A DNA stretch of 64,000 bases from Arenibacter certesii DSM 19833 (GTDB lineage: Bacteria > Bacteroidota > Bacteroidia > Flavobacteriales > Flavobacteriaceae). Under the pieces are notes generated by a model, which worked only from the letters and a program-made list of their open reading frames with translations, did no database searches and had not been told where the DNA came from. Positions 1-64,000 of this stretch are shown in pieces. The position numbers were made by a program, and so were the translations under genes. Location of the stretch: positions 1 to 64,000 of the forward strand of contig NZ_AUCB01000004.1 in assembly GCF_000429545.1 (NCBI RefSeq), in the 5' to 3' direction. Each line of letters begins with the position of its first letter. Within the stretch, counting starts at the first letter, position 1.

Positions 1-1
1 A

Positions 2-199
2 GAAGATGCACCTTGGGCCCTTTTTGGCTTCCTTCAGACCAAGGGCCGCTACCAGTTCGTCCCAAGGGATGGCGATATAGATCTTGCCAAGATCGCTTTC
101 GAGAAACCGGGCGTAAAACGCATCGAACTCTTCGGTCTGGGAGGAAAATGTAAAACTGTGCTGGAAATCGTGGATTCTTCGTATCTTGGACATAGACAT
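2..199 (-). mobile_element. Transposase, N-terminal part only (cut by window edge)
   Basis: The minus strand reads an open frame from an ATG at 199 (second ATG at 193) to the window edge, 66 codons without a stop. It begins MSMSKIRRIHDF and contains ESDLGKIY and IPWDELV. This layout (short basic start, an LGxIYxxIPW-like segment, then a KGP segment) resembles the N-terminal domain of DDE transposases of the IS5/IS1182 type found in Bacteroidota; that assignment is from memory of the family and the exact IS family is uncertain. The catalytic DDE part lies outside the window, so intactness cannot be judged. The DNA is clearly richer in G and C than the genes to its right, which fits a recently acquired element. 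The right end of the insertion sequence should lie between about 200 and 300. Confidence 0.6.
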
Positions 200-203
200 T
201 AAG

Positions 204-250
204 ATAAAAACCCCGTTTTTTGAGCTAGAGACTCGTTTTCGGGGTTTTAT
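204..250. terminator. Stem-loop next to the transposase start
   Basis: AAACCCCG near 208 pairs with CGGGGTTT near 240, closing a loop of about 25 bases, with A and T runs outside. It lies just upstream of the transposase start. It could be a terminator that shields the element from outside transcription, or part of the terminal inverted repeat of the insertion sequence. The other end is outside the window, so the two cannot be told apart. Confidence 0.45.
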
Positions 251-465
251 TATATCTAAATATACGAATTAAATACCTGATAAACAAGCAGTTGCGTCAA
301 TTCTGAATGCGCCTATATAATATAAGTGGAGAAGCACTTACTATTTTCCCATTTGTCACGGCCAAGGTACTTTTGGTCACAGAACTGTACAAACAGAAGC
401 TATATTTAAAAGAATACTTTTAATTTGATTTAAACTTAATATTAAACCTAAATCGTTTTAAGAAG

Positions 466-891
466 ATGAAAAACTTTAGACAATTATTTTATGCTGGTAT
501 AATCTTTATGGTAGCTAATGCTTCCCTAATGGCAGTAAACCCTGGCACTCGTGCTATGGAATGTGGATCAAATCTTGAAACTGTTACTCTCACTCCGTAC
601 TCTTTTGTGGGTTCATGGGATTATACAGTTGCAGACGTTCCCTACGAATATAGTACCGGAGTTTTATTTATTTCAAAAGTAAAAAAGGAGTATGTGGTAA
701 AAATAAAATTGCAGTATAATACGATTGAGGCTACTGAGGTGTTATTGGAAAATGATAAAATGAACTTTTCTGTTTGGATAGAAGGGGAAAAAGTTGCTGT
801 TACCCTTGCGTTAAAGGACGATAAATTAATTGGAAAGGCTAATGCTTCTATTGGGCAGATGGCCTTAACTGGTAAACGTAGCAAAGCTTAG
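466..891 (+). CDS. Small secreted protein, calycin-like hypothetical
   Basis: 141 residues. An N-terminal signal peptide is likely (basic start MKNFRQ, then a hydrophobic stretch to about residue 24). The mature part has the pattern GSWDYTV..., a run of alternating hydrophobic strands, and an ending LIGKANASIGQMALTGKR. This resembles the short beta-barrel (lipocalin-like) domains that Bacteroidota attach to exported hydrolases, where GxWDYT is followed by G-x-L-x-I strands. No catalytic motif is seen and I do not know a function. It stands alone, with 266 bp upstream and 390 bp downstream to the next gene. Signal peptide and strand pattern are seen; the fold is inferred. Confidence 0.6.
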   Translation: MKNFRQLFYAGIIFMVANASLMAVNPGTRAMECGSNLETVTLTPYSFVGSWDYTVADVPYEYSTGVLFISKVKKEYVVKIKLQYNTIEATEVLLENDKMNFSVWIEGEKVAVTLALKDDKLIGKANASIGQMALTGKRSKA

Positions 892-1281
892 TTTTTGGTC
901 CATTGGTCAGTTTCTTTATTCCTCCATACAGCAGTCGGCGTATAAATCTCAATGGCATCAAGGTTTTTATAATGATCTGTTTATATATAGCGGGCATATA
1001 ATTTATTTAAAAACTAGATGTTAGGGTATTTAATTATTGCGGTGTAAATAAGAGGTAATCTGTAAGTTGCATTTCTTATTGAATAAATATTTAAGGGGAA
1101 TTTGAAGCTAATGTGAAAACTAGAATATGAAATTTAAAGCAACTCCTCAATAGAATGGGGAGGTTTGTCGCGTTTTCTCTCTTTTAATCGTTATTGAAAA
1201 TTGTTCGGTTTAATTGTTTGTGATTCAAACTTTTGGAGCTATATTTGATTAAGAGTTTTTTAATTAATTTAATTTTTAGTA
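892..1281 (+). other. Intergenic stretch, includes probable cold-shock gene leader
   Basis: This 390-bp AT-rich gap has no convincing ORF. A weak imperfect hairpin (CTCC near 1143, GGGGAG near 1158) followed by T-rich sequence may end upstream transcription. The last 100 bases are very AT-rich. A long untranslated leader is common for cold-shock genes, but no defined RNA motif was recognised. Confidence 0.3.
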
Positions 1282-1473
1282 ATGGGTAGAGGAATTGTAA
1301 AGTTTTTTAATGATGCCAAAGGATTTGGATTCATCGTTGAAGATGGTTCTGAAAAAGAACATTTTGTACACGTCTCAGGTTTAATCGACGAGATTCGCGA
1401 AGGCGACGAAGTTGAGTTTGAACTAAAGGAAGGAAAAAAAGGATTAAACGCAGTTAACGTTAAAGTTATTTAA
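1282..1473 (+). CDS. Cold-shock domain protein (CspA family)
   Basis: 63 residues, one cold-shock domain and nothing else, the usual length for a minimal Csp. It is a five-stranded OB-fold that binds single-stranded RNA or DNA and acts as an RNA chaperone. The RNA-binding motifs are both present: RNP1 KGFGFI at residues 13-18 and RNP2 HFVHVS at 27-32. The opening G-IVKFFN...KGFGFI is diagnostic of the family. ATG at 1282; no Shine-Dalgarno site, as usual in this phylum. A strong terminator follows 30 bp after the stop, so the gene is monocistronic. Whether it is cold-induced or constitutive cannot be told from the protein; a long leader would favour post-transcriptional control. Confidence 0.95.
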   Translation: MGRGIVKFFNDAKGFGFIVEDGSEKEHFVHVSGLIDEIREGDEVEFELKEGKKGLNAVNVKVI

Positions 1474-1502
1474 TAAGTGCTTTTTAATTTTTTACGCTCT
1501 AG

Positions 1503-1530
1503 AGCCTATTCTTTTTGAATAGGCTTTTTA
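1503..1530 (+). terminator. Terminator of the cold-shock gene
   Basis: AGCCTATTC (1503-1511) pairs perfectly with GAATAGGCT (1517-1525) around a TTTTT loop and is followed by a T run. It is a classic intrinsic terminator 30 bp after the stop codon. Confidence 0.9.
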
Positions 1531-2025
1531 CATTTATTAGGGTAAACTAATACTGATGGATCTACTAATATCTACTGTTCCTTGTATGTGACTAGTCTAT
1601 TTTTTTTAGATTGACATTAATTTTTAATCCAATTTGAACCATTGCTAAAAAATTAAGCCCTTTCCGCTTTTCCTATGTCTTTTTCTATTTTTAATTGACA
1701 CGGGGAGCTCCTAAGCTCCGATTTATGCCTTAGAATGGGATGGCAACCTCATCCTATCTCAGTTCTTTCCTTAGCGGTCATTGATGGTGTTTGCATTTAT
1801 AACCTCACTATTCAAAATATTAAAATGCAGTGCCGTTTTCATAATATCATTTTTGGCTGTTTTTTGCGTTGTGGATGGCTAGTAGTAAGAACGCTGTACT
1901 GACAAGAAAAATAGTGGTGAGTTGTTCTGTATTAGTAGAGTAGGAGGCTATAAAAAAAATAACCTACCCATTTTTTTTATGTTATACGCTTTTATTTATG
2001 ACGTAAATTTGGCAAAAAATTATGG
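1531..2025. other. Intergenic stretch without recognised genes
   Basis: About 495 bp with no credible ORF on either strand. Short imperfect hairpins occur near 1702-1720 (GGAGCT/AGCTCC) and 1738-1757 (GGATG/CATCC) but have no T tract. Close to its end, TAAATTTG at 2004-2011 matches the TAnnTTTG minus-7 element and would place a transcript start a few bases before the ykgJ-like gene. Confidence 0.35.
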
Positions 2026-2634
2026 ATGACCATAGAATATAGAGTAAGGGCAGTAGAGGAGTTGTTTGCTGGATTGGATAAGGAAATAGCAGCTTTTCAA
2101 AGCGAGACTGGATTGGGTTGTAAAGCTGGATGTGGCAAATGCTGTACCCATGCAGAGGTGGAGGCATCCCCACTTGAGTTTCTCCCTTGGGCTTTTCATG
2201 TCTTTCTAAATGGGAAGGCAGAAGCTACTCTAGAGGAATTAAAATTGAACAAAAGTGCTATTTGTCACCTATATCGACCTTTAACGGTCATAGATCAAAA
2301 CAGTGGAAGGTGTGGAGATTATGTTTATCGCGGGTTAATATGCAGGCTCTTTGGTTATGGTGCCAATAGGGATAAATTTGGAGAACTGCGATTAGCAACT
2401 TGTAAGATTATAAAGGAAGGGCAGGTAGAAAATTATAGTAATGCGGTAGAGGCATTGAAAAAAGGACTGTATGTGCCTGTTTTTACGGATTACTATATGA
2501 GGCTCAATCAAATCGATTTTAAGCTGGGGAATTCTATTCTCCCTATCAATAAAGCAATGAAGGTGGCCCTAGAGGAGGTGCTTCAATATTTTGCTTACCG
2601 GCCATTTCCTAATGGATTTAAAGATATTGCCTAG
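2026..2634 (+). CDS. YkgJ-family cysteine cluster protein
   Basis: 202 residues. The N-terminal motif C32-x3-C36-x2-C39-C40 followed by an acidic helix and more cysteines (AICHLYRP, RCGDY, GLICRLFG, ATCK) is the signature of the YkgJ/zinc- or iron-chelating domain. Members are thought to bind a metal; the cellular role is not established. The start at 2026 was preferred because the ATG at 2022 is out of frame and stops at once. It is expressed alone: the neighbouring ABC-F gene is convergent, and a good terminator follows at 2684. Metal binding is inferred from the family, not proved by sequence. Confidence 0.85.
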   Translation: MTIEYRVRAVEELFAGLDKEIAAFQSETGLGCKAGCGKCCTHAEVEASPLEFLPWAFHVFLNGKAEATLEELKLNKSAICHLYRPLTVIDQNSGRCGDYVYRGLICRLFGYGANRDKFGELRLATCKIIKEGQVENYSNAVEALKKGLYVPVFTDYYMRLNQIDFKLGNSILPINKAMKVALEEVLQYFAYRPFPNGFKDIA

Positions 2635-2683
2635 AAATTTATAACGATAAGTCTTCAATCGCTATTATAAATTAAACTATACC

Positions 2684-2722
2684 ATCTCCTTTCTCAGATT
2701 AATGAGGAAGGAGATTTTTTTG
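2684..2722 (+). terminator. Terminator after the ykgJ-like gene
   Basis: ATCTCCTTTCTCA (2684-2696) pairs with TGAGGAAGGAGAT (2703-2715) with one mismatch, loop GATTAA, then a run of T. It separates two convergent genes. Confidence 0.85.
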
Positions 2723-2752
2723 CTACTATACCTATCTTTAATAGAAAAACCC

Positions 2753-4390
2753 TTAAGCCTTTAAATCGATTTCCTTTAAGTTTTCTATTCTATTCCGGAC
2801 TAGAAAGGCATCAATGGTCTCAAAATGTTCTATCACCCTATGCTCTTTAAATTCAAATACTTTTTGTGATAGTCCTTGCAGGAAATCACGGTCGTGAGAA
2901 ACCAATATGAGCGTACCATCAAAAGCTAAAAGCGCTTCCTTTAATACCTCCTTGGATTTAAGATCCAAATGGTTGGTAGGTTCATCCAAGATCAGCAGGT
3001 TAACAGGCTCTAACAGTAGTTTTACCATTGCCAGCCTAGTTTTTTCTCCCCCAGACAGTACACTTACTTTTTTCTCCAGATCATCACCACTGAACATAAA
3101 TCGCCCTAAAATATTTTTAATTTGCGTGCGTATTTCCCCTTCGGCTACCTCGTCTACCGTTTGGAAGATAGTAATTTCTGGATCTAACAGAGAGGCTTGG
3201 TTCTGGGCAAAATAGCCCACCTTTACATTGTGGCCCAAGGTGCATTGTCCCTCTACCTCAATTTCTCCCAAAATAGCTTTTATCATGGTAGATTTACCTT
3301 CCCCGTTTCGCCCTACAAAAGAGACTTTCTCTCCTCTGGTTATGGAAAAACTGGCATTTTTAAAGACAACCTTGTCACCATAACTTTTAGAAAGGTTTTC
3401 TACACGAACAGGGTAGTCTCCAGATCGGACGGAAGGTGGGAAGCGCAGTTTTAAAGCAGAAGTGTCAATCTCATCGATCTCTATAATCTGCAATTTTTCT
3501 AACATGCGTTCCCTAGAGTTCACTTGGTTGGTTTTAGAGTAGGTTCCTTTAAAACGTTCTATAAACGCTTGGTTATCGGCAATAAATTTTTGCTGCTCCT
3601 GGTAAGCCTTTATTTGGTGGCTTCTTCTCTCTTCCCGCAATTGCAGATAGTGTGAGTAATTAGCCTTATAATCATAGATCCTTCCCATGGTAACCTCAAT
3701 AGTCCTATTGGTAATATTATCTATAAAGGTTTTATCGTGGGAGATGACTACCACCGCTTTTGCTTTGTTTAGCAAGAAGTCTTCTAGCCAGACAACCGAT
3801 TCAATATCTACGTGGTTGGTAGGCTCGTCTAAAAGGATGAGGTCTGGTTTTTTCAATAAAATTTTTGCCAGTTCTATCCGCATTCTCCATCCACCGCTAA
3901 ATTCGCTGGTAAGTCGGTGAAAATCGTCTCTTTTGAAACCGAGTCCGCGTAAGGCTTTCTCTACTTCTGCCTCATAGTTAAGGTCTTCCAAGGCATAAAA
4001 CTTCTCCCCTAGGTCCGAAACTTTCTCTATGATTTTCATATAAGAATCCGACTCATAGTCTGTACGTGTTTCCAATTCCTTGTTTAGGCGCGCCATTTCA
4101 TCACGCATTTCAAAGATTTCCTTGAAAGCTTTAGAGGCTTCCTCAAAAACGGTACAACTATCGTCGGTCAGTAAATGCTGTGGTAAATAAGCGATAACGG
4201 CATCTTTGGGAAAGCGTATATTTCCCCTATTGGGTTTTTGCTCCCCTGCGATGATCTTCATCATAGTGGATTTTCCCGCTCCATTTTTGCCCATCAAGGC
4301 AATTTTATCGTTCTCATTAATCACAAAGGATACGTCACTGAACAAGGTATCGCCACTAAACTCAACCGCTATTGCGTCTACAGAAATCAT
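2753..4390 (-). CDS. ABC-F family ATPase (ribosome-associated type)
   Basis: 545 residues, two ATP-binding cassettes in one chain and no membrane segments, which defines the ABC-F class. Cassette 1: Walker A GKNGAGKST at 34-42, signature SGGWRMR at 165-171, Walker B with LLDEPTNHVD near 186-195. A charged linker (about 235-320) joins it to cassette 2: Walker A GRNGEGKST at 360-368, signature LSGGEKTRL, Walker B LLILDEPTNHLD. Members bind the ribosomal E site and regulate or rescue translation, or protect from antibiotics. Length and linker are closest to the housekeeping YbiT/EttA-like members rather than resistance factors, which is inference. It is a lone gene transcribed leftward, convergent with the ykgJ-like gene. 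Confidence 0.93.
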   Translation of the reverse strand: MISVDAIAVEFSGDTLFSDVSFVINENDKIALMGKNGAGKSTMMKIIAGEQKPNRGNIRFPKDAVIAYLPQHLLTDDSCTVFEEASKAFKEIFEMRDEMARLNKELETRTDYESDSYMKIIEKVSDLGEKFYALEDLNYEAEVEKALRGLGFKRDDFHRLTSEFSGGWRMRIELAKILLKKPDLILLDEPTNHVDIESVVWLEDFLLNKAKAVVVISHDKTFIDNITNRTIEVTMGRIYDYKANYSHYLQLREERRSHQIKAYQEQQKFIADNQAFIERFKGTYSKTNQVNSRERMLEKLQIIEIDEIDTSALKLRFPPSVRSGDYPVRVENLSKSYGDKVVFKNASFSITRGEKVSFVGRNGEGKSTMIKAILGEIEVEGQCTLGHNVKVGYFAQNQASLLDPEITIFQTVDEVAEGEIRTQIKNILGRFMFSGDDLEKKVSVLSGGEKTRLAMVKLLLEPVNLLILDEPTNHLDLKSKEVLKEALLAFDGTLILVSHDRDFLQGLSQKVFEFKEHRVIEHFETIDAFLVRNRIENLKEIDLKA

Positions 4391-4661
4391 AATCGGATTT
4401 TAAGTGTGCAAAACTAGATAAAATTGAGATACAGTGTTTATTAATTTATGCGATGTGAATATGGCCGATTGAAATAAGTTGTTATTTGATTCAAAGCCAA
4501 AATCCTTTAGATGGCTTGATATTATGAATTGGGCATTCTTATGATATTTTTTTCTATGCCTTATTTGAACGGATTTTAAATAAATAAGGACGAATAAAAC
4601 AATCTTTTACAGGGTGCTAAAGTTCAATAGGTTATATTTAATAGTGTTTAATTAATGTTCG

Positions 4662-5531
4662 ATGGATGATAATGTAGTGATCAATTTTACCCCCACAGGT
4701 ATGATACCTACCAAAAGTATGACTCAGCATATCCCGGTGGGTGTTGCGGAAATAGTTGAGGATGTTCTTAGGGCCAATGAGCTGGGGATAACCATGGTAC
4801 ATTTACATGCTAGAGATGAAATTTCTGGGGAGCCAACCTACAAAAAAGAGATTTATGGAGAAATAATCGAAGGAATTCGGAAATATGCCCCATATCTTGT
4901 TATTTGTGTTTCTTTAAGTGGAAGGAATTATAGCGAATTAGAATTAAGGGCAGACCCGCTGTCTTTAGAGGGTTTCTTAAAACCGGATTATGGGAGTTTG
5001 ACCCTAAGTTCATTAAATTTCAATACTATGGCCAGTGTAAATTCTCCAACTACGGTTCAAAGTTTGACTGCGATTATGAAAGAAAAGGGAATTGTTCCAG
5101 AATTGGAAGTATTCGATATCGGAATGATTAATTATTCCAAATATCTAGAAAGAAAAGGTCTGATTGAAGCGCCATACTATTTTAATTTACTACTGGGAAA
5201 TATTGCATGTGCCCAAGCAGATTTACTGCACGTTGGTGTTATGGTAAAGGATCTTCCGGAGGATTCATTGTATAGCTTGGCAGGGATTGGGAATAATCAG
5301 TTTAAGATGAATTCCTTGGGGATTGCAATTGGTGCAGGGGTAAGGGTTGGACTGGAAGATAATATATGGTTAGATTCTTCAAGAACCACGCTGGCAACCA
5401 ATATGAATTTATTGGAAAGAATTCATATAATAGCCAGCGCAAATGAAAGAGAAATTATGACGCCAAAAGAATTTAGATCAAAAATGAAATTGGAACCGGG
5501 TAATGGAAAATATGGGCGAAATTATGACTAA
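4662..5531 (+). CDS. BKACE-family beta-keto acid cleavage enzyme (DUF849)
   Basis: 289 residues, full length for the family. These TIM-barrel, metal-dependent enzymes condense a beta-keto acid with acetyl-CoA and split it into acetoacetate and a new CoA ester; the founding member acts on 3-keto-5-aminohexanoate in lysine fermentation. Visible signature: VHLHARD with H47 and H49 as predicted zinc ligands, and GVRVGLEDN with E232 as the third ligand; S/T-x-S-G after strand 3. No other lysine-fermentation genes are nearby, so the substrate is open. The downstream acetyltransferase-like gene starts 11 bp after the stop, so the two are likely co-transcribed. DNA is more AT-rich than the housekeeping genes further right, hinting at acquired DNA. 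Confidence 0.88.
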   Translation: MDDNVVINFTPTGMIPTKSMTQHIPVGVAEIVEDVLRANELGITMVHLHARDEISGEPTYKKEIYGEIIEGIRKYAPYLVICVSLSGRNYSELELRADPLSLEGFLKPDYGSLTLSSLNFNTMASVNSPTTVQSLTAIMKEKGIVPELEVFDIGMINYSKYLERKGLIEAPYYFNLLLGNIACAQADLLHVGVMVKDLPEDSLYSLAGIGNNQFKMNSLGIAIGAGVRVGLEDNIWLDSSRTTLATNMNLLERIHIIASANEREIMTPKEFRSKMKLEPGNGKYGRNYD

Positions 5532-5542
5532 GAAAAAATAAC

Positions 5543-6190
5543 ATGCCAATAAAGGAAAGTAGAAAAGTATCTAGAGTCAGAAGATTTCGGGAGGTAATTA
5601 AAAATGGAATGTTACTCTTCGGAGTAAAAAATCGTTTGGCGCGAATTGGAATTACAATAATGCCCTATTATTGGGTCCAAGAAGAGTTTGAGACATGTGC
5701 CGAACCACAAATTAAAGGTGATGTTTCGGAGTTCAAGGTAAGAGAACTTAATCTAGATGAGTTGATGTTAGTAAGCAAGGGAATTGAGAATTTGCATCTA
5801 GACGTGCTAGAAAAACAATATAATGAGTGTTTGTTATGTTTGGGGTTAGAGCATAATAATCAAATAGCAGCCTATATGATTATTGGAGTTAAGGACCTGC
5901 ATTTTAGAGGAAGATTGTTTCCTATAAATAACAATGAAGCCTATCTTTCAAGTATGTGGACATTTCATGATTTTAGAGGTAGAAATCTAGCACCTTATTT
6001 AAGATATAAGAGTTATCAGGTATTAAAAGAACAGGGAAGGGATATCAAATACAGTATAAGCGAGTATTTTAATAAATCTACCCTCAAATTTAAAAATAAG
6101 CTTAATTCCAAACCTCTTCAACTTTTTATTTATTTTGATCTGTTCGGAAAATGGAAAAGAAACTACTTGCTAAAATCCTACACAGATTAA
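5543..6190 (+). CDS. GNAT-fold acetyltransferase-like protein
   Basis: 215 residues. The C-terminal half carries a GNAT-like core: a strand (AYLSSMWTFHDFRG) followed by RGRNLAPYLRYKSYQVLKEQG, which matches the acetyl-CoA pyrophosphate loop R/Q-x-x-G/N-x-A and the following helix, and then SISEYFNKSTLKFKNKL, the usual asparagine and helix before the last strands. The N-terminal 50 residues are basic. Substrate is unknown. It starts 11 bp after the BKACE gene and probably shares its transcript. In this phylum similar GNAT proteins occur in polysaccharide or amino-sugar clusters, but nothing of that kind lies next to it here. Fold assignment is moderate. Confidence 0.6.
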   Translation: MPIKESRKVSRVRRFREVIKNGMLLFGVKNRLARIGITIMPYYWVQEEFETCAEPQIKGDVSEFKVRELNLDELMLVSKGIENLHLDVLEKQYNECLLCLGLEHNNQIAAYMIIGVKDLHFRGRLFPINNNEAYLSSMWTFHDFRGRNLAPYLRYKSYQVLKEQGRDIKYSISEYFNKSTLKFKNKLNSKPLQLFIYFDLFGKWKRNYLLKSYTD

Positions 6191-6358
6191 AATGATACTT
6201 CACTTATTCTAAATAGTAGCCATATTCATCTCCTGTGCATATTTAATAGGGTGTGCTTTTCTTTAGCCAATGACGCATCATTATTATATGTTATTTTCCC
6301 ATGTAAGACAATTATTAAGGTGCAGGAATGAGGTTCTTATTTTAAGAATAGATTACCA

Positions 6359-6386
6359 TTGACTTATAGATTAAGCATTAAATTTG
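6359..6386 (+). promoter_or_regulatory. Promoter of the GNAT gene
   Basis: TTG at 6359-6361 and TAAATTTG at 6379-6386, 17 bp apart, match the minus-33/minus-7 elements of the Bacteroidota housekeeping sigma factor. The transcript would begin near 6393. Confidence 0.55.
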
Positions 6387-6415
6387 CCGGAGTAAACGTG
6401 GAGTAAAATGATTTT

Positions 6416-6982
6416 ATGCAACATCTCCCTTATAGCTTAATTGTTATTATGGAATATTCTAGATTATCCTCAATAAGCGCTTCTCACTTTATGGAAGCAT
6501 GGCAATTGTACGAGAGCTCTTTCCCACAAGAGGAAAGACGGACTTTGGAAGTACAGGAGAAAATCATGCAAAATGCTGAGTATAATTTTGAGGTAGTGTT
6601 TTCTGGTGATCGTATGCTGGGATTTATATTGTGGTGGGGATTTAAGGATGTGGTATTCGTAGAGCACTTTGCTACAAGTCCAGAGCTTAGAGGGCAAGGA
6701 TATGGAAAAATTATTTTACAAGAGTTTCTGAAGCGTGGTAAAAGACCGGTTATATTGGAAGTAGAACTCCCAGAACCAGGAATTAAAGAGCGAAGAATAG
6801 GCTTTTATGAAAGACTGGGCTTTACATTAAATACGCATCAATATGTGCAACCTCCTATGCAAAAAGGGTGTGGGGCACTAACCCTGTACCTAATGTCGTA
6901 TCCAAAGGAGTATTCAGCGGAGTCTGTTGCCCACTTTGTAGATAATTACCATCCTCTTATCTACGATCAGGGATTGCTATAG
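6416..6982 (+). CDS. GNAT family N-acetyltransferase
   Basis: 188 residues. It transfers an acetyl group from acetyl-CoA to an unidentified amine. Signature motif A is clear: VEHFATSPELRGQGYGKIILQEF, with RGQGYG as the CoA pyrophosphate loop, preceded by strand 4 (KDVVFVEHFA). Motif B is IGFYERLGFTLN, the usual Tyr-rich helix. The first 11 residues may not be translated: a second in-frame ATG at 6449 (MEYSRL) gives a more typical start for the family. The upstream promoter allows either. It is separate from the GNAT-like gene at 5543 and not similar in sequence. Convergent with the next gene. Confidence 0.88.
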   Translation: MQHLPYSLIVIMEYSRLSSISASHFMEAWQLYESSFPQEERRTLEVQEKIMQNAEYNFEVVFSGDRMLGFILWWGFKDVVFVEHFATSPELRGQGYGKIILQEFLKRGKRPVILEVELPEPGIKERRIGFYERLGFTLNTHQYVQPPMQKGCGALTLYLMSYPKEYSAESVAHFVDNYHPLIYDQGLL

Positions 6983-7024
6983 TATTTAGCGCTATCCTTT
7001 GGTGTCAGTGATACTTTAATATTT

Positions 7025-7064
7025 CACTGCTCACTGACTACCGATTACTGTCCACTGCTCACTG
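7025..7064. repeat. Short direct repeat, CACTGCTCACTG x2
   Basis: CACTGCTCACTG occurs perfectly at 7025-7036 and 7053-7064, separated by degenerate ACTG-like sequence (ACTACCGATTACTG). The 95-bp gap between two convergent genes consists largely of such ACTG-type words. Similar ACTG-rich intergenic strings occur in other flavobacterial genomes as far as I recall. Confidence 0.6.
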
Positions 7065-7076
7065 CCCCATGTGAAC

Positions 7077-7787
7077 TTATTTTTTAGTTCTTGTCCTTCG
7101 CCTAAGTTTAGAAATCCGATCCTTGTAATACGCTTTTAGTTCTTCTAAAAAGTCCATTGGTTCCTTGTATTCTGTAAGCACCTTAAAGGTGTGTTTGTTT
7201 TTAGCCAGATGTAGAGCTTCTTGGAGTCGGGCTAGTTCCATCTTTAAGAAATCGAGCCCAGAACCAGTGATTTTCTCTGGCTGTGGGGTAGAGGGTAGTA
7301 GGGTATTTCCGCTAAAAACATGTGCATGGTATGCTTGTAGGGTGGCGAGATCACCTTCTTCATATATCTGTATCAATTGGGTGGTTATCTCCGTCGCGAG
7401 TTCCAATTTGTCCCTTTGAGTGGAAAATTTATCGGGATGCACAAATAACATCGCTTCGCGGTACAAGCGCTTTTTTTGTTGTTGTTCTTCTTTATTCCTT
7501 AGGGGAGTTGGTTCTTTCGTGGTTAAAGACAGGGTGCTGGTAGGACTATAATTTTTTCCGCGCTGTTTTTGATTCTTTCGTTGTTCTTTTTTGGCTTGTT
7601 TCTGTTGCTTATAAAGTAAGGAGAGCTCCTGCTCCAATATTATTTGGTCCTCTAATTTGGCGACAATCAATTTTTCGAAACCTAAAGTCCGGTCAACAAC
7701 CTCCTGTAGCTCCCTTTCAATTGCATTTATTTGGTCCTGTAACTTTTGAATTTGTGAGTGGGGAAGATTGGGGAGGTTTGGATTCAT
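7077..7787 (-). CDS. J-domain-like coiled-coil protein
   Basis: 236 residues from the ATG at 7787; the open frame continues 18 bases further to a TTG, which I do not use. Residues about 8-75 form a long charged coiled coil, followed by a very basic Lys/Gln/Arg stretch. Around the middle, KKRLYREAMLFVHPDKFS followed by a helix (LATEITTQLIQIYEEGD) resembles helix II, the HPD tripeptide and helix III of a DnaJ J domain, so it may dock with DnaK. The flanking helices are divergent and the domain is not at the N terminus. The C-terminal third is again helical and ends in a basic tail. Specific function unknown; J-like assignment rests mostly on the HPD context. Confidence 0.6.
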   Translation of the reverse strand: MNPNLPNLPHSQIQKLQDQINAIERELQEVVDRTLGFEKLIVAKLEDQIILEQELSLLYKQQKQAKKEQRKNQKQRGKNYSPTSTLSLTTKEPTPLRNKEEQQQKKRLYREAMLFVHPDKFSTQRDKLELATEITTQLIQIYEEGDLATLQAYHAHVFSGNTLLPSTPQPEKITGSGLDFLKMELARLQEALHLAKNKHTFKVLTEYKEPMDFLEELKAYYKDRISKLRRRTRTKK

Positions 7788-8204
7788 AATATCAAAATAC
7801 AGCAAAACGCTTATTGGCCTTAAAATTAATCATTTCTTTTATCTCCTTATTTGTAGGTAATCTAAAATATTCATCTTGTGCGGACTAGGATGCATAGCGC
7901 TTAAGTATGCCGTGTTTAGTAGGTAAAACGGGCTGTAAATCAGAAAACATACAAGACGGTGTTGCAATTTTAGTTTAACTTAGCACTAAATTGCTACAAC
8001 AGAAAAACAGCATAATACATTGCAATTACATGATTTAATGAGCATGACCTACATCTGGTCAGAAATCCGAATGAAGAGCGAACCTGACTGCATTACAGGC
8101 AATCTTACCTGCCGTAGATGGGTTCGTATACCTGTACTGGAGTTAACCGGTAGTCAGGCGTAGCCGAAGTTTGCCCGTTTAAAAAATATAATTAATATCT
8201 ACAT
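7788..8204 (+). other. Gap holding a structured leader
   Basis: About 417 bp without a credible ORF. The left half shows nothing recognisable. The right half (8078-8158), directly before the amidohydrolase gene, has two strong stem-loops described separately. Confidence 0.4.
8078..8158 (+). promoter_or_regulatory. Structured 5' leader of the amidohydrolase gene
   Basis: Hairpin 1: GCGAACCT (8078-8085) pairs with GGGTTCGT (8120-8127, G-U pairs at the ends), enclosing a smaller stem CAGG/CCTG (8096-8099 with 8108-8111). Hairpin 2: CCTGTACTGG (8131-8140) pairs with CCGGTAGTCAGG (8147-8158) with one wobble and a two-base bulge, loop AGTTAA. Alternative pairings also exist (TACAGG 8094-8099 with CCTGTA 8131-8136; CCTGACT 8083-8089 with AGTCAGG 8152-8158), so two exclusive folds are possible, as in a switch. 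It ends 46 bases before the start codon. I do not recognise a known riboswitch class. Confidence 0.4.
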
Positions 8205-9824
8205 ATGAAACAATATCTTATTATTGGATTGGGATTATTGGCTTTGGCTTGCGAGGCTCCCAAGGAGCAAGCAGACTTAATAGTATTGAATGCCAATGTG
8301 TATACGGTAGACGATTCCTTTTCCAAAGCTTCGGCATTTGCCATAAAGGATGGGAAATTTATTGCGGTTGGTACTACGGAAGCTATTAAGGAGCAATATG
8401 CTTCAGATCAAATAATGGATGTAGATGGGAAAACCATTGTACCCGGATTAATAGATGCTCATTGTCATTTTTATGGGTTGGGACTAAATCAACAAGTGGT
8501 AGATTTAACAGGTGCTTCTAGTTTTCAAGAGATATTGGATAGGGTAACGATTTTTCAAGAACAAAACCCAAGAGATTTTATTGTAGGCAGAGGTTGGGAT
8601 CAGAACAATTGGAAAGTAAAAGAATTCCCTACCAAAGAAGAATTGGATAAGCTTTTTCCCGATACTCCAGTATCATTAAGAAGAATAGACGGACACGCCT
8701 TAATTGCAAATCAGAAAGCTTTGGATATGGCCGGGATTACCAAGACCACCAAAGTGGATGGGGGTGAAGTGATTTTGAAAAACGGCGAACTTACCGGCGT
8801 ACTTGTTGATGGCCCTATGGGACTGGTAGATGCCATTGTTCCTGGACCAGATAGGGAGACCAAAATTACTGCATTAAAGAAAGCTGAGGAAATATGTTTG
8901 GAATATGGCCTTACTACGGTCAACGATGCGGGACTAAGTAGATCTACCATAGAGCTTATAGATAGTTTACAGCAAGCTGGGGACCTATCTATAAGAGTAT
9001 ACGCTATGGTAAGTGCTTCCCAGGAAAATTTAGATTACTATTTGCCAAGGGGGATTATAAAGACCGATAAATTAAATGTGGGTTCTTTTAAAGTATTTGG
9101 AGATGGGGCATTGGGGTCTAGAGGAGCCGCTATGAGGGAGCCGTATTCAGATCAACCCGGGCATTATGGGGCAATGGTTACCTCCGTCAGCACAATTGAG
9201 GATATAGCGAAACAAATTTCCGAGTCAGACTATCAGATGAATACACACGCTATTGGCGATTCTGCCAATATTGCCGTATTTAGGGCTTATAAAAATGTGC
9301 TACAGGGAAAAACAGATCGTAGGTGGAAGATAGAACACGCCCAAATAATTTCTTCTGAGGATTTTGATTATTTTTCGGATGGGATAATTCCTTCGGTACA
9401 ACCTACACATGCCACTAGTGATATGTACTGGGCCGGAGATAGAATAGGGGAAGAGCGATTGAAAGGAGCTTATGCCTATAAGACGATGTTAGAAAAAGCT
9501 GGGACAATTGCCTTAGGGACCGATTTTCCCGTAGAGCAGGTGAATCCATTTTTAACATTCTATAGCGCCGTAGTAAGAAAGGATGTAAATAATTATCCAG
9601 AGAATGGGTTTCAGATGAAGGATGCACTTAGTAGGGAAGAAACTTTAAAGGGGATGACTATATGGGCGGCTTATTCTAATTTTGAGGAAGCGGAAAAGGG
9701 CAGTATTTCGGTGAATAAATTTGCTGACTTTGCTATTCTAAGTGATGATATAATGACCGTTCCCTTAGAAGAGATTCCTAATATTAAAGCTGAAGCAACC
9801 TATATAGACGGGAAGACAAAATAA
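8205..9824 (+). CDS. Amidohydrolase-3 lipoprotein (YtcJ-like)
   Basis: 539 residues. Exported lipoprotein: short signal peptide ending in the lipobox LALAC with C16 as the lipidated residue. The rest is a metal-dependent amidohydrolase of the YtcJ/Amidohydro_3 class, which hydrolyses C-N bonds of cyclic or N-acyl substrates. Motifs: DAHCHFYG with H86 and H88 as metal ligands; FGDGALGSRGAAM, typical of this subgroup; THAIGDSAN and KIEHAQ supplying further histidines; GTDFPVEQ with the catalytic aspartate. The N-terminal beta-sandwich (ADLIVLNANVYTVD) is present. The substrate is not predictable. Lipidation suggests it works in the periplasm or on a membrane surface. Monocistronic with a structured leader; convergent with the FUSC gene. 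Confidence 0.92.
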   Translation: MKQYLIIGLGLLALACEAPKEQADLIVLNANVYTVDDSFSKASAFAIKDGKFIAVGTTEAIKEQYASDQIMDVDGKTIVPGLIDAHCHFYGLGLNQQVVDLTGASSFQEILDRVTIFQEQNPRDFIVGRGWDQNNWKVKEFPTKEELDKLFPDTPVSLRRIDGHALIANQKALDMAGITKTTKVDGGEVILKNGELTGVLVDGPMGLVDAIVPGPDRETKITALKKAEEICLEYGLTTVNDAGLSRSTIELIDSLQQAGDLSIRVYAMVSASQENLDYYLPRGIIKTDKLNVGSFKVFGDGALGSRGAAMREPYSDQPGHYGAMVTSVSTIEDIAKQISESDYQMNTHAIGDSANIAVFRAYKNVLQGKTDRRWKIEHAQIISSEDFDYFSDGIIPSVQPTHATSDMYWAGDRIGEERLKGAYAYKTMLEKAGTIALGTDFPVEQVNPFLTFYSAVVRKDVNNYPENGFQMKDALSREETLKGMTIWAAYSNFEEAEKGSISVNKFADFAILSDDIMTVPLEEIPNIKAEATYIDGKTK

Positions 9825-9851
9825 GTTGCTATGCCTTTTTAAAAAGCGTAC

Positions 9852-12101
9852 TTATTCCGCACACCGCTTTCTATATTTTTTAGAAACAATCTCTAGTTTT
9901 TCAGATAAATCCTTAAGCCACACTAATTGATTGTATATCAAATGTGCCTCTTGAAGGTGAGATAGCATTTCCTTCTCAATGGCAATATTGCCATTTTGAA
10001 TTTCGGTTTCCCGTGCCATTACGAGGTTGTCATAGGAGAACTTTAAATTCTCTTTGGCGATGTCTATGTTTTCGGGTTTATTACTGGGAAGTACATCAAT
10101 TTGATCTATTTCCTGAGCGGCATTGTTTAGAGTGATCTCAATAAATGATACTACCTTTCTAAAATTATCCGACTCCTCCGTGGTTTTATTATTTTGAATA
10201 AAAGTTCCCAAAGAAGCTAAAGTAGAGAGAATAGTATTGTTCAAGGCCACCATTTCATAGATCAAATCTGAGGATTTTTGTTTGGACTTTGGGTCTTGGG
10301 ACATTCGCTGAAAGGCAGCGTTTAAATTACTTACCGATAAAAAGGCTTCTTTTCTGGGTATTTTATATCCTAACTCCGAATTTTGTTTGGTGCGATATAA
10401 GTGTCGAATCGCATCAAGATATTTTGCATTGGCACGTATGCTTTCAGTAAGGAACTTATCTAGGTTCATAGCTTCCCAGCTAGGCCAAAATAGGTAGTTG
10501 GCAATAACTGCCAATACGGCTCCCAAAACGGTATCCAATACTCTGTACTGAATAATTTCTAAGGCATTGGGAGTTAGTAAGGAGTAAACAAATATAACGT
10601 TGATGGTGATAAAAGTAGCGGCATATCGATAGCTTTGTTGTATTAGGGAGAAAGCCATTGTGAGTGATAATGCAGCCAGAACTCCATATACAATAGGATT
10701 TTGGGTTAAAAAGATAATGATTGTGGCAATGACAGCTCCCGCCAGAGTACCTATAATCCTATTGATAGACCGTTCTTTGGTGAGCCCATAGTAAGGTCTC
10801 ATAATTACAATAAGCGTCAGTAATATCCAATACGTATTTGTAATGCCAAAGGAGGTCCCAAAAATATAGGCAAGTATCATGGCGACGGTTAGTCGGAGGG
10901 AATGCCTAAAAATGGGTGATTTTATACTTAGGTTTTGAAGAATAATATTGAAACTATACTCCTGATCTGTAATAAACTGATGGGCATCCTTACTTTTTAA
11001 GGAGAGTTTGGAGTCGTTCCTAACATTTGCCAAAGCTCGCCTTACGGTTCGGATCTTTTGTAATTGTAAGGTTTGATAGTCGTGTAAATTCTTAAGCATT
11101 ACGGCGCCTTCCCTAGCTTGCGGTAACCCCACTAAGTTAACATAGTCCTGTATAGCTAGGTTTGCTTCAGTTAGGGCAGTGACCATTGGCTCTTTGGAAG
11201 GGATGTCTTGTTTTGTAATAATGCTATCCGATAATAATCTTAATTGCTCGCTAAAAACACTGTTTACTTTTATAAATTTTTTCAGTTGTATTTTGTGGCC
11301 CAGAAAAAGTCGGTCTACCTTATGGTAGTCTAAACTATTGGCTAAGGCAAGTTCAAAAATATCGACAAGCGATATAAAAATCAATAAATGCTTCTCGTCA
11401 AAATGGGATCTATTAGCTCTTTTTTCCTTAGTAAGAAGAAGTTCTCTTAGTATTTCGTGCTTTTCACTAATCTCTGATTGTAGCTTATACAAGGTACGTA
11501 GTAGTTCGTCTCTTTTTCCTGTTTGGGCTAATAATTCGCTCCTAACTGCCAGATAATCGCCTGTCAGGCTAAGAGTGTCGGATAGTAATTGGGTTTCATC
11601 CTTTTTTGGAATTATTCTATTGATCAATAGGGATAGGCCGAGATAGAATAGACCTCCTCCCCCAAGCAATAAAACATGCATCCAAAGAGGAACGGAAGAG
11701 ATTCCGTGTGCAAGGCTAAATACCATTGCCAGTAGTCCGGAAAATGCAACAAGGGATCCCCTAAATCCATAGACGGCCAGGAGGGAAATAGAAAAGGCAA
11801 ATAAGGTAATAACGGCAAGTAATACCCAAAAGTGCGGGCGGGCAAGGCTAACTATAAGAGTAACCAACATGGTAAGCACAATACTTATTAGGATACCACG
11901 GACCTTTCTTCTTAAACTGCCAGGAATATCGCTGGGTGCATTTAAAAATACTCCGATGGTTATGGGTACTGCATATTCCATGTACCCCATGCTGCCAAGA
12001 GTAAGCAAAGGGATCAGTACGGAAATAGTAAATTTGAAAGCACGGAATAATTGGGCGCTTCTAAAATACAGGGAAGATAATCGTATCCATTCCTTAATCA
12101 T
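9852..12101 (-). CDS. FUSC/YccS-like inner-membrane protein
   Basis: 749 residues with the family's double layout. Six hydrophobic helices occur in about residues 20-160, then a long soluble helical stretch (about 170-400), then a second block of five or six membrane helices (about 405-530, FRHSLRLTVAMILAYIFG...), and a soluble helical C terminus. The second block includes YWILLTLIVIMRPYYGLTKERSINRIIGTLAGA, close to the conserved FUSC segment. E. coli YccS/YhfK and plant/bacterial aromatic-acid exporters (AaeB) share this arrangement; transport of small organic acids is possible but unproved. It is monocistronic, leftward. ATG at 12101. Confidence 0.88.
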   Translation of the reverse strand: MIKEWIRLSSLYFRSAQLFRAFKFTISVLIPLLTLGSMGYMEYAVPITIGVFLNAPSDIPGSLRRKVRGILISIVLTMLVTLIVSLARPHFWVLLAVITLFAFSISLLAVYGFRGSLVAFSGLLAMVFSLAHGISSVPLWMHVLLLGGGGLFYLGLSLLINRIIPKKDETQLLSDTLSLTGDYLAVRSELLAQTGKRDELLRTLYKLQSEISEKHEILRELLLTKEKRANRSHFDEKHLLIFISLVDIFELALANSLDYHKVDRLFLGHKIQLKKFIKVNSVFSEQLRLLSDSIITKQDIPSKEPMVTALTEANLAIQDYVNLVGLPQAREGAVMLKNLHDYQTLQLQKIRTVRRALANVRNDSKLSLKSKDAHQFITDQEYSFNIILQNLSIKSPIFRHSLRLTVAMILAYIFGTSFGITNTYWILLTLIVIMRPYYGLTKERSINRIIGTLAGAVIATIIIFLTQNPIVYGVLAALSLTMAFSLIQQSYRYAATFITINVIFVYSLLTPNALEIIQYRVLDTVLGAVLAVIANYLFWPSWEAMNLDKFLTESIRANAKYLDAIRHLYRTKQNSELGYKIPRKEAFLSVSNLNAAFQRMSQDPKSKQKSSDLIYEMVALNNTILSTLASLGTFIQNNKTTEESDNFRKVVSFIEITLNNAAQEIDQIDVLPSNKPENIDIAKENLKFSYDNLVMARETEIQNGNIAIEKEMLSHLQEAHLIYNQLVWLKDLSEKLEIVSKKYRKRCAE

Positions 12102-12210
12102 AATACAAAAATACGTGCAATATTTTGGCTTTACTGTTTGTTTGGCAACTAAGAAAACCTAAATGTCTAGGGCTGGGGTGGTTTTAAAGTTACCAAAAAG
12201 GTATAAAAAA

Positions 12211-12244
12211 TATAAAGACCGAAGTAGGTGCTTCGGTCTTTATA
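12211..12244 (-). terminator. Terminator of the DUF2911 gene
   Basis: A perfect 14-bp stem, TATAAAGACCGAAG (12211-12224) with CTTCGGTCTTTATA (12231-12244), loop TAGGTG. On the minus strand it is followed by a T run, so it serves the gene ending at 12353. Confidence 0.85.
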
Positions 12245-12352
12245 CGGGTCAATGATCTCAGGGCAGGCCCATAAGCCCTCAAACGGAAACTACCGATATT
12301 AATTCGACAAAAGCGTCTGAGCAGTATATTCTCACTTAGTGAGTAAGGTCAT

Positions 12353-12892
12353 TTAGAATACTATGGGCAGGGTTACTCTTGTGTTTCCCCATCCTAAAAC
12401 TAAATTGGTCCCTTTATCCATGTCCTTATACGCTACAGAAAATGCATCTAAAGATTCCGATCCACTGCTCACTTTAGCAGGTACCCTTAGTACATCTGCA
12501 CTTTCTTGGTAAGAGTAGGCGCCCCACTGATTAAGGTTTTTGTTTAGAATTATAGTCCATTCATTTGCTCCAGGAATCGTAAATAGCGAATATGTGCCCG
12601 CGGCTACTGCCTTTCCTCCAATGCTAGCATCTTTGTAAAATGTTATTTCAGAAGCTTCGTTGGCCCCGGTCCGCCATACTTTTCCTGCAGGAGCCAATTC
12701 GGAGATAGATCTTCCTTTTAGTTGTGGTCTACTATAGATAACCCTGACCAATTTATCAGAGACTTTGTAATCGGAAGGGTAGGAGGCGATGTCTGCCGGA
12801 CTTTTATCTAATCCGCTAAATTTTTGTGCCTTTGCATCTGTAGTAAAACACATGGCAATGACCATAAGTGTAATTGTAAAAAGATTTTTCAT
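12353..12892 (-). CDS. DUF2911 secreted protein
   Basis: 179 residues from the ATG at 12892 (MKNLFTITL), chosen because a cleavable signal peptide ending in TDAKAQ starts there; the frame extends 8 codons further upstream. The mature part carries the DUF2911 pattern: SPAD, VIYSRPQLKGR, GKVWRTGANEASEITF, AGTYSLFTIPG, WTIILNKNLNQWGAY. That is a beta-rich domain of unknown function found almost only in Bacteroidota, often periplasmic. It stands alone, divergent from asnB with a 241-bp shared upstream region; CAAATTTA at 12914-12921 is a minus-7 element for the leftward direction. Assignment to the family is firm, function is not. Confidence 0.9.
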   Translation of the reverse strand: MKNLFTITLMVIAMCFTTDAKAQKFSGLDKSPADIASYPSDYKVSDKLVRVIYSRPQLKGRSISELAPAGKVWRTGANEASEITFYKDASIGGKAVAAGTYSLFTIPGANEWTIILNKNLNQWGAYSYQESADVLRVPAKVSSGSESLDAFSVAYKDMDKGTNLVLGWGNTRVTLPIVF

Positions 12893-13133
12893 TATTAAAG
12901 TTTTAGTGATTATCAAATTTAAGTAGTATTCCTTATTTATCGGTATTAAAGTTGCAATTTTTCTAGCAACTTACATTATCGTTGATTAGTTCCATAGAAA
13001 CACGCTTTTACGTTCTTAATTATAATAAATATATAAAGTTTTGTTTTAAATCATAATCAATAAAGCTATATATGTTTTATAATTCCAACCATATACTGAC
13101 ATTTGGTTTATAATTGATATAATAATAAAAGTT

Positions 13134-14804
13134 ATGTGCGGAATTGTTTGTGCTTTTGACGTGAAGGAAAGTACTGAGGCGCTAAGACCTCAGCTATTGG
13201 AAATGTCTAAGAAAATTAGACATAGAGGACCGGATTGGAGTGGCATATTTTCGAATGAGAAGGCTATAATGGCCCATGAGCGTTTGGCAATTGTAGACCC
13301 TGCTTCTGGAAAACAGCCTTTGTTGAGCGAAGATGGAAGGTTGATCTTGGCAGCAAATGGCGAAATATATAACCATAGGAAATTGCGAGGTAAATTAAAA
13401 AAATCCTATAATTTTAAGACAGAATCTGACTGTGAGGTAATCTTAGCCTTGTCCAGAGAAAAGGGGGTGGACTTCCTAGACGAGTTGAACGGGATCTTTG
13501 GTTTTGCTATTTATGATGCGGAGAAAGACGAGTATTTTATCGCTAGGGACCATATGGGGATCATTCCACTATATATAGGGTGGGATGTTAATGGAACTTT
13601 CTATGTGGCTTCAGAGCTAAAGGCATTGGAAGGTACTTGTAGTAAAATTGAGCTATTTCCTCCAGGACACTATTTACATAGTTCCGATGGGGAAATGAAA
13701 AAATGGTATTCCAGAGATTGGATGGAGTATGATGCGGTAAAGGATAATGAAACCAGTATAAAAGAAATAAAAGCGGCTTTGGAAGCTGCGGTACACAGGC
13801 AATTGATGTCAGACGTGCCTTATGGAGTACTATTGTCCGGTGGGTTGGACTCGTCCATAACTTCGGCCATTGCAAAGAAATATGCCCAAAAACGAATTGA
13901 ATCGGACGATACTACAGAAGCGTGGTGGCCCCAGTTGCATTCATTTTCTGTAGGCTTGGATGGATCTCCTGATCTTGCTGCAGCCAGAAAAGTTGCAGAT
14001 CATATTGGAACGGTACACCACGAAATTAAATTTACTATTCAGGAAGGCTTGGACGCCTTAAAAGACGTGGTCTATAATCTAGAAACCTATGATGTTACCA
14101 CCATTAGAGCGTCTACTCCCATGTATCTTATGGCTAGGGTAATAAAGAGTATGGGAATAAAAATGGTGCTTTCGGGAGAAGGTGCAGATGAGCTTTTTGG
14201 AGGATATCTTTATTTCCATAAGGCGCCAAGTTCAAAAGAATTTCATGAAGAAACGGTTCGTAAATTAGATAAGTTACATATGTATGATTGCCTTAGAGCA
14301 AATAAATCTTTAGCTGCTTGGGGAATAGAGGGCAGGGTGCCGTTCTTGGACAAGGAGTTTATGGATGTGGCCATGAGGATCAACCCAAAGGATAAAATGA
14401 TTAATGGGGAGCGCATGGAGAAATGGGTTTTGCGTAAGGCTTTTGAGGATATGTTGCCAGAAAGTGTCGCTTGGAGACAGAAAGAGCAATTCTCTGACGG
14501 AGTAGGGTACAACTGGATCGATACACTAAAGATTATGGTGGCAAATGAGGTAACGGACGAGCAACTGGCAAATGCCAAATATAGGTTCCCCTTGCAGACC
14601 CCAACCTCAAAAGAGGAGTTTTATTACCGTTCTATTTTTGAGGGACATTTTCCTTCGGATGCTGCTGCATTATGTGTTCCACAAGAGGCCTCTGTAGCCT
14701 GTAGCACCAAAATTGCGTTGGAATGGGACGAAGCCTTTAAAAACATGAACGACCCTTCTGGAAGGGCAGTGTCTAAAGTGCATGCGGATGCCTATGTTAA
14801 ATAA
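13134..14804 (+). CDS. asnB: Asparagine synthase B, glutamine-hydrolysing
   Basis: 556 residues, full length. It makes asparagine from aspartate, ATP and glutamine. The N-terminal glutaminase is of the Ntn type: the nucleophile is C2 after Met removal (MCGIV), followed by RHRGPDWSG, NGEIYNH and the acceptor-side residues. The synthetase half has the PP-loop LSGGLDSS (234-241), then FSVGLDGSPDL, the GEGADELFGGY motif, and LRKAFEDMLPESVAWRQKEQFSDGVGY. This is the bacterial AsnB type rather than the sporulation/antibiotic variants. Monocistronic: upstream region shared with the divergent DUF2911 gene, terminator at 14921. Confidence 0.97.
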   Translation: MCGIVCAFDVKESTEALRPQLLEMSKKIRHRGPDWSGIFSNEKAIMAHERLAIVDPASGKQPLLSEDGRLILAANGEIYNHRKLRGKLKKSYNFKTESDCEVILALSREKGVDFLDELNGIFGFAIYDAEKDEYFIARDHMGIIPLYIGWDVNGTFYVASELKALEGTCSKIELFPPGHYLHSSDGEMKKWYSRDWMEYDAVKDNETSIKEIKAALEAAVHRQLMSDVPYGVLLSGGLDSSITSAIAKKYAQKRIESDDTTEAWWPQLHSFSVGLDGSPDLAAARKVADHIGTVHHEIKFTIQEGLDALKDVVYNLETYDVTTIRASTPMYLMARVIKSMGIKMVLSGEGADELFGGYLYFHKAPSSKEFHEETVRKLDKLHMYDCLRANKSLAAWGIEGRVPFLDKEFMDVAMRINPKDKMINGERMEKWVLRKAFEDMLPESVAWRQKEQFSDGVGYNWIDTLKIMVANEVTDEQLANAKYRFPLQTPTSKEEFYYRSIFEGHFPSDAAALCVPQEASVACSTKIALEWDEAFKNMNDPSGRAVSKVHADAYVK

Positions 14805-14920
14805 TACGATTTATGGTCCGCTTAAAACCCAATAGCTTAATTGCTACTATAGTCTTTGGAGGGCATACTATTGCGATTATATTTAGGTGAAGTTAGTTTC
14901 GATATTAAATAAGTAAAGAG

Positions 14921-14966
14921 AAGCATCCATTTTCACCAAATTGTTTTGGTACATGGGGGCTTTTTT
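14921..14966 (+). terminator. Terminator of asnB
   Basis: AAGC.TCCAT (14921-14930) pairs with ATGGGGGCTT (14953-14962), and inside it ACCAAA (14935-14940) pairs with TTTGGT (14945-14950). A T run follows to 14966. It lies about 120 bp after the stop codon. Confidence 0.7.
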
Positions 14967-17293
<2,327 letters not shown>

Positions 17294-17318
17294 GAAAGTT
17301 TGATTTTAATGATATAAA

Positions 17319-17348
17319 AACCTGCACGATGAGTGCAGGTTTTTTTTG
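17319..17348 (+). terminator. Terminator of gyrB
   Basis: AACCTGCAC (17319-17327) pairs perfectly with GTGCAGGTT (17333-17341), loop GATGA, followed by a run of T. Confidence 0.92.
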
Positions 17349-17599
17349 TTATGGGAGTATGGTATTCCTCTTTATTTGAATTCGTTAAATGGGTGGCTTA
17401 CAGCGTTAAAATGATGAAAAAATAAGATGCTCGATAATTGTGTTTCTGGAATCCCTGTTTTTAATAAGCTGAGATAAATTAGTTTACTCGCTGTTATTGC
17501 CCTTACACCCTTTAAATGTAAGATTTTACAACATTAATTTGTTTGCGCAGGAGTAATTTCATTTAATTTGCCCAAAAATAGTAACCACAAATCTTAATT
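17349..17599. other. Intergenic stretch
   Basis: 250 bp of AT-rich sequence between the gyrB terminator and the DUF6588 gene. No ORF, hairpin or complete promoter was recognised. Confidence 0.3.
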
Positions 17600-18607
17600 A
17601 TGAAATATATTATTGCAACTGCATGCTTGTTCATTGGTTTTGCCGGATTTTCCCAGTCCAATGTAAATGAAATCTTTGCGGCAGGAATAGATGATGCTGA
17701 AAAGTTTACCGATAATTATTTGGCACCAGTCTCGGAAGGTGCTTTGTATAGTTTGGCTAATGGTTGGTACAATTCTGCCGACGCGAAACCTTTAGGTGGA
17801 TTTGAGATTGCTATAGTTGGGAATATGACTTCTTATAAGAATGATAAGAAGATCTTTCAATTGAATACTGCGGATTATGACAACCTAAGATTCCAAGATG
17901 GAAGTATGTCTAAGCGTGTATCTACCGCTTTGGGAGATTTAGAAGGAATTGGGGTATATGTAGAAGGAGAGTTTTTGGGCATTAGTACAAGAGAAGAGTT
18001 TGATCTTCCTACTGGTTTGGCTTCGGAAGGGATTAATTTTATTCCTAGCGGGTTTTTGCAAGTTGGTGTTGGACTGGTTAAGGGATTGGAAATAAAAGCT
18101 AGATTTTTACCTAAGATAGCTGCCGAAGACGTAAATATAGGCCTGTATGGAATAGGATTGCAACATGAGATTACACAGTGGTTTACATCAGAAAATGCAT
18201 TACCCGTAGCTGTTTCTGCCGTCATTGGATATACTCATTTAAATGGATCCTATAATTTTACGAATACCAATGTGGTAGATGGAAGTGATCAACATATAGA
18301 TGTGGGGATGGAGGTGTGGAATTTCCAGGCAGTAGCGGCTACCAAATTAAAGATTATTAACTTTTATGGTGGAATTGGGTATGTTTCCGGGAAATCTATT
18401 ACCGATGTATTGGGTACTTACCATGTTCGTTCTGGACCACTTCAGTCAGAAACTTACGTGGATCCCTTTAGTTTTATTAGAAAAGTAGACGGAATGGCTG
18501 CTACTTTGGGAGCTAAGTTAAAACTGGGCTTCTTTAGGCTGAACGCCGATTATACCTTTGCTGACTATAATAACCTAACTGTTGGAGTGAACTTCGGGTT
18601 TAGGTAA
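17600..18607 (+). CDS. DUF6588 outer-membrane beta-barrel protein
   Basis: 335 residues. A clear signal peptide (MKYIIATACLFIGFAGFSQS) is followed by a helical segment (FAAGIDDAEKFTDNYLAPVSEGALYSLANGWYNSA) that is the hallmark of the DUF6588 family, and then by alternating beta strands. The protein ends in the pattern NLTVGVNFGFR, with a terminal aromatic pair typical of outer-membrane barrels inserted by BAM. Glycines and aromatics at strand ends (GIGYVSGK, GAKLKLGFF) support a small barrel of about 10-14 strands. Function unknown. Monocistronic, with its own terminator. Confidence 0.82.
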   Translation: MKYIIATACLFIGFAGFSQSNVNEIFAAGIDDAEKFTDNYLAPVSEGALYSLANGWYNSADAKPLGGFEIAIVGNMTSYKNDKKIFQLNTADYDNLRFQDGSMSKRVSTALGDLEGIGVYVEGEFLGISTREEFDLPTGLASEGINFIPSGFLQVGVGLVKGLEIKARFLPKIAAEDVNIGLYGIGLQHEITQWFTSENALPVAVSAVIGYTHLNGSYNFTNTNVVDGSDQHIDVGMEVWNFQAVAATKLKIINFYGGIGYVSGKSITDVLGTYHVRSGPLQSETYVDPFSFIRKVDGMAATLGAKLKLGFFRLNADYTFADYNNLTVGVNFGFR

Positions 18608-18629
18608 ATTGCCTTTCAAAATAAGTTAA

Positions 18630-18668
18630 AAAACCGATCATGGAATAGCTGTGATCGGTTTTTTTTGT
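18630..18668 (+). terminator. Terminator of the DUF6588 gene
   Basis: AAAACCGATCA (18630-18640) pairs perfectly with TGATCGGTTTT (18652-18662), loop of 11 bases, followed by T. Confidence 0.9.
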
Positions 18669-18719
18669 GGAATAGTATTGCGATATTAGGATTGAGTAGG
18701 GAGACGAGGCTTACTTGCC

Positions 18720-18743
18720 AAGGTCGAGCACAGTCGAGACCTT
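18720..18743. repeat. REP-like palindrome (TCGAG..AGTCGA type)
   Basis: A 24-base near-palindrome: AAGGTCGA at the left, TCGAGACCTT at the right, centre GCACAG. It folds into an 8-bp stem with a two-base bulge. On the other strand it reads GGTCTCGACTGTGCTCGACC, which matches the dispersed palindrome with a TCGACTGCGCTCGA core that I recall from many Bacteroidota genomes. Only this copy is in the window. It lies 113 bp downstream of the DUF6588 stop. Confidence 0.6.
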
Positions 18744-18935
18744 AAATAACGAGTTGAAGATAATATAGGCAATCCCTATAAGATTTATGAAGATGTAAAA
18801 GAAATTCACCTCTCTCTTGTGCTAGGGAAGGCTAAGCTTAGAATAAACATTATACAATAGCACTCAATGGCTAAACCCATCGATTTTTCCCCAAGGAAAT
18901 AAATCGTTATTTTAAGAAGTATTAAATAAAAAGAA

Positions 18936-19301
18936 ATGAAAACGTCACCAGAACACTATGAACGTATAGCGAAAATGACTTTTGCTTCTGTGTATCCCCA
19001 TTATATCACAAAAGTGAAAAAAAAGGGCAGGACCATTGAAGAGTTGCATCAAGTAATTGAATGGCTTACGGGTTTTGATGACGATAAATTACAAGAGCTC
19101 ATCAATGAGAAAGTTACTTTTGAAGTCTTTTTCCAAAAAGCAACACTACATCCTAAAGCAGTTCTTATTAAGGGTGTCATATGTGGGTATCGGATAGAAG
19201 AAATTGAAAATTCTTTAACCAAACAAGTAAGATACTTGGATAAGCTAGTAGATGAATTGGGAAAAGGAAGAAAAATGGAAAAGATCCTGCGTGCTAAATA
19301 G
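18936..19301 (+). CDS. DUF2200 protein
   Basis: 121 residues, soluble, mostly helical. The text RIAKMTFASVYPHYITKVKKKGRT, then VIEWLTGFDDDKLQ, then KVTFEVFFQKATLHPKAVLIKGVICGYRIEEIENSL..VRYLDKLVDELGKGRKMEKILR is the DUF2200 signature; the protein covers the whole domain. Its structure is reported as a helical, YdhR/PhosphoMT-unrelated small fold as far as I know, and no biochemical role is established. No catalytic motif is seen. It stands alone; no terminator was found directly after it. Confidence 0.9.
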   Translation: MKTSPEHYERIAKMTFASVYPHYITKVKKKGRTIEELHQVIEWLTGFDDDKLQELINEKVTFEVFFQKATLHPKAVLIKGVICGYRIEEIENSLTKQVRYLDKLVDELGKGRKMEKILRAK

Positions 19302-19647
19302 AAGAAAAGGGAAAGTACGCTAGCTAATATCTATGTATAGCCTATTTCGGTCTTCACTGCCGATTTTGTAATCTGTTTTAGCCAAAGGTAACATGGAGAA
19401 ATAAGTTCTCACCTTGCCAGATGATTTCAATCGGAATTATATTAATTACCTCCAAATATAGGAATAGAAAGACCAAATTATAATTTATACGAACCTATAG
19501 TTATTATTAGTATATTTAAAAATGGATTTCTGGTGCCTTATATACTGTAATTAGCTGTATGCTAGGTTCAACTGAAACCTAAAAATAAGCCAACAGAAAG
19601 ACTGTTGGTGTTTAAGAGTATAGAAAAACTATTTAAAAGATTATATC
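19302..19647. other. Intergenic stretch
   Basis: 346 bp without a credible ORF, AT-rich in the middle. It must contain the promoter of the 33-residue gene that follows, but no complete TTG/TAnnTTTG pair was found. Confidence 0.3.
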
Positions 19648-19749
19648 ATGGCAAAGAGTCAAGACGCAAAGAAGAACGTAAAAAAAGAACCCGCTAAAAC
19701 TGCAAAAGAGAAAAAAGCGGAAAAGAGGGATAAGAAAGCTAAAAAATAA
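19648..19749 (+). CDS. 33-residue Lys-rich small protein
   Basis: A short frame, ATG at 19648, TAA at 19747: MAKSQDAKKNVKKEP... ending KRDKKAKK. Fifteen of 33 residues are lysine, with Glu, Ala and Asp between them, so it is highly charged and probably helical or disordered. No homologous domain is recognised. Similar tiny K/E/A-rich proteins with the start MAKSQ occur in Bacteroidota, some as N-terminal parts of cold-shock proteins; here no cold-shock domain follows. A terminator 160 bp downstream and a perfect reading frame with biased composition favour a real gene. A nucleic-acid-binding role would fit the charge but is speculation. Confidence 0.6.
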   Translation: MAKSQDAKKNVKKEPAKTAKEKKAEKRDKKAKK

Positions 19750-19908
19750 TAATTGGGGATCCATAGAAAACCATGGCATTAACGAATTAACCTAATGGGC
19801 CAATTGACGCTTATTAATAAGTAGGTTGTGGTGAAAGGTGGTATCCGTAGTGTGTGAGATACGCACTGTTATAATGAACTCCATTTAGACCCTTTTACAA
19901 GACAAAAG

Positions 19909-19940
19909 ACTCCCGGAAAACGACTTTTCGGGAGTTTTTG
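19909..19940 (+). terminator. Terminator after the Lys-rich gene
   Basis: ACTCCCGGAAAA (19909-19920) pairs with TTTTCGGGAGT (19925-19935) with one bulged G, loop CGAC, followed by T. Confidence 0.85.
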
Positions 19941-20251
19941 TTTTATAGCACTGTGGTTTTGCTTTTACGCCTGGTAATATCCTTCATTGTACATTCCCTT
20001 TTAAGAAAAAATAAATTATTTTTTTGTTGGATTTATGCTTATTGGTAGGGCTATGTTGTGCATTGTAAAGTTTAGGTGGCGATGTTAAGGTCGTAAAAGA
20101 GTGCTAGGCTTCTCATACTACTTTATGTTGTTTAGAAGGTAAGCAGTATAGCGATCTACGATAATTGGGATAATTGTTATTGTCCACATCGGAGGTTTCC
20201 TTTTGCTAACTGTTGTTGGGTGTTACCTAGGAAGAGTAAAACAGGCTAGGC
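19941..20251. other. Intergenic stretch
   Basis: 311 bp, no credible ORF or hairpin recognised; two homopolymer-like AT stretches near 20005-20030. Confidence 0.3.
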
Positions 20252-20656
20252 ATGACTTTATTAATCAAATTGTTCGAAATCCTAATGCTCCTCGCGGGTG
20301 TGTTATTGCTTGTGAAGCCTGATAATATTTTCGACTTTATAGAGAATAATATGGCGAACACTTTTTTGTATGTCACCGCCATAGTAGTGCGGTTCGTTTT
20401 TGGGGTTCTATTTTTCCTTACTGCTAGCAAATCGAGGTATCCTGGTATAATTAAGTTTTTCGGTTACGTGTTCGTAATAGCTGCGATCGTGCTTGTTTTT
20501 ATGGGGGTAGGAGGTTTTAAATACTTTTTTACGCCGCTTATTTCAGACGTTACCCCTTTTGCCTCAATAGCTGGTGTATTTGCAACAGTATTTGGAGGGT
20601 TCCTTATTTTTTCCTTTATCAAGCAAAAAGGAGTTAGCGCAGAAATAAATAATTAA
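20252..20656 (+). CDS. Small four-helix membrane protein, hypothetical
   Basis: 134 residues with four hydrophobic segments at about 5-22, 37-58, 66-90 and 100-125, connected by short loops; the last residues are polar. No charged residue pattern of a transporter, no catalytic motif. I do not recognise a named family with confidence; the size and topology fit small integral membrane proteins of unknown function. It stands alone, 96 bp... upstream region has no clear promoter, and no terminator follows. The frame is clean and the hydrophobic pattern is coherent, so I consider it a real gene. Confidence 0.65.
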   Translation: MTLLIKLFEILMLLAGVLLLVKPDNIFDFIENNMANTFLYVTAIVVRFVFGVLFFLTASKSRYPGIIKFFGYVFVIAAIVLVFMGVGGFKYFFTPLISDVTPFASIAGVFATVFGGFLIFSFIKQKGVSAEINN

Positions 20657-20916
20657 ATGTTTGTAACCAAGATCATTTCAATCCAACGAAAATTTATTTC
20701 CTTCCTTTTCTGTAGTGGGAGGCATAGATTATACTTCCAAATTATATTATGTAACTAGTTGCTATTGGGCGTTGTACATTCTCCTTCTTTAGTTATCTTG
20801 TTCAATTATTACCATAATAATTGGTTAAGAGTGAATGGCCTGCCAGTTACTGGCATAAACATACTCTTAAGCCGATTTTTGTGGTTATCTACCAAACCAA
20901 CCAAAACCAACTATAC

Positions 20917-21708
20917 ATGAAAATCTTTAAAGTCACCTCTTTCTTATTCTCGTTACTCCTTTTAGCCAGTTGTGAAATTGTTCAAGAAACCCATTTTAAT
21001 GCCGATGGGAGTGGTACCTATAGCCTTGGCTTTGATATGTCCGAGATGATGAAAATGGGGCTGAGTTCGGAGGAGGATTTCACCAGTCAACAAATTGACA
21101 CCCTACTTGTATTTGCCGATTATATAGAATTAAAAAAAGATAGTATTGCCAAATTAAGTCAGGAAGACCAGGATAAGATTAAGGAGTTGGAGCCTTTTAG
21201 TTTGTCTATGAAATCGGATACGGTGACCAATACCTTAGAGATGAAATTGAAATACGATTTTAAGGATCAGGAAGATTTACTGGCATTTGGAGACAAGTTA
21301 AAAGGTCAGAATTTTGATGAACTCAGTATGTTTAGTGGAGTACTATCAACGGGTAAATCCGCAGACATTGAAGATGGGGAAGAGGGAAAAGCGGAGAGTG
21401 CCTTTCCTGATTTTAATACATCTTTTATCACGAGTTTTAGTAGAGAGGGGTTTTCATTGCGGATAACACAGGAAGCTTTGGAAAAGCAGGAAAAAGAAAA
21501 GGACACCACTATTACGGCGGATAGTCCTATGGTAGAGTTGGTCCGCTTTAAGAATAGGTATACGTTTCCTTACAAAGTAAAGGCGGTCAGCAATAAGAAT
21601 GCAAGAGTTTTGTCTGATTTTAAAGGAATAGAAATCTCAGGAAACCTGTTTGAGATCACGAACAATCCAAGGTTTTTCGATATGGATGTGGCGTTTGAAG
21701 GGGAGTAA
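20917..21708 (+). CDS. Hypothetical lipoprotein
   Basis: 263 residues from the ATG at 20917; the open frame runs 32 codons further upstream to a TTG, but a signal peptide starts exactly at this ATG. MKIFKVTSFLFSLLLLASC has a lipobox LLASC with C19 as the lipidated cysteine, followed by EIVQETHFNADGSGTYSLGFDMSEMM. The opening after the cysteine (extended strand, then ADGSG..) recalls the DUF4836/LppM-like 'bacterial lipid-associated' beta domains seen in Bacteroidota lipoproteins, but this is weak. The middle is acidic and helical (DIEDGEEGKAES), the C terminus beta-rich. Envelope location is well supported, function unknown. Confidence 0.75.
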   Translation: MKIFKVTSFLFSLLLLASCEIVQETHFNADGSGTYSLGFDMSEMMKMGLSSEEDFTSQQIDTLLVFADYIELKKDSIAKLSQEDQDKIKELEPFSLSMKSDTVTNTLEMKLKYDFKDQEDLLAFGDKLKGQNFDELSMFSGVLSTGKSADIEDGEEGKAESAFPDFNTSFITSFSREGFSLRITQEALEKQEKEKDTTITADSPMVELVRFKNRYTFPYKVKAVSNKNARVLSDFKGIEISGNLFEITNNPRFFDMDVAFEGE

Positions 21709-22092
21709 GGGGTAATGCATTATCTATTTTGTAATAAATCACACATACTGACGTTGGTTCATTAGAAATTTCCGATTTGGTTATGAAGAGCTTTTAGTGC
21801 GATAAAAAACAGACGACATTCTTATATTTTAGTATCTTGTTCGCTTGAGGTTTTGAATGTTTGATAAATTGTAGGAAGTGATATGACTTAGATGTATGCA
21901 GAAGATGTAATTAGAATTAACTTGATTTAGGCTATGGATGAGAATATCATTAAAGTGACCTTAAGCTATTAAGCATTCAGACGATAAATAATTTTTCACG
22001 AAAGCTTTTACATTATTTATTGATTTCGCCAGAGCCCTAGTGAAGCTAAATCACCAGAAATAATTTAAAATTAAATACTAAGCATTTGAATA
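21709..22092. other. Gap before the Nudix-helicase island
   Basis: 384 bp, AT-rich, no credible ORF. It must carry the island's promoter, but no clean TTG/TAnnTTTG pair was found. No tRNA end, insertion-sequence end or obvious direct repeat shared with the gap at 25617 was seen. Confidence 0.3.
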
Positions 22093-22476
22093 ATGATTGA
22101 AGTAGTTTGTGCTATAATAGTAAAAGATGACAAAATTCTTATCGCCCAACGAAGTGAAGAAATGAAATTACCTTTAAAATGGGAGTTTCCTGGAGGTAAG
22201 TTAAATGAAGGGGAAGACGAAGAGCAAGCTATTATAAGAGAGATTAAAGAAGAATTAAATGTTGAAATAATTCCTCTTAAAAGATTGTCTTCTAACATTC
22301 ACGATTATGGTTCATTTAAAATAAAATTAACTGCCTACTTATGTGATTTTATAGGAGGTGAAATTGTTCTTTTAGAGCATAAAGATTTCAAATTTGTCAA
22401 ATCTGAGGACTTAATAAATCATGATTTTGCGGAAGCTGACATTCCCTTTATTGAGGAGTTAAAAACACTTGTGTAA
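22093..22476 (+). CDS. Nudix hydrolase, MutT-like
   Basis: 127 residues, the length of a minimal MutT. Nudix proteins hydrolyse nucleoside diphosphates linked to another moiety, such as (deoxy)NTPs including oxidised forms. The Nudix box is complete except for its last glycine: G35-x5-E41-x7-R49-E50-I-K-E53-E54-L55-N56-V57, with the metal-binding REIKEE intact. WEFPGGK just before it is typical of the MutT/CTP-pyrophosphohydrolase group. The stop TAA (22474-22476) overlaps the start of the next gene by one base (TAATG), so the two are translationally coupled. That fixed pairing suggests the hydrolase acts with the helicase rather than as general housekeeping. AT-rich compared with the flanks. 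Confidence 0.93.
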   Translation: MIEVVCAIIVKDDKILIAQRSEEMKLPLKWEFPGGKLNEGEDEEQAIIREIKEELNVEIIPLKRLSSNIHDYGSFKIKLTAYLCDFIGGEIVLLEHKDFKFVKSEDLINHDFAEADIPFIEELKTLV

Positions 22477-25400
22477 TGATTGAAGGCATTTACGAGCAGT
22501 TAATAACTAAGCTAGTCGCTTCCAAACTTCAAAGCCTCGAAATAAATAAATTTTACATTAAGGATTCCGCAATTGATAAAGAAGAAGCGGCACAAGTTTT
22601 GTCCAAACACCTTAATAGTACAATTGGATATGCTCTATCATTAATCAAGGGTGAACACGCAATTGAAAATCAAATTAAAATTGCTAATAAAATTATAGGT
22701 GTTTTAAAAGATGAAATAGATAATGACCTTATTGAAGATGATCTTGTAAAAGCAGAAGGGCGAATTCTAAAAGCTGTATTCGAAAAAACTGATGCCCATT
22801 TTTCTGATTTAGAATTACACTTAAAAGAAATAACCCCATATACAAGACTAACACACAGCGAATTATTTACAGGTGGAAATGTCGGCTTGTCTTTAGAAAG
22901 CGAATTAAAAAAGGAGATTTTGTCTTCAAATCGAGTAGATTTACTCGTATCTTTTATTAAATGGAAAGGAATAATAATTCTTGAAAGAGAACTGAGGGAA
23001 TTTACAGAAAGAGGTGGACGGTTAAGAGTTATCACTACTACATATATGGGTGCTTCAGATTATAAGGCAATCCAATTACTATCAAATCTACCAAATACTG
23101 AAGTTAAAATTTCATATAATACTGGTAACGAAAGATTGCACGCAAAAGCATATTTCTTTTATCGCAATTCAGGGTTTCACACAGGCTATATTGGTTCTTC
23201 AAATTTTTCACGAACTGCATTAACAGATGGTTTGGAATGGAATCTTAAAATTACAACCAAAGAAGTTGGGCACATCATTGACAAATTTCAAAAAACCTTT
23301 GAAGCTTACTGGCAAAATAATGAATTCGAATTATTTGATGACAAAATTCATTCTGACAAATTGATTGAGTCCTTAAGGTCTGGAATAAAGCCACAGCAAG
23401 ATATTAGTAATTTGGCTTTTTTCGACTTAAAACCTTATCCCTACCAAAAAGAAATTTTGGAAACCTTGGACGTTGAACGCACTGTTCATAACCGACATAA
23501 AAATCTTTTAGTAGCAGCTACTGGAACAGGAAAGACTGTTATTTCAGCATTTGATTATAAAAAGTTCAAACAAGAAAATAAATCAGCAAAACTTCTATTT
23601 GTAGCACACAGAAAAGAAATTTTAACCCAGGCTGCTTCAACCTTTCGGGGAGTATTAAAAGACAATAATTTTGGTGAATTATGGGTGGATGGTATGCAAC
23701 CAGATAAATTCGATTTTGTATTTGCATCAGTTCAAACTTTAAAGAATAAAATTGAGGAACTTTCTTTAAGTTCTACATTTTATGACTTTATTATAATTGA
23801 TGAAGTTCATCACATTGCTGCGTCAAGTTATCGTCCCATACTTAATCATTTTAAACCAACAGTTCTTTTAGGGTTAACCGCTACTCCTGAGAGGATGGAT
23901 AATGAAAATATTTTAGAAGATTTTTGTGATAGAATCGCTGCTGAAATACGATTACCCGAAGCTTTAAACAGAAAACTTCTATGTCCATTTCAATACTTTG
24001 GTATTTCAGATAGTATAGATTTATCTAAAGTTAGATGGGAAAATGGACGATATGTGCCAAGCGAGTTAACTAAATTATATTTAGCAAATGACAGACGTGT
24101 GGGTGAGGTGATTAGCAACGTAGATAAATATCTGAGAGATATTAATGATGTAAGAGCTCTCGGCTTCTGTGTGACTATTGAACACGCTAAATATATGGCT
24201 GAAAAATTCACTTTAGCTAATTTAAAAGCTCATTATCTAACAAGTGAAAACTCGAGAGAGAGGGAAGATATAAGAAGAAAGTTGCGAAATAAAGAAATCA
24301 ACTATTTATTCGTTGTTGACATATTTAATGAAGGAGTTGATATTCCTGAAATCGATACCGTGCTGTTTTTAAGGCCCACCGAAAGTTTAACGGTTTTTCT
24401 TCAACAACTAGGTAGAGGACTTAGATTGTCTGACGGCAAAGAATGTTTAACGGTATTAGATTTTGTCGCTAATGCAAGACCAGAATATAATTTTGAAAAT
24501 AAATTTAGGGCGTTAATAGGTAAAACCACAACGCCAGTTCAAAAAGAAATTGAGGACAACTTCCCTCATTTACCATTAGGATGCTCAATTGTTCTCGAAA
24601 AAAAGGCGAAACAAAGTATTCTAGAAAATATTATTGCTGCAACTACTGTAAATAAAAGGCAGCTTATGCAAAAGATTCAGAATTTTGAACATCAAACAAC
24701 TTTACCTCTTACGCTAGCTAATTTTATAGCCTTTAATAATCTTAGTTTGCAGACGATTTATAAAAGAGGCAGTTGGAAAAGGCTTCTTCATCTAGCTGGA
24801 AAACATGAAGATTTTGATAGCCACAACGAGAAAGAAGTCGTTTCTACTATCTTAAGAAAATGGTTGTCGACTAATTCCACTAGTTATTTTCAATTTTTAT
24901 TAAAGCTGGCGAAAGAAAATTTTAAGCCTAACTACAGTTTATTTAATGAGGAAGAAAAAGTTATGCTACTGATGTTGCATTACGATGTTTGGAAAGGTTC
25001 TGAAGGTTTTGAATCAATAAATAAAAGTATTGAAGAAATCGGAGAAAATAGAGTGTTGGTTAAGGAAATTATTGAAGTTTTAGAGATTCTTCTTGATAAT
25101 ATTAGCTTCAAAGAAATAGATGTTGAACTACCATATAAGCAGCCTTTAAAATTACATTCAAGGTATACTAGAGACCAGATTTTAGCAGCTTTTGGGCTTA
25201 GTACATTCAATAAAAAATCTTCTAATAGAGAAGGTGTAGCTGAGAATAAAACACTTAATACCGAAATCCTGTTTATAGACCTCATTAAATCTGAAGAAGA
25301 CTTCTCACCTACCACAATGTATAATGATTACGCAATTAGTGAAACATTATTTCATTGGCAAAGTCAAAATCAAACAAGAGTTGACCATGGAAAAGGTTTA

Positions 25401-25616
25401 ACCTATATTAATCATCAGAAGCTCAACAAAAAGATTCTACTTTTTGTTCGTGAAAAAGCAAAAGACGAGTTTGGAAATACAATGGGTTACGTATTTATAG
25501 GAGAGGGTAATATTCAAGATCATTATGGTTCTAAACCGATAAGTATAAATTGGCATTTAAGTGAGCCTATGCCTCAATATCTATGGAATACATCTGCTAA
25601 AATGGCTGTTGGCTAA
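22476..25616 (+). CDS. PLD-nuclease/superfamily 2 helicase/DUF3427 fusion
   Basis: 1046 residues. Domain order: helical N terminus (1-115); a phospholipase-D-like domain (about 125-290) with the half-motif H222-x-K224 and GSSNFS (240-245), as in PLD-type nucleases; superfamily 2 helicase core with motif I ATGTGKT (348-354), DEVHH (442-446), TAT (468-470), FNEGVDIPEID (617-627) and QQLGRGLR (643-650); and a long C-terminal region (about 700-1046) corresponding to DUF3427. Such proteins are expected to translocate on or remodel nucleic acid and may cut it. Only one HxK half-site is present, so an active nuclease would have to dimerise. Coupled to the Nudix gene by a one-base overlap. Base and codon use are clearly more AT-rich than in neighbours, and the pair is flanked by ordinary single genes, which fits a transferred defence- or repair-type module. 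Confidence 0.9.
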   Translation: MIEGIYEQLITKLVASKLQSLEINKFYIKDSAIDKEEAAQVLSKHLNSTIGYALSLIKGEHAIENQIKIANKIIGVLKDEIDNDLIEDDLVKAEGRILKAVFEKTDAHFSDLELHLKEITPYTRLTHSELFTGGNVGLSLESELKKEILSSNRVDLLVSFIKWKGIIILERELREFTERGGRLRVITTTYMGASDYKAIQLLSNLPNTEVKISYNTGNERLHAKAYFFYRNSGFHTGYIGSSNFSRTALTDGLEWNLKITTKEVGHIIDKFQKTFEAYWQNNEFELFDDKIHSDKLIESLRSGIKPQQDISNLAFFDLKPYPYQKEILETLDVERTVHNRHKNLLVAATGTGKTVISAFDYKKFKQENKSAKLLFVAHRKEILTQAASTFRGVLKDNNFGELWVDGMQPDKFDFVFASVQTLKNKIEELSLSSTFYDFIIIDEVHHIAASSYRPILNHFKPTVLLGLTATPERMDNENILEDFCDRIAAEIRLPEALNRKLLCPFQYFGISDSIDLSKVRWENGRYVPSELTKLYLANDRRVGEVISNVDKYLRDINDVRALGFCVTIEHAKYMAEKFTLANLKAHYLTSENSREREDIRRKLRNKEINYLFVVDIFNEGVDIPEIDTVLFLRPTESLTVFLQQLGRGLRLSDGKECLTVLDFVANARPEYNFENKFRALIGKTTTPVQKEIEDNFPHLPLGCSIVLEKKAKQSILENIIAATTVNKRQLMQKIQNFEHQTTLPLTLANFIAFNNLSLQTIYKRGSWKRLLHLAGKHEDFDSHNEKEVVSTILRKWLSTNSTSYFQFLLKLAKENFKPNYSLFNEEEKVMLLMLHYDVWKGSEGFESINKSIEEIGENRVLVKEIIEVLEILLDNISFKEIDVELPYKQPLKLHSRYTRDQILAAFGLSTFNKKSSNREGVAENKTLNTEILFIDLIKSEEDFSPTTMYNDYAISETLFHWQSQNQTRVDHGKGLTYINHQKLNKKILLFVREKAKDEFGNTMGYVFIGEGNIQDHYGSKPISINWHLSEPMPQYLWNTSAKMAVG

Positions 25617-25751
25617 TTTCTTGGCCCTTAAATCTCTGAATCATAACCTAATAAACATAAAACGTGCGTTAAAAAATAAAGCTTTGAACAAAACGACTTT
25701 TTGTACAATGTGAAATTATCAGCCTAAATTTTCAATAAACCAACCCTTCCT
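25617..25751. other. Gap after the helicase gene
   Basis: 135 bp of AT-rich sequence; no terminator specific to the helicase gene is visible before the structured repeat that follows. Confidence 0.3.
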
Positions 25752-25832
25752 GCGTTAGGGATAGTAGTGAAAAGCCAGCAGCAAGGCACTCGCGTGGACT
25801 TGCAGCGCATAGCCCGCCCCCTAGCGAAACGC
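25752..25832 (+). repeat. Structured flavobacterial intergenic repeat / possible small RNA
   Basis: The stretch opens with GCGTTAGGG and closes with CCCTAGCGAAACGC; these pair (GCGTT with AACGC, AGGG with CCCT), making a closed element of about 80 bases. Inside are AGTGAAAAGCC, an inner stem GCAAG/CTTGC, and ATAGCCCGCCCC. The GC content is far above its surroundings. The pattern GCGTTAG...GTGAAAAGC...GC-ATAGCCCG-CCC...AACGCC is one I recall from many Flavobacteriia intergenic regions, where it is repeated and structured. Known name and function are not certain to me. Protein-like frames across it are artefacts. Confidence 0.55.
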
Positions 25833-25846
25833 CTATTTAGGCCACA

Positions 25847-25894
25847 AAAAAACCGATACCCCCACAAGAAATCTTATGGGACATACCGGTTTTA
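25847..25894 (-). terminator. Terminator of the small secreted-protein gene
   Basis: AAACCGATACCCCCA pairs with TGGGACATACCGGTTT with small bulges. On the minus strand it is followed by TTTTTTG, so it ends transcripts coming from the gene at 25957-26145. It may also stop rightward transcripts, since TTTT follows on the plus strand. Confidence 0.75.
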
Positions 25895-25956
25895 CACGCA
25901 ACAGGGTTTAGGGGGGCTAAAATGTTACCCTACTGTGCATCATTATCTTAGTAACC

Positions 25957-26145
25957 CTATTCGCGATTGGCTAATAGGTTCGCTTTTATTTCATTAAATG
26001 CCGTGCCGTTGTCCGACTCCCCTGTGGTGATTGCCACCTCATTCATCTCATCTGTCTTACCAGGATCATTGTCCACGGTTATTCTAGTGAAATTAGCGGA
26101 AACCAGAATGCCAATAAGCGCTATAAATGCATACGTTTTTTTCAT
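25957..26145 (-). CDS. 62-residue secreted peptide, hypothetical
   Basis: MKKTYAFIALIGILVSANFTRI is a convincing signal peptide (two lysines, 15 hydrophobic residues), followed by about 40 polar, mostly acidic residues without cysteines (DNDPGKTDEMNEV..., ending ANLLANRE). A terminator lies 63 bp past the stop on the same strand and nearly 300 bp of non-coding DNA precede the start, which argues for a real short gene. Nothing in the sequence identifies a function. Similar small exported peptides of unknown role are common in Bacteroidota. Confidence 0.55.
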   Translation of the reverse strand: MKKTYAFIALIGILVSANFTRITVDNDPGKTDEMNEVAITTGESDNGTAFNEIKANLLANRE

Positions 26146-26442
26146 CTTGTTGGTTTTTCCTATTTATGGTCTTTAAGTTTAACGCTATCAATTTGGATCT
26201 ATTGTGTATTTCCGATGTATTGCGCTATACTTTAACGCTTTATAGATGAACGGCATAAACAATAGGTGCTAATACTATTTGAGCGCTTAATGTATTGATA
26301 TTCGGGTTTTATCTCGTTAAATTCCTAATGTGTATCCTCCTGGAGGAAATTTTATTGGGTTTAACCATTCTACTTCATAGTTTTCTGTATAAAATCTGTA
26401 TTTTTGGGAGATTGAAAATTAATCTTAAAAAATAATCTTATA
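26146..26442. other. Shared upstream region of the secreted peptide and mdh
   Basis: 297 bp between divergent genes. TATTTTTG at 26399-26406 is a good minus-7 element for mdh, with a transcript start near 26413. A tight hairpin TCCTCC/GGAGGA sits at about 26335-26347. Confidence 0.4.
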
Positions 26443-27369
26443 ATGAAAGTTACCATAGTTGGGGCAGGTGCTGTTGGCGCTAGTTGCGCAGAGTACATCG
26501 CAATAAAGGATTTTGCATCGGAAGTTGTAATCTTGGATATTAAGGAAGGTTTTGCCGAAGGGAAAGCCATGGACCTTATGCAAACCGCTTCTTTAAACTG
26601 TTTTGATACCAAAATTACAGGGATTACCAATGATTACAGTAAAACTGCAGGTAGTGATATTGCTGTTATTACTTCAGGTATTCCGCGTAAACCTGGGATG
26701 ACTCGTGAAGAGCTAATCGGGATTAATGCAGGAATTGTTAAAAGTGTTGCCGCTAGCCTAATAGAGCATTCGCCTAACGTAATATTAATGGTAGTGAGTA
26801 ATCCTATGGATACCATGACCTATTTGGTACATAAAACTACCGATCTTCCTAAAAATAGAATTATTGGTATGGGTGGTGCCTTGGATAGTGCCCGTTTTAA
26901 ATACAGATTGGCTGAGGCTTTAGAGGCTCCAATTTCGGATATAGACGGGATGGTAATAGGTGGACATAGCGATACCGGAATGGTGCCATTAACTGCTCAT
27001 GCAACTAGAAACAGTATTAAAGTGTCCGAGTTTTTATCTGAGGAGCGCTTAAACCAAGTGGCCGAAGATACTAAGGTTGGAGGTGCTACCTTAACCAAGT
27101 TATTAGGAACTAGTGCTTGGTATGCACCAGGTGCTGCCGTATCTGCTATGGTACAGGCAATTGCTTGCGACCAAAAGAAAATGTTTCCTTGTTCTGCCTT
27201 TTTGGAAGGGGAATACGGATTGGAGGATATCTGCATAGGAGTACCTGTACTTTTAGGTAAAAACGGTATTGAGAAAATTGTAAACATAGAATTAACTGAG
27301 GCAGAAAAAGCTAAAATGCAAGAAAGTGCCGAAGGGGTTAGAAAGACGAACGACCTCTTAGAAGTATAA
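26443..27369 (+). CDS. mdh: Malate dehydrogenase, LDH-like type
   Basis: 308 residues. It interconverts malate and oxaloacetate with NAD in the TCA cycle. The N-terminal Rossmann motif is GAGAVGASCAEYIA (7-20) and the second strand ends in D32, which selects NAD. Active site: PRKPGMTR with R82 and R88 binding the dicarboxylate, R151 in GGALDSARF, and the catalytic H175 in GGHSDTGMVP. The arginine at the position that is glutamine in lactate dehydrogenases makes it an MDH of the LDH-like, tetrameric kind common in Bacteroidota. Monocistronic with a long stem terminator. Confidence 0.96.
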   Translation: MKVTIVGAGAVGASCAEYIAIKDFASEVVILDIKEGFAEGKAMDLMQTASLNCFDTKITGITNDYSKTAGSDIAVITSGIPRKPGMTREELIGINAGIVKSVAASLIEHSPNVILMVVSNPMDTMTYLVHKTTDLPKNRIIGMGGALDSARFKYRLAEALEAPISDIDGMVIGGHSDTGMVPLTAHATRNSIKVSEFLSEERLNQVAEDTKVGGATLTKLLGTSAWYAPGAAVSAMVQAIACDQKKMFPCSAFLEGEYGLEDICIGVPVLLGKNGIEKIVNIELTEAEKAKMQESAEGVRKTNDLLEV

Positions 27370-27392
27370 AACACGGGCGCTGATATAAATTC

Positions 27393-27450
27393 AGGGCATC
27401 CTTTCCATTGGTTTCCGAGCTTCATCGGAAGTGGGAGGATGCCCTTATTT
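27393..27450 (+). terminator. Terminator of mdh
   Basis: GGGCATCCT (27394-27402) pairs with AGGATGCCC (27436-27444) and a second stem TTCCG/CGGAA stacks inside it, giving one long hairpin followed by TTATTTT. Confidence 0.85.
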
Positions 27451-27469
27451 TATAAATTATCCAAATATA

Positions 27470-27500
27470 TTGTTAGTTCCTATGGGAAATAATATATTTG
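27470..27500 (+). promoter_or_regulatory. Promoter of secDF
   Basis: TTG at 27470-27472 and TATATTTG at 27493-27500, exactly 20 bp apart, match the consensus of the Bacteroidota primary sigma factor. The start codon is 40 bp downstream. Confidence 0.75.
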
Positions 27501-27540
27501 CACGCTATTTAGGAATACCATATCATAAATTATACAACCA

Positions 27541-30516
27541 ATGCAGAATAAAGGACTTATAAAGCTTTTCGCTTTTTTGTTTGGGTTAGTGAGTATTTAC
27601 CAGCTATCCTACACTTTTATTACCAATAAAGTAGAAAAGGATGCCACTGTCTTTGCTACCAATCGTGTTTCGGAGTCCGAAGAGGACTATCTTGCCAAAA
27701 GAGAGGAGCTACAAGCACAGTATTTGGACTCTATAGGGGATAATTCCATTTTGGGATATACCAGCTACAACGATGCCAAGAAAAAAGAACTTAATAAAGG
27801 TCTGGATTTAAAGGGTGGAATTAATGTTACCCTTCAGATTTCCGTTAAGGATATATTGAAAGGCCTTGCCAACAATACCAAGAATCCTGTTTTTAACAAG
27901 GCTTTGGCGGATGCCGATCTTGCATCTAGAAATAGCGATGCTCCTTATGTAGAGCTGTTCTTTACTGCCTTTGACAAGATAAAAGGGGATACCAAATTGG
28001 CTTCTCCAGAAATCTTTGCCAATAAGAATTTAAGTGATGCCGTTAATTTTCAGATGACCGATGATCAGGTTAAACCAATCATCAGGACCAAAATTGACGA
28101 ATCTATTGTTTCTGCCTTTGAAGTATTGAGAGAGCGTATTGATGGCTTTGGAGTTACCCAACCCAATATCCAAAGAGAAGGAAATTCTGGCCGTATTTTG
28201 GTAGAACTTCCAGGAGCTAGAGATATCGCAAGATCTCAGGATCTTTTATCTAGTACCGCACAATTGGAATTCTGGGAAACCTATAAGCCAAGCAATCCTA
28301 GCCTTGGTAATTTCTTGCAGGCTGCCAACGAGCGTTTAAAAACCTTAGTACAAGTAGAAACTCCAGATGTAACGGCTAAGCCAGAATCTGAATTGGATTC
28401 TTTATTATCAGACATTACTCAGGATGCAGATGACTTCTCACCTGCAGCAAATCCACTTTTCAGCCTATTATTGCCAGCCAATCCTAATGGGAATGCTTTG
28501 GTAAGTGCAGCTATAAAAGATACTGCCACTATTGGGGAATACCTAAGAATGAAGGAAATCCGTAGATTGATTCCTACCGATATTCAGTTTGTAAAGTTCC
28601 TATGGGAGCGTCCTAGTGAAGGTGCTGAAGTAGTAGACCTTTACGCCTTAAAATCGAACAGGGAAAATACACCAAGAATCAGTGGAGACGTTGTTACCGA
28701 TGCTGCTGATGTTTTTGACCAGTTTAACCAGCCCGCGGTATCCATGTCCATGAATACTAGAGGAGCAAAAGAATGGGAGAAATTAACTGGTGATGCCTTT
28801 AATAACCAAACCGGTATTGCTATTGTTCTAGATAATAAAGTGTATACCGCACCTGGTGTTTCTTCTGGTCCAATTTCTGGAGGTCGTTCCGAAATTACCG
28901 GAAACTTTACCATAAATGAAACTAAGGATATCGCTAACGTATTAAGAGCCGGTAAATTACCAGCTTCTGCAGAGATCGTACAGTCAGAGATTGTAGGTCC
29001 TTCTTTAGGTCAAGAGGCAATTAACAGTGGTTTCTTCTCCTTTATGATTGCTATGGCAATTGTATTGTTATGGATGGTTTTCTACTACGGTAAAGCAGGT
29101 ATCTTTGCCGATATCGCTTTGTTGTTAAACATCCTATTGATCTTTGGGGTATTAGTGAGCTTAAATGCAGTGCTAACGCTTCCTGGAATTGCAGGTATCG
29201 TATTAACCATAGGTATGTCTGTGGATGCGAACGTGCTTATTTTCGAGAGAATTAAAGAAGAGTTGGCAAAAGGTAAAGGGCGTAGTTTGGCTATCGCAGA
29301 CGGATTTGGAAATGCACTTTCCTCTATTTTGGATGCCAACATTACAACAGGTCTTACAGCACTTATTTTATTCATATTCGGTTCTGGTCCTATTAAAGGA
29401 TTTGCTACTACCTTACTTATAGGTATTGTAACCTCTCTATTTACTGCCATCTTTATTACAAGATTGTTGGTAGATTGGTATTCTTCTGGAAAAGGAAGGG
29501 ATTTAGATTTCTCTACCTCTATTACCAAGAACCTATTTAGAAATATCAATATTGATTTCTTATCTAAAAGAAAGATATCTTATGTGTTCTCTGCAATAAT
29601 GATTACAGTAGCTTTAATCTCTTTATTTACGCAGGGATTACAGCAAGGGGTTGATTTTGTTGGAGGAAGATCTTATACAGTTCGATTTGAAAAGGCTGTT
29701 AATCCTTCAGAGATTGCTTCTGAGCTTAATGATGTATTTGGTAGTGGAACCAATGTGAAGACTTTTGGTGATGCTAATCAGATAAAGATCACCACTGCTT
29801 ATAAAGTAGAGGAAGAAGGATTGGAAGTAGATAGCGAAATCCAGAATAAATTATATACTTCCCTTCAGAAGTATTTACCAGACGGTACCGCTTTTGATAA
29901 CTTTGTTATCGGTAGTGGAGATAAGTCTATAGGAATCTTACAGTCTGTTAAAGTTGGACCTACCATTGCAGATGATATTAAGAAAAATGCCTTCTTGGCA
30001 ATCTTAGGATCGTTAGCAGTAGTTTTCCTTTATATCTTGTTTAGGTTCCGTAAGTGGCAGTTCTCATTAGGAGCGGTTGCAGCAGTTGCGCATGATGTGT
30101 TGGTAGTATTAGGTGTATTCTCCATCTTTGGAAAACTAATGCCATTTAACATGGAAATAGATCAAGCCTTTATTGCTGCTATCCTTACCGTAATTGGTTA
30201 CTCACTGAACGATACCGTGGTAGTGTTTGACCGTGTTAGGGAAATTGTAGCCGAAAGAGGATGGAAAGCTGGAGAGAATACCAACTTGGCGCTTAACAGT
30301 ACCTTGAGTAGAACATTGAATACCTCTTTAACCACCTTGGTGGTGTTATTGGCCATTTTTATCTTCGGAGGGGAATCGCTAAGAGGATTTATGTTCGCAA
30401 TGATCGTGGGTATTATAATAGGTACTTATTCTTCCTTGTTCATTGCAACTCCTGTAATGTACGATTTGTTGACTAAAAAAGACAAATCAGTTAAAGAAGA
30501 CAAAATAGCGAAGTAA
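27541..30516 (+). CDS. secDF: Protein translocase SecDF, fused
   Basis: 991 residues, SecD and SecF in one chain, the normal state in Bacteroidota. It uses the proton motive force to help pull preproteins across the inner membrane after SecA. SecD half: membrane helix at 5-22, the P1 head preceded by GLDLKGGINV (87-96), then five clustered helices including GIAGIVLTIGMSVDANVLIFERIKEEL with the D/E residues used for proton transfer. SecF half: a helix after KRKISYVFS, QGVDFVGGRSYTVRF, and a second five-helix bundle with AILTVIGYSLNDTVVVFDRVRE. All signature motifs of both halves are intact. Monocistronic: consensus promoter and bidirectional terminator. Confidence 0.97.
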   Translation: MQNKGLIKLFAFLFGLVSIYQLSYTFITNKVEKDATVFATNRVSESEEDYLAKREELQAQYLDSIGDNSILGYTSYNDAKKKELNKGLDLKGGINVTLQISVKDILKGLANNTKNPVFNKALADADLASRNSDAPYVELFFTAFDKIKGDTKLASPEIFANKNLSDAVNFQMTDDQVKPIIRTKIDESIVSAFEVLRERIDGFGVTQPNIQREGNSGRILVELPGARDIARSQDLLSSTAQLEFWETYKPSNPSLGNFLQAANERLKTLVQVETPDVTAKPESELDSLLSDITQDADDFSPAANPLFSLLLPANPNGNALVSAAIKDTATIGEYLRMKEIRRLIPTDIQFVKFLWERPSEGAEVVDLYALKSNRENTPRISGDVVTDAADVFDQFNQPAVSMSMNTRGAKEWEKLTGDAFNNQTGIAIVLDNKVYTAPGVSSGPISGGRSEITGNFTINETKDIANVLRAGKLPASAEIVQSEIVGPSLGQEAINSGFFSFMIAMAIVLLWMVFYYGKAGIFADIALLLNILLIFGVLVSLNAVLTLPGIAGIVLTIGMSVDANVLIFERIKEELAKGKGRSLAIADGFGNALSSILDANITTGLTALILFIFGSGPIKGFATTLLIGIVTSLFTAIFITRLLVDWYSSGKGRDLDFSTSITKNLFRNINIDFLSKRKISYVFSAIMITVALISLFTQGLQQGVDFVGGRSYTVRFEKAVNPSEIASELNDVFGSGTNVKTFGDANQIKITTAYKVEEEGLEVDSEIQNKLYTSLQKYLPDGTAFDNFVIGSGDKSIGILQSVKVGPTIADDIKKNAFLAILGSLAVVFLYILFRFRKWQFSLGAVAAVAHDVLVVLGVFSIFGKLMPFNMEIDQAFIAAILTVIGYSLNDTVVVFDRVREIVAERGWKAGENTNLALNSTLSRTLNTSLTTLVVLLAIFIFGGESLRGFMFAMIVGIIIGTYSSLFIATPVMYDLLTKKDKSVKEDKIAK

Positions 30517-30539
30517 AAGCTATATTAATTGAAATAGTA

Positions 30540-30562
30540 AAGGCCGCTAATTTAGCGGCCTT
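30540..30562. terminator. Bidirectional terminator between secDF and the ModF-like gene
   Basis: AAGGCCGC...GCGGCCTT form a perfect stem with the loop TAATTTA. A-tracts and T-tracts flank it on both sides, and the two genes are convergent. Confidence 0.88.
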
Positions 30563-30567
30563 TTGTA

Positions 30568-31824
30568 TTATAATATCTTTCCAACCGATCCGTTTGGACC
30601 CGGACTTAGTTCATAGCTATATTGTGGTTGTAAGCCAGGCTCTATTCTATGGGATACAAATACAACGGCCGTACTGGTCTCATTGGCAATCTTATTTACC
30701 AGTGAAATGAAGAGCGTAGCGCTCTCGTCATCCAATCCCGCAGTAGGTTCGTCCAAGATTAAAAGAGGTGGGTGTTTTATCATAGCTCTTGCGGTCATGA
30801 TCATCCTTTGCTGTCCTGTGGTAAGCTCAGCAAAATTGATATCCCTTAAATGCCACATGGCTAAAAGTAAAAGCCATTTTTTGGCCAAGGCCTTCTGGTT
30901 TTCGGTTGCCCGAAGGTAGAGTCCGATTGAGTCGTTAAGGCCCGAAATAACCATGTTAAAAGCGGTGTGCAGGCCAGAGAAGTTCTCCGTCATGGTTGGC
31001 GAATAATAGCCAATATTCTTTTTGATATCCCATACGCTCTCCCCACTTCCTTTGCGTTTCCCAAAAAGGTAGAGCTCTTGGTTGTACCCCTTGTGATTGT
31101 CTCCGGTGATCATGGAGAGAAGGGTTGACTTGCCGCTTCCATTGCGACCTTTTAATTGCCAAAATTCTCCTGCCTTAATCGTCCAATTAATATTATGCAA
31201 TACTTTCTTACCAGGGTATTCCACAGAAACCCCTTTGCATTGTATTAGTATTGGATCGTGAAAATCGGTGGGTGTATAGGGGAGTGGGATCTGTCCGTTA
31301 AATGGGGTGAAGTGATTGTATTCTTCTTCCGAATTTTCCTTAACCAGTTCCACTTCTTTAAGTTCCGATTTTTCAAGGATCAAGTGATTGGTGCAAAAGG
31401 GGAGTAGATCAGATTTTCTGCTTAGAAGTTGTATGATGGATGTACTGTTCCCCACCTTCTGAAGACTTTTTTTAAGGTCTTGTTGTGATTCTACGTCCAA
31501 ATTATCGAACGGATTATCTAAGATTAGGAAGTCGGGCTGCAACTGTAATAGATATCGTAATAACACTTTCTTCTGCTCCCCGCTAGACATGGTGCTTAAG
31601 CGTTGACTAGTGTTTTTAGTGATGATCTTTATATCGTGCCTTTCTTCTTCATTTACCAAGGCTTCTAAGGTGATTTTGGAGAATAAGGCGCCTTCTTTGT
31701 TAGAAAGTGAGCTTAATGCATCAGGGAATTTTCCCTTCATTAAATTTTTAATAAACTGTTCCTTTTTGGAATTATTGTCAGTGAATATGGCCCAATGGGT
31801 CTTAGGAGTCATCGCAAATTTCAT
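30568..31824 (-). CDS. Double ABC ATPase, ModF-like, first site degenerate
   Basis: 418 residues, two ATP-binding cassettes, no membrane segments. The second is complete: Walker A GRNGSGKST (226-234), Q-loop region IGYYSPTM, signature LTTGQQRMI, Walker B LLILDEPTAGLD, switch VFVSHR. The first is broken: its P-loop reads TDNNSKKE (about 15-22) instead of GxxGxGK(S/T), and its Walker B is ILDNPF with the catalytic Glu replaced by Asn, although the signature MSSGEQKKV is intact. This asymmetry matches ModF/PhrA-type proteins whose partner and substrate are not settled. Likely cytoplasmic. Convergent with secDF; 57 bp upstream lies the end of the DUF5916 gene. Confidence 0.82.
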   Translation of the reverse strand: MKFAMTPKTHWAIFTDNNSKKEQFIKNLMKGKFPDALSSLSNKEGALFSKITLEALVNEEERHDIKIITKNTSQRLSTMSSGEQKKVLLRYLLQLQPDFLILDNPFDNLDVESQQDLKKSLQKVGNSTSIIQLLSRKSDLLPFCTNHLILEKSELKEVELVKENSEEEYNHFTPFNGQIPLPYTPTDFHDPILIQCKGVSVEYPGKKVLHNINWTIKAGEFWQLKGRNGSGKSTLLSMITGDNHKGYNQELYLFGKRKGSGESVWDIKKNIGYYSPTMTENFSGLHTAFNMVISGLNDSIGLYLRATENQKALAKKWLLLLAMWHLRDINFAELTTGQQRMIMTARAMIKHPPLLILDEPTAGLDDESATLFISLVNKIANETSTAVVFVSHRIEPGLQPQYSYELSPGPNGSVGKIL

Positions 31825-31881
31825 TTTATATTTTATCGTACCTATAATTAAATAAATAAGCTTTGTAAATACTAATTAGTC

Positions 31882-34098
31882 TTAGTTGTTAAACCAATAA
31901 GTGAATTTTAATGTCAATGCCCAGTTTCTACCTTCAAATGGTTCAATTAAGTAATTGTTGCTGTATACTAAAAATAAGTCGGACGCGGGCTTGTAGCGCC
32001 ATTGAAATCGGGAGTTTAGATTAAAATTCTTTGATTGTTCATTGTATTGGAAAAGGGTAGCGAAAAATAATTTATTGGTAAAGGTAATATCCACTTCAGA
32101 ACCAATAAGCCAAAATGCTGTATTGTTCCATGGTGCCGGTAGGTGAATGTGGTTATAGCTTATATTGCTGCTTAAGCTTACAAAAGGTTGAAATCGGTAT
32201 CCTATTTCGCTAATAAGGCTTGTTCTGTTTCCCCCGGAGTAGTATCCTCCAAATCTTCCGCCCAGGGAATAGGTGAACATACTCTGCGGTTTAGAGATAA
32301 AATCGATCATGTAGGCATTCCAATGGTGCTTGGTGCCTATATCTAACGTGGCCTTATCTGCCCTGGTAGGGTCAAATGGCGCTAATAGTTCTACATACTC
32401 ATCGGATATCGAAAAATTTAGGCTAGATCGGTCACGAAAACTAAATAGATACTCAAATAGGTTGATGTTATCTGTACGGTCAAATTCTTCATTAAAGAAA
32501 TAGCTTGTACTTGCCTTGGGCCCGTGGCTTAAGATGTTGGTTTTTTTGGGGAAGAATAGGCGGCTAAGATGGGAGGAGATTTTTATATACCCATTCCTTG
32601 GAACAAAGCCCACTTCGGCAGTATAATCGTTTTCCACAGCTTCTTCTTGTATGCGCCAATTCCACTTACGGCTTTTATATTCTAAGTGTGCAGCTTGGGT
32701 AATCCCATTACCCACCTTGTTGGGGCTAAAAGATTTTAAAAGAAATGCTTTTCCTGTCCACTGATTATTTGGGGAGGCCAAATTGTATTCCAAGCCCACG
32801 TTTCTATTAAATTTAGGAAAAAGGGTTCTTAGGGAATCTGTATCATGTGGGTAATGTATTGATTGCTTGTTTACTACTATTAACCCAATGCTAGAGCGCG
32901 AAAATACTCGTCGTTGTAAGGAGAGTACCCCAAAATTTTGGCTAGGAAGCCCTGTTTCTTCCACGCTGGCAGTTTGCATATCCATTAACCCCATTCGCCA
33001 CTTATTATTAAGGTTGCCACTGACTCTTGCTCCTGCCTGTATGGGGACGCCCAAACCTATTCTTCTAGAGAAAAAAGGACGTATGGTAGCGTATCCGAAG
33101 TTGGCGAACAGGTCTCCGTTCTCTAAAAAGAATTGCCGTTTTTCAGGAAAAAAAAGTTCAAAGCGATCAAGATTCGTTACCTGTCTATCTACTTCTACCT
33201 GAGAGAAATCTGGGTTAACGGTGAGGTCCAAATTTAAGGAGGTGCTAAGGCTGAACTTAATATCGCCGCCAATCTTTTTATCGAATTCCGTGTCGTCGCT
33301 ACTTTCTAAATTTCTATTTACGCTCGCAGAACCATAGGGAATGATAGAAAAATTAGTACGGGGTGAAGGGGGTGGGGTGTCCCAGACCAGTGTTCCCGTA
33401 TAAGCTAGTGAAGCGGTGGGGAATTGTCGGGGAACGGGTGTCCAGCTCGACTTCTCGCCCGATTTTAGGTCTAAGCGACTGAAATTAATGCCCCATTCTT
33501 TAACCCCATCTTCATAGCGAATGGATTTAAATGGAACGGCCATTTCAAATACCCATTTTTCCGCATCACTCGTCACTGCCGAAACCCATTTGCTATCCCA
33601 ATTAAGATCCACGCTGCCACCATCGTACATAGTACCGTCCCATTGTGCGCCAGCAGCATTAGATCCAAAAGAGTACCCAGTGGTCTGATTGTTAAAAGGG
33701 TCTAGAAATAGTAGGAAATTATCATTTTTCCCAAAACTAAAATCCCGTCTTAAGGACTCTACATAGTAGGGCCCTTTGGTGGTGTTGTAAAACGTAGCCA
33801 ATAGGTACAGGTTGTGTTCGTCATAGGTCATGCGGATTTCCGAAGGTTCATTCGCTTTTCCTGTATCCATGGGCAGTACCATAAAAAAATCGGCGGCTAC
33901 ATCGGTATCTTGCCATGCTGCATCGTTACCAATGCCGTCTATGGTAATCGGGAGGGTAGTTTTCTTAATGTTTAAGCGATACGACCCATTTTTTTTCTGG
34001 GCAGTAAGTGAGCATGAAAGGAGGCAGATCATGCAAGTGAGACCTATGCTTTTAGGGGCTATTAAGAAGGTTAGTGCTTTTTTAATGTCTACATTCAT
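31882..34098 (-). CDS. DUF5916 outer-membrane protein with CBM9-like domain
   Basis: 738 residues from the ATG at 34098; two more codons upstream lead to a TTG that I do not use. A signal peptide (about 10-35, ending SLTAQ) is followed by a beta-sandwich (about 45-220) of the CBM9-like kind: TTLPITIDGIGNDAAWQDTD..., the usual motif 'I D G x x x E x x W' in modified form, and later DNFLLFLDPFNNQTTGYSFGSNAAGAQWDG. Residues about 255-738 are the DUF5916 barrel (DLTVNPDFSQVEVD, FFPEKRQFFLENGDLF, FSRRIGLG), ending in TLKFTYWFN with a terminal aromatic. The family is widespread in Bacteroidota outer membranes; substrates are unknown, and carbohydrate binding by the N domain is only inferred. Confidence 0.88.
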   Translation of the reverse strand: MNVDIKKALTFLIAPKSIGLTCMICLLSCSLTAQKKNGSYRLNIKKTTLPITIDGIGNDAAWQDTDVAADFFMVLPMDTGKANEPSEIRMTYDEHNLYLLATFYNTTKGPYYVESLRRDFSFGKNDNFLLFLDPFNNQTTGYSFGSNAAGAQWDGTMYDGGSVDLNWDSKWVSAVTSDAEKWVFEMAVPFKSIRYEDGVKEWGINFSRLDLKSGEKSSWTPVPRQFPTASLAYTGTLVWDTPPPSPRTNFSIIPYGSASVNRNLESSDDTEFDKKIGGDIKFSLSTSLNLDLTVNPDFSQVEVDRQVTNLDRFELFFPEKRQFFLENGDLFANFGYATIRPFFSRRIGLGVPIQAGARVSGNLNNKWRMGLMDMQTASVEETGLPSQNFGVLSLQRRVFSRSSIGLIVVNKQSIHYPHDTDSLRTLFPKFNRNVGLEYNLASPNNQWTGKAFLLKSFSPNKVGNGITQAAHLEYKSRKWNWRIQEEAVENDYTAEVGFVPRNGYIKISSHLSRLFFPKKTNILSHGPKASTSYFFNEEFDRTDNINLFEYLFSFRDRSSLNFSISDEYVELLAPFDPTRADKATLDIGTKHHWNAYMIDFISKPQSMFTYSLGGRFGGYYSGGNRTSLISEIGYRFQPFVSLSSNISYNHIHLPAPWNNTAFWLIGSEVDITFTNKLFFATLFQYNEQSKNFNLNSRFQWRYKPASDLFLVYSNNYLIEPFEGRNWALTLKFTYWFNN

Positions 34099-34177
34099 TA
34101 TCAAAGGAATTATAGCGGATTCCCATCAATAAATGTGGATCCCCCTTATTGTACAAAGCAAACCTTGTTCCTAAAGC

Positions 34178-34678
34178 CTATGGTGTTCTTTGGTAGGAGA
34201 TGGAATCTCCTACTTCTAATCCCCATTCATCCGATTTTCCCGCATTAATTTCCAACACTGATTTAGCGGGTACGTTGGAACTTAGGCCGGTTTCGTCAAA
34301 AGGCTTTGCATTTTTTTGAATACGCACAATCTTATTGTTTTCATCTATAAAAAGGATGTCTAATGCAATTTCGGTATTCTTCATATAGAAGGAACGCATT
34401 TCCAGATCCTCAAATAGGAACAGCATCGCCTGTTTTGGTTCCATGGAGCTCCTGTACATAAGCCCAGTAGCAGTTTCGTATTCCGTCTCGGCAATTTCTA
34501 TGTCAAGTTTTACCAATACCGAATCGGTAACCTGCTGAACTATTTCTAGGGTGCCCTCTTTTTTGAATTCGATGGCTGCGGTTTTAATAGTTGTCTTTTC
34601 TTTTTCGCTTTCTTTACACGAAACCACTAACGTTAAAATAGCAAGCAATACAACTATATAAGCTTTTGGCTGTTTCAT
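34178..34678 (-). CDS. DUF192 lipoprotein
   Basis: 166 residues. Signal peptide with lipobox LVVSC (C21), then an acidic-basic spacer and the DUF192 domain from about residue 50: LDIEIAETEYETATGLMYRSSMEPKQAMLFLFEDLEMRSFYMKNTEIALDILFIDENNKIV. The core motif TGLMYR...GMLFxF...FWMKNTxIPLDIxFID is unmistakable, with Trp replaced by Tyr at YMKNT and Ile-Ala in place of Ile-Pro. The fold is a small beta-barrel; role unknown. It is the last gene of the leftward folE-cysS-yidD-lgt run, 70 bp after lgt. Confidence 0.92.
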   Translation of the reverse strand: MKQPKAYIVVLLAILTLVVSCKESEKEKTTIKTAAIEFKKEGTLEIVQQVTDSVLVKLDIEIAETEYETATGLMYRSSMEPKQAMLFLFEDLEMRSFYMKNTEIALDILFIDENNKIVRIQKNAKPFDETGLSSNVPAKSVLEINAGKSDEWGLEVGDSISYQRTP

Positions 34679-34748
34679 CTATAAAATACTTAAAACTCCG
34701 TTTAGGATGAGCGTAATTTGTTAAAAGTAATATCTGTTGGGTTTCCTC

Positions 34749-35714
34749 TTATTTTACAATGGCTGATGTTGGTCTGAACATAAAATAAAAACCAATTAAT
34801 ATAAATGGAATACTCAACCATTGTCCAGTAGACAAGATCCCTAAGGATTCTTCAAATCCACCTTGACTCTTTTTTACGAATTCTACAAAGAACCTAACGG
34901 TCCAAAGCAAGACTAGGAAGAGGCCAAATAAAAATCCTGATTTATTTTTTTTCTCTGTTTTCCAATATAGGTGGTACAGGATAGCGAATACAATAATGTA
35001 ACAGATACCTTCGTATAATTGTGCTGGATGACGGTATGGGATAGCCTCTAGATATTCGGCAAACCTAGGGTCTTTTTCGATAAGGTTATAGGCGGCGTTC
35101 ACTGTTTTTTCCTTGGTAATGGCCAGGGCATTTGCAGGGTGAAGATCATCTGTGTCCCTAATAAAACGGGTAGCGAATATAAAGGATTTATCTACTATTT
35201 TACCGTTGATCTCGGAATTGAAGAAGTTGCCCAATCGTACGCAGAAAGCACCAATAGATACCGGAATTACAATTCGGTCCAAAATCCATAGCATTTTAAA
35301 TTCGGGGAATTTGCGCGTATAAAGATACATGCCTATGATAATACCTATGGCAGCACCGTGACTCGCCAAACCGGTAAATCCGGTAAACTCATAGCCATTG
35401 ATGATTCCAAATGGCGCACTCCCTTCAGATTCCCTGATAGGAAGTAATATTTCCAATAGGTGATTAGAATAATAGGGCCAATCGTAAAAAAAGACATGCC
35501 CCAAACGCGCGCCAAGCATAGTTGCGAGAACCGTATAAATAAATAGGGAGTCTAATTGCTCTATGGACTTGTTCTCCTTTACAAAGATTTTCTTCATGAT
35601 ATACCACCCTAATGCAAAGGCAATTATCCAAAGGAGATTATAATATTTTATTTGTAACACTCCTATTTTAAACAAAGTGTCGGCGGGGTTCCAGGTGAAT
35701 CCTAAAAAATACAT
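34749..35714 (-). CDS. lgt: Prolipoprotein diacylglyceryl transferase
   Basis: 321 residues from the ATG at 35714; the frame extends two codons to a TTG, which is not needed. Lgt attaches diacylglycerol from phosphatidylglycerol to the lipobox cysteine, the first step in lipoprotein maturation. Seven membrane helices are seen. Signature: ARLGHVFFYDWPYY (the H of the first conserved motif), GLASHGAAIGIIIG (conserved HG), RLGNFFNSEINGK (the Lgt signature R-x-G-N-x-x-N-x-E-x-x-G) and HPAQLYEG. All essential residues appear present. The window contains several lipoproteins that would be its clients. Between yidD and the DUF192 gene, same direction. Confidence 0.96.
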   Translation of the reverse strand: MYFLGFTWNPADTLFKIGVLQIKYYNLLWIIAFALGWYIMKKIFVKENKSIEQLDSLFIYTVLATMLGARLGHVFFYDWPYYSNHLLEILLPIRESEGSAPFGIINGYEFTGFTGLASHGAAIGIIIGMYLYTRKFPEFKMLWILDRIVIPVSIGAFCVRLGNFFNSEINGKIVDKSFIFATRFIRDTDDLHPANALAITKEKTVNAAYNLIEKDPRFAEYLEAIPYRHPAQLYEGICYIIVFAILYHLYWKTEKKNKSGFLFGLFLVLLWTVRFFVEFVKKSQGGFEESLGILSTGQWLSIPFILIGFYFMFRPTSAIVK

Positions 35715-35870
35715 TCGCAAAATTATTTAAGGGACTAAGATAAGTAAATAGTGGGAAGTAACTGCCTTGGATAATTAGTAATTAAACTTAGGGAGCGCAA
35801 AAAAATGAAAGTGATAGCCAAACCATCCCAGTTGGGTGACATCTGTTAGAAAGGCGATTTGGGAAAGTGC

Positions 35871-36101
35871 TTAAGGCACAGGATCATAACCGCTGCCTCC
35901 CCATGGGGTGCAGCTGAATATTCTTTTTACTGCTAGCCAGCCGCCCTTAAATAATCCGTGTTTTTTTAGGGCTTCCAAGGTGTATTGAGAGCAAGTAGGA
36001 GAGTAGCGACAAGTTGCTGGGGTCAGCGGTGAAATAAGAATCTGGTATGCTCGCACCAAAAACACAAAGGGAGCGATTAGTATTTTCTTTATCAGTTCCA
36101 T
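35871..36101 (-). CDS. yidD: Membrane protein insertion efficiency factor YidD
   Basis: 76 residues. Amphipathic N-terminal helix ([20 protein letters not shown]) followed by [26 protein letters not shown] and the terminal [11 protein letters not shown], the full YidD signature with its paired cysteines (CRYxPTCSxY). It assists membrane protein insertion by YidC at the inner membrane. Usually it sits next to rnpA-yidC; here it follows cysS by 32 bp, an arrangement also usual in flavobacteria. Confidence 0.95.
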
Positions 36102-36133
36102 TGTGTCTTTGGTGTACGTTTTTTATGTTTTGT

Positions 36134-37615
36134 TTAGGATAGCGTAAAGGTAGTGCCGTCTTTCCCATCTTTTAATTGAATGCCCATTTCTAATAATTGA
36201 TCTCGAATCTTATCTGAAGTGGCAAAATCTTTATTGGCACGCGCCTCATTCCTCATTTGTATTAAGAGTCCCACCACATTAGAAAGCGTATCTGAACTAG
36301 ATGCGGTATCGCTTTGATTCTCTATACCTAGGATATCAAATACAAAACTGTGCATCGCCTTCGCTAAGGTCTCTTTATCAGATTCCGTAATGGTTTCTTT
36401 GCCTTCTTTAATCAGGTTTATATGCTTAACGGCCTCAAATAGATTTGCGATAAGGATAGGTGTATTGAAATCATCGTTCATAGCATCATACCCCTTCTGT
36501 ACCCATGCACCTACATCAAAACTAGAAGTAGATCCCGTAGGGATTTGTGCTATACTATTGATGCTCTCCATTAATCTTTGGTATCCTCTTTCGGAAGCTA
36601 ATAGGGCTTCATCGCTAAGGTCCAAAATACTGGTGTAGTGAGCTTGCATCATAAAAAAGCGAACTACCGGAGGAGAATAAGGCTTGCTGAGGATATTATT
36701 TTCACCGGAGAATATTTCATTCGGTAGAATGTTATTACCGGTAGATTTAGCCATTTTCCTTCCGTTTAAGGTCAGCATATTGGCATGTAACCAATAATTT
36801 ACTGGAGACTGATTGTTCCATGCTTCCGCTTGGGCAATTTCACATTCGTGGTGTGGGAATTTTAAATCCATTCCCCCGCCGTGAATGTCAAAAGTTTCGC
36901 CTAGGTATTTGGTGCTCATGGCAGTACACTCTAGGTGCCAACCTGGGAAACCATCTCCCCAAGGGGATGGCCATCGCATAATATGTTGCGGTTCTGCCCT
37001 TTTCCATAAAGCAAAATCTTGAGGACTCTTTTTTTCATCCTGTCCACTAAGCTCTCTGGTATTGGCGATCATATCTTCCAGCTTTCTCCCGCTTAGCTTT
37101 CCGTAATCGTGGGTCTTGTTAAACTTAGTAACATCAAAATAAACAGATCCATTAACGACATAGGCAAGCCCTTTGTCCAAAATGGCTTTAACAATTTCTA
37201 TCTGCTCAACAATATGTCCGGTTGCTGTAGGCTCTATACTTGGAGGTAAGAAATTAAATTTGTTTAATATATTGTGGAAATCCAAGGTGTAGCGTTGTAC
37301 CACTTCCATGGGCTCCAATTGTTCCAATCGTGCTTTTTTGGCAATTTTATCCTCCCCATCTTCCGCGTCATCCTCTAGATGTCCGGCGTCGGTAATATTT
37401 CTCACATAGCGCACCTTATACCCAAGATGTTTAAAATACCTAAAAATCATGTCGAAGGACATAAAGGTACGGCAGTTGCCCAAGTGTACGTTGCTGTACA
37501 CAGTAGGGCCACAGACATACATACCGATATGACCTTCATTTAAAGGTTTGAAAACTTCTTTTTTTCCCGAAAGGGAATTGTATATTTTTAATTCTTGAGT
37601 TTGGTGCAACTGCAT
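36134..37615 (-). CDS. cysS: Cysteinyl-tRNA synthetase
   Basis: 493 residues, class I synthetase that charges tRNA-Cys. N-terminal catalytic core: zinc ligand C35 in [19 protein letters not shown], where HLGN is the HIGH-equivalent, then [10 protein letters not shown] and HHECEIAQ with the other zinc ligands. KMSKS is represented by KMAKSTGN, a change tolerated in this phylum. The C-terminal helical DALR-like domain is about 370-493. It starts 15 bp after folE stops (37631), so they are co-transcribed. Confidence 0.97.
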
Positions 37616-37630
37616 ATTTAAACGGGAGGT

Positions 37631-38311
37631 TTAAAACTTAGTATCAATATTTATATAATTCAAAAATTCGCTTTTTACAGCTTCCTCTTTAAATCGACCA
37701 CCATATTCTGCAGTAATGGTGCTACTTTCAATATCACGAATTCCTCTGGAATTTACACATAAATGCTTGGCATCCATAACGCAGGCAACATCCTCGGTTC
37801 CTAATGCTCTTTGAAGCTCCCTTACTACCTGAATGTTTAAGCGTTCCTGTACCTGTGGCCGCTTTGCATAATAATCTACAATTCGGTTCATTTTGGACAG
37901 GCCTATTACGCTTCCATTGGAAATATAGGCAATATGTGCTTTTCCTACAATTGGAAGTAAATGGTGTTCACAAGTAGAATAGAGGGTGATGTTCTTCTCA
38001 ACTAACATTTCCCCGTACTTATATTTATTGTCAAAGGTTGAAGGGTTGGGTTTGCGTTTTGGGTGTAACCCGCCAAATATTTCGGAAACAAACATTTTGG
38101 CTACCCTATTAGGAGTGCCCTTTAAACTGTCGTCATCCATGTCCAATCCTAGTGTAAGCATAATTTCACTTACATTTTCCCTGATGCGAGCAATCTTCTC
38201 CTCATCGCTAAGAGCAAAAGCATCTTTACGTAAGGGGGTGTCTTCGGCAGCGGAAACGTGATCGTCTCCCAAGTCTTCAAGATGCTTATCCAATGCGTTA
38301 TCTATTTTCAT
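37631..38311 (-). CDS. folE: GTP cyclohydrolase I
   Basis: 226 residues from the ATG at 38311 (MKIDNALDKH). The frame continues 24 codons upstream, but that part has no family similarity. FolE converts GTP to dihydroneopterin triphosphate, the first step of folate (and preQ-unrelated pterin) synthesis. Motifs: GLDMDDDSLKGTPNRVAKMF, NITLYSTCEHHLLPIVGKAHIAY with the zinc Cys and catalytic His, RPQVQERLNIQ, and DAKHLCVNSRGIRD with the second zinc Cys. First gene of the leftward run; CAAAGATA at 38335-38342 is a minus-7 element (TATCTTTG) on the minus strand. folP, later in the pathway, lies in the same window at 52334. Confidence 0.96.
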   Translation of the reverse strand: MKIDNALDKHLEDLGDDHVSAAEDTPLRKDAFALSDEEKIARIRENVSEIMLTLGLDMDDDSLKGTPNRVAKMFVSEIFGGLHPKRKPNPSTFDNKYKYGEMLVEKNITLYSTCEHHLLPIVGKAHIAYISNGSVIGLSKMNRIVDYYAKRPQVQERLNIQVVRELQRALGTEDVACVMDAKHLCVNSRGIRDIESSTITAEYGGRFKEEAVKSEFLNYINIDTKF

Positions 38312-38672
38312 TAAAATATAGCTTTTTAAGGGTGCAAAGATATGCATAATATGGCACTTTATATCATATTTGCCTAGTAACACACTATAAATTAGTGTTA
38401 ACGATTATGGAACCCAATTTTTTGTTTTTCCAGAATTCTTCCAAGATATATATAATGAATCTTCACTTTTGGTCTCCGACTTTATATTAAGCAAAGGAAT
38501 TATTGTTGTCTCCTTAGTGGTATATATGTACTATCGTCGTGGGGTGTATTCTATTTAGCGCTCGTTAATATTAGCATTTGATAAAAGCATTTTGGTGATT
38601 GGCAAGGGGTGGCCTTAGAATATAAAAAGACGGAAACATTTCCGTCTTTTTATATAATATAGTTGTCTAATT
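38312..38672. other. Gap with folE promoter and a terminator
   Basis: 361 bp; its left end holds the folE minus-7 element, its right end the terminator described next. The middle has no ORF or recognised motif. Confidence 0.4.
38624..38651 (-). terminator. Terminator of the FadL-like gene
   Basis: AAAAAGACGGA pairs with TCCGTCTTTTT around AACATT. The perfect stem with A and T runs works in both directions; it lies 21 bp after the minus-strand stop at 38673. Confidence 0.9.
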
Positions 38673-40175
38673 TTAAAAATTTAAGGAGTATCCTAAACTA
38701 ACAACCTTATTTTTATTGTTGATGTTTGCGGGAGTAGGAAGTCCCGACTCATACAACGTTTTGCTGATATCCCGTGAAGCCTGACTAAAAGCGAGGTCTA
38801 ATCTGCTGCCTCCAAAATTATATCCTATCCCTGCCGAATAACCGTTAAGATCACCTATGGAAGTACCATTAGCGTACGGACTTTGTTCAAATCGATAACC
38901 AGCTCTTAAGCTTAATGCGGCCAAGCGGTATTCACCACCTAATCTAAAGGTAGAGACAGCTCCTAACTCATTGCCAATAAAGGTGTTTTCTGAAGCGAAA
39001 TTAGGGTCTGTAGTAGGTTTTAATTGAGCGTTGGACATATCTTGATAGCTATAGTCGAAGCTAATAAGTCCTTGAGGGCCAAAAATTACCGCCAAGCTTC
39101 CGGTTAATTTGGCGGGCGTTTGTATGGTGTATCTCTCAAATACGTTGATTACATTAAAATTGATAAAGGAAATATCATCGTCTGCTAGGTCAGAGTTTAA
39201 TTTCTGTGAAGTCTCATCCGATAATCGATACCAAGTAGGGGACTGGTAGCTGCCTCCAACTCTAATGTTTTCATTTAATTTACCAATGGCACCAATACTA
39301 AAAGAAAATCCGTTTCCATCGGTCCTTAGTAAATTATCGAAATAGATGTTTTTAATTTCCGAATCGGAATCAAATCCGCGCTCCGATAACTGGGTGAGTT
39401 TTTCGTAAGAAATATTGTGAAAATTTAACGAAGCACCCATGTAAAAGTTATCTCCATACTGGGAAGCTAAATTTGCAGTGAACTTGCTATTGTAGCCAAC
39501 TGTACTTTCAGAAAAGGTCTGATTGACGGTGTTGTATTTAGCGTTGGAAATATACGCGGTATTGTTGTCGTTGCTTTCGTCCATAGGATCTATAATTCCC
39601 CCAAAATATCCCAAAAATGCTTGTTGGTCTGCATACCCAAAACTAGATCCTATGTCTAAGTATGCCTCTTCTAAAAACTCGTCATCCTGTAAAAGTAAGT
39701 CACCAAAAGGAATTCCTCCAGCGAAATTTAAAAAGTAATTATCTATTCCTTGATTGCTGTTTCCAGTGATATAGAGGTCATTGTCAAATTTCTTTGCTAA
39801 ATCGTAATTAAAGGCCAAGGAGATTTTTTTCCAAGCTGCATCATCATCCTTAAATACAAAAACACCACCTATCTGATTTAGATCAAATGAATTCAAAGAA
39901 GTAGTGCTGTTGGTTGAAAAATAAGAGGCGTCGTTTTTTTGGTGGTAATTGGATCCTGTTACGGAAAACATACCATGGTTAAATACTGCAGATCCAGCCG
40001 GATTGACGTTTAGGGAGGAAAGGTCTCCTCCAAGTGCCCCAAAAGCACCGCTCATGCCTTGGTATCGCGCGGTACCCTGAAGCGATTCGCCACTGTAGCG
40101 CAATACGTCATTTATATTCTGGGCACTAGCAAATGCACATGCCAAAAGTAGAATGAAAGTATAATTTCTTCTCAT
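38673..40175 (-). CDS. OmpP1/FadL/TodX-type outer-membrane transporter
   Basis: 500 residues. Signal peptide MRRNYTFILLLACAFASAQ, then NINDVLRYSGESLQGTARYQGMSGAFGALGGDLSSLNVNPAGSAVF, the N-terminal hatch pattern (A R x x x M G G A F x A x x x D x S A x x x N P A G) of the FadL class in the form usual in Bacteroidota. A long series of amphipathic strands follows and the chain ends NKVVSLGYSLNF with a terminal Phe. FadL proteins pass hydrophobic molecules such as fatty acids across the outer membrane. Substrate here unknown. The next gene upstream, a low-complexity lipoprotein, starts in the same direction and is 49 bp away, so both may be co-transcribed. Confidence 0.88.
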   Translation of the reverse strand: MRRNYTFILLLACAFASAQNINDVLRYSGESLQGTARYQGMSGAFGALGGDLSSLNVNPAGSAVFNHGMFSVTGSNYHQKNDASYFSTNSTTSLNSFDLNQIGGVFVFKDDDAAWKKISLAFNYDLAKKFDNDLYITGNSNQGIDNYFLNFAGGIPFGDLLLQDDEFLEEAYLDIGSSFGYADQQAFLGYFGGIIDPMDESNDNNTAYISNAKYNTVNQTFSESTVGYNSKFTANLASQYGDNFYMGASLNFHNISYEKLTQLSERGFDSDSEIKNIYFDNLLRTDGNGFSFSIGAIGKLNENIRVGGSYQSPTWYRLSDETSQKLNSDLADDDISFINFNVINVFERYTIQTPAKLTGSLAVIFGPQGLISFDYSYQDMSNAQLKPTTDPNFASENTFIGNELGAVSTFRLGGEYRLAALSLRAGYRFEQSPYANGTSIGDLNGYSAGIGYNFGGSRLDLAFSQASRDISKTLYESGLPTPANINNKNKVVSLGYSLNF

Positions 40176-40224
40176 CTTTTTAAATTTTGGATAACTTTAA
40201 TTGAATTGCAAATTAAAAATGGGA

Positions 40225-41445
40225 TTAGTTGCCACGTGTTCTTCCTCCAGATGATCGGGTAGAAGAACTACTGCTTCTTACGCTCCCAGATGAGGATGAT
40301 CTAGATGGCGTGCTAGAGCTTCTTATCGTAGGACTAGAAGAACGTTGGTTGCTTCCCGAGCTTCTAATGGTGCTACTACTTGGTCTACTAGTGCTATTAG
40401 AGCTTCTAATAGTAGAAGTGCGCGGGGTTGTAGAGCTTCTGCTGCTTCTATAAGTACTATTGCTTGGCGCAGTACCTTTATAGGTCTGACTGCTTCTAGA
40501 GCTGCTATTGTAATTAGGCGTGGCACGAGTGCTTCTGCTAGTTCTATAAGAGCTGTTTCTATCCAATGCATCTACTCCAACTCTAGTTCTTGAATTGGTG
40601 CTACTTCTGTAACGACCTGTATTATTGTTGGTAGATGTTCCCCTATTAACAGTGCTCCTAGATCTAATATTGCTATTATTAGAGTTTAAGGTAGACCTGC
40701 TCCTTAAATTGTTTGTTCCAAGCGTGTTAGATCTATATACTCCTCTTCTGCTAGCATTGTAGGCATAATTTCTGTTATAGTTATAGCGGTTATAACCTGG
40801 TCTGTAATAGTTGTTATAATAGTTATAGTAGTAAGGTCTGTATGCGTATCCCCATCCGTAGGAATAACCGTAACCTCCCCATCCCCAATTGTAATGAGCA
40901 TATCCTGGGTATCCATAGATGCCATAATGGCCCCATCTCCAGGGATTGTAATAGCCACCGTAATATCCGCTATAGAACCAAGGGTTTCCCCAGCCAGAAT
41001 TATAGCCGCCATATCCCCAATTGTCATAAATGTTTATACTTACATTGGAGCGATTATCTCCCCAAGCAGCATATCCGTTATAGTCATTGTTGGCGTCGTA
41101 ATTGTTGATGTCGGTATTAACGCCCATATTGTCGTCTTCAATATTTCCATAATACCCATCTATATCGGTAAACACTTCGTTATCTAGAATTTCCCCATAC
41201 TCATCCGCTTTTTGACCAAAATAATCCCCGTAATTGTTTTGCTCGTTTTGTTGCGCCTGAACCTGCTTTCTATTCGCTTGTACAGGATTTTGAGGCCTCT
41301 CGGTGGTTTGTGTGCTGCTTGTGTAAATACCATCATTGTCATAATAAGATGCAGACTGGTATGAACCACAGGAAACCGCGAATAAGCCCAAAAGCATAAG
41401 GGATGTCGTTAGGTGAATTCTTCTATGGAGTAGGGAATGTATCAT
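40225..41445 (-). CDS. Low-complexity surface lipoprotein (YGN- and S/R/T-rich)
   Basis: 406 residues. Signal peptide with lipobox LFAVSC (C26). Residues about 30-125 are Gln/Asn/Asp-rich; about 130-245 are extremely Tyr/Gly/Asn/Trp-rich with repeats of the kind YGGYNSGWGNPWFYSG; about 245-406 are a Ser/Arg/Thr tail with many T-x-R-S-S units and multiple arginines. No enzymatic motif. Proteins of this build directly upstream of proS occur in other flavobacteria and carry misleading names such as 'vitellogenin'. An aggregating or cell-wall-binding surface role is plausible from composition only. Divergent from proS with a shared 98-bp region. Confidence 0.8.
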   Translation of the reverse strand: MIHSLLHRRIHLTTSLMLLGLFAVSCGSYQSASYYDNDGIYTSSTQTTERPQNPVQANRKQVQAQQNEQNNYGDYFGQKADEYGEILDNEVFTDIDGYYGNIEDDNMGVNTDINNYDANNDYNGYAAWGDNRSNVSINIYDNWGYGGYNSGWGNPWFYSGYYGGYYNPWRWGHYGIYGYPGYAHYNWGWGGYGYSYGWGYAYRPYYYNYYNNYYRPGYNRYNYNRNYAYNASRRGVYRSNTLGTNNLRSRSTLNSNNSNIRSRSTVNRGTSTNNNTGRYRSSTNSRTRVGVDALDRNSSYRTSRSTRATPNYNSSSRSSQTYKGTAPSNSTYRSSRSSTTPRTSTIRSSNSTSRPSSSTIRSSGSNQRSSSPTIRSSSTPSRSSSSGSVRSSSSSTRSSGGRTRGN

Positions 41446-41459
41446 GGTTTAAAATTTAA

Positions 41460-41490
41460 TTGTTCGACTTTGTAAAAATAGTTAGTTTTG
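41460..41490 (+). promoter_or_regulatory. Promoter of proS
   Basis: TTG at 41460-41462 and TAGTTTTG at 41483-41490 with a 20-bp spacer fit the Bacteroidota promoter. It lies inside an open frame that extends upstream of the real proS start, which supports the later ATG at 41544. Confidence 0.65.
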
Positions 41491-41543
41491 CGGAACTATT
41501 TTATATTAATATAAGTCGCAAGTTTTGTGCCAAACTTACTAGC

Positions 41544-43019
41544 ATGGGTAAAAAATTAACGAAAAGAGCAGAGGACTATTCCAAATGGTATAACGAGCTT
41601 GTGGTAAAGGCCGATTTGGCTGAAAACTCGGGAGTTAGGGGATGTATGGTGATTAAGCCTTATGGCTATGCCATATGGGAAAAGATACAGGCCCAATTGG
41701 ATAAAATGTTTAAGGAAACCGGACATGAAAATGCCTATTTTCCCTTGTTTATTCCAAAGTCGTATTTAAGCAAAGAGGCCAGTCACGTAGAAGGCTTTGC
41801 TAAAGAATGTGCCGTTGTTACGCATTATAGATTAAAAAATGCCGAGGATGGCAGCGGAATTATTGTTGATCCCGAGGCTAAATTGGAGGAAGAATTAATT
41901 GTTAGGCCAACTTCCGAAACAATCATTTGGGATACCTACAGAAGATGGATTCAATCTTATAGGGATTTACCCCTTCTTATTAACCAATGGGCTAATGTGG
42001 TGCGATGGGAAATGAGAACGCGACTTTTCCTTAGAACTGCAGAGTTTCTTTGGCAAGAAGGACATACAGCACATGCAACGGAAAAAGAAGCTGTTGAGGA
42101 AGCGGTCCAGATGATGAACGTTTACGCAGAATTCGCGGAAGAATATATGGGTGTACCCGTAATAAAGGGCACTAAAACTGCTAGCGAACGTTTTGCAGGG
42201 GCTTTAGATACCTATTGTATTGAAGCCTTAATGCAGGATGGGAAAGCATTACAGGCAGGGACATCTCACTTTTTAGGACAAAATTTTGCCAAAGCCTTCG
42301 ATGTGAAGTTCGCTAACAAGGAAGGGAAGCAAGAGTATGTGTGGGCTACCTCATGGGGTGTTTCTACTAGATTAATGGGAGCCTTGATTATGACTCATAG
42401 TGATGATAATGGATTGGTATTGCCTCCAAAATTGGCACCTATACAAGTAGTTATTGTGCCTATCTATAAAGGGGAGGAGCAATTAGATGCCATATCCGAA
42501 AGAGTAGCGCCATTGGTAAAGGAACTGCGTTTAAAAGGAATTTCCGTTAAATATGATAATAGGGATACACATAAGCCTGGGTTTAAATTTAATGAATATG
42601 AACTTAAAGGGGTTCCGGTGCGTTTAGCTATAGGGCAACGCGATATGGATAACAATACTTACGAGGTCGCTAGAAGGGATACCTTTGAAAAAGAAACCGT
42701 TTCTGCTGATAGTATTATCGAGAAAATTGAATTTCTTATGGATGATATGCAGAAGAGCATCTATAATAAGGCTTTAGAACATAGGGAATCTCACATTACG
42801 GAAGTAAATTCCTATGAGGAGTTTAAAGAGGTGTTAGAGAATAAGGGAGGATTTATTTCTGCCCATTGGGATGGGAGTGCTGAAACAGAAGAACTTGTAA
42901 AAGAGGAGACTAAGGCTACTATCCGTTGCATTCCTATTGATGCTAAAGAAGAGGTTGGAGTGTGTATGGTTACGGGAAAACCATCCGCAAAAAGGGTGCT
43001 TTTTGCTAAGGCATATTAA
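41544..43019 (+). CDS. proS: Prolyl-tRNA synthetase, archaeal/eukaryotic type
   Basis: 491 residues from the ATG at 41544 ([16 protein letters not shown]); the frame runs 28 codons further to a TTG inside the promoter and is not used. Class II synthetase charging tRNA-Pro. Motif 2 and 3 elements: [60 protein letters not shown], then [19 protein letters not shown] and [35 protein letters not shown]. It has no bacterial editing insertion between motifs 2 and 3 and does have the C-terminal extension of the archaeal/eukaryotic form, which is standard in Bacteroidota. Followed by the tRNA-Glu pair. Confidence 0.97.
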
Positions 43020-43045
43020 TTTTTTAAAAATTTTTTACTTAAGAC

Positions 43046-43075
43046 TTGCGGTAGTTAAAAATAGTTGTATTTTTG
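43046..43075 (+). promoter_or_regulatory. Promoter of the tRNA-Glu/rpsT region
   Basis: TTG at 43046-43048, 19 bp, TATTTTTG at 43068-43075: a near-consensus Bacteroidota promoter. The transcript would start near 43082, 16 bp before the first tRNA. Confidence 0.75.
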
Positions 43076-43097
43076 CATCCGCAATTAAGTAATAAAT

Positions 43098-43169
43098 GGT
43101 CCGTTCGTCTAGGGGTTAGGACGCCAGGTTTTCATCCTGGTAGCAGGGGTTCGATTCCCCTACGGACTA
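43098..43169 (+). tRNA. tRNA-Glu (TTC), copy 1
   Basis: 72 bases. Acceptor GGTCCGT pairs with ACGGACT (first pair G-U). D arm GTC...GAC, anticodon stem CCAGG/CCTGG with loop TTTTCAT, so the anticodon is TTC (Glu). T arm AGGGG-TTCGATT-CCCCT. Discriminator A at 43169; CCA is not encoded. Bacterial tRNA-Glu features such as the UC linker after the acceptor stem are present. Confidence 0.96.
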
Positions 43170-43239
43170 CAAAGGTTATTTTGAAATATTAATTTTGGAT
43201 TATGGCAGTGCCTCGGCTCGGTCAAACCAGAAATTAAAT

Positions 43240-43311
43240 GGTCCGTTCGTCTAGGGGTTAGGACGCCAGGTTTTCATCCTGGTAGCAGGGGTTCGATTCC
43301 CCTACGGACTA
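43240..43311 (+). tRNA. tRNA-Glu (TTC), copy 2
   Basis: Identical over 72 bases to the copy at 43098, 70 bp away, in the same direction. The spacer between them is not duplicated apart from a few bases before each gene. Discriminator A at 43311; CCA is not encoded. Confidence 0.96.
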
Positions 43312-43361
43312 CATAGTAGTGATAGGGATAGGTCCCAATAAAAAAACATAATTAAATAGAA

Positions 43362-43613
43362 ATGGCAAACCATAAGTCAGCATTAAAAAGGATTAGAAGA
43401 GACGAGGCAGTACGTTTACGTAACAGATACCAGCATAGAACAACTCGTAATGCAGTAAAAAGATTGCGTTCAGAAGAGAGTAAGGAAGCTGCTGAGACTT
43501 TATTGCCAAGTGTAGTAAGTATGATCGATAGATTAGTTAAGCGTAATATTATACACGCTAACAAAGGTTCTAACCTTAAGAGTAAGCTTACTAAGCACGT
43601 TTCTGCACTGTAA
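43362..43613 (+). CDS. rpsT: Ribosomal protein S20
   Basis: 83 residues. Primary 16S rRNA-binding protein of the 30S subunit. MANHKSALKRIRRDEAVRLRNRYQHRTTRNAVKRLRSEESKEAAETL...IDRLVKRNIIHANKGSNLKSKLTKHV is the complete S20 helical bundle with the usual basic N terminus and the IHxNKAAxxKSxL motif. It begins 51 bp after the second tRNA-Glu and is probably read from the same promoter. Own terminator. Confidence 0.98.
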   Translation: MANHKSALKRIRRDEAVRLRNRYQHRTTRNAVKRLRSEESKEAAETLLPSVVSMIDRLVKRNIIHANKGSNLKSKLTKHVSAL

Positions 43614-43633
43614 GAGTTTGCTGTACAGCATTT

Positions 43634-43669
43634 AAAAACGTTCCTTCTCACCAGAAGGAACGTTTTTTT
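43634..43669 (+). terminator. Terminator of rpsT
   Basis: AAAAACGTTCCTTCT (43634-43648) pairs perfectly with AGAAGGAACGTTTTT, loop CACC, followed by more T. Confidence 0.93.
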
Positions 43670-43702
43670 ATGGGTTATTATGAACTACTTTACATATATA
43701 AC

Positions 43703-44404
43703 TTAACGTTTGGGCACAATCCAAAATTTTCGGTTCATTCTTAACAGGCCAATTATAAAACATATATAAAGTATGCAAATTAGTGAAAGGTGTATTGTTC
43801 TGACATGGGCATATTCATTAATTTTATGTAGGTAGTTGTAATACCTAGAAACTTTTATAGGTAGATAGCCAACGTAGAATATAAATAAACCAATGCTTAT
43901 CCATTTAATGCTTCTATATTTATACCCATGCTTTTCAATTAGTTTCTTTCTTTCCAAAAAGACGAGTATGGTGCTATACAGAATGAGTAGGCTTCCTATC
44001 AAATAACTATAGACCTGAGACTCTATCATAAAGCTTTGAAAAAAAGTATTCGCTATCGTTACTATTAAAAATAGTATGCTGCCGTATAGTATTTGACGTT
44101 TATATTTTGGATTTTCTAGGTAACTCCAATAGACAAAATAGAAGAAGCTAAAAAAGATGATATTATAAATATTGTATATAATTACGTTACGTTCCGCAAA
44201 TGCCGAAAATATAGTGATATGGTAGACTTCATAATTTTTGGTTACGTACCCTAAAATTTCTGTTAGGAAAGTATACATTAAGATTACCGGAAATAACATT
44301 AAGGGAGTGTTGTAGTATTTGGGGTATTTAATTAATGCTACAAATACCGTTAATGCGTAAAGGGGCCTATATAAGATTTCCAATAAATTATCTAAATACT
44401 CCAT
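43703..44404 (-). CDS. Seven-helix membrane protein, hypothetical
   Basis: 233 residues with about seven hydrophobic helices (near 13-28, 35-52, 75-97, 105-123, 130-148, 167-188, 205-225) and a short basic C-terminal tail. Helices are rich in Tyr, Phe and Ile. I do not recognise a named family; no sensor, kinase or transporter motif is seen. Start ATG at 44404, 37 bp after the lipoprotein gene upstream, with which it probably forms an operon. Confidence 0.7.
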   Translation of the reverse strand: MEYLDNLLEILYRPLYALTVFVALIKYPKYYNTPLMLFPVILMYTFLTEILGYVTKNYEVYHITIFSAFAERNVIIYNIYNIIFFSFFYFVYWSYLENPKYKRQILYGSILFLIVTIANTFFQSFMIESQVYSYLIGSLLILYSTILVFLERKKLIEKHGYKYRSIKWISIGLFIFYVGYLPIKVSRYYNYLHKINEYAHVRTIHLSLICILYICFIIGLLRMNRKFWIVPKR

Positions 44405-44441
44405 TTTGAATAGTAGGGGGTTTGAGTATGTTGAAAAGATA

Positions 44442-45134
44442 TTAATCCCTGTAAGGTGGCGGAGTCATATCTCCTTCGTTTAGGATTAAGCTTTTGTTTT
44501 TGTCGAATAATATGCTTTTGGAAAGCTTTGGCACAAGGGAAGCTTCAGAATTTTGATGTTCCTGAACCTTATCGGGTCCATTGTTAGCGGAATTCTTTGG
44601 GTTTAAATTATCTGTGAGGTACATAGGGATGTTATTTCCATCATTATCCTCGTAGATATAAAATGCGTAATCCCCATTTTTTTCATCTCTTGTAGTAGGG
44701 ATCAAAAAGAATGAATTTTGCTTTGGATGCTTTATTTTTCTTCCGTCTTCAAATTCGTTTTGATCTGGATAATTGGAAAAATAAAACCGTAAAGTAGCGA
44801 TTTCTACATTGGCCTTCTCTGCTTCTTGTTCAATATAACGTAGATAATTCTTAATGGTCTGGTAATCGTAGGATCCAAATCGGGCTACATCAAATTTTTC
44901 TTCCGGATTTTGTTCGTTTTCATACTTTTCTATAATTCGTACCCTTCGTTCTCCATAAGCGTCATACATCATCTTTGCTTGCTTAACGCTAACAATTTGG
45001 TCTGGTGCCTTAACAGGGGTTCTTTCGGGCTCTGGTGTTGGGATTTTTTCCTTTTCAGGTTTGCAGGAGGAGGCTCCTAAGACTAGGAAAACTATCATAA
45101 CAAAAATGCGTGCAGCTCTTTTAAAATTTTTCAT
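44442..45134 (-). CDS. Hypothetical lipoprotein
   Basis: 230 residues. Signal peptide with lipobox GASSC (C24), then a proline- and glutamate-rich linker (PEKEKIPTPEPERTPVKAPD) and a soluble domain: SVKQAKMMYDAYGERRVRIIEKYENEQNPEEKFDVARFGSYDYQTIKNYLRYIEQEAEKANVEIATLRFYFSNYPDQ. This central part looks like a conserved helical-beta domain found in flavobacterial lipoproteins, often next to the same kind of membrane protein, but I cannot name it. C terminus ends in TPPPYRD. First gene of a two-gene leftward unit. Confidence 0.75.
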   Translation of the reverse strand: MKNFKRAARIFVMIVFLVLGASSCKPEKEKIPTPEPERTPVKAPDQIVSVKQAKMMYDAYGERRVRIIEKYENEQNPEEKFDVARFGSYDYQTIKNYLRYIEQEAEKANVEIATLRFYFSNYPDQNEFEDGRKIKHPKQNSFFLIPTTRDEKNGDYAFYIYEDNDGNNIPMYLTDNLNPKNSANNGPDKVQEHQNSEASLVPKLSKSILFDKNKSLILNEGDMTPPPYRD

Positions 45135-45724
45135 AAGATTAGACTATTGGATGGATACTTTTAATCGATTATAACTTATAATGTTATAAGAGCTGGGGGA
45201 TAGCTTCTGTTAATTTACTGATAATTATAGGTTTTAAAAATAAAAATGTCGAAAAATCTGCAATTTATCTAATAAGCCGTTCATTTTTGTAACCATAACC
45301 CTATGGCTATAACGGGAATAAAGAGTAGCTTATTTTTTAGGTATGGATAATATAAGGTGGTGAGAGATGCATTTTGCGAAGTTCAAAATATATGTAGTAA
45401 AGGCCTCTCTGATGTCTTATTTCATTGGCTTGGGTTGGGGGTATTGCGGCCTATTGGAATTACTGTTGACTATGGTTTAAAAAGGGCTATCAAGTTTGTA
45501 GTATTAGTTTTCGTCGATTTGTCACCCTTTGGCGTCTTGCACAAAATTAAACTCCGCAAAATCGATTAAAACGGGCCGTCCTTCATAAGGGAATTGGAAT
45601 TTTTAAACTGGATTCTAGATTTAAATTTTAATAGCTATAATTGATCTACAAATAAGATGGATGCATTAAACCAATAATCCATATTTCAAAAAATAATAAT
45701 TTAGAGGTAGGTAGCAACAAAAAT
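45135..45724. other. Long non-coding gap between the lipoprotein and rho
   Basis: 590 bp. An open frame at 45357-45569 starts with GTG, has no family similarity, no ribosome site and no terminator, and I do not accept it. The GC-richer piece around 45440-45590 could be decayed coding DNA, but neither strand gives a recognisable protein. Nothing else was identified. Confidence 0.35.
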
Positions 45725-45762
45725 AAACTCCCATTTAGCAGCTTAGCCAAATGGGAGTTTTA
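45725..45762 (-). terminator. Terminator of rho
   Basis: AAACTCCCATTT (45725-45736) pairs perfectly with AAATGGGAGTTT (45749-45760), T/A runs on both sides. It lies about 25 bp after the rho stop on the minus strand. Confidence 0.88.
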
Positions 45763-45787
45763 ATATTATTGGTAAAAGAATCTAATA

Positions 45788-47467
45788 CTACTGATTCATG
45801 GTCAGTAAGAACTCTTCGTTGTTCTTTGTTTGTCTAAACCTTTGTTCTATAAACTCCATAGCTTCAACAGGGTTCATGTCTGCCAAATACTTTCTCATGA
45901 TCCACATTCTCTGAATGGTGTTTTCATCCAATAGAAGATCGTCACGTCTTGTACTGGAAGAAGTAAGGTCAATTGCAGGGAATATTCTACGGTTAGATAT
46001 TTTTCTATCCAATTGCAATTCCATGTTACCTGTTCCTTTGAATTCTTCAAAGATAACCTCATCCATTTTAGAGCCGGTTTCGGTAAGTGCCGTTGCAATG
46101 ATCGTTAAAGATCCACCTCCTTCAATATTCCTAGCTGCTCCAAAGAATCTTTTAGGTTTATGAAGTGCGTTAGCATCAACACCTCCACTTAATACTTTTC
46201 CAGATGCGGGTTGTACAGTATTGTAAGCCCTAGCAAGTCTTGTGATAGAGTCCAATAGGATTACTACATCATGGCCACACTCTACTAAACGTTTAGCCTT
46301 TTCTAATACGATATTTGCTACGCGTACGTGTTCGGTGGCTTCCTTATCAAAGGTAGAGGCTACAACTTCGCCACGAACATTTCGCTGCATATCCGTAACT
46401 TCTTCCGGTCTTTCATCAATTAAAAGAATAATCTGGTATACCTCTGGGTGATTCGCGGCAATACCATTGGCGATATCTTTTAATAACATGGTCTTACCCG
46501 TTTTAGGCTGGGAAACAATCATTCCCCTTTGTCCTTTTCCTATTGGGGAGAACAAGTCGATTATCCTTGTGGAAATAGTACTTTGGCGTTCGGCCAAATT
46601 AAATTTCTCTTGTGGGAATAGGGGTGTTAAATGCTCAAAGGAAACTCGGTCTCTTACAATTTGAGGATCTATTCCGTTAATCTTGATCACTTTTATAAGT
46701 GGGAAGTATTTTTCTCCTTCTTTAGGAGGTCTAACATTACCCAAAACGGTGTCTCCAGTTTTTAGACCAAACAATCTGATTTGAGATTGGGATACATAAA
46801 TATCATCCGGAGAAGAAAGGTAGTTGTAATCGGATGATCTTAAGAACCCGTATCCGTCTTGCATAATATCCAAGACGCCTTCGCTTTCGATAATGCTATC
46901 GAATTCGTATTCTGGTTCTTTGTATTTATTTTTTAGGTCCTTGTCAAAGTTGCTATTGCCTTTGTCCACAGAAGGCTTCTGATGATGAGGAGCCTTTTTA
47001 TGCTGTGGTTTGTTAGGTTGGGAGCTATTTTGAGAGGAGTTATTTTTTTGATGTTCCCTTTTTGTAGGTCCACTAGTGCTTTGTGCACGTGGAGTTCTTT
47101 CTGGTCTGGGCTTTTCCTGCTTATTATCCTCGGAAGTTGATTTGGCGGAGGGTGCACTTTTCTTCTCTGCGATTTTGACTTCCTCGTTTTGCGATTTGGA
47201 TGGGGCAGGGCCTTTTCTCTCTACAGGAGTAGGTTTGTCACTTTTATCTACTCGAGCGCGTTTAGGCTTTGGAGTTTCCTTCTTTGTTTCCGCTGGGGTT
47301 GCGGCAAGCGTTTCTTGAACAATTTTTGGATTTGAAGCCTGGACATCTAAAATTTGGTAAACCAAATCTAATTTTTTTAAGGTTTTAAACTTGGCTACAT
47401 TTAGACCTTTGGCTATTTCCTGAAGCTCAGGAAGCTTTTTTGATTTTAATTCTGAAATTTCAAACAT
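45788..47467 (-). CDS. rho: Transcription termination factor Rho
   Basis: 559 residues, longer than the 419 of E. coli because of an insertion. Hexameric RNA helicase that ends transcription. N-terminal Rho_N helices (1-45); then about 60-180 a disordered, Lys/Pro/Ser/Gln-rich segment (ending [18 protein letters not shown]) typical of Bacteroidota; then the cold-shock-like RNA-binding domain ([21 protein letters not shown], 197-217); then the ATPase with Walker A PKTGKT (321-326), Walker [18 protein letters not shown]-loop and R-loop ([29 protein letters not shown]). Intact. Monocistronic, divergent from the DUF4293 gene. A small GGGC/GCCC hairpin lies in its leader near 47533-47550. Confidence 0.97.
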
Positions 47468-47665
47468 TAAGTTTTGAATAAATTATACGTATTTCGAAAA
47501 TATGAAGTGTACTATATTATTTTGTGTAATAATGAAGGGCATGAAAGCCCCTGTTGGTAAGTGATTTGACTTATAACAAGGCGAAATTACAAATAATTTT
47601 CAATATTTAGTCGATAAATTTTAAAAAGACGCTTATTTTTGTTTTTTATTATATCATAAGAATAC

Positions 47666-48076
47666 ATGATTCAAAGAATACAAACCGTTTATTTAATCGT
47701 TGTTATCCTTCTTGGGGCTGTTTTGCCCTTTTTTGTGAATCTTTGGTCGGATGCCGCTGGGAACGAGATATTTGCTGATCATGCAGTGTTTCTTTCGCTT
47801 GCCTTTTATGGTAGCGCAGTTTTAGCGCTAATGGCGATATTAATGTATAAAAACAGAAAAAATCAATTTGTGATGAACAGATTGAATATGATACTGAATC
47901 TTTTTTTACTAGGATTTTTCGTTTATCGATCTCTAAATTTATCCGGAGAAACCTCGGTTTCTGAGAAGGGTATTGGGATGCTGATTCCTGTATTTTCTAT
48001 CGTTTTTTTAGTCCTGGCCAACAGGGCAATAAAAAAGGATGAAGATCTTGTAAAATCTGTGGATCGTTTACGTTAA
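47666..48076 (+). CDS. DUF4293 membrane protein
   Basis: 136 residues, four membrane helices. The start MIQRIQTVYLIVVILLGAVLPFF is the hallmark of DUF4293, a Bacteroidota-specific family of unknown function that is regularly divergent from rho, as here. TATTTTTG at 47634-47641 is a minus-7 element at a suitable distance. Own terminator; no role known. Confidence 0.9.
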   Translation: MIQRIQTVYLIVVILLGAVLPFFVNLWSDAAGNEIFADHAVFLSLAFYGSAVLALMAILMYKNRKNQFVMNRLNMILNLFLLGFFVYRSLNLSGETSVSEKGIGMLIPVFSIVFLVLANRAIKKDEDLVKSVDRLR

Positions 48077-48105
48077 ACCTAACATCTTAGTAGTATTAGT
48101 GCGTT

Positions 48106-48132
48106 AAACCCGGGGTTGTTCCCGGGTTTTTT
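48106..48132 (+). terminator. Terminator of the DUF4293 gene
   Basis: AAACCCGGG (48106-48114) pairs perfectly with CCCGGGTTT (48121-48129) around GTTGTT, followed by T. Confidence 0.92.
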
Positions 48133-48134
48133 AT

Positions 48135-48635
48135 TTATGCTCCTCTTTTTCCTAGTTCAATTATTTCTAGGTCTTTTATTTCTTCCTTATCTATGATAAA
48201 ACGTAGCATGGTGCGTATTTGATGAAAACCTTGGGTGCCACATGCACCCGGATTCATGTGTAGTAGGTTTAGCTTTTTATCCCACATGACCTTTAAAATA
48301 TGTGAATGCCCAGATATGAATAGTTTTGGGGGATTTCTTTTTATCTCTTCCCGTATTCTTGGACTATATTTATTGGGGTAACCTCCAATATGGGTAATCC
48401 ATACATCTACTCCCTCGCATTTAAATCTATTGTCTAAAGGGAATTCTAGTTGAATTCGTTTTTCGTCTATATTGCCATACACACCCTTCAACGGTTTTAT
48501 TTTCTGAATGGTATCGGTGACATCCAAGCTTCCTATATCACCCGCATGCCAGACTTCGTCAGCCTGCTTTACATATTTCATGATTTTGTCATCAATATGT
48601 CCGTGGGTGTCGCTCAGTAATAGTATTTTTGTCAT
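48135..48635 (-). CDS. YfcE/MJ0936-type metallophosphoesterase
   Basis: 166 residues, a minimal calcineurin-fold phosphodiesterase. All metal ligands are present: D9-x-H11 in LLSDTHGH, D33 in HAGDI, N55 in YGNID, H82 in THIGG, and GHSH with H110 and H112. Relatives hydrolyse small phosphodiesters in vitro; natural substrate unknown. Monocistronic; convergent with the DUF4293 gene and divergent from truA. Confidence 0.93.
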   Translation of the reverse strand: MTKILLLSDTHGHIDDKIMKYVKQADEVWHAGDIGSLDVTDTIQKIKPLKGVYGNIDEKRIQLEFPLDNRFKCEGVDVWITHIGGYPNKYSPRIREEIKRNPPKLFISGHSHILKVMWDKKLNLLHMNPGACGTQGFHQIRTMLRFIIDKEEIKDLEIIELGKRGA

Positions 48636-48807
48636 TTTTTATTTTTAATACGATTGGAATTCCTCTATAAAAATTAAATCCTCTTTATTCTAAGGGCAGC
48701 CAAATAGGGAATGGTGATGGATGGTTAGAGGAATTACGTCCTTATGTAATTTGCCCTTTTATGGGTACTCTATTGGATCTTTTTTATTTTATCTAATCCA
48801 GAACAAG

Positions 48808-48815
48808 TATCTTTG
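48808..48815 (+). promoter_or_regulatory. Minus-7 element of truA
   Basis: TATCTTTG matches TAnnTTTG; a transcript would start near 48822, about 19 bp before the TTG start of truA. No clear minus-33 TTG at the right distance. Confidence 0.45.
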
Positions 48816-48840
48816 CAAACCACAAAACTAAATCATTCTG

Positions 48841-49593
48841 TTGAGATATTTCATCCAATTTTCATATCACGGCAAAAGGTATCATGGTTCACAAATTCAG
48901 CCTAATGCCATTACGGTACAGGCGGTTTTACAAAATGCCCTAACCTTAATTTTGAAAGAACCCATACAGATTACGGCCGCTGGTAGAACAGATGCAGGAG
49001 TACACGCTAGAGTGATGTTTGCTCATTTCGATTATAGTTCAGTGGTGGAAAGTGGTGCGTTGTGCTATAGGTTGAACGCATTTCTGCCAGCTGATTTGGC
49101 GGTGCAGCATATTTTTCCTGTTACTGATGAAGCACATGCGCGTTTTGATGCTGAAGAACGAACCTATGAATATTGGGTAACGGGCAAGAAAGACCCATTT
49201 TTAGATGATGCAGCCTATTATGTGAAATATCCGTTAAATATTGCCCAAATGAATGAGGCTGCTATTATTTTAGTAGGGCAGCGGGATTTTGAATGCTTTT
49301 CCAAATCCAATACCGATGTAAAAACCTATAGGTGCGATCTGCGCAGCGCAATTTGGGTAAAGGATGATGAGAAATTAGTTTTTACCATTACGGCAGACCG
49401 ATTTTTGCGAAATATGGTTCGTGCCATTGTAGGAACTTTGATTAATGTTGGGACAGGGAAAACCACATTGTCCGAAATACCCGCTATCTTAGATAGTAAG
49501 GACAGAAGTAAAGCAGGGGCATCCGTCCCTGCAAAAGGATTATATTTGACAGGAATAAAATATCCAGATAATATTATGAAAAGCCATGGATAA
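48841..49593 (+). CDS. truA: tRNA pseudouridine(38-40) synthase TruA, TTG start
   Basis: 250 residues. It makes pseudouridines 38-40 in the anticodon arm. The chain begins MRYFIQFSYHGKRYHGSQIQPNAITVQ, exactly the family start, with TTG as initiator; an in-frame TAA at 48829 rules out any upstream ATG. The catalytic aspartate is D51 in AAGRTDAGVHA. The following motifs FDAEERTYEYW, DFECFSK and RFLRNMVRAIVGTL are intact. Its last 8 bases overlap the next gene (ATGGATAA), so the ABC exporter is translationally coupled. Confidence 0.95.
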   Translation: MRYFIQFSYHGKRYHGSQIQPNAITVQAVLQNALTLILKEPIQITAAGRTDAGVHARVMFAHFDYSSVVESGALCYRLNAFLPADLAVQHIFPVTDEAHARFDAEERTYEYWVTGKKDPFLDDAAYYVKYPLNIAQMNEAAIILVGQRDFECFSKSNTDVKTYRCDLRSAIWVKDDEKLVFTITADRFLRNMVRAIVGTLINVGTGKTTLSEIPAILDSKDRSKAGASVPAKGLYLTGIKYPDNIMKSHG

Positions 49594-51352
49594 AGATATT
49601 GGTACTGCATTCGATTTTAGATTATTTAAGCGTCTGTTAAGGCATGTAAGGCCCTATATGCCTACTTTCTATGGTGTTGCCTTAGCTGCTATTTTATTGT
49701 CGGCATTTGCGGTATTGTCCCCCATTCTACTGGGAGAAATTGTAGATAATGCCATTACCACTAAGAATAGTTCCATGTTGCTGAAGCTCATCTTAGCCAT
49801 GCTAGGTGTTTTACTGGGGGAGGTGATATGTCAGCTCTTATTTAATTATTATGCCAATTGGTTGGGCGAGTCGGTAATTAAAGATATCCGTGTTAGACTG
49901 TTTCAGCATTTGATGAGTTTTAAAATGAAATATTATGACAATTCCTCTATTGGATTATTGGTGACCAGAGCCGTTACCGACATGCAAAGGATAGGGGAGA
50001 TATTCAGTGAGGGGTTTTTCGTAATCGTTTCCGATCTATTGAAAATGGTGGTAGTAGCTTCTGTAATGGTTTATACCAATTGGAAATTAGCCTTGATTGT
50101 ATTTGCCATTTTGCCGTTACTTCTTTATGCTACTAGATTATTCCAAAAAGCCATGAAAGTTGCCTTTATCGAAGTAAGGGCACAGGTGTCTAATTTAAAT
50201 TCCTTTGTGCAAGAACGTATTACGGGAATGAAAATAGTTCAGCTTTTTACGCGCGAGGAAATAGAAAAAGAGAAATTTAGGGAAATTAATGAGAAGCATA
50301 AAAATGCATGGTTAAAAACAGTATGGTACAATTCTATTTTTTTTCCAATTGCAGAGATAGTGTCTTCTATTACTGTAGGATTAATTGTATGGTATGGCGG
50401 ACTACAGAACGTAGCGAACATTAATGAAGAGGAGTATGGTACCATTTTCATGTTCATCTTACTCTCCAGTATGCTTTTTCGTCCCCTTAGGCAAATTGCA
50501 GACAAGTTCAATACCCTGCAAATGGGGATGGTGGCTGCTAATAGAGTATTTAAAATTTTGGACACCAATAGCCATATTGAAGATATTGGTACGACAGAAA
50601 AAGAAAATATTAAAGGAGATATTGAATTCTCTGATGTTCGTTTTGGATATTTGGAAGACGAAGAGGTGTTGCACGGTATCTCATTTCATGTTAACGCCGG
50701 TGAGACTGTAGCGATTGTTGGGGCAACGGGTGCCGGAAAATCTACTATTGTTAACTTGTTGAATCGGTTTTATGAAATTAATTCTGGAAGTATAAAAGTT
50801 GATGGGATTGATATTAAGGATTATAAGTTAAGTTCCCTACGTTCTAAAATAGCCGTGGTTCTGCAGGATGTATTTCTTTTTGCCGATACTATTGCGAATA
50901 ATATTTCCTTAAAGAATGATGATATTACGGAAGTTAATTTAGAACAAGCCGCCAAACAAATTGGTGTGCATAATTTTATTATGAGTCTCCCAGGAGGATA
51001 TAACTTTAATATTAAGGAGCGTGGAGGTATGCTCTCTAGTGGGCAACGGCAACTTATTGCCTTTTTAAGGGCTTATGTAAGTAATCCCAGTATTTTGATA
51101 TTGGATGAAGCAACCTCTTCGGTAGATACCTATTCGGAACAGCTGATACAGCTAGCAACGGAAAAAATTACGGAAGGCAGGACTTCAATTATTATAGCCC
51201 ATAGGTTGGCAACCATTAAGAAGGCCGATAAGATACTGGTAATGGACGATGGAAGGATTGTAGAGATGGGTACCCACAAAGAGCTGTTAAAGCAAAAAGG
51301 GTACTATCAAAACTTATACGAAGCCCAGTTTTTGACCGAGGAGGTATTATAA
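49586..51352 (+). CDS. ABC exporter, fused membrane and ATPase domains (MsbA-like)
   Basis: 588 residues, a half-transporter that would work as a homodimer. Six membrane helices in about 25-310, with coupling helices, then the nucleotide-binding domain: Walker A GATGAGKST (379-387), Q-loop AVVLQDVFLF, signature LSSGQRQLI, Walker B LILDEATSSVD, H-loop IIAHRL. The family includes lipid A and multidrug exporters; the cargo cannot be told. It overlaps truA by 8 bp, an arrangement conserved in flavobacteria. 73 bp further on the next gene is convergent; only a weak hairpin (GTAG/CTAC near 51388-51409) separates them. Confidence 0.93.
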   Translation: MDKDIGTAFDFRLFKRLLRHVRPYMPTFYGVALAAILLSAFAVLSPILLGEIVDNAITTKNSSMLLKLILAMLGVLLGEVICQLLFNYYANWLGESVIKDIRVRLFQHLMSFKMKYYDNSSIGLLVTRAVTDMQRIGEIFSEGFFVIVSDLLKMVVVASVMVYTNWKLALIVFAILPLLLYATRLFQKAMKVAFIEVRAQVSNLNSFVQERITGMKIVQLFTREEIEKEKFREINEKHKNAWLKTVWYNSIFFPIAEIVSSITVGLIVWYGGLQNVANINEEEYGTIFMFILLSSMLFRPLRQIADKFNTLQMGMVAANRVFKILDTNSHIEDIGTTEKENIKGDIEFSDVRFGYLEDEEVLHGISFHVNAGETVAIVGATGAGKSTIVNLLNRFYEINSGSIKVDGIDIKDYKLSSLRSKIAVVLQDVFLFADTIANNISLKNDDITEVNLEQAAKQIGVHNFIMSLPGGYNFNIKERGGMLSSGQRQLIAFLRAYVSNPSILILDEATSSVDTYSEQLIQLATEKITEGRTSIIIAHRLATIKKADKILVMDDGRIVEMGTHKELLKQKGYYQNLYEAQFLTEEVL

Positions 51353-51424
51353 GTAGATTCTAATTTTGTTTATAGGGATAGGTTGTAGGGCCTAAAAATA
51401 AGGTCTACTGATGCAAAATGGGTA

Positions 51425-52258
51425 TTATAAAAGATCTTCCTTTATTATACTGGCCAATTCGTCTAGGTTGTTAAATAGAATGAACTCCCCGTTTTTTATA
51501 TAAGATACCAATCCTGTTTCCTCACTAACAACCAGTGCTAAGGAGTCGGTTTTCTCGGTTATGCCTACTGCTGCTCTATGCCTTAGGCCAAATCGCAATG
51601 GAATGGTACGTTCATTGGACACGGGAAGGATAGCCCGGGTAGCCACAATGTAATTATCCTGTATTACAGTAGCGCCATCGTGTAAAGGGCTGTTCTTAAA
51701 AAAAATGCTTTCAATTATTGGTTGGGTGATTTCAATGTTCATTTTATCCCCGGTAGACTTAACGAAATCTAAAGAATTATTTCTTTCTATTACCAAGAGG
51801 GCACCAGTTTTAGTGCTGCTCATTTTTTCACAAGCGCTTATAATGGCGTCTACATTTGTTCCAATGGTAAGACCGTCTTCTCGCATAAAACTAAAGCGTT
51901 TAAAAAAATTGCGTTTAGAAGCAAGATTGGTAGATCCCACCATCAACAGGAATTTTCTAATTTCTTGTTGGAAAACAATAATAAGGGCAATAAGTCCTAC
52001 CTGCATAAAACCTCCTACCATACTACTGATCATAGTCATTCCCAATACGTCGGTTAATTTCCAAAACGCCCAGACAATTACAATACCTATAAAAATATTG
52101 ATGGCTACCGTTCTGCGTACCAACTTATAGACATAATACAGTAATATGGCCACCAAAAAGATGTCTATTATATCGGTAATGTTAAAATCTAAGAAGTTTA
52201 GAAAATCCAATTCAAGGGGTTTTGTAAAAAGTAAAAATAGGAAATAAGGGAGAACCAT
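51425..52258 (-). CDS. cdaA: Diadenylate cyclase CdaA
   Basis: 277 residues. It makes the second messenger c-di-AMP from two ATP. Three membrane helices in about 28-98, then the DisA_N domain with the two hallmarks: DGA at 194-196 (SPLHDGATVI) and RHR at 226-228 (LRHRAAVGITE). Both are intact, so an active cyclase is expected. No CdaR partner or glmM follows, unlike in Firmicutes; in this phylum the gene is normally coupled with folP, as here (75 bp downstream of it, same direction). Controls are probably linked to cell-wall and potassium balance, by analogy. Confidence 0.95.
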   Translation of the reverse strand: MVLPYFLFLLFTKPLELDFLNFLDFNITDIIDIFLVAILLYYVYKLVRRTVAINIFIGIVIVWAFWKLTDVLGMTMISSMVGGFMQVGLIALIIVFQQEIRKFLLMVGSTNLASKRNFFKRFSFMREDGLTIGTNVDAIISACEKMSSTKTGALLVIERNNSLDFVKSTGDKMNIEITQPIIESIFFKNSPLHDGATVIQDNYIVATRAILPVSNERTIPLRFGLRHRAAVGITEKTDSLALVVSEETGLVSYIKNGEFILFNNLDELASIIKEDLL

Positions 52259-52333
52259 AAATTAAATACGTGAAAAATGTTATTATCTTCCTATGCTTTG
52301 TCTACTAAGTTAATAGTAGTGGCTAAAGGACGG

Positions 52334-53167
52334 TTAATCTCTCTTCGTATTTATAGCATTATAAATAGAAATACATTCCATGGCTTCTTTTACATCATGC
52401 ACTCTTAGTATATTGGTTTGCTTGGTAAGCGCATACATATTTAGAGCGGTACTTCCGTTTAAGGCTTCTGCAGGGGTATTGTTTAGGAGTTTATGGATCA
52501 TAGACTTCCTGCTGATCCCTGTTAATAAGGGTAAATTTAATTGTTGAAACAATTCCATCTTATGCATAATTTCGTAATTCTGTTCCAATGTTTTGGCAAA
52601 ACCAAATCCGGGGTCAATTATAATATCATTTATTCCAGCTTGCCTCGCTAAAAGAATTTTCTCGGAAAAATAATACATAATTTCACCAAGGAGGTCTTGG
52701 TAATCTGTTTGCTTTGCCATATTCTTTGGATTACCTCTAGTATGCATCATAATATAGGGTACTTGATGATCTGCGACCGATGCCATCATTTTTGAATCCA
52801 GAGTACCTGCCGAAATATCGTTTATTAGAGCAGCTCCCTCATTAAGGCATTCATGGGCTACATCGCTTCTGAAGGTGTCTATAGATAAGAAAATATCGGG
52901 AAAGGTTGCTACAAGGAGCTTTACAACGGGAACGATTCGTTGGCACTCCTCGTCTACACTGATATGTAAAGCCCCAGGCCTGCTGCTGTAAGCGCCCAGA
53001 TCTATAAAAGTAGCGCCATCGTTCAACATTTTTTCTACTTGTGCCTTAATTTGATCTTCATTCTTGTATTGTCCCCCGTCATAAAATGAATCGGGAGTAA
53101 TATTAAGGATTCCCATCACTTTGGGAGTGCTGAGATCAACTAAATTTCCTTTACAATTAATTGTCAT
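52334..53167 (-). CDS. folP: Dihydropteroate synthase
   Basis: 277 residues. It joins p-aminobenzoate to the pterin in folate synthesis; target of sulfonamides. TIM barrel with VMGILNITPDSFYDGGQY (pterin/phosphate loop), INDISAGTLD, IIDPGFGFAKTLEQNYEIM, and the C-terminal RVHDVKEAMECI. All signature loops are present, with no insertion suggesting resistance. Starts the folP-cdaA unit; divergent from the DUF1599 gene 108 bp away. Confidence 0.96.
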   Translation of the reverse strand: MTINCKGNLVDLSTPKVMGILNITPDSFYDGGQYKNEDQIKAQVEKMLNDGATFIDLGAYSSRPGALHISVDEECQRIVPVVKLLVATFPDIFLSIDTFRSDVAHECLNEGAALINDISAGTLDSKMMASVADHQVPYIMMHTRGNPKNMAKQTDYQDLLGEIMYYFSEKILLARQAGINDIIIDPGFGFAKTLEQNYEIMHKMELFQQLNLPLLTGISRKSMIHKLLNNTPAEALNGSTALNMYALTKQTNILRVHDVKEAMECISIYNAINTKRD

Positions 53168-53275
53168 TCTTTTAATAAGATAAAAGGGCCAAAAACTTTG
53201 GGAAGTTAACTAAAAACCGCGATTTTTGATTTCCTAAATAATTTAGCCGAAATTTACACAAATTAGATTAAATAC

Positions 53276-53827
53276 ATGCGTAAAACCTCCGAGCAATACG
53301 ATACCGTAGTGGAAATATGTAGGGGACTATTCCAGAAGAAGATGCACGATTACGGGAGTGCATGGCGTATTTTGCGTTTGCCTTCCCTAACTGATCAGAT
53401 TTATATTAAAGCACAACGCATTAGAAGCTTGCAAGAGAACGAGGTGCGTAAGGTGGATGAAGATGAGCAATCGGAATTTATTGGGATAATAAATTATGCT
53501 GTCATGGCCTTGGTTCAATTGCAAAAAGGAGTGGTAGATCAACCAGATCTTTCTACTTCCGAAGCTGTGGCCCTTTATGATGAGCATATATCCGTAGCCA
53601 AAACATTGATGGAGAATAAGAATCACGATTATGGTGAGGCTTGGCGCGATATGAGGGTGAGTTCCCTAACGGATCTAATTTTACAAAAATTACTTAGGGT
53701 AAAACAAATAGAGGACAATAAAGGAAAAACACTAGTGAGTGAAGGTATTGGTGCTAATTACCAAGATATAATCAATTACGCCGTGTTTGCTATGATACAC
53801 CTTGGATCCCAAGATTACTATAATTAG
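53276..53827 (+). CDS. DUF1599 protein, two internal repeats
   Basis: 183 residues made of two similar halves. Half 1 has KKMHDYGSAWRILRLPSLTDQIYIKAQRIRSLQE, half 2 NKNHDYGEAWRDMRVSSLTDLILQKLLRVKQIED; each is followed by a helix ending NYAV. The shared H-D-Y-G-x-A-W motif is the DUF1599 signature. Function is not known to me; the acidic/His motif and helical build resemble all-alpha nucleotide pyrophosphatases, which is speculation. First of three rightward genes (with BT_3928-like and tpiA). Confidence 0.9.
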   Translation: MRKTSEQYDTVVEICRGLFQKKMHDYGSAWRILRLPSLTDQIYIKAQRIRSLQENEVRKVDEDEQSEFIGIINYAVMALVQLQKGVVDQPDLSTSEAVALYDEHISVAKTLMENKNHDYGEAWRDMRVSSLTDLILQKLLRVKQIEDNKGKTLVSEGIGANYQDIINYAVFAMIHLGSQDYYN

Positions 53828-53849
53828 GAAAAGCAGTTTATAATTTTAT

Positions 53850-54947
53850 ATGAAATACTTAGTAGGATTTAGTCGCGCTGTTGTAGGGTTGTTGTTTATC
53901 ATAAGCGGATTTATAAAACTGAACGACCCAGTTGGATTTTCCTTTAAATTGGAGGAATATTTTAGTTCTGGAGTGTTAGACCTTCCTATGTTAGAACCTA
54001 TAGCATTGGAAATTTCCATTGCAGTGGTAATCCTGGAAGTCTTGCTGGGAGTTATGCTTCTAGTAGGATTCCGCATTAAATTTACGATATGGAGCCTATT
54101 GGCCATGATAGTGTTTTTCACCTTCCTTACATTTTATTCGGCCTATTTTAATAAGGTGACGGATTGTGGTTGTTTTGGTGATGCTGTAAAACTTACCCCA
54201 TGGGAATCTTTTACCAAAGACGTTATTTTATTGGTGCTTATCATTATTATGATTGTAGGGATCAAGACTATTAAGCCCATCTTAGATAATGGAGCTAAAA
54301 GATTTATTGTAGGACTTACATTATTAGCTTCTGCAATTTTCGCCTATTACGTGCTAAACCATTTACCGGCAATAGACTTTAGACCCTATAAAATTGGCGC
54401 CAATATAGAAGAGGGGATGAATATTCCCGAAGGCGCACCAATGCCAATTTTTGATTATGCGTGGAAGTTTAATGTAAATGGGGAAGAAGAAGTAATAGTG
54501 ACCCAAGGCGACTATCCTAGTGTGGATGGCCAGTTTATTGGAGTGGAAACCACGGAAGTACAAAAGGGCTACGAACCTCCAATTCATGATTTCACTATTG
54601 AGCAAGAGGGAGAAGATTTTGCCTCTTCCTTGCTGCAAGAACCCAAATTGGTGATGATCATAGCATATGATCTTAGAAAAAGTAACCTCAATGTGTTTGG
54701 GGATATTAAAACTCTCTCAGAAAGAGCCGTTAAAAATGGCTATAAAGTTATTGGAATGTCAGCCTCAGGACCAGAATATACAGAGGGTATTAAAAAGGAT
54801 TATCGATTGGGATTCGATTTTTATTTCACCGATGAAACTACGCTGAAAACTATAGTGAGGTCTAACCCTGGCATCGTAGTCTTGGAAAAAGGTACTATTA
54901 CGGAGAAGGCACATTATAAAGATATGAAGAAGCTTAAGCTGGAGTAG
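53850..54947 (+). CDS. BT_3928-family membrane protein, DoxX-like plus thioredoxin-like
   Basis: 365 residues. The N-terminal half has four membrane helices (about 5-25, 47-68, 75-95, 115-135) of the DoxX/MauE kind (FSRAVVGLLFIISGFIKLNDPVGFSFKLEEYF), with the pair DCGCFGD between helices 3 and 4 as in MauE proteins. A further helix at about 145-165 is followed by an exported domain (about 170-365) whose end (KLVMIIAYDLRKSN...YKVIGMSASGP...YFTDETTLKTIVRSNPGIVVLEKGTI) looks like a thioredoxin fold without a CxxC. Quinone- or redox-linked envelope role is possible. 22 bp after the DUF1599 gene, an order conserved in Bacteroidota. Confidence 0.88.
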   Translation: MKYLVGFSRAVVGLLFIISGFIKLNDPVGFSFKLEEYFSSGVLDLPMLEPIALEISIAVVILEVLLGVMLLVGFRIKFTIWSLLAMIVFFTFLTFYSAYFNKVTDCGCFGDAVKLTPWESFTKDVILLVLIIIMIVGIKTIKPILDNGAKRFIVGLTLLASAIFAYYVLNHLPAIDFRPYKIGANIEEGMNIPEGAPMPIFDYAWKFNVNGEEEVIVTQGDYPSVDGQFIGVETTEVQKGYEPPIHDFTIEQEGEDFASSLLQEPKLVMIIAYDLRKSNLNVFGDIKTLSERAVKNGYKVIGMSASGPEYTEGIKKDYRLGFDFYFTDETTLKTIVRSNPGIVVLEKGTITEKAHYKDMKKLKLE

Positions 54948-55025
54948 TTAACAATAAATGTCCGGATTAACGGGCATCTATTGTTACCTACATAAAACAT
55001 AGAACAAGAACATAATTAGAAAAAT

Positions 55026-55775
55026 ATGAGAAGTAAAATTGTAGCTGGAAATTGGAAAATGAATAAGAACTTGGCGGAAACCGAAGCGTTGTTAAACCAG
55101 CTTTCTGCTAAAATGACGGATACCAAAGCCGAAGTAATGGTGGCACCCACATATGTGAACCTAACCGCGGCTAAGAATGCCTTAAAATCGTCTTCTATAC
55201 AGGTGATTGCTCAGAATATGCACTTTGCGGAAAGTGGTGCCTATACCGGTGAGATTTCTGCTGATATGTTATTGGGAATAGGGGTAGATACCGTGATAAT
55301 AGGTCATTCTGAAAGAAGGGCTTATTTTGGCGAAACCGATGAAATACTTGCAAAAAAGGTTAAAGCTGCCCTAGCTAAGAATATGAGGGTTATGTTCTGC
55401 TTTGGGGAAGAGTTGGCAGATAGAAAATCTGATAATCATTTTGCGGTTGTGGAAAGTCAGTTAAAAAATGGTTTGTTAAATTTAGAAACTTCAGACTGGA
55501 GTAAAATAGTTCTGGCGTACGAGCCTGTTTGGGCAATAGGTACTGGAGAGACTGCTTCTCCCGAACAAGCACAAGAAATGCATGCCTTTATTAGAAAGAC
55601 CATTACCAATGCGGTTAATGCAGATGTTGCCAACAACGTATCCATCCTTTATGGAGGAAGTGTTAAGCCAAATAATGCAGAAGAGATTTTCTCTAAACCT
55701 GATGTAGATGGTGGATTAATAGGAGGGGCTGCTCTAGTTGCGGATGACTTTATAACCATAATTAACGCGATATAA
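55026..55775 (+). CDS. tpiA: Triosephosphate isomerase
   Basis: 249 residues, full length. Interconverts dihydroxyacetone phosphate and glyceraldehyde 3-phosphate. Catalytic residues are all visible: N9 and K11 in GNWKMNKN, H94 in GHSERR, E166 in AYEPVWAIGTG; the phosphate loop YGGSVKPNN and GGLIGGA are intact. Starts 78 bp after the BT_3928-like gene, probably same transcript. Confidence 0.98.
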   Translation: MRSKIVAGNWKMNKNLAETEALLNQLSAKMTDTKAEVMVAPTYVNLTAAKNALKSSSIQVIAQNMHFAESGAYTGEISADMLLGIGVDTVIIGHSERRAYFGETDEILAKKVKAALAKNMRVMFCFGEELADRKSDNHFAVVESQLKNGLLNLETSDWSKIVLAYEPVWAIGTGETASPEQAQEMHAFIRKTITNAVNADVANNVSILYGGSVKPNNAEEIFSKPDVDGGLIGGAALVADDFITIINAI

Positions 55776-55798
55776 TTAAACTTACGTCGGAAGATTTG

Positions 55799-55859
55799 TC
55801 CAGCTAAAGGCGATCACTATATGGAGAGAAAGCACTCTTTATGGTTTTCTTTAGCTGGA
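55799..55859 (+). promoter_or_regulatory. Large stem-loop between tpiA and prmA
   Basis: TCCAGCTAAAG (55799-55809) and CTTTAGCTGGA (55849-55859) are perfect 11-base complements with a 39-base loop that can form a small stem of its own (AGAG/CTCT). No T run follows, so it is not a usual terminator. A second small palindrome CCTAG/CTAGG lies at 55879-55895. It may be an mRNA processing site, a leader element of prmA-clpS, or a repeat. Confidence 0.45.
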
Positions 55860-55953
55860 TTGATGATTCCGTTGATTCCTAGAATTACCCTAGGTAACTG
55901 AACCTTTTGGTTGTTTCCAGATCTTATATAATTCACTTATTTAATCTACTATT

Positions 55954-56790
55954 ATGTCCAATTCCGTTTATATAGAGTACAATTTTACCGTAATTCCCGT
56001 TCAGCCAGCATCGGATATTTTGATTGCCGAATTAGGCGAGCGAGGTTTTGAAAGTTTCGTAGAAACCGATAATGGGGTACAGGCCTATATTAACAAGGAA
56101 GAATGGAATCCAGAAATCTTAAAAGATTTACCTATTTTGGAAAACAGCTTGTTCACAATTGAACACCATTATGTGGAAATTGAGCAAGAAAATTGGAACG
56201 CTACTTGGGAGCAGAACTTTAATCCTATACAAGTTGGGGATAAGTGCGTGGTGCGTGCCCCTTTTCATGAAAAGCCAGATGTAGAGTTCGATATTGTTAT
56301 TGAGCCAAAAATGAGCTTTGGAACAGGACATCACGAAACTACATATATGATGATGCAACATATCTTGGACCACGATTTTAAAGGAAAATCGGTCTTGGAT
56401 ATGGGCAGCGGTACCGGAGTGTTGGCAATCTTGGCTGCGATGAAAGGAGCCGAAACTATAGATGCAATTGATATCGATAATTGGTGCTACCTAAATGCCA
56501 TGGAAAATGTGGAACGAAACAAGTGTAACCATATTAATGTTTATGAAGGAACGGCCGATCTATTAGTTGATCAGGAATACGATATAATCATTGCAAATAT
56601 TAACAGAAATATTCTTTTGGAGGATATTCCTACCTATGTAAAATGTCTTGCAAAAGACGGAATGTTGTTCTTAAGCGGATTTTATGTGGAAGATATTCCT
56701 AAAATCACTGAAAAATGTGAGGAGGTAGGATTGAAATTCGAAAATAATCTGGAAAATAACAACTGGGTTGCAGTAAAATATGTATTTTAG
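55954..56790 (+). CDS. prmA: Ribosomal protein L11 methyltransferase
   Basis: 278 residues. SAM-dependent enzyme that methylates L11. The N-terminal substrate-recognition domain ends near 100. Then PKMSFGTGHHETTYMMM (119-134), the PrmA hallmark, motif I VLDMGSGTGVLAI (147-159), and IIIANINRNILLEDIPTY (post-motif IV N-I-N in place of N-I-L-A). Complete. ClpS begins 6 bp after the stop, a pairing typical of flavobacteria. Confidence 0.95.
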   Translation: MSNSVYIEYNFTVIPVQPASDILIAELGERGFESFVETDNGVQAYINKEEWNPEILKDLPILENSLFTIEHHYVEIEQENWNATWEQNFNPIQVGDKCVVRAPFHEKPDVEFDIVIEPKMSFGTGHHETTYMMMQHILDHDFKGKSVLDMGSGTGVLAILAAMKGAETIDAIDIDNWCYLNAMENVERNKCNHINVYEGTADLLVDQEYDIIIANINRNILLEDIPTYVKCLAKDGMLFLSGFYVEDIPKITEKCEEVGLKFENNLENNNWVAVKYVF

Positions 56791-56796
56791 ATAGTT

Positions 56797-57087
56797 ATGA
56801 AAATTGATTCTATGAGTACAAAGGAAAAAGTCTCGGAAGAATTACTTTTGGAAGAAGAGACTGCTAATCAGAACGAGATTGTTTTGTTCAATGACGAGGT
56901 CAACACTTTTGATCATGTTATTGAAACGTTGATCAGTGTATGTGAACACACACCAGAACAAGCGGAACAATGCTCGTTAATTGTGCATTACAATGGAAAA
57001 TGCACTGTTAAGACAGGAGAATATAAAGATTTGGAACCAAGGTGTACATTGCTGTTGCAAGCCGGGTTAAGTGCCGAAATCGTCTAG
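56797..57087 (+). CDS. clpS: ATP-dependent Clp protease adaptor ClpS
   Basis: 96 residues from 56797, or 91 from the ATG at 56812 (MSTKEK), which is the more usual start. ClpS hands N-degron substrates to ClpAP. NEIVLFNDEVNTFDHVIETLI with the conserved ND-x-x-N/T-F-x-x-V and CEHTPEQAEQCSLIVHYNGKCTVKTG.. are diagnostic. ClpA is not in the window. Follows prmA by 6 bp. Confidence 0.95.
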   Translation: MKIDSMSTKEKVSEELLLEEETANQNEIVLFNDEVNTFDHVIETLISVCEHTPEQAEQCSLIVHYNGKCTVKTGEYKDLEPRCTLLLQAGLSAEIV

Positions 57088-57229
57088 CCTATTTTATTTC
57101 TTGCACGGAAATCGGAAATGCTAATAATCTTTACTAAATTTTAGGTTTTAAAAACGCTACAAGTGAAAGTTGTTGTACTGTAGGGTTAGTTTGTATTGGG
57201 AATATGTGACTTAAGGTACTGTAATCGTC

Positions 57230-59287
57230 TTAATTTAATACTATCTCATCTAAAAACAACCAACTGTTCCCTCCAGGGTCGGTATGCCATGTTGGATTTT
57301 TAAGCTGACTTAAGACTTCTACTTTTATGAAATTAGCTTTGGTGGGGATGATATCAATATCGAAAAATTTTAATTTGGCTTCTGAATTGGGTTCTTCCTC
57401 TGGTGTTTTTATATTCTGAAGTAGGCTATAGGACTTGCCATCCAAGGAAGACCATACCTTAAAGCCCCTTGGGTAAAAAATCCACTGTGCCGGGGAGGAG
57501 TAGGAACCCACAGAAATTTTGGATACTAGGCTTTCTTTGTTTAGATTTATAATTGCTGTAACGTGACTACCTTCATAACCCAACCATTTGCCATCAAGAA
57601 TATTAAGTGTGCCTCTTTGTTTATCTATTAAGGTGTTGCTGCCTATACCCTTATATTTATCGTTTGGTTCTTTAAGGAGTTGGACGTCTGAATAATCTAG
57701 ATTGTATTTTTTAAAGCTCTTAGAAGCAATATCACTAGGCTTCCATCCTTTTTTATGGGTAATGGCTTTTATTTGGACAGAATTTGTAACTATTATTGGC
57801 TTGGTGTATTTAAGGGAAATGGTGTCTGGAGTAGTACCGTCCAAAGTGTAAAAAAAATCGGCATCCTTAAAAATATAGTCTAACCTAACCTCTAGGGAAT
57901 CTTTGAAAAATTCATCACTTCCTATTATAGTAGGCGGATCCAAACTCGTAGCGGCAAAAATCTTACGATCTATACGGACAATGTTAATCTTGGGATTACG
58001 ACGCTCAAAATTCTCTAGTGCCTCTTCAGAAATCTTGGTTTCCCACGTGTAAAGGGTTTTTAAACTGGGATGGTTATGTAATTTTTCTATACCGGCATTG
58101 GTAACATGAGTACCATAGAGATTTAATGATTCTAAATGCTTCAATCGTGCAAGTTGTTTTAAGGTGTTGTCCGTGATAGTGGTGTTATGCAGTTGTAGTT
58201 TAGTGATATTCTTAAATTGGGAGAGATAGGAGGAAAGGGTGTCGTTAAAATTAGATTTACTTAGGTTTAGTTCTATTATATTATCTGCCTGTTTTTTTAA
58301 TTTCTTAAAATGTTCCTTTGTTAGATTAGTATGTCCTGATAAATTGATAATTATTAGCGGGTTGTTCTCGGCTACCCTTGTGGCTATCGTACCATTGATG
58401 TTAATGTCTGTTAACCACGGTGTGGAAATTGGATCTACCGTCTTTGCTATTAGCGCCCGTGGGGAGGTATCTTCTTCAAGGGAAAGTAAAATGGTGTTGA
58501 TTTCCTCTGGTTTATCTAGAGTTTCTACAACACAATCGAAACAGTTTTTATTGTTGATCCACCATTCCAATAAACTAATTTCATCCGCGGTAAGCGGTGT
58601 TTTTCCTTTTGGTGGCATATGATCCTCATGTTCTAGTGGGAGTTTTATATTGCGGATCAATCTTGGTATTTCATCTTCCTTGGCCTCTAAAATACTTCCA
58701 GAATCACCACCTGCTAAAAGGTGGCCTTTAGAGGTTATTATTAATCCGCCTTTCACCTTATTGGAATTGTGGCAACTAGCGCATTTGTTATCTAAAATTG
58801 GTTGTACAATATCCGTAAAAACAACCGCCTTGCTGACATCTGTTATGATGACTTCTTTAGTTTGTGCATCTTTAAAAAGATAGTCTTCACCATGGGTCAT
58901 GCTGCCACCCATATGTCCGGTGAAGCTTAAAAGAAACAAGACTAGGATAAAAAACGGTATATAAAACTTTCTATTCCACGAGCGAGGATTGCGTTTAATA
59001 TAATAAAGGATACAGATACCAGCTGTGAGTGCTACCGCCATCCAACGATGTCTAAATAGCAGGACTTGATCATACCCGCCATTTTCGCCCAATAGCCAAC
59101 CACTGCCCACTGCAGCTACGGAACTTATAGCTGCAATTCCTAGGGCGAAGCGAACCATATCACTGTTGGCTTCCTTATTTTTCCTACGTTCATATATTTC
59201 AATGAAAAAGGTTAAAATTAGCATGCCTATAGGCAAATGGACTAGGAGTGGATGTAAGCGGCCCAAATCAATTATCAATACCATCAT
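57230..59287 (-). CDS. Membrane protein with c-type cytochrome, LRR and discoidin-like regions
   Basis: 685 residues. Four membrane helices at about 8-30, 48-68, 82-98 and 109-128 (DUF2231-like) anchor it. Next a Planctomycetes-type cytochrome domain: DIVQPILDNKCASCHNSNKVKGGL with the haem site C169-x-x-C172-H173, ending in MPPKGKTPLTADEISLLEWWI. Then five or six leucine-rich repeats (NIIELNLSKSNF, NITKLQLHNTTIT, HLESLNLYGTHVT), a chitobiase-C-like beta domain (FFYTLDGTTPD) and a final discoidin-like domain. The haem presumably faces the periplasm. The start has two tandem ATGs (59287, 59284). Last gene of the leftward cluster; likely an electron-transfer or sensing part of an envelope system. 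Confidence 0.85.
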   Translation of the reverse strand: MMVLIIDLGRLHPLLVHLPIGMLILTFFIEIYERRKNKEANSDMVRFALGIAAISSVAAVGSGWLLGENGGYDQVLLFRHRWMAVALTAGICILYYIKRNPRSWNRKFYIPFFILVLFLLSFTGHMGGSMTHGEDYLFKDAQTKEVIITDVSKAVVFTDIVQPILDNKCASCHNSNKVKGGLIITSKGHLLAGGDSGSILEAKEDEIPRLIRNIKLPLEHEDHMPPKGKTPLTADEISLLEWWINNKNCFDCVVETLDKPEEINTILLSLEEDTSPRALIAKTVDPISTPWLTDININGTIATRVAENNPLIIINLSGHTNLTKEHFKKLKKQADNIIELNLSKSNFNDTLSSYLSQFKNITKLQLHNTTITDNTLKQLARLKHLESLNLYGTHVTNAGIEKLHNHPSLKTLYTWETKISEEALENFERRNPKINIVRIDRKIFAATSLDPPTIIGSDEFFKDSLEVRLDYIFKDADFFYTLDGTTPDTISLKYTKPIIVTNSVQIKAITHKKGWKPSDIASKSFKKYNLDYSDVQLLKEPNDKYKGIGSNTLIDKQRGTLNILDGKWLGYEGSHVTAIINLNKESLVSKISVGSYSSPAQWIFYPRGFKVWSSLDGKSYSLLQNIKTPEEEPNSEAKLKFFDIDIIPTKANFIKVEVLSQLKNPTWHTDPGGNSWLFLDEIVLN

Positions 59288-59371
59288 TTCCTCATGTGAT
59301 CTCCAAAGATGTTACACCTTATCTTGTTGGTTAATTATTGTTGTTTATTATTAATGTTAAACTGATAACTA

Positions 59372-60406
59372 TTAAACCCTGTTTAATTTTATTGGATACG
59401 TTTTTCCCGAGTTCCATTGTGCTACATACAGGTTTTCTTCATCATCTACACATACATCATGGGGATGATGGAATATTTTTAGTTCCTGATGCATCTTGTT
59501 TAATATTCCGTTCTCATAGGTAGGAGCAGCGCCTCCAGGAGCCGATATAAGTTGATTGTTTTCATCCAAAATCGAAACAAATCCTGTTCCTTCCCCCCCG
59601 TCACCAGACCAGATGGTAGCTAAATATATGTGGTTACCAGAAATCACTGGTCTACAGATAAATGCGCCGGGTAGGTTATAACTCTCTATAAAATCGCCGT
59701 CCATGCTAAAGCGCTTTAATTTGTTCTGTTGGCGGGCGGTAATCAATAAGGTTGGGGCTTGGTTATTCCTCGTATCTATGCAAATACCATGGGCATTATT
59801 AAATAAGTGGTCTTCAGATCCCTTTCCGCCAAATACATTTAATAATTCTCCTTGTGCATTATAATGCATTATGTACTGTTCCCCATATCCGTCGGCTACA
59901 TACACATCGCCATTGTCGGCTACAGCTGTTTCGGTAGGAATGTATAAATCCTTAGAGGCGTATTTTCCTGACTCTTTAGGGTAAGGGAAAATTTTTACAA
60001 CCTTCCCGTCTATGGTAGTTTTTATCACCTCGTGCCTGGAATTGTCCGAAATATATAGCATATCCGTGCCGTTTTCATTCTTTAGAGTGAGACCGTGAGC
60101 TCCAGGATAATCGGTCCCCCATACCTCTATTAGCTTCCCCGATTTGTCGTAAACTATTACATTGTTCTTGGTATGATTGGTAAGCAAGAGAATGCGCCCC
60201 TTGGAGTCTTGGACCATTTCGTGGCAATCGTTAACGGGGTAGTAACTAGAATTTAGCGCTCCCCAGTTTAAGTCTACCTTATACTTATGCGTGCCATGAC
60301 CTATTACAACATCCCTATATTTTTCCATAGCATTTAAAATTGGTGTGGTTGCCATAATACCTATAGTGGCAAGACTGGTGTTTTGTATGAATGTTCTTCG
60401 TTTCAT
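59372..60406 (-). CDS. Tat-exported NHL-type beta-propeller protein
   Basis: 344 residues. N-terminal twin-arginine-like signal (MKRRTFIQNTSLATIGIMAT). The rest has about six NHL-type blades: GRILLLTNHTKNNVIVYDKSGKLIEVWGT, NGTDMLYISDNSRHEVIKTTIDGKVVKIF, NGDVYVADGYGEQYIMHYNAQGELLNVFG, and HHPHDVCVDDEENLYVAQWNSGKTYPIKL. This resembles peptidylglycine-amidating-lyase-like or SMP-30-like propellers. Catalytic residues cannot be assigned. It has an N-terminal unit shared with other Tat proteins here, so it is folded in the cytoplasm and then exported. Follows the DUF1501 gene by 17 bp. Confidence 0.85.
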   Translation of the reverse strand: MKRRTFIQNTSLATIGIMATTPILNAMEKYRDVVIGHGTHKYKVDLNWGALNSSYYPVNDCHEMVQDSKGRILLLTNHTKNNVIVYDKSGKLIEVWGTDYPGAHGLTLKNENGTDMLYISDNSRHEVIKTTIDGKVVKIFPYPKESGKYASKDLYIPTETAVADNGDVYVADGYGEQYIMHYNAQGELLNVFGGKGSEDHLFNNAHGICIDTRNNQAPTLLITARQQNKLKRFSMDGDFIESYNLPGAFICRPVISGNHIYLATIWSGDGGEGTGFVSILDENNQLISAPGGAAPTYENGILNKMHQELKIFHHPHDVCVDDEENLYVAQWNSGKTYPIKLNRV

Positions 60407-60423
60407 TTTTTAATTTGTTGTAT

Positions 60424-61917
60424 TTAAGTTAATATATCTTTTACTATGTGCCCTTCCACATCCGTTAGTCTAAATCTTCTTCCTTGATATTTATAGGTAA
60501 ATTTTTCGTGATCTATGCCAAGAAGGTGTAACATAGTAGCTTGAAAATCATGAACGTGTACTGGGTTTTTTACAATATTATATCCAAAATCATCAGTTTC
60601 TCCATAGACCATTCCTGGTTTTATACCACCTCCTGCCATCCATATTGTAAATGATCTTGGATGGTGGTCCCTACCGTAACTGGTATCGGTTAACAATCCT
60701 TGGGAGTAATTTGTTCTTCCAAATTCCCCGCCCCAGATTACCAAAGTGTCTTCTAGAAGTCCCCTTTGCTTAAGATCGGCAACTAAAGCTGCAGAAGCTT
60801 GATCCACATCTTTAGCTTGTTTTGCAATTGCTCCGGGTAGGTTATCATGCTGATCCCAGCCCATATGATATAACTGAATAAATCTTACGTCTTGTTCTGC
60901 CAATCTTCTAGCTAGTAAACAGTTGGCGGCATACGTACCGGGGATTTTGGCGTCTGCCCCATACATTTCATAAATGTAATCTGGTTCCTTTCCGGTATCC
61001 ATAACATTAGGGACAGAAGTCTGCATCCTATAGGCCATCTCATATTGGGCTATTCTACTTTTAATTTCTGGATCTCCGGATTTTTGATAATGTTTGTCGT
61101 TTAGGGCGGCTAGATTATCTAACATCTCCCGCTTCACTTCCTTGGTAATTCCTTTTGGATCATTTAGATAAAGAACTGGGTCTTTTGCTGCTCTAAATTG
61201 AACTCCCTGATGTAGGGAGTGTAAAAATCCATTTCCCCACAGCCTAGTATATAAGGGTTGTCCATTGGGCCTACCCGAACCTCTAGACAGCAAAACCGTA
61301 AAGGCAGGTAGGTTTTCATTTTCACTACCTAGCCCATAGCTTAACCAAGAACCCATGCTAGGCCTTCCTGGTTGCTGAGATCCGGTCTGAAAGAATGTTA
61401 CAGCTGGGTCATGATTAATGGCTTCCGTATACATTGATTTTATGATACATAACTCATCAACTATTTTAGCGGTATACGGTAGTAGTTCACTAATATAGGT
61501 GCCGTTTTTTCCGTATTGGTCAAATTTAAAATTAGAACCTACCAAGGGAAAGCTGTCTTGACCAGAAGTCATACCTGTTAGTCGCTGTCCATTCCTGATG
61601 GATTCTGGAAGGTCCTCCCCACGCCGCTGATTTAGCAATGGTTTGTAATCGAACAACTCAAATTGCGATGGTCCCCCGCTCTGAAAAAGATAGATCACCC
61701 GTTTTGCTTTGGCAGGATGGTGCAGGGAATCTAGAATTCCCTTTACGCCATTTAGACTATTCTCTTTGGTAAGGATGCCATTCTTATCCTTTCTGAATAA
61801 ATTAGCTCCCAAAAGGGATGCTAGGGCCACACCACCTACGCCTAGGGCCGTTTTTCCCAGAAAGGATCTTCGATTTAGGATCAATGATCGCTCTTCTATT
61901 ATTTTCTTTTCGCTCAT
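60424..61917 (-). CDS. DUF1501 Tat-exported protein
   Basis: 497 residues. Twin-arginine signal NRRSFLGKTALGVGG (about 15-29) then the DUF1501 domain: KRVIYLFQSGGPSQFELFDYKPLL, GSWLSYGLGSENENLPAFTVLL, FIQLYHMGWDQHDNLPG, DTLVIWGGEFGRTNYSQG, GRDHHPRSFTIWMAGGGIKPG. The family belongs to the alkaline-phosphatase/sulfatase fold and is common in Planctomycetes and marine Bacteroidota next to DUF1549/DUF1553 proteins, as here (2 bp after it). Enzymatic activity has not been proved to my knowledge; the conserved D/H/E residues would bind metal. Confidence 0.92.
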   Translation of the reverse strand: MSEKKIIEERSLILNRRSFLGKTALGVGGVALASLLGANLFRKDKNGILTKENSLNGVKGILDSLHHPAKAKRVIYLFQSGGPSQFELFDYKPLLNQRRGEDLPESIRNGQRLTGMTSGQDSFPLVGSNFKFDQYGKNGTYISELLPYTAKIVDELCIIKSMYTEAINHDPAVTFFQTGSQQPGRPSMGSWLSYGLGSENENLPAFTVLLSRGSGRPNGQPLYTRLWGNGFLHSLHQGVQFRAAKDPVLYLNDPKGITKEVKREMLDNLAALNDKHYQKSGDPEIKSRIAQYEMAYRMQTSVPNVMDTGKEPDYIYEMYGADAKIPGTYAANCLLARRLAEQDVRFIQLYHMGWDQHDNLPGAIAKQAKDVDQASAALVADLKQRGLLEDTLVIWGGEFGRTNYSQGLLTDTSYGRDHHPRSFTIWMAGGGIKPGMVYGETDDFGYNIVKNPVHVHDFQATMLHLLGIDHEKFTYKYQGRRFRLTDVEGHIVKDILT

Positions 61918-61919
61918 GA

Positions 61920-64000
61920 TCAGCCCCGGGTTATGGATTCATCTAAATTTAAAATGGTATGTGCAGTAAGGGCAAGTGCCGTTAATTGATCTTTAGGATA
62001 ATTCCCATCCAATTTCTGGGTTCCAATGCTGAGGTATTCCTCAGTGTTAATTTCTTTGGATTCCACTTTTATAAGCATACTGGTATAGTACGTATTTAAG
62101 CGCGCTAATTCTTCTTCATCAGGTAATCTAGAAGTAGTTTGGTGAAAAATATATTGGATTCTGTCGGTTGTGGAGGATTCTTGGTCCATTGCATTTTTTG
62201 CAATTATCCTAGATGCCTCAATAATCTGTGGGTCGTTTAGAAGCACCAAGGCTTGTAAGGGAGTGTTGGTCTCTTGCCGCTTTACATTGCACAGGTCCCT
62301 CGAGGCAGCATCAAAGGTCATCATGCTTGGTGGGGGTACCGTCCTTTTCCAAAAGGTATAGAGGCTTTTCCGGTAAAGGTCTGCCCCAGTACTGGTAACA
62401 TAAGTAGCCGTGCTTCCTCCGCCACCGCCGGTTGTGGCCTCCCAAATCCCCTCTGGCTGGTATGGTTTTACGCTGGGACCACCTACCTCTTTGTTTAGTA
62501 GACCACTGATTTGTAAAGCTTGGTCCCTTATAAGTTCTGCGGTAAGCCTAATTCTCGGTGCCCTTGCTAGTAGTTGGTTTTCCGGATCTAATTCCTGCAT
62601 TTTCTTCGTAACATGAGTACTTTGTTGATAGGTTGCAGAGAGTGCTATATATTTTAAGATCTTTTTTGAGTCCCAACCTTCATCCCTAAATTTTACAGCC
62701 AAATAATCTAATAGCTCGGGGTGTGTAGGTAGGGATCCTTGGTTACCAAAATCGAAGGAGGAGGCCACCAGTCCCGTACCGAACATGCGCTGCCAATATC
62801 TGTTCACAGTAACTCTTGCCGTAAGGGGATTTTCTCTGTGGAATAGCCATTTTGCTAAACCCAATCTGTTTTTGGGGTAGTCTGGTGGAAAAGGTAAGAT
62901 GGCTTCTGGGGTATTTGGGTAGACCTGAGTAGTTGGTTGGTCATAAACTCCTCTATTTAAAATATAGGAAGGCCTTACATGCTCCATTTCAGCCATGATC
63001 ATAACAGGAACTTCCTTCATCTCTGATTTTTGCAACTGAACAAAACTCAACACGTCATTTTTTTCTTTTTCGGTAATTACCATAAAGGGTGATGGTATCT
63101 TGCCTGCCCCTCCGGGAGTGATTCCCACTTCATCTATATTGTTAAAAAAACTATATAGTTCAAAATGTTCTTTTTGGCTAATAGGGTCGTATTTATGATC
63201 GTGACATCGGGCACATTCCAGGGTCATCCCCAAGAAAGCGGTCCCAAAGGTCACTGCACGGTCCTCTACATACTCTACGCGGTATTCTTCAGGGATTACG
63301 CCTCCCTCAAAAGTGATCTTATGGTTTCTGTTAAAGCCAGTTGCAAGAATCTGTTCTGCATTGGCATCGGGCAATAAATCTCCGGCTAATTGGTAAGTCA
63401 CAAATTGATCATAGGGCATATTATTTTCAAAGGCGTGGATTACCCAATCCCTCCACGGCCACATTATCCGTTCAAAATCGTCTTGATAACCGTGGGTATC
63501 TGCATATCGCGCAATATCCATCCATTCTGTAGCCATATGTTCTGCATAATCCGTAGTAGTTAAAAGCGAATCTATAATTTCTTCATAAGCTGTTGGAGAG
63601 TTGTTGTCTACAAAAGTTTGAATTTGTTTTACCGTTGGAGGTAGCCCAGTAAAATCAAAATAAACACGTCGTACTAATTTTTCTTTTTGTGCCTTGGCAT
63701 TAGGGGTTACGCCTAGCTTCTCCAATTTTGCTAATACAAACTGGTCTATTTCATTATGTCCCCAATCTGTATTGGTAGTTTGTGGAATCAATTGTTTTTC
63801 TGGTGGTGAAAATGCCCAATGTGTTTTGTACTCGGCCCCTTGAGCAACCCATTTTTTTAGAATTTCTTTTTCGTGTTCTTTAAGTTCTAGATTCGATTCT
63901 GTTGGTGGCATCATTAGGGATTTGTCTGTGGAAAAAATCCTGTTAACTAATTCACTCTTTTTAACATCACCAGGGACAATGGCATAATGGTCTTTCTTTT
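61920..64000 (-). CDS. DUF1549/DUF1553 cytochrome-domain protein, 5' end outside window
   Basis: Open frame of 693 codons up to the window edge; the ATG at 63914 is internal, because the 28 codons before it still match the family (HYAIVPGDVKKSELVNRIFSTDKSLMMPP, the end of the PSCyt1 haem domain). Next DUF1549 (about 40-250 from the internal Met): DQFVLAKLEKLGV, RVYFDFTGLPPT, YAEHMATEWMDIARYADTHGYQ, and MTLECARCHDHKYDPIS with a CxxCH motif. DUF1553 follows (RLGLAKWLFHRENPLTARVTVNRYWQRMFGTGLV...) to the C terminus. Stop 2 bp before the DUF1501 start, so the genes are coupled. Family known from Planctomycetes polysaccharide loci; activity unproved. Confidence 0.93.
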   Translation of the reverse strand, partial: KKDHYAIVPGDVKKSELVNRIFSTDKSLMMPPTESNLELKEHEKEILKKWVAQGAEYKTHWAFSPPEKQLIPQTTNTDWGHNEIDQFVLAKLEKLGVTPNAKAQKEKLVRRVYFDFTGLPPTVKQIQTFVDNNSPTAYEEIIDSLLTTTDYAEHMATEWMDIARYADTHGYQDDFERIMWPWRDWVIHAFENNMPYDQFVTYQLAGDLLPDANAEQILATGFNRNHKITFEGGVIPEEYRVEYVEDRAVTFGTAFLGMTLECARCHDHKYDPISQKEHFELYSFFNNIDEVGITPGGAGKIPSPFMVITEKEKNDVLSFVQLQKSEMKEVPVMIMAEMEHVRPSYILNRGVYDQPTTQVYPNTPEAILPFPPDYPKNRLGLAKWLFHRENPLTARVTVNRYWQRMFGTGLVASSFDFGNQGSLPTHPELLDYLAVKFRDEGWDSKKILKYIALSATYQQSTHVTKKMQELDPENQLLARAPRIRLTAELIRDQALQISGLLNKEVGGPSVKPYQPEGIWEATTGGGGGSTATYVTSTGADLYRKSLYTFWKRTVPPPSMMTFDAASRDLCNVKRQETNTPLQALVLLNDPQIIEASRIIAKNAMDQESSTTDRIQYIFHQTTSRLPDEEELARLNTYYTSMLIKVESKEINTEEYLSIGTQKLDGNYPKDQLTALALTAHTILNLDESITRG

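What the first reader, a model, noticed from the sequence alone, without database searches (positions are those of the whole stretch)
22093..25616. Coupled Nudix hydrolase and PLD-helicase-DUF3427 protein: candidate defence or repair module
A minimal MutT-like Nudix gene overlaps by one base (TAATG) a 1046-residue protein with, in order, a PLD-type half-site (H222-x-K224, GSSNFS), a complete superfamily 2 helicase and a C-terminal DUF3427 region. The pair is visibly more AT-rich than its neighbours, has no functional links to them, and sits between single-gene units. A nucleotide-pool enzyme with a nuclease-helicase suggests that modified or depleted nucleotides are part of the mechanism: the Nudix may clean or hydrolyse dNTPs while the helicase finds damaged or foreign DNA. 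The domains are seen; the joint role is inference. I do not recall a described anti-phage system with exactly this pairing.
Basis: partly seen in the sequence, partly recalled or inferred. Interest (0 to 1): 0.8.

Follow-up and report, generated by a model that had tools for sequence, protein, structure and literature searches.

The report
Modified-DNA restriction enzyme with nucleotide-cleaning partner
Two overlapping genes in a marine bacterium look like a nuclease that destroys DNA carrying modified cytosine plus a small enzyme that probably destroys the free modified-cytosine building blocks, perhaps so that the cell never builds that mark into its own DNA and attacks itself.

Summary
Confirmed: a 127-aa Nudix gene (22093-22476) overlaps by one base a 1046-aa PLD nuclease-SF2 ATPase-DUF3427 gene (22476-25616). 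The large protein is a relative of SauUSI, an ATP-driven type IV restriction enzyme for 5-methyl/5-hydroxymethyl-cytosine DNA: catalytic residues and most reader-pocket residues are kept, and its predicted C-terminal domain matches SRA readers of modified cytosine. The Nudix is NudG-like rather than MutT-like. A relative with measured kinetics (B. fragilis, 3gwy) hydrolyses 5-methyl- and 5-hydroxymethyl-dCTP very efficiently and falls in a clade whose eight other sampled members all adjoin such restriction enzymes. Pairing: 50 of 74 assessable named loci. Best reading: the Nudix keeps C5-modified dCTP out of the cell's own DNA, taking the place of the protective methyltransferase of ordinary systems. 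This is inferred, not shown; starving phages of modified dCTP is the main rival. My searches of open-access papers found none describing the pair.

The parts
22093..22476 (+). Nudix hydrolase, 127 aa, NudG-like (PADLOC PDC-S07); intact Nudix box G35..E41..R49-E50..E53-E54; predicted 5-methyl/5-hydroxymethyl-dCTP pyrophosphatase
   Evidence: substrate inferred from relatives
22476..25616 (+). SauUSI-type modification-dependent (type IV) restriction enzyme, 1046 aa; its start codon overlaps the Nudix stop codon (TAATG)
22476..22832 (+). N-terminal extension (about residues 1-119), mostly helical in the model, shared by the ~1046-aa subfamily and outside the matches to SauUSI
   Evidence: low model confidence, e.g. 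residues 1-6, 25-33, 97-137
22983..23312 (+). PLD-type nuclease domain core, residues 170-279; H222-x-K224 and GSSN (240-243)
   Evidence: 44 of 44 identical at H222, K224, S241, N243
23427..24467 (+). SF2 ATPase/translocase, residues 318-664; Walker K353, DEVH 442-445
25125..25589 (+). SRA-type reader of modified cytosine (within DUF3427), residues 884-1038; F933, Y949, D951, W961 conserved; D951, W961 and F933 align with SauUSI D858, W868 and F841

Best explanation
A two-gene modification-dependent restriction module. Step 1 (inferred from SauUSI, supported here by fold and residues): the large protein dimerises through its PLD domain, finds 5-methyl- or 5-hydroxymethyl-cytosine with its SRA domain, translocates with the SF2 ATPase and cuts the DNA. 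Step 2 (inferred from relatives): the Nudix hydrolyses 5-methyl-dCTP and 5-hydroxymethyl-dCTP to the monophosphates. Step 3 (inferred, the new idea): as no methyltransferase is coupled to the pair, self is defined by absence of the mark; modified nucleotides released from degraded foreign DNA or made by a phage could be re-phosphorylated and built into the chromosome, turning it into a target, and the Nudix closes that loop. It would do for a type IV enzyme what the protective methyltransferase does for a classical system, in reverse: it keeps the mark out.
For: Enzyme: PADLOC mREase_IV 7.5e-230; SauUSI 7clg 4.9e-82 over residues 156-1007; full-length model matches 7clg over 655 residues, model 123-1033, Z 20.7 (rmsd 15.2; XPB helicases tie on Z but cover the ATPase only); the C-terminal part folded alone matches 7clg (Z 13.2, 159 aligned), then SRA-type readers SUVH6, SUVH5, AspBHI, AbaSI, LpnPI, ScoMcrA (Z 8-9). 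D951 and W961 (SauUSI D858, W868) in 44 of 44 aligned proteins, F933 in 43 of 44. Nudix: the profile of 18 members scores 3gwy 3.2e-39 and NudG 2.8e-31 against MutT 4.1e-24; Q5LBB1 (3gwy) has kcat/Km 4.8e6 on 5-Me-dCTP and 4.4e6 on 5-hydroxymethyl-dCTP (PMC5158307) and falls in a clade (ultrafast bootstrap 100) whose other 8 of 8 sampled members adjoin DUF3427 enzymes. Linkage: 50 of 74; 30 of 34 pairs examined overlap by 1 or 4 bases, and distances correlate (r 0.65, 0 of 2000 permutations); Bacteroidota 17 of 38 enzyme loci adjoin a strong Nudix hit. In one case a Nudix gene overlaps a structurally different reader nuclease, SRA-HNH (L187).
Against: No activity was measured here for either protein. 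24 of 74 named relatives have no Nudix found anywhere in the held locus; of 12 plasmid neighbourhoods viewed (of 19 records matched) 2 have a Nudix; in Arenibacter P308M17 (L024) the Nudix is frameshifted beside an intact enzyme, and 2 of the 17 adjacent Bacteroidota hits contain a stop: the Nudix is not strictly needed. McrBC, another 5mC-dependent system, shows no enrichment (12 of 36 genomes against 64 of 213; 1 of 38 loci adjacent, in an operon that also holds a DUF3427 enzyme), so this is no rule for all type IV systems; 1 of 6 SRA loci in Bacteroidota adjoins a Nudix. SauUSI's methyl-contact Tyr831 aligns with a variable position (K925; weak alignment there). The window Nudix is 37% identical to 3gwy and lies in another clade; 3gwy's numerically best substrate is the ribonucleotide 5-Me-CTP (6.7e6, large errors). 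The window Nudix scores below NCBIfam's NudG cut-off (98.1 of 156). Related genomes are not independent samples. No source of 5-methyl-dCTP in this host was shown, and its methyltransferases could not be surveyed.
Confidence: 0.55

Rival explanations
1. Attack on the phage pool: the Nudix destroys 5-hydroxymethyl-dCTP (or 5-methyl-dCTP) that a phage makes to modify its DNA, while the restriction enzyme cuts what has been incorporated; a double hit on one phage strategy rather than self-protection.
Against: Phage kinases could re-phosphorylate the product, a futile cycle (recalled logic, not tested). PADLOC PDC-S07 is only a candidate; the passages read show no phage result for it (a table in PMC11514479 marks tested systems in bold, which the held text does not show). 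Nudix genes of the same profile also occur in housekeeping contexts.
Confidence: 0.25
2. General nucleotide-pool cleaning (8-oxo-dGTP, 2-OH-dATP and the like) that merely travels with a restriction enzyme whose cutting causes DNA damage.
For: E. coli NudG knockouts show more mutations (table in PMC5158307); many strong PDC-S07 genes stand near housekeeping genes.
Against: No linkage to reader-less PLD-SF2 relatives (0 of 24) or to type I HsdR (0 of 126), which also cut DNA; the measured relative prefers C5-modified (d)CTP.
Confidence: 0.1
3. One reading: a damage-finding nuclease-helicase with a sanitising Nudix, not restriction.
For: RadD repair helicase is the best NCBIfam model for the ATPase (120 bits), tied with a type I restriction subunit.
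Against: RadD cut-off is 720 bits; SauUSI-type domain order and a modified-cytosine reader fold; patchy distribution (6 of 18 Arenibacter genomes carry a copy of 71% identity or more); relatives on plasmid records.
Confidence: 0.04
4. The adjacency is a by-product of defence-gene clustering without joint function.
For: 24 of 74 relatives lack the Nudix; PDC-S07 sits elsewhere in several genomes that carry the enzyme.
Against: Overlapping genes in most pairs examined and co-divergence, both gene orders in different Nudix lineages, and co-occurrence in genomes.
Confidence: 0.06

Closest known systems
SauUSI (Staphylococcus aureus type IV restriction enzyme; PDB 7clg; PMC7913695, abstract, outline and passages read)
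   Same: PLD nuclease, SF2 ATPase, helical coupler and SRA reader in the same order; HxK and GSSN motifs; reader residues equivalent to F841, D858, W868 kept
   Different: About 100 extra N-terminal residues; SauUSI Glu126 aligns with a variable position (Y229); methyl-contact Tyr831 not conserved by sequence; paired with a Nudix; specificity unmeasured. For SauUSI a single polypeptide is reported sufficient (PMC3874153, passages)
Bacteroides fragilis Q5LBB1 (PDB 3gwy) and E. coli NudG/Orf135 (PDB 2rrk), 5-methyl-dCTP pyrophosphatases (PMC5158307, passages read)
   Same: Nudix fold and box; second and third best solved relatives by profile, after 5x1x, whose substrate I do not know
   Different: 36-37% identity to the window Nudix; window enzyme unmeasured; genomic neighbours of Q5LBB1 could not be looked up here
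PADLOC PDC-S07 (phage defence candidate, single gene)
   Same: Window Nudix matches over its length, 1.7e-48
   Different: Listed without mechanism and without its restriction partner; the model also matches proteins of E. coli and four other control genomes
McrBC and SRA-HNH (type IV) systems
   Same: Also read 5-methylcytosine (recalled; McrBC in PMC3874153); one operon joins a McrB-like AAA gene, McrC, Nudix and DUF3427 enzyme (L250); one SRA-HNH gene overlaps a Nudix (L187)
   Different: Unrelated nuclease architectures; no enrichment of the Nudix with McrBC

Membership tests
SauUSI-type type IV restriction enzyme | PLD nuclease with HxK and GSSN motif at the N-terminal side | tested here: met
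   H222, K224, S241, N243 identical in 44 of 44; PLDc_2 1.8e-10
SauUSI-type type IV restriction enzyme | SF2 helicase-like ATPase with Walker A/B | tested here: met
   ResIII 1.2e-39, Helicase_C 3e-13; K353, D442, E443 in 44 of 44
SauUSI-type type IV restriction enzyme | C-terminal SRA-fold reader of modified cytosine | tested here: met
   DUF3427 4.8e-30; model pLDDT 81; 7clg Z 13.2, other SRA readers Z 8-9. Foldseek TM-scores are modest (TMq 0.52)
SauUSI-type type IV restriction enzyme | Pocket residues for the flipped modified base | tested here: inconclusive
   F933, D951, W961 kept; equivalent of Tyr831 not conserved in a weak alignment
SauUSI-type type IV restriction enzyme | ATP-dependent cleavage of 5mC/5hmC DNA only | not testable with these tools
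   needs biochemistry
NudG-like C5-modified dCTP pyrophosphatase | Intact Nudix box | tested here: met
   E31-K36, E41, R49, E50, E53, E54 invariant in 18 of 18
NudG-like C5-modified dCTP pyrophosphatase | NCBIfam PRK10546 (NudG-type equivalog) cut-off | tested here: not met
   98.1 bits against 156; it is the best model but not an orthologue call
NudG-like C5-modified dCTP pyrophosphatase | Preference for 5-Me/5-hm-dCTP | not testable with these tools
   measured only for relatives (PMC5158307)
MutT (8-oxo-dGTP diphosphatase) | TIGR00586 cut-off | tested here: not met
   76.7 bits against 97.9
RadD DNA repair helicase | NF053632 cut-off | tested here: not met
   120 bits against 720
PADLOC PDC-S07 | Match to the model over its length | tested here: met
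   residues 1-125 on 6-130 of 135, 1.7e-48; the listing gives no cut-off

The most novel reading that the evidence does not exclude
A restriction system that defines self by keeping a base mark out of the nucleotide pool: a dedicated 5-methyl/5-hydroxymethyl-dCTP pyrophosphatase is the antidote of a modification-dependent nuclease, the mirror image of the protective methyltransferase. The theme may reach further: reader-less sister PLD-SF2 enzymes carry a HIT-family (nucleotide hydrolase/transferase) gene directly downstream instead (10 of 22 assessable Bacillota loci), and some clusters add a MazG-like pyrophosphohydrolase, suggesting that nucleotide hydrolases are recurrent partners of such nucleases.
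Probability: 0.42. Interest if true: 0.86.

Novelty: new variant of a known kind. Interest (0 to 1): 0.72.

Why it matters
Type IV restriction enzymes are usually described as nucleases without a protective partner (recalled). A conserved partner, usually overlapping the nuclease gene and acting on the free form of the very base that the nuclease reads, would explain how a cell can live with such an enzyme when modified nucleotides enter its pool, would give a role to an orphan biochemical activity (5-methyl-dCTP hydrolysis by Nudix enzymes, known in vitro), and can be tested directly with feeding and phage experiments in laboratory strains.

Tried and rejected
Rejected: the MutT/8-oxo reading; RadD or general repair helicase; a universal link of this Nudix with 5mC-reading systems: McrBC in Bacillota shows no enrichment, and SRA-domain loci are rare in the Bacteroidota sample (6 of 296 genomes, one locus adjacent). 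First guesses from ORF lengths that neighbours in L226, L194 and L241 were McrBC were dropped: their start residues look like other genes (my recalled reading, not scanned). Some Nudix genes of non-linked clades proved to sit beside Sua5, 2-oxoglutarate dehydrogenase E1, DUF218, a kinase-like APH or a radical SAM gene (5 neighbours scanned).

A sequence search with the C-terminal 227 residues alone found nothing in the PDB; only the fold search did. Phage-record matches to the large protein (8 records) were not examined further.

Choices that shape the counts: the 140-bit limit for a 'strong' Nudix hit in Bacteroidota was set after seeing the scores, and one 353-aa open frame at 140.2 bits (G194) was left out. 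Of 57 such hits I fetched the surroundings of 39, leaving out 13 already known to adjoin the enzyme and 5 others; of 80 Bacillota hits I fetched 40. Of the 50 named pairs, 34 were used for overlap and co-divergence. In the tree 38 of 122 sequences came through the enzyme search, so their linked label is by construction; a Nudix labelled 'other' may have the enzyme elsewhere in its genome (for example L225, L235, L242 and L258). The short/long split of the 54 Bacillota loci was first made by open-frame length and then checked by Pfam: 21 of 21 full-length short proteins lack DUF3427 (23 of 24 scanned, 2 of these cut by a contig end, and one broken frame, L319, not scanned); 6 of 6 scanned SauUSI-length proteins have it (of 7); the 20 long ones were classed by the profile match reaching its C-terminal end, and 3 fragments were counted with them. 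Using only 27 and 21, the contrast is 11 of 27 against 0 of 21 (p 0.001). The Fisher value printed used 10 of 54 and a wrong control size of 129, and the HSDR_N value used 129 too; the corrected ones are (126 loci, my count from the match column; 14 of them, those on a contig with a Nudix hit, were typed in for distances). The Bacillota Nudix hits (E 1e-35 or better) include a few long, MutY-like open frames such as G390, which raises the background.
Full report
OBSERVATION. The two genes are as described: Nudix 22093-22476 and a 1046-residue protein 22476-25616, sharing one base (TAATG). Domains, motifs and AT-richness are confirmed. The genome looks like an Arenibacter: the nearest named homologue is in Arenibacter latericius (95% identity over the large protein), with the same neighbours mdh and secDF there and in A. 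amylolyticus. In two Aequorivita species the large protein is 93% and 88% identical, but mdh and secDF were not found in the held loci, which suggests transfer of the pair as a cassette (inference).

WHAT THE LARGE PROTEIN IS. PADLOC calls it mREase_IV (7.5e-230). Its best solved relative is SauUSI, PDB 7clg (4.9e-82, residues 156-1007). SauUSI is a dimeric ATP-dependent type IV enzyme with PLD nuclease, SF2 ATPase, coupler and an SRA target-recognition domain, acting on S5mCNGS where the modified base is 5-methyl- or 5-hydroxymethyl-cytosine (PMC7913695, passages). I folded the C-terminal 212 residues with 43 sequences (pLDDT 81): the best match is SauUSI (Z 13.2, 159 residues aligned, rmsd 7.9), then SUVH6, SUVH5, AspBHI, AbaSI, LpnPI, ScoMcrA and others (Z about 8-9, rmsd 3-4); the first 42 of the 50 listed entries are SRA or SRA-like readers, except two labelled mouse cytoplasmic lattice. 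Foldseek itself gives modest TM-scores (TMq 0.52 or less). The full-length model (pLDDT 74.5) matches 7clg over residues 123-1033 (655 aligned, Z 20.7, rmsd 15.2, so domain placement differs); XPB helicases tie on Z but cover only the ATPase. SauUSI's D858 and W868, which contact the flipped base in the authors' model, align with D951 and W961 (44 of 44 aligned proteins), F841 with F933 (43 of 44); Y831 aligns with a variable position. Nuclease residues H222/K224 and the ATPase residues checked are invariant. The protein therefore has what a modified-cytosine restriction enzyme needs; activity was not tested.

WHAT THE NUDIX IS. Its best NCBIfam model is the pyrimidine (d)NTP diphosphatase (NudG type), below cut-off, ahead of MutT. 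A profile of 18 Nudix proteins beside such enzymes (one beside SRA-HNH) ranks 5x1x, 3gwy and NudG first and MutT eighth. 3gwy (B. fragilis Q5LBB1) was measured: 5-Me-CTP 6.7e6, 5-Me-dCTP 4.8e6 and 5-hydroxymethyl-dCTP 4.4e6 per M per s, with 5-OH-dCTP about 50-fold lower, some values with large errors; the authors name 5-substituted (d)CTP as the likely physiological substrate and give no link to restriction in the passages I read (PMC5158307). In a tree of 122 Nudix sequences 3gwy is in a clade (ultrafast bootstrap 100) whose eight other members all adjoin DUF3427 enzymes; six of these eight were found by the Nudix search, two by the enzyme search. 5x1x groups with two more linked Nudix proteins and one that is not adjacent (support 100). 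The window Nudix lies in a separate clade of 30 linked members (support 75), nearly all of them found through the enzyme. Linked Nudix genes occur in at least six places of the tree, and the label changes 10 times against a mean of 39 (minimum 33) in 200 shuffles.

HOW STRONG IS THE PAIRING. Of 80 named loci found with the large protein, 6 could not be assessed; 50 of the other 74 have a Nudix directly upstream, and in 24 no Nudix was found in the held stretch. Of 34 of the pairs examined, 24 overlap by 4 bases, 6 by one, 1 by 14, and 3 do not overlap. Nudix and enzyme distances correlate (35 pairs, r 0.65, 0 of 2000 permutations). In 296 Bacteroidota genomes the enzyme profile matched 38 loci in 36 genomes; in those genomes 21 Nudix hits over 140 bits were found and 17 adjoin an enzyme locus, 2 of the 17 with a stop inside (my reading of coordinates); genome co-occurrence is 20 of 36 against 34 of 260 (p 5e-8). 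In 249 Bacillota genomes there are 54 enzyme loci and 80 Nudix hits; 11 enzyme loci have a Nudix within 3 kb, 10 on the same strand. On plasmid records the link is weaker: of 12 neighbourhoods viewed, 2 have the Nudix.

THE KEY CONTROL. The 54 Bacillota loci fall into DUF3427-type enzymes (27, plus 3 fragments counted with them) and 24 shorter relatives with the same PLD and ATPase domains; 21 of 21 full-length short proteins lack DUF3427. All 11 adjacencies belong to the DUF3427 type (11 of 30); none to the short type (0 of 24, p 6e-4; 11 of 27 against 0 of 21, p 0.001) and none to 126 type I HsdR loci (p 2e-9). Genome co-occurrence repeats this: 21 of 29 genomes with the DUF3427 type have the Nudix against 55 of 220 without (p 9e-7); short type only 4 of 17, McrBC 12 of 36 and HsdR 33 of 99 show no enrichment. 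In these samples the Nudix follows the DUF3427 reader, not the nuclease engine and not restriction in general. Genomes are related, so the p-values are optimistic. Gene order varies (Nudix before the enzyme in L223, L224 and L250, after it in L255, L260 and L261), which argues for repeated association.

OTHER CONTEXTS. One Bacillota operon reads AAA (McrB-like), McrC, Nudix, DUF3427 enzyme, then two further genes of which one is a Pfam HNH protein (L250). In Bacteroidota G138 a second Nudix overlaps an SRA-HNH endonuclease gene (L187). A Lactiplantibacillus plasmid carries Nudix, DUF3427 enzyme, a MazG-like protein and a GIY-YIG/SLFN-g3 helicase (L306). Mammalian 5-methyl-dCTP hydrolases RS21-C6 and DCTPP1 (named so in PMC10742078) are MazG-like (recalled); a suggestive but single case. 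Reader-less short enzymes instead have a HIT-family gene directly downstream in 10 of 22 assessable loci (the script printed 8 because of a tighter overlap limit).

HOW IT WORKS. Shown: domain make-up, residue conservation, predicted fold, overlap, specific linkage. Inferred: cleavage of 5mC/5hmC DNA; hydrolysis of C5-modified dCTP; self-protection. The self-protection model explains why the link follows the reader domain, why it is absent from type I enzymes, which have their own methyltransferase, and why the protective gene usually comes first in the overlap in Bacteroidota. It does not explain why McrBC lacks the link or why a third of the named relatives do without a Nudix. The attack model (destroying a phage's hydroxymethyl-dCTP) predicts the same linkage and cannot be excluded.

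NOVELTY. I found no paper that joins them: searches SauUSI+Nudix (one paper, unrelated passages), DUF3427 with Nudix/MutT (20 of 409 listed), PDC-S07 (six papers, three opened at passages), Nudix+McrBC (five papers, listing only), Nudix+'type IV restriction' (two, one opened at passages), DUF3427 alone (two papers, passages read, no Nudix partner there), modified-dCTP and defence terms (passages of PMC10742078, PMC12923530 and PMC10250203). Subscription literature, preprints and REBASE were not searched.

Noticed in passing
L286, L287, L289-L292, L311-L314 (Bacillota): Short PLD-SF2 enzymes without DUF3427 have a HIT-family (histidine triad) gene directly downstream, often overlapping: 10 of 22 assessable loci.
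   Followed up: partly
L034:4234-4980 and L037:1651-2634: Two Nudix-less DUF3427 enzymes have an HNH-HIT fusion gene directly upstream; L037 also has MazG-like and SLFN-g3 helicase homologues downstream.
   Followed up: partly
L306:3412-8807 (Lactiplantibacillus plantarum plasmid): Four-gene run Nudix, DUF3427 enzyme, MazG-like, GIY-YIG/SLFN-g3 helicase.
   Followed up: partly
L204:4128-6497 (-): Nudix fused to a SLFN group 3 helicase protein (PADLOC PDC-S41, 8.5e-287), 790 aa, with a HIT gene nearby.
   Followed up: no
L010:1369-4737: A SauUSI-type enzyme from an Arenibacter relative carries a C-terminal Peptidase S24 domain.
   Followed up: no
L308, L309, L317, L323 (Bacillota): Four short PLD-SF2 enzymes carry an HNH_repeat (homing-endonuclease-associated repeat) behind the ATPase, where they lack DUF3427; a possible alternative DNA-binding part.
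   Followed up: no
L024 / L008 (Arenibacter sp. P308M17): Nudix gene frameshifted while the enzyme gene is intact; could be decay or sequencing error.
   Followed up: partly
L303 (Hymenobacter canadensis plasmid): Nudix-DUF3427 pair on a plasmid typed as mobilizable, beside HNH and HIT genes, supporting mobility of the module.
   Followed up: no
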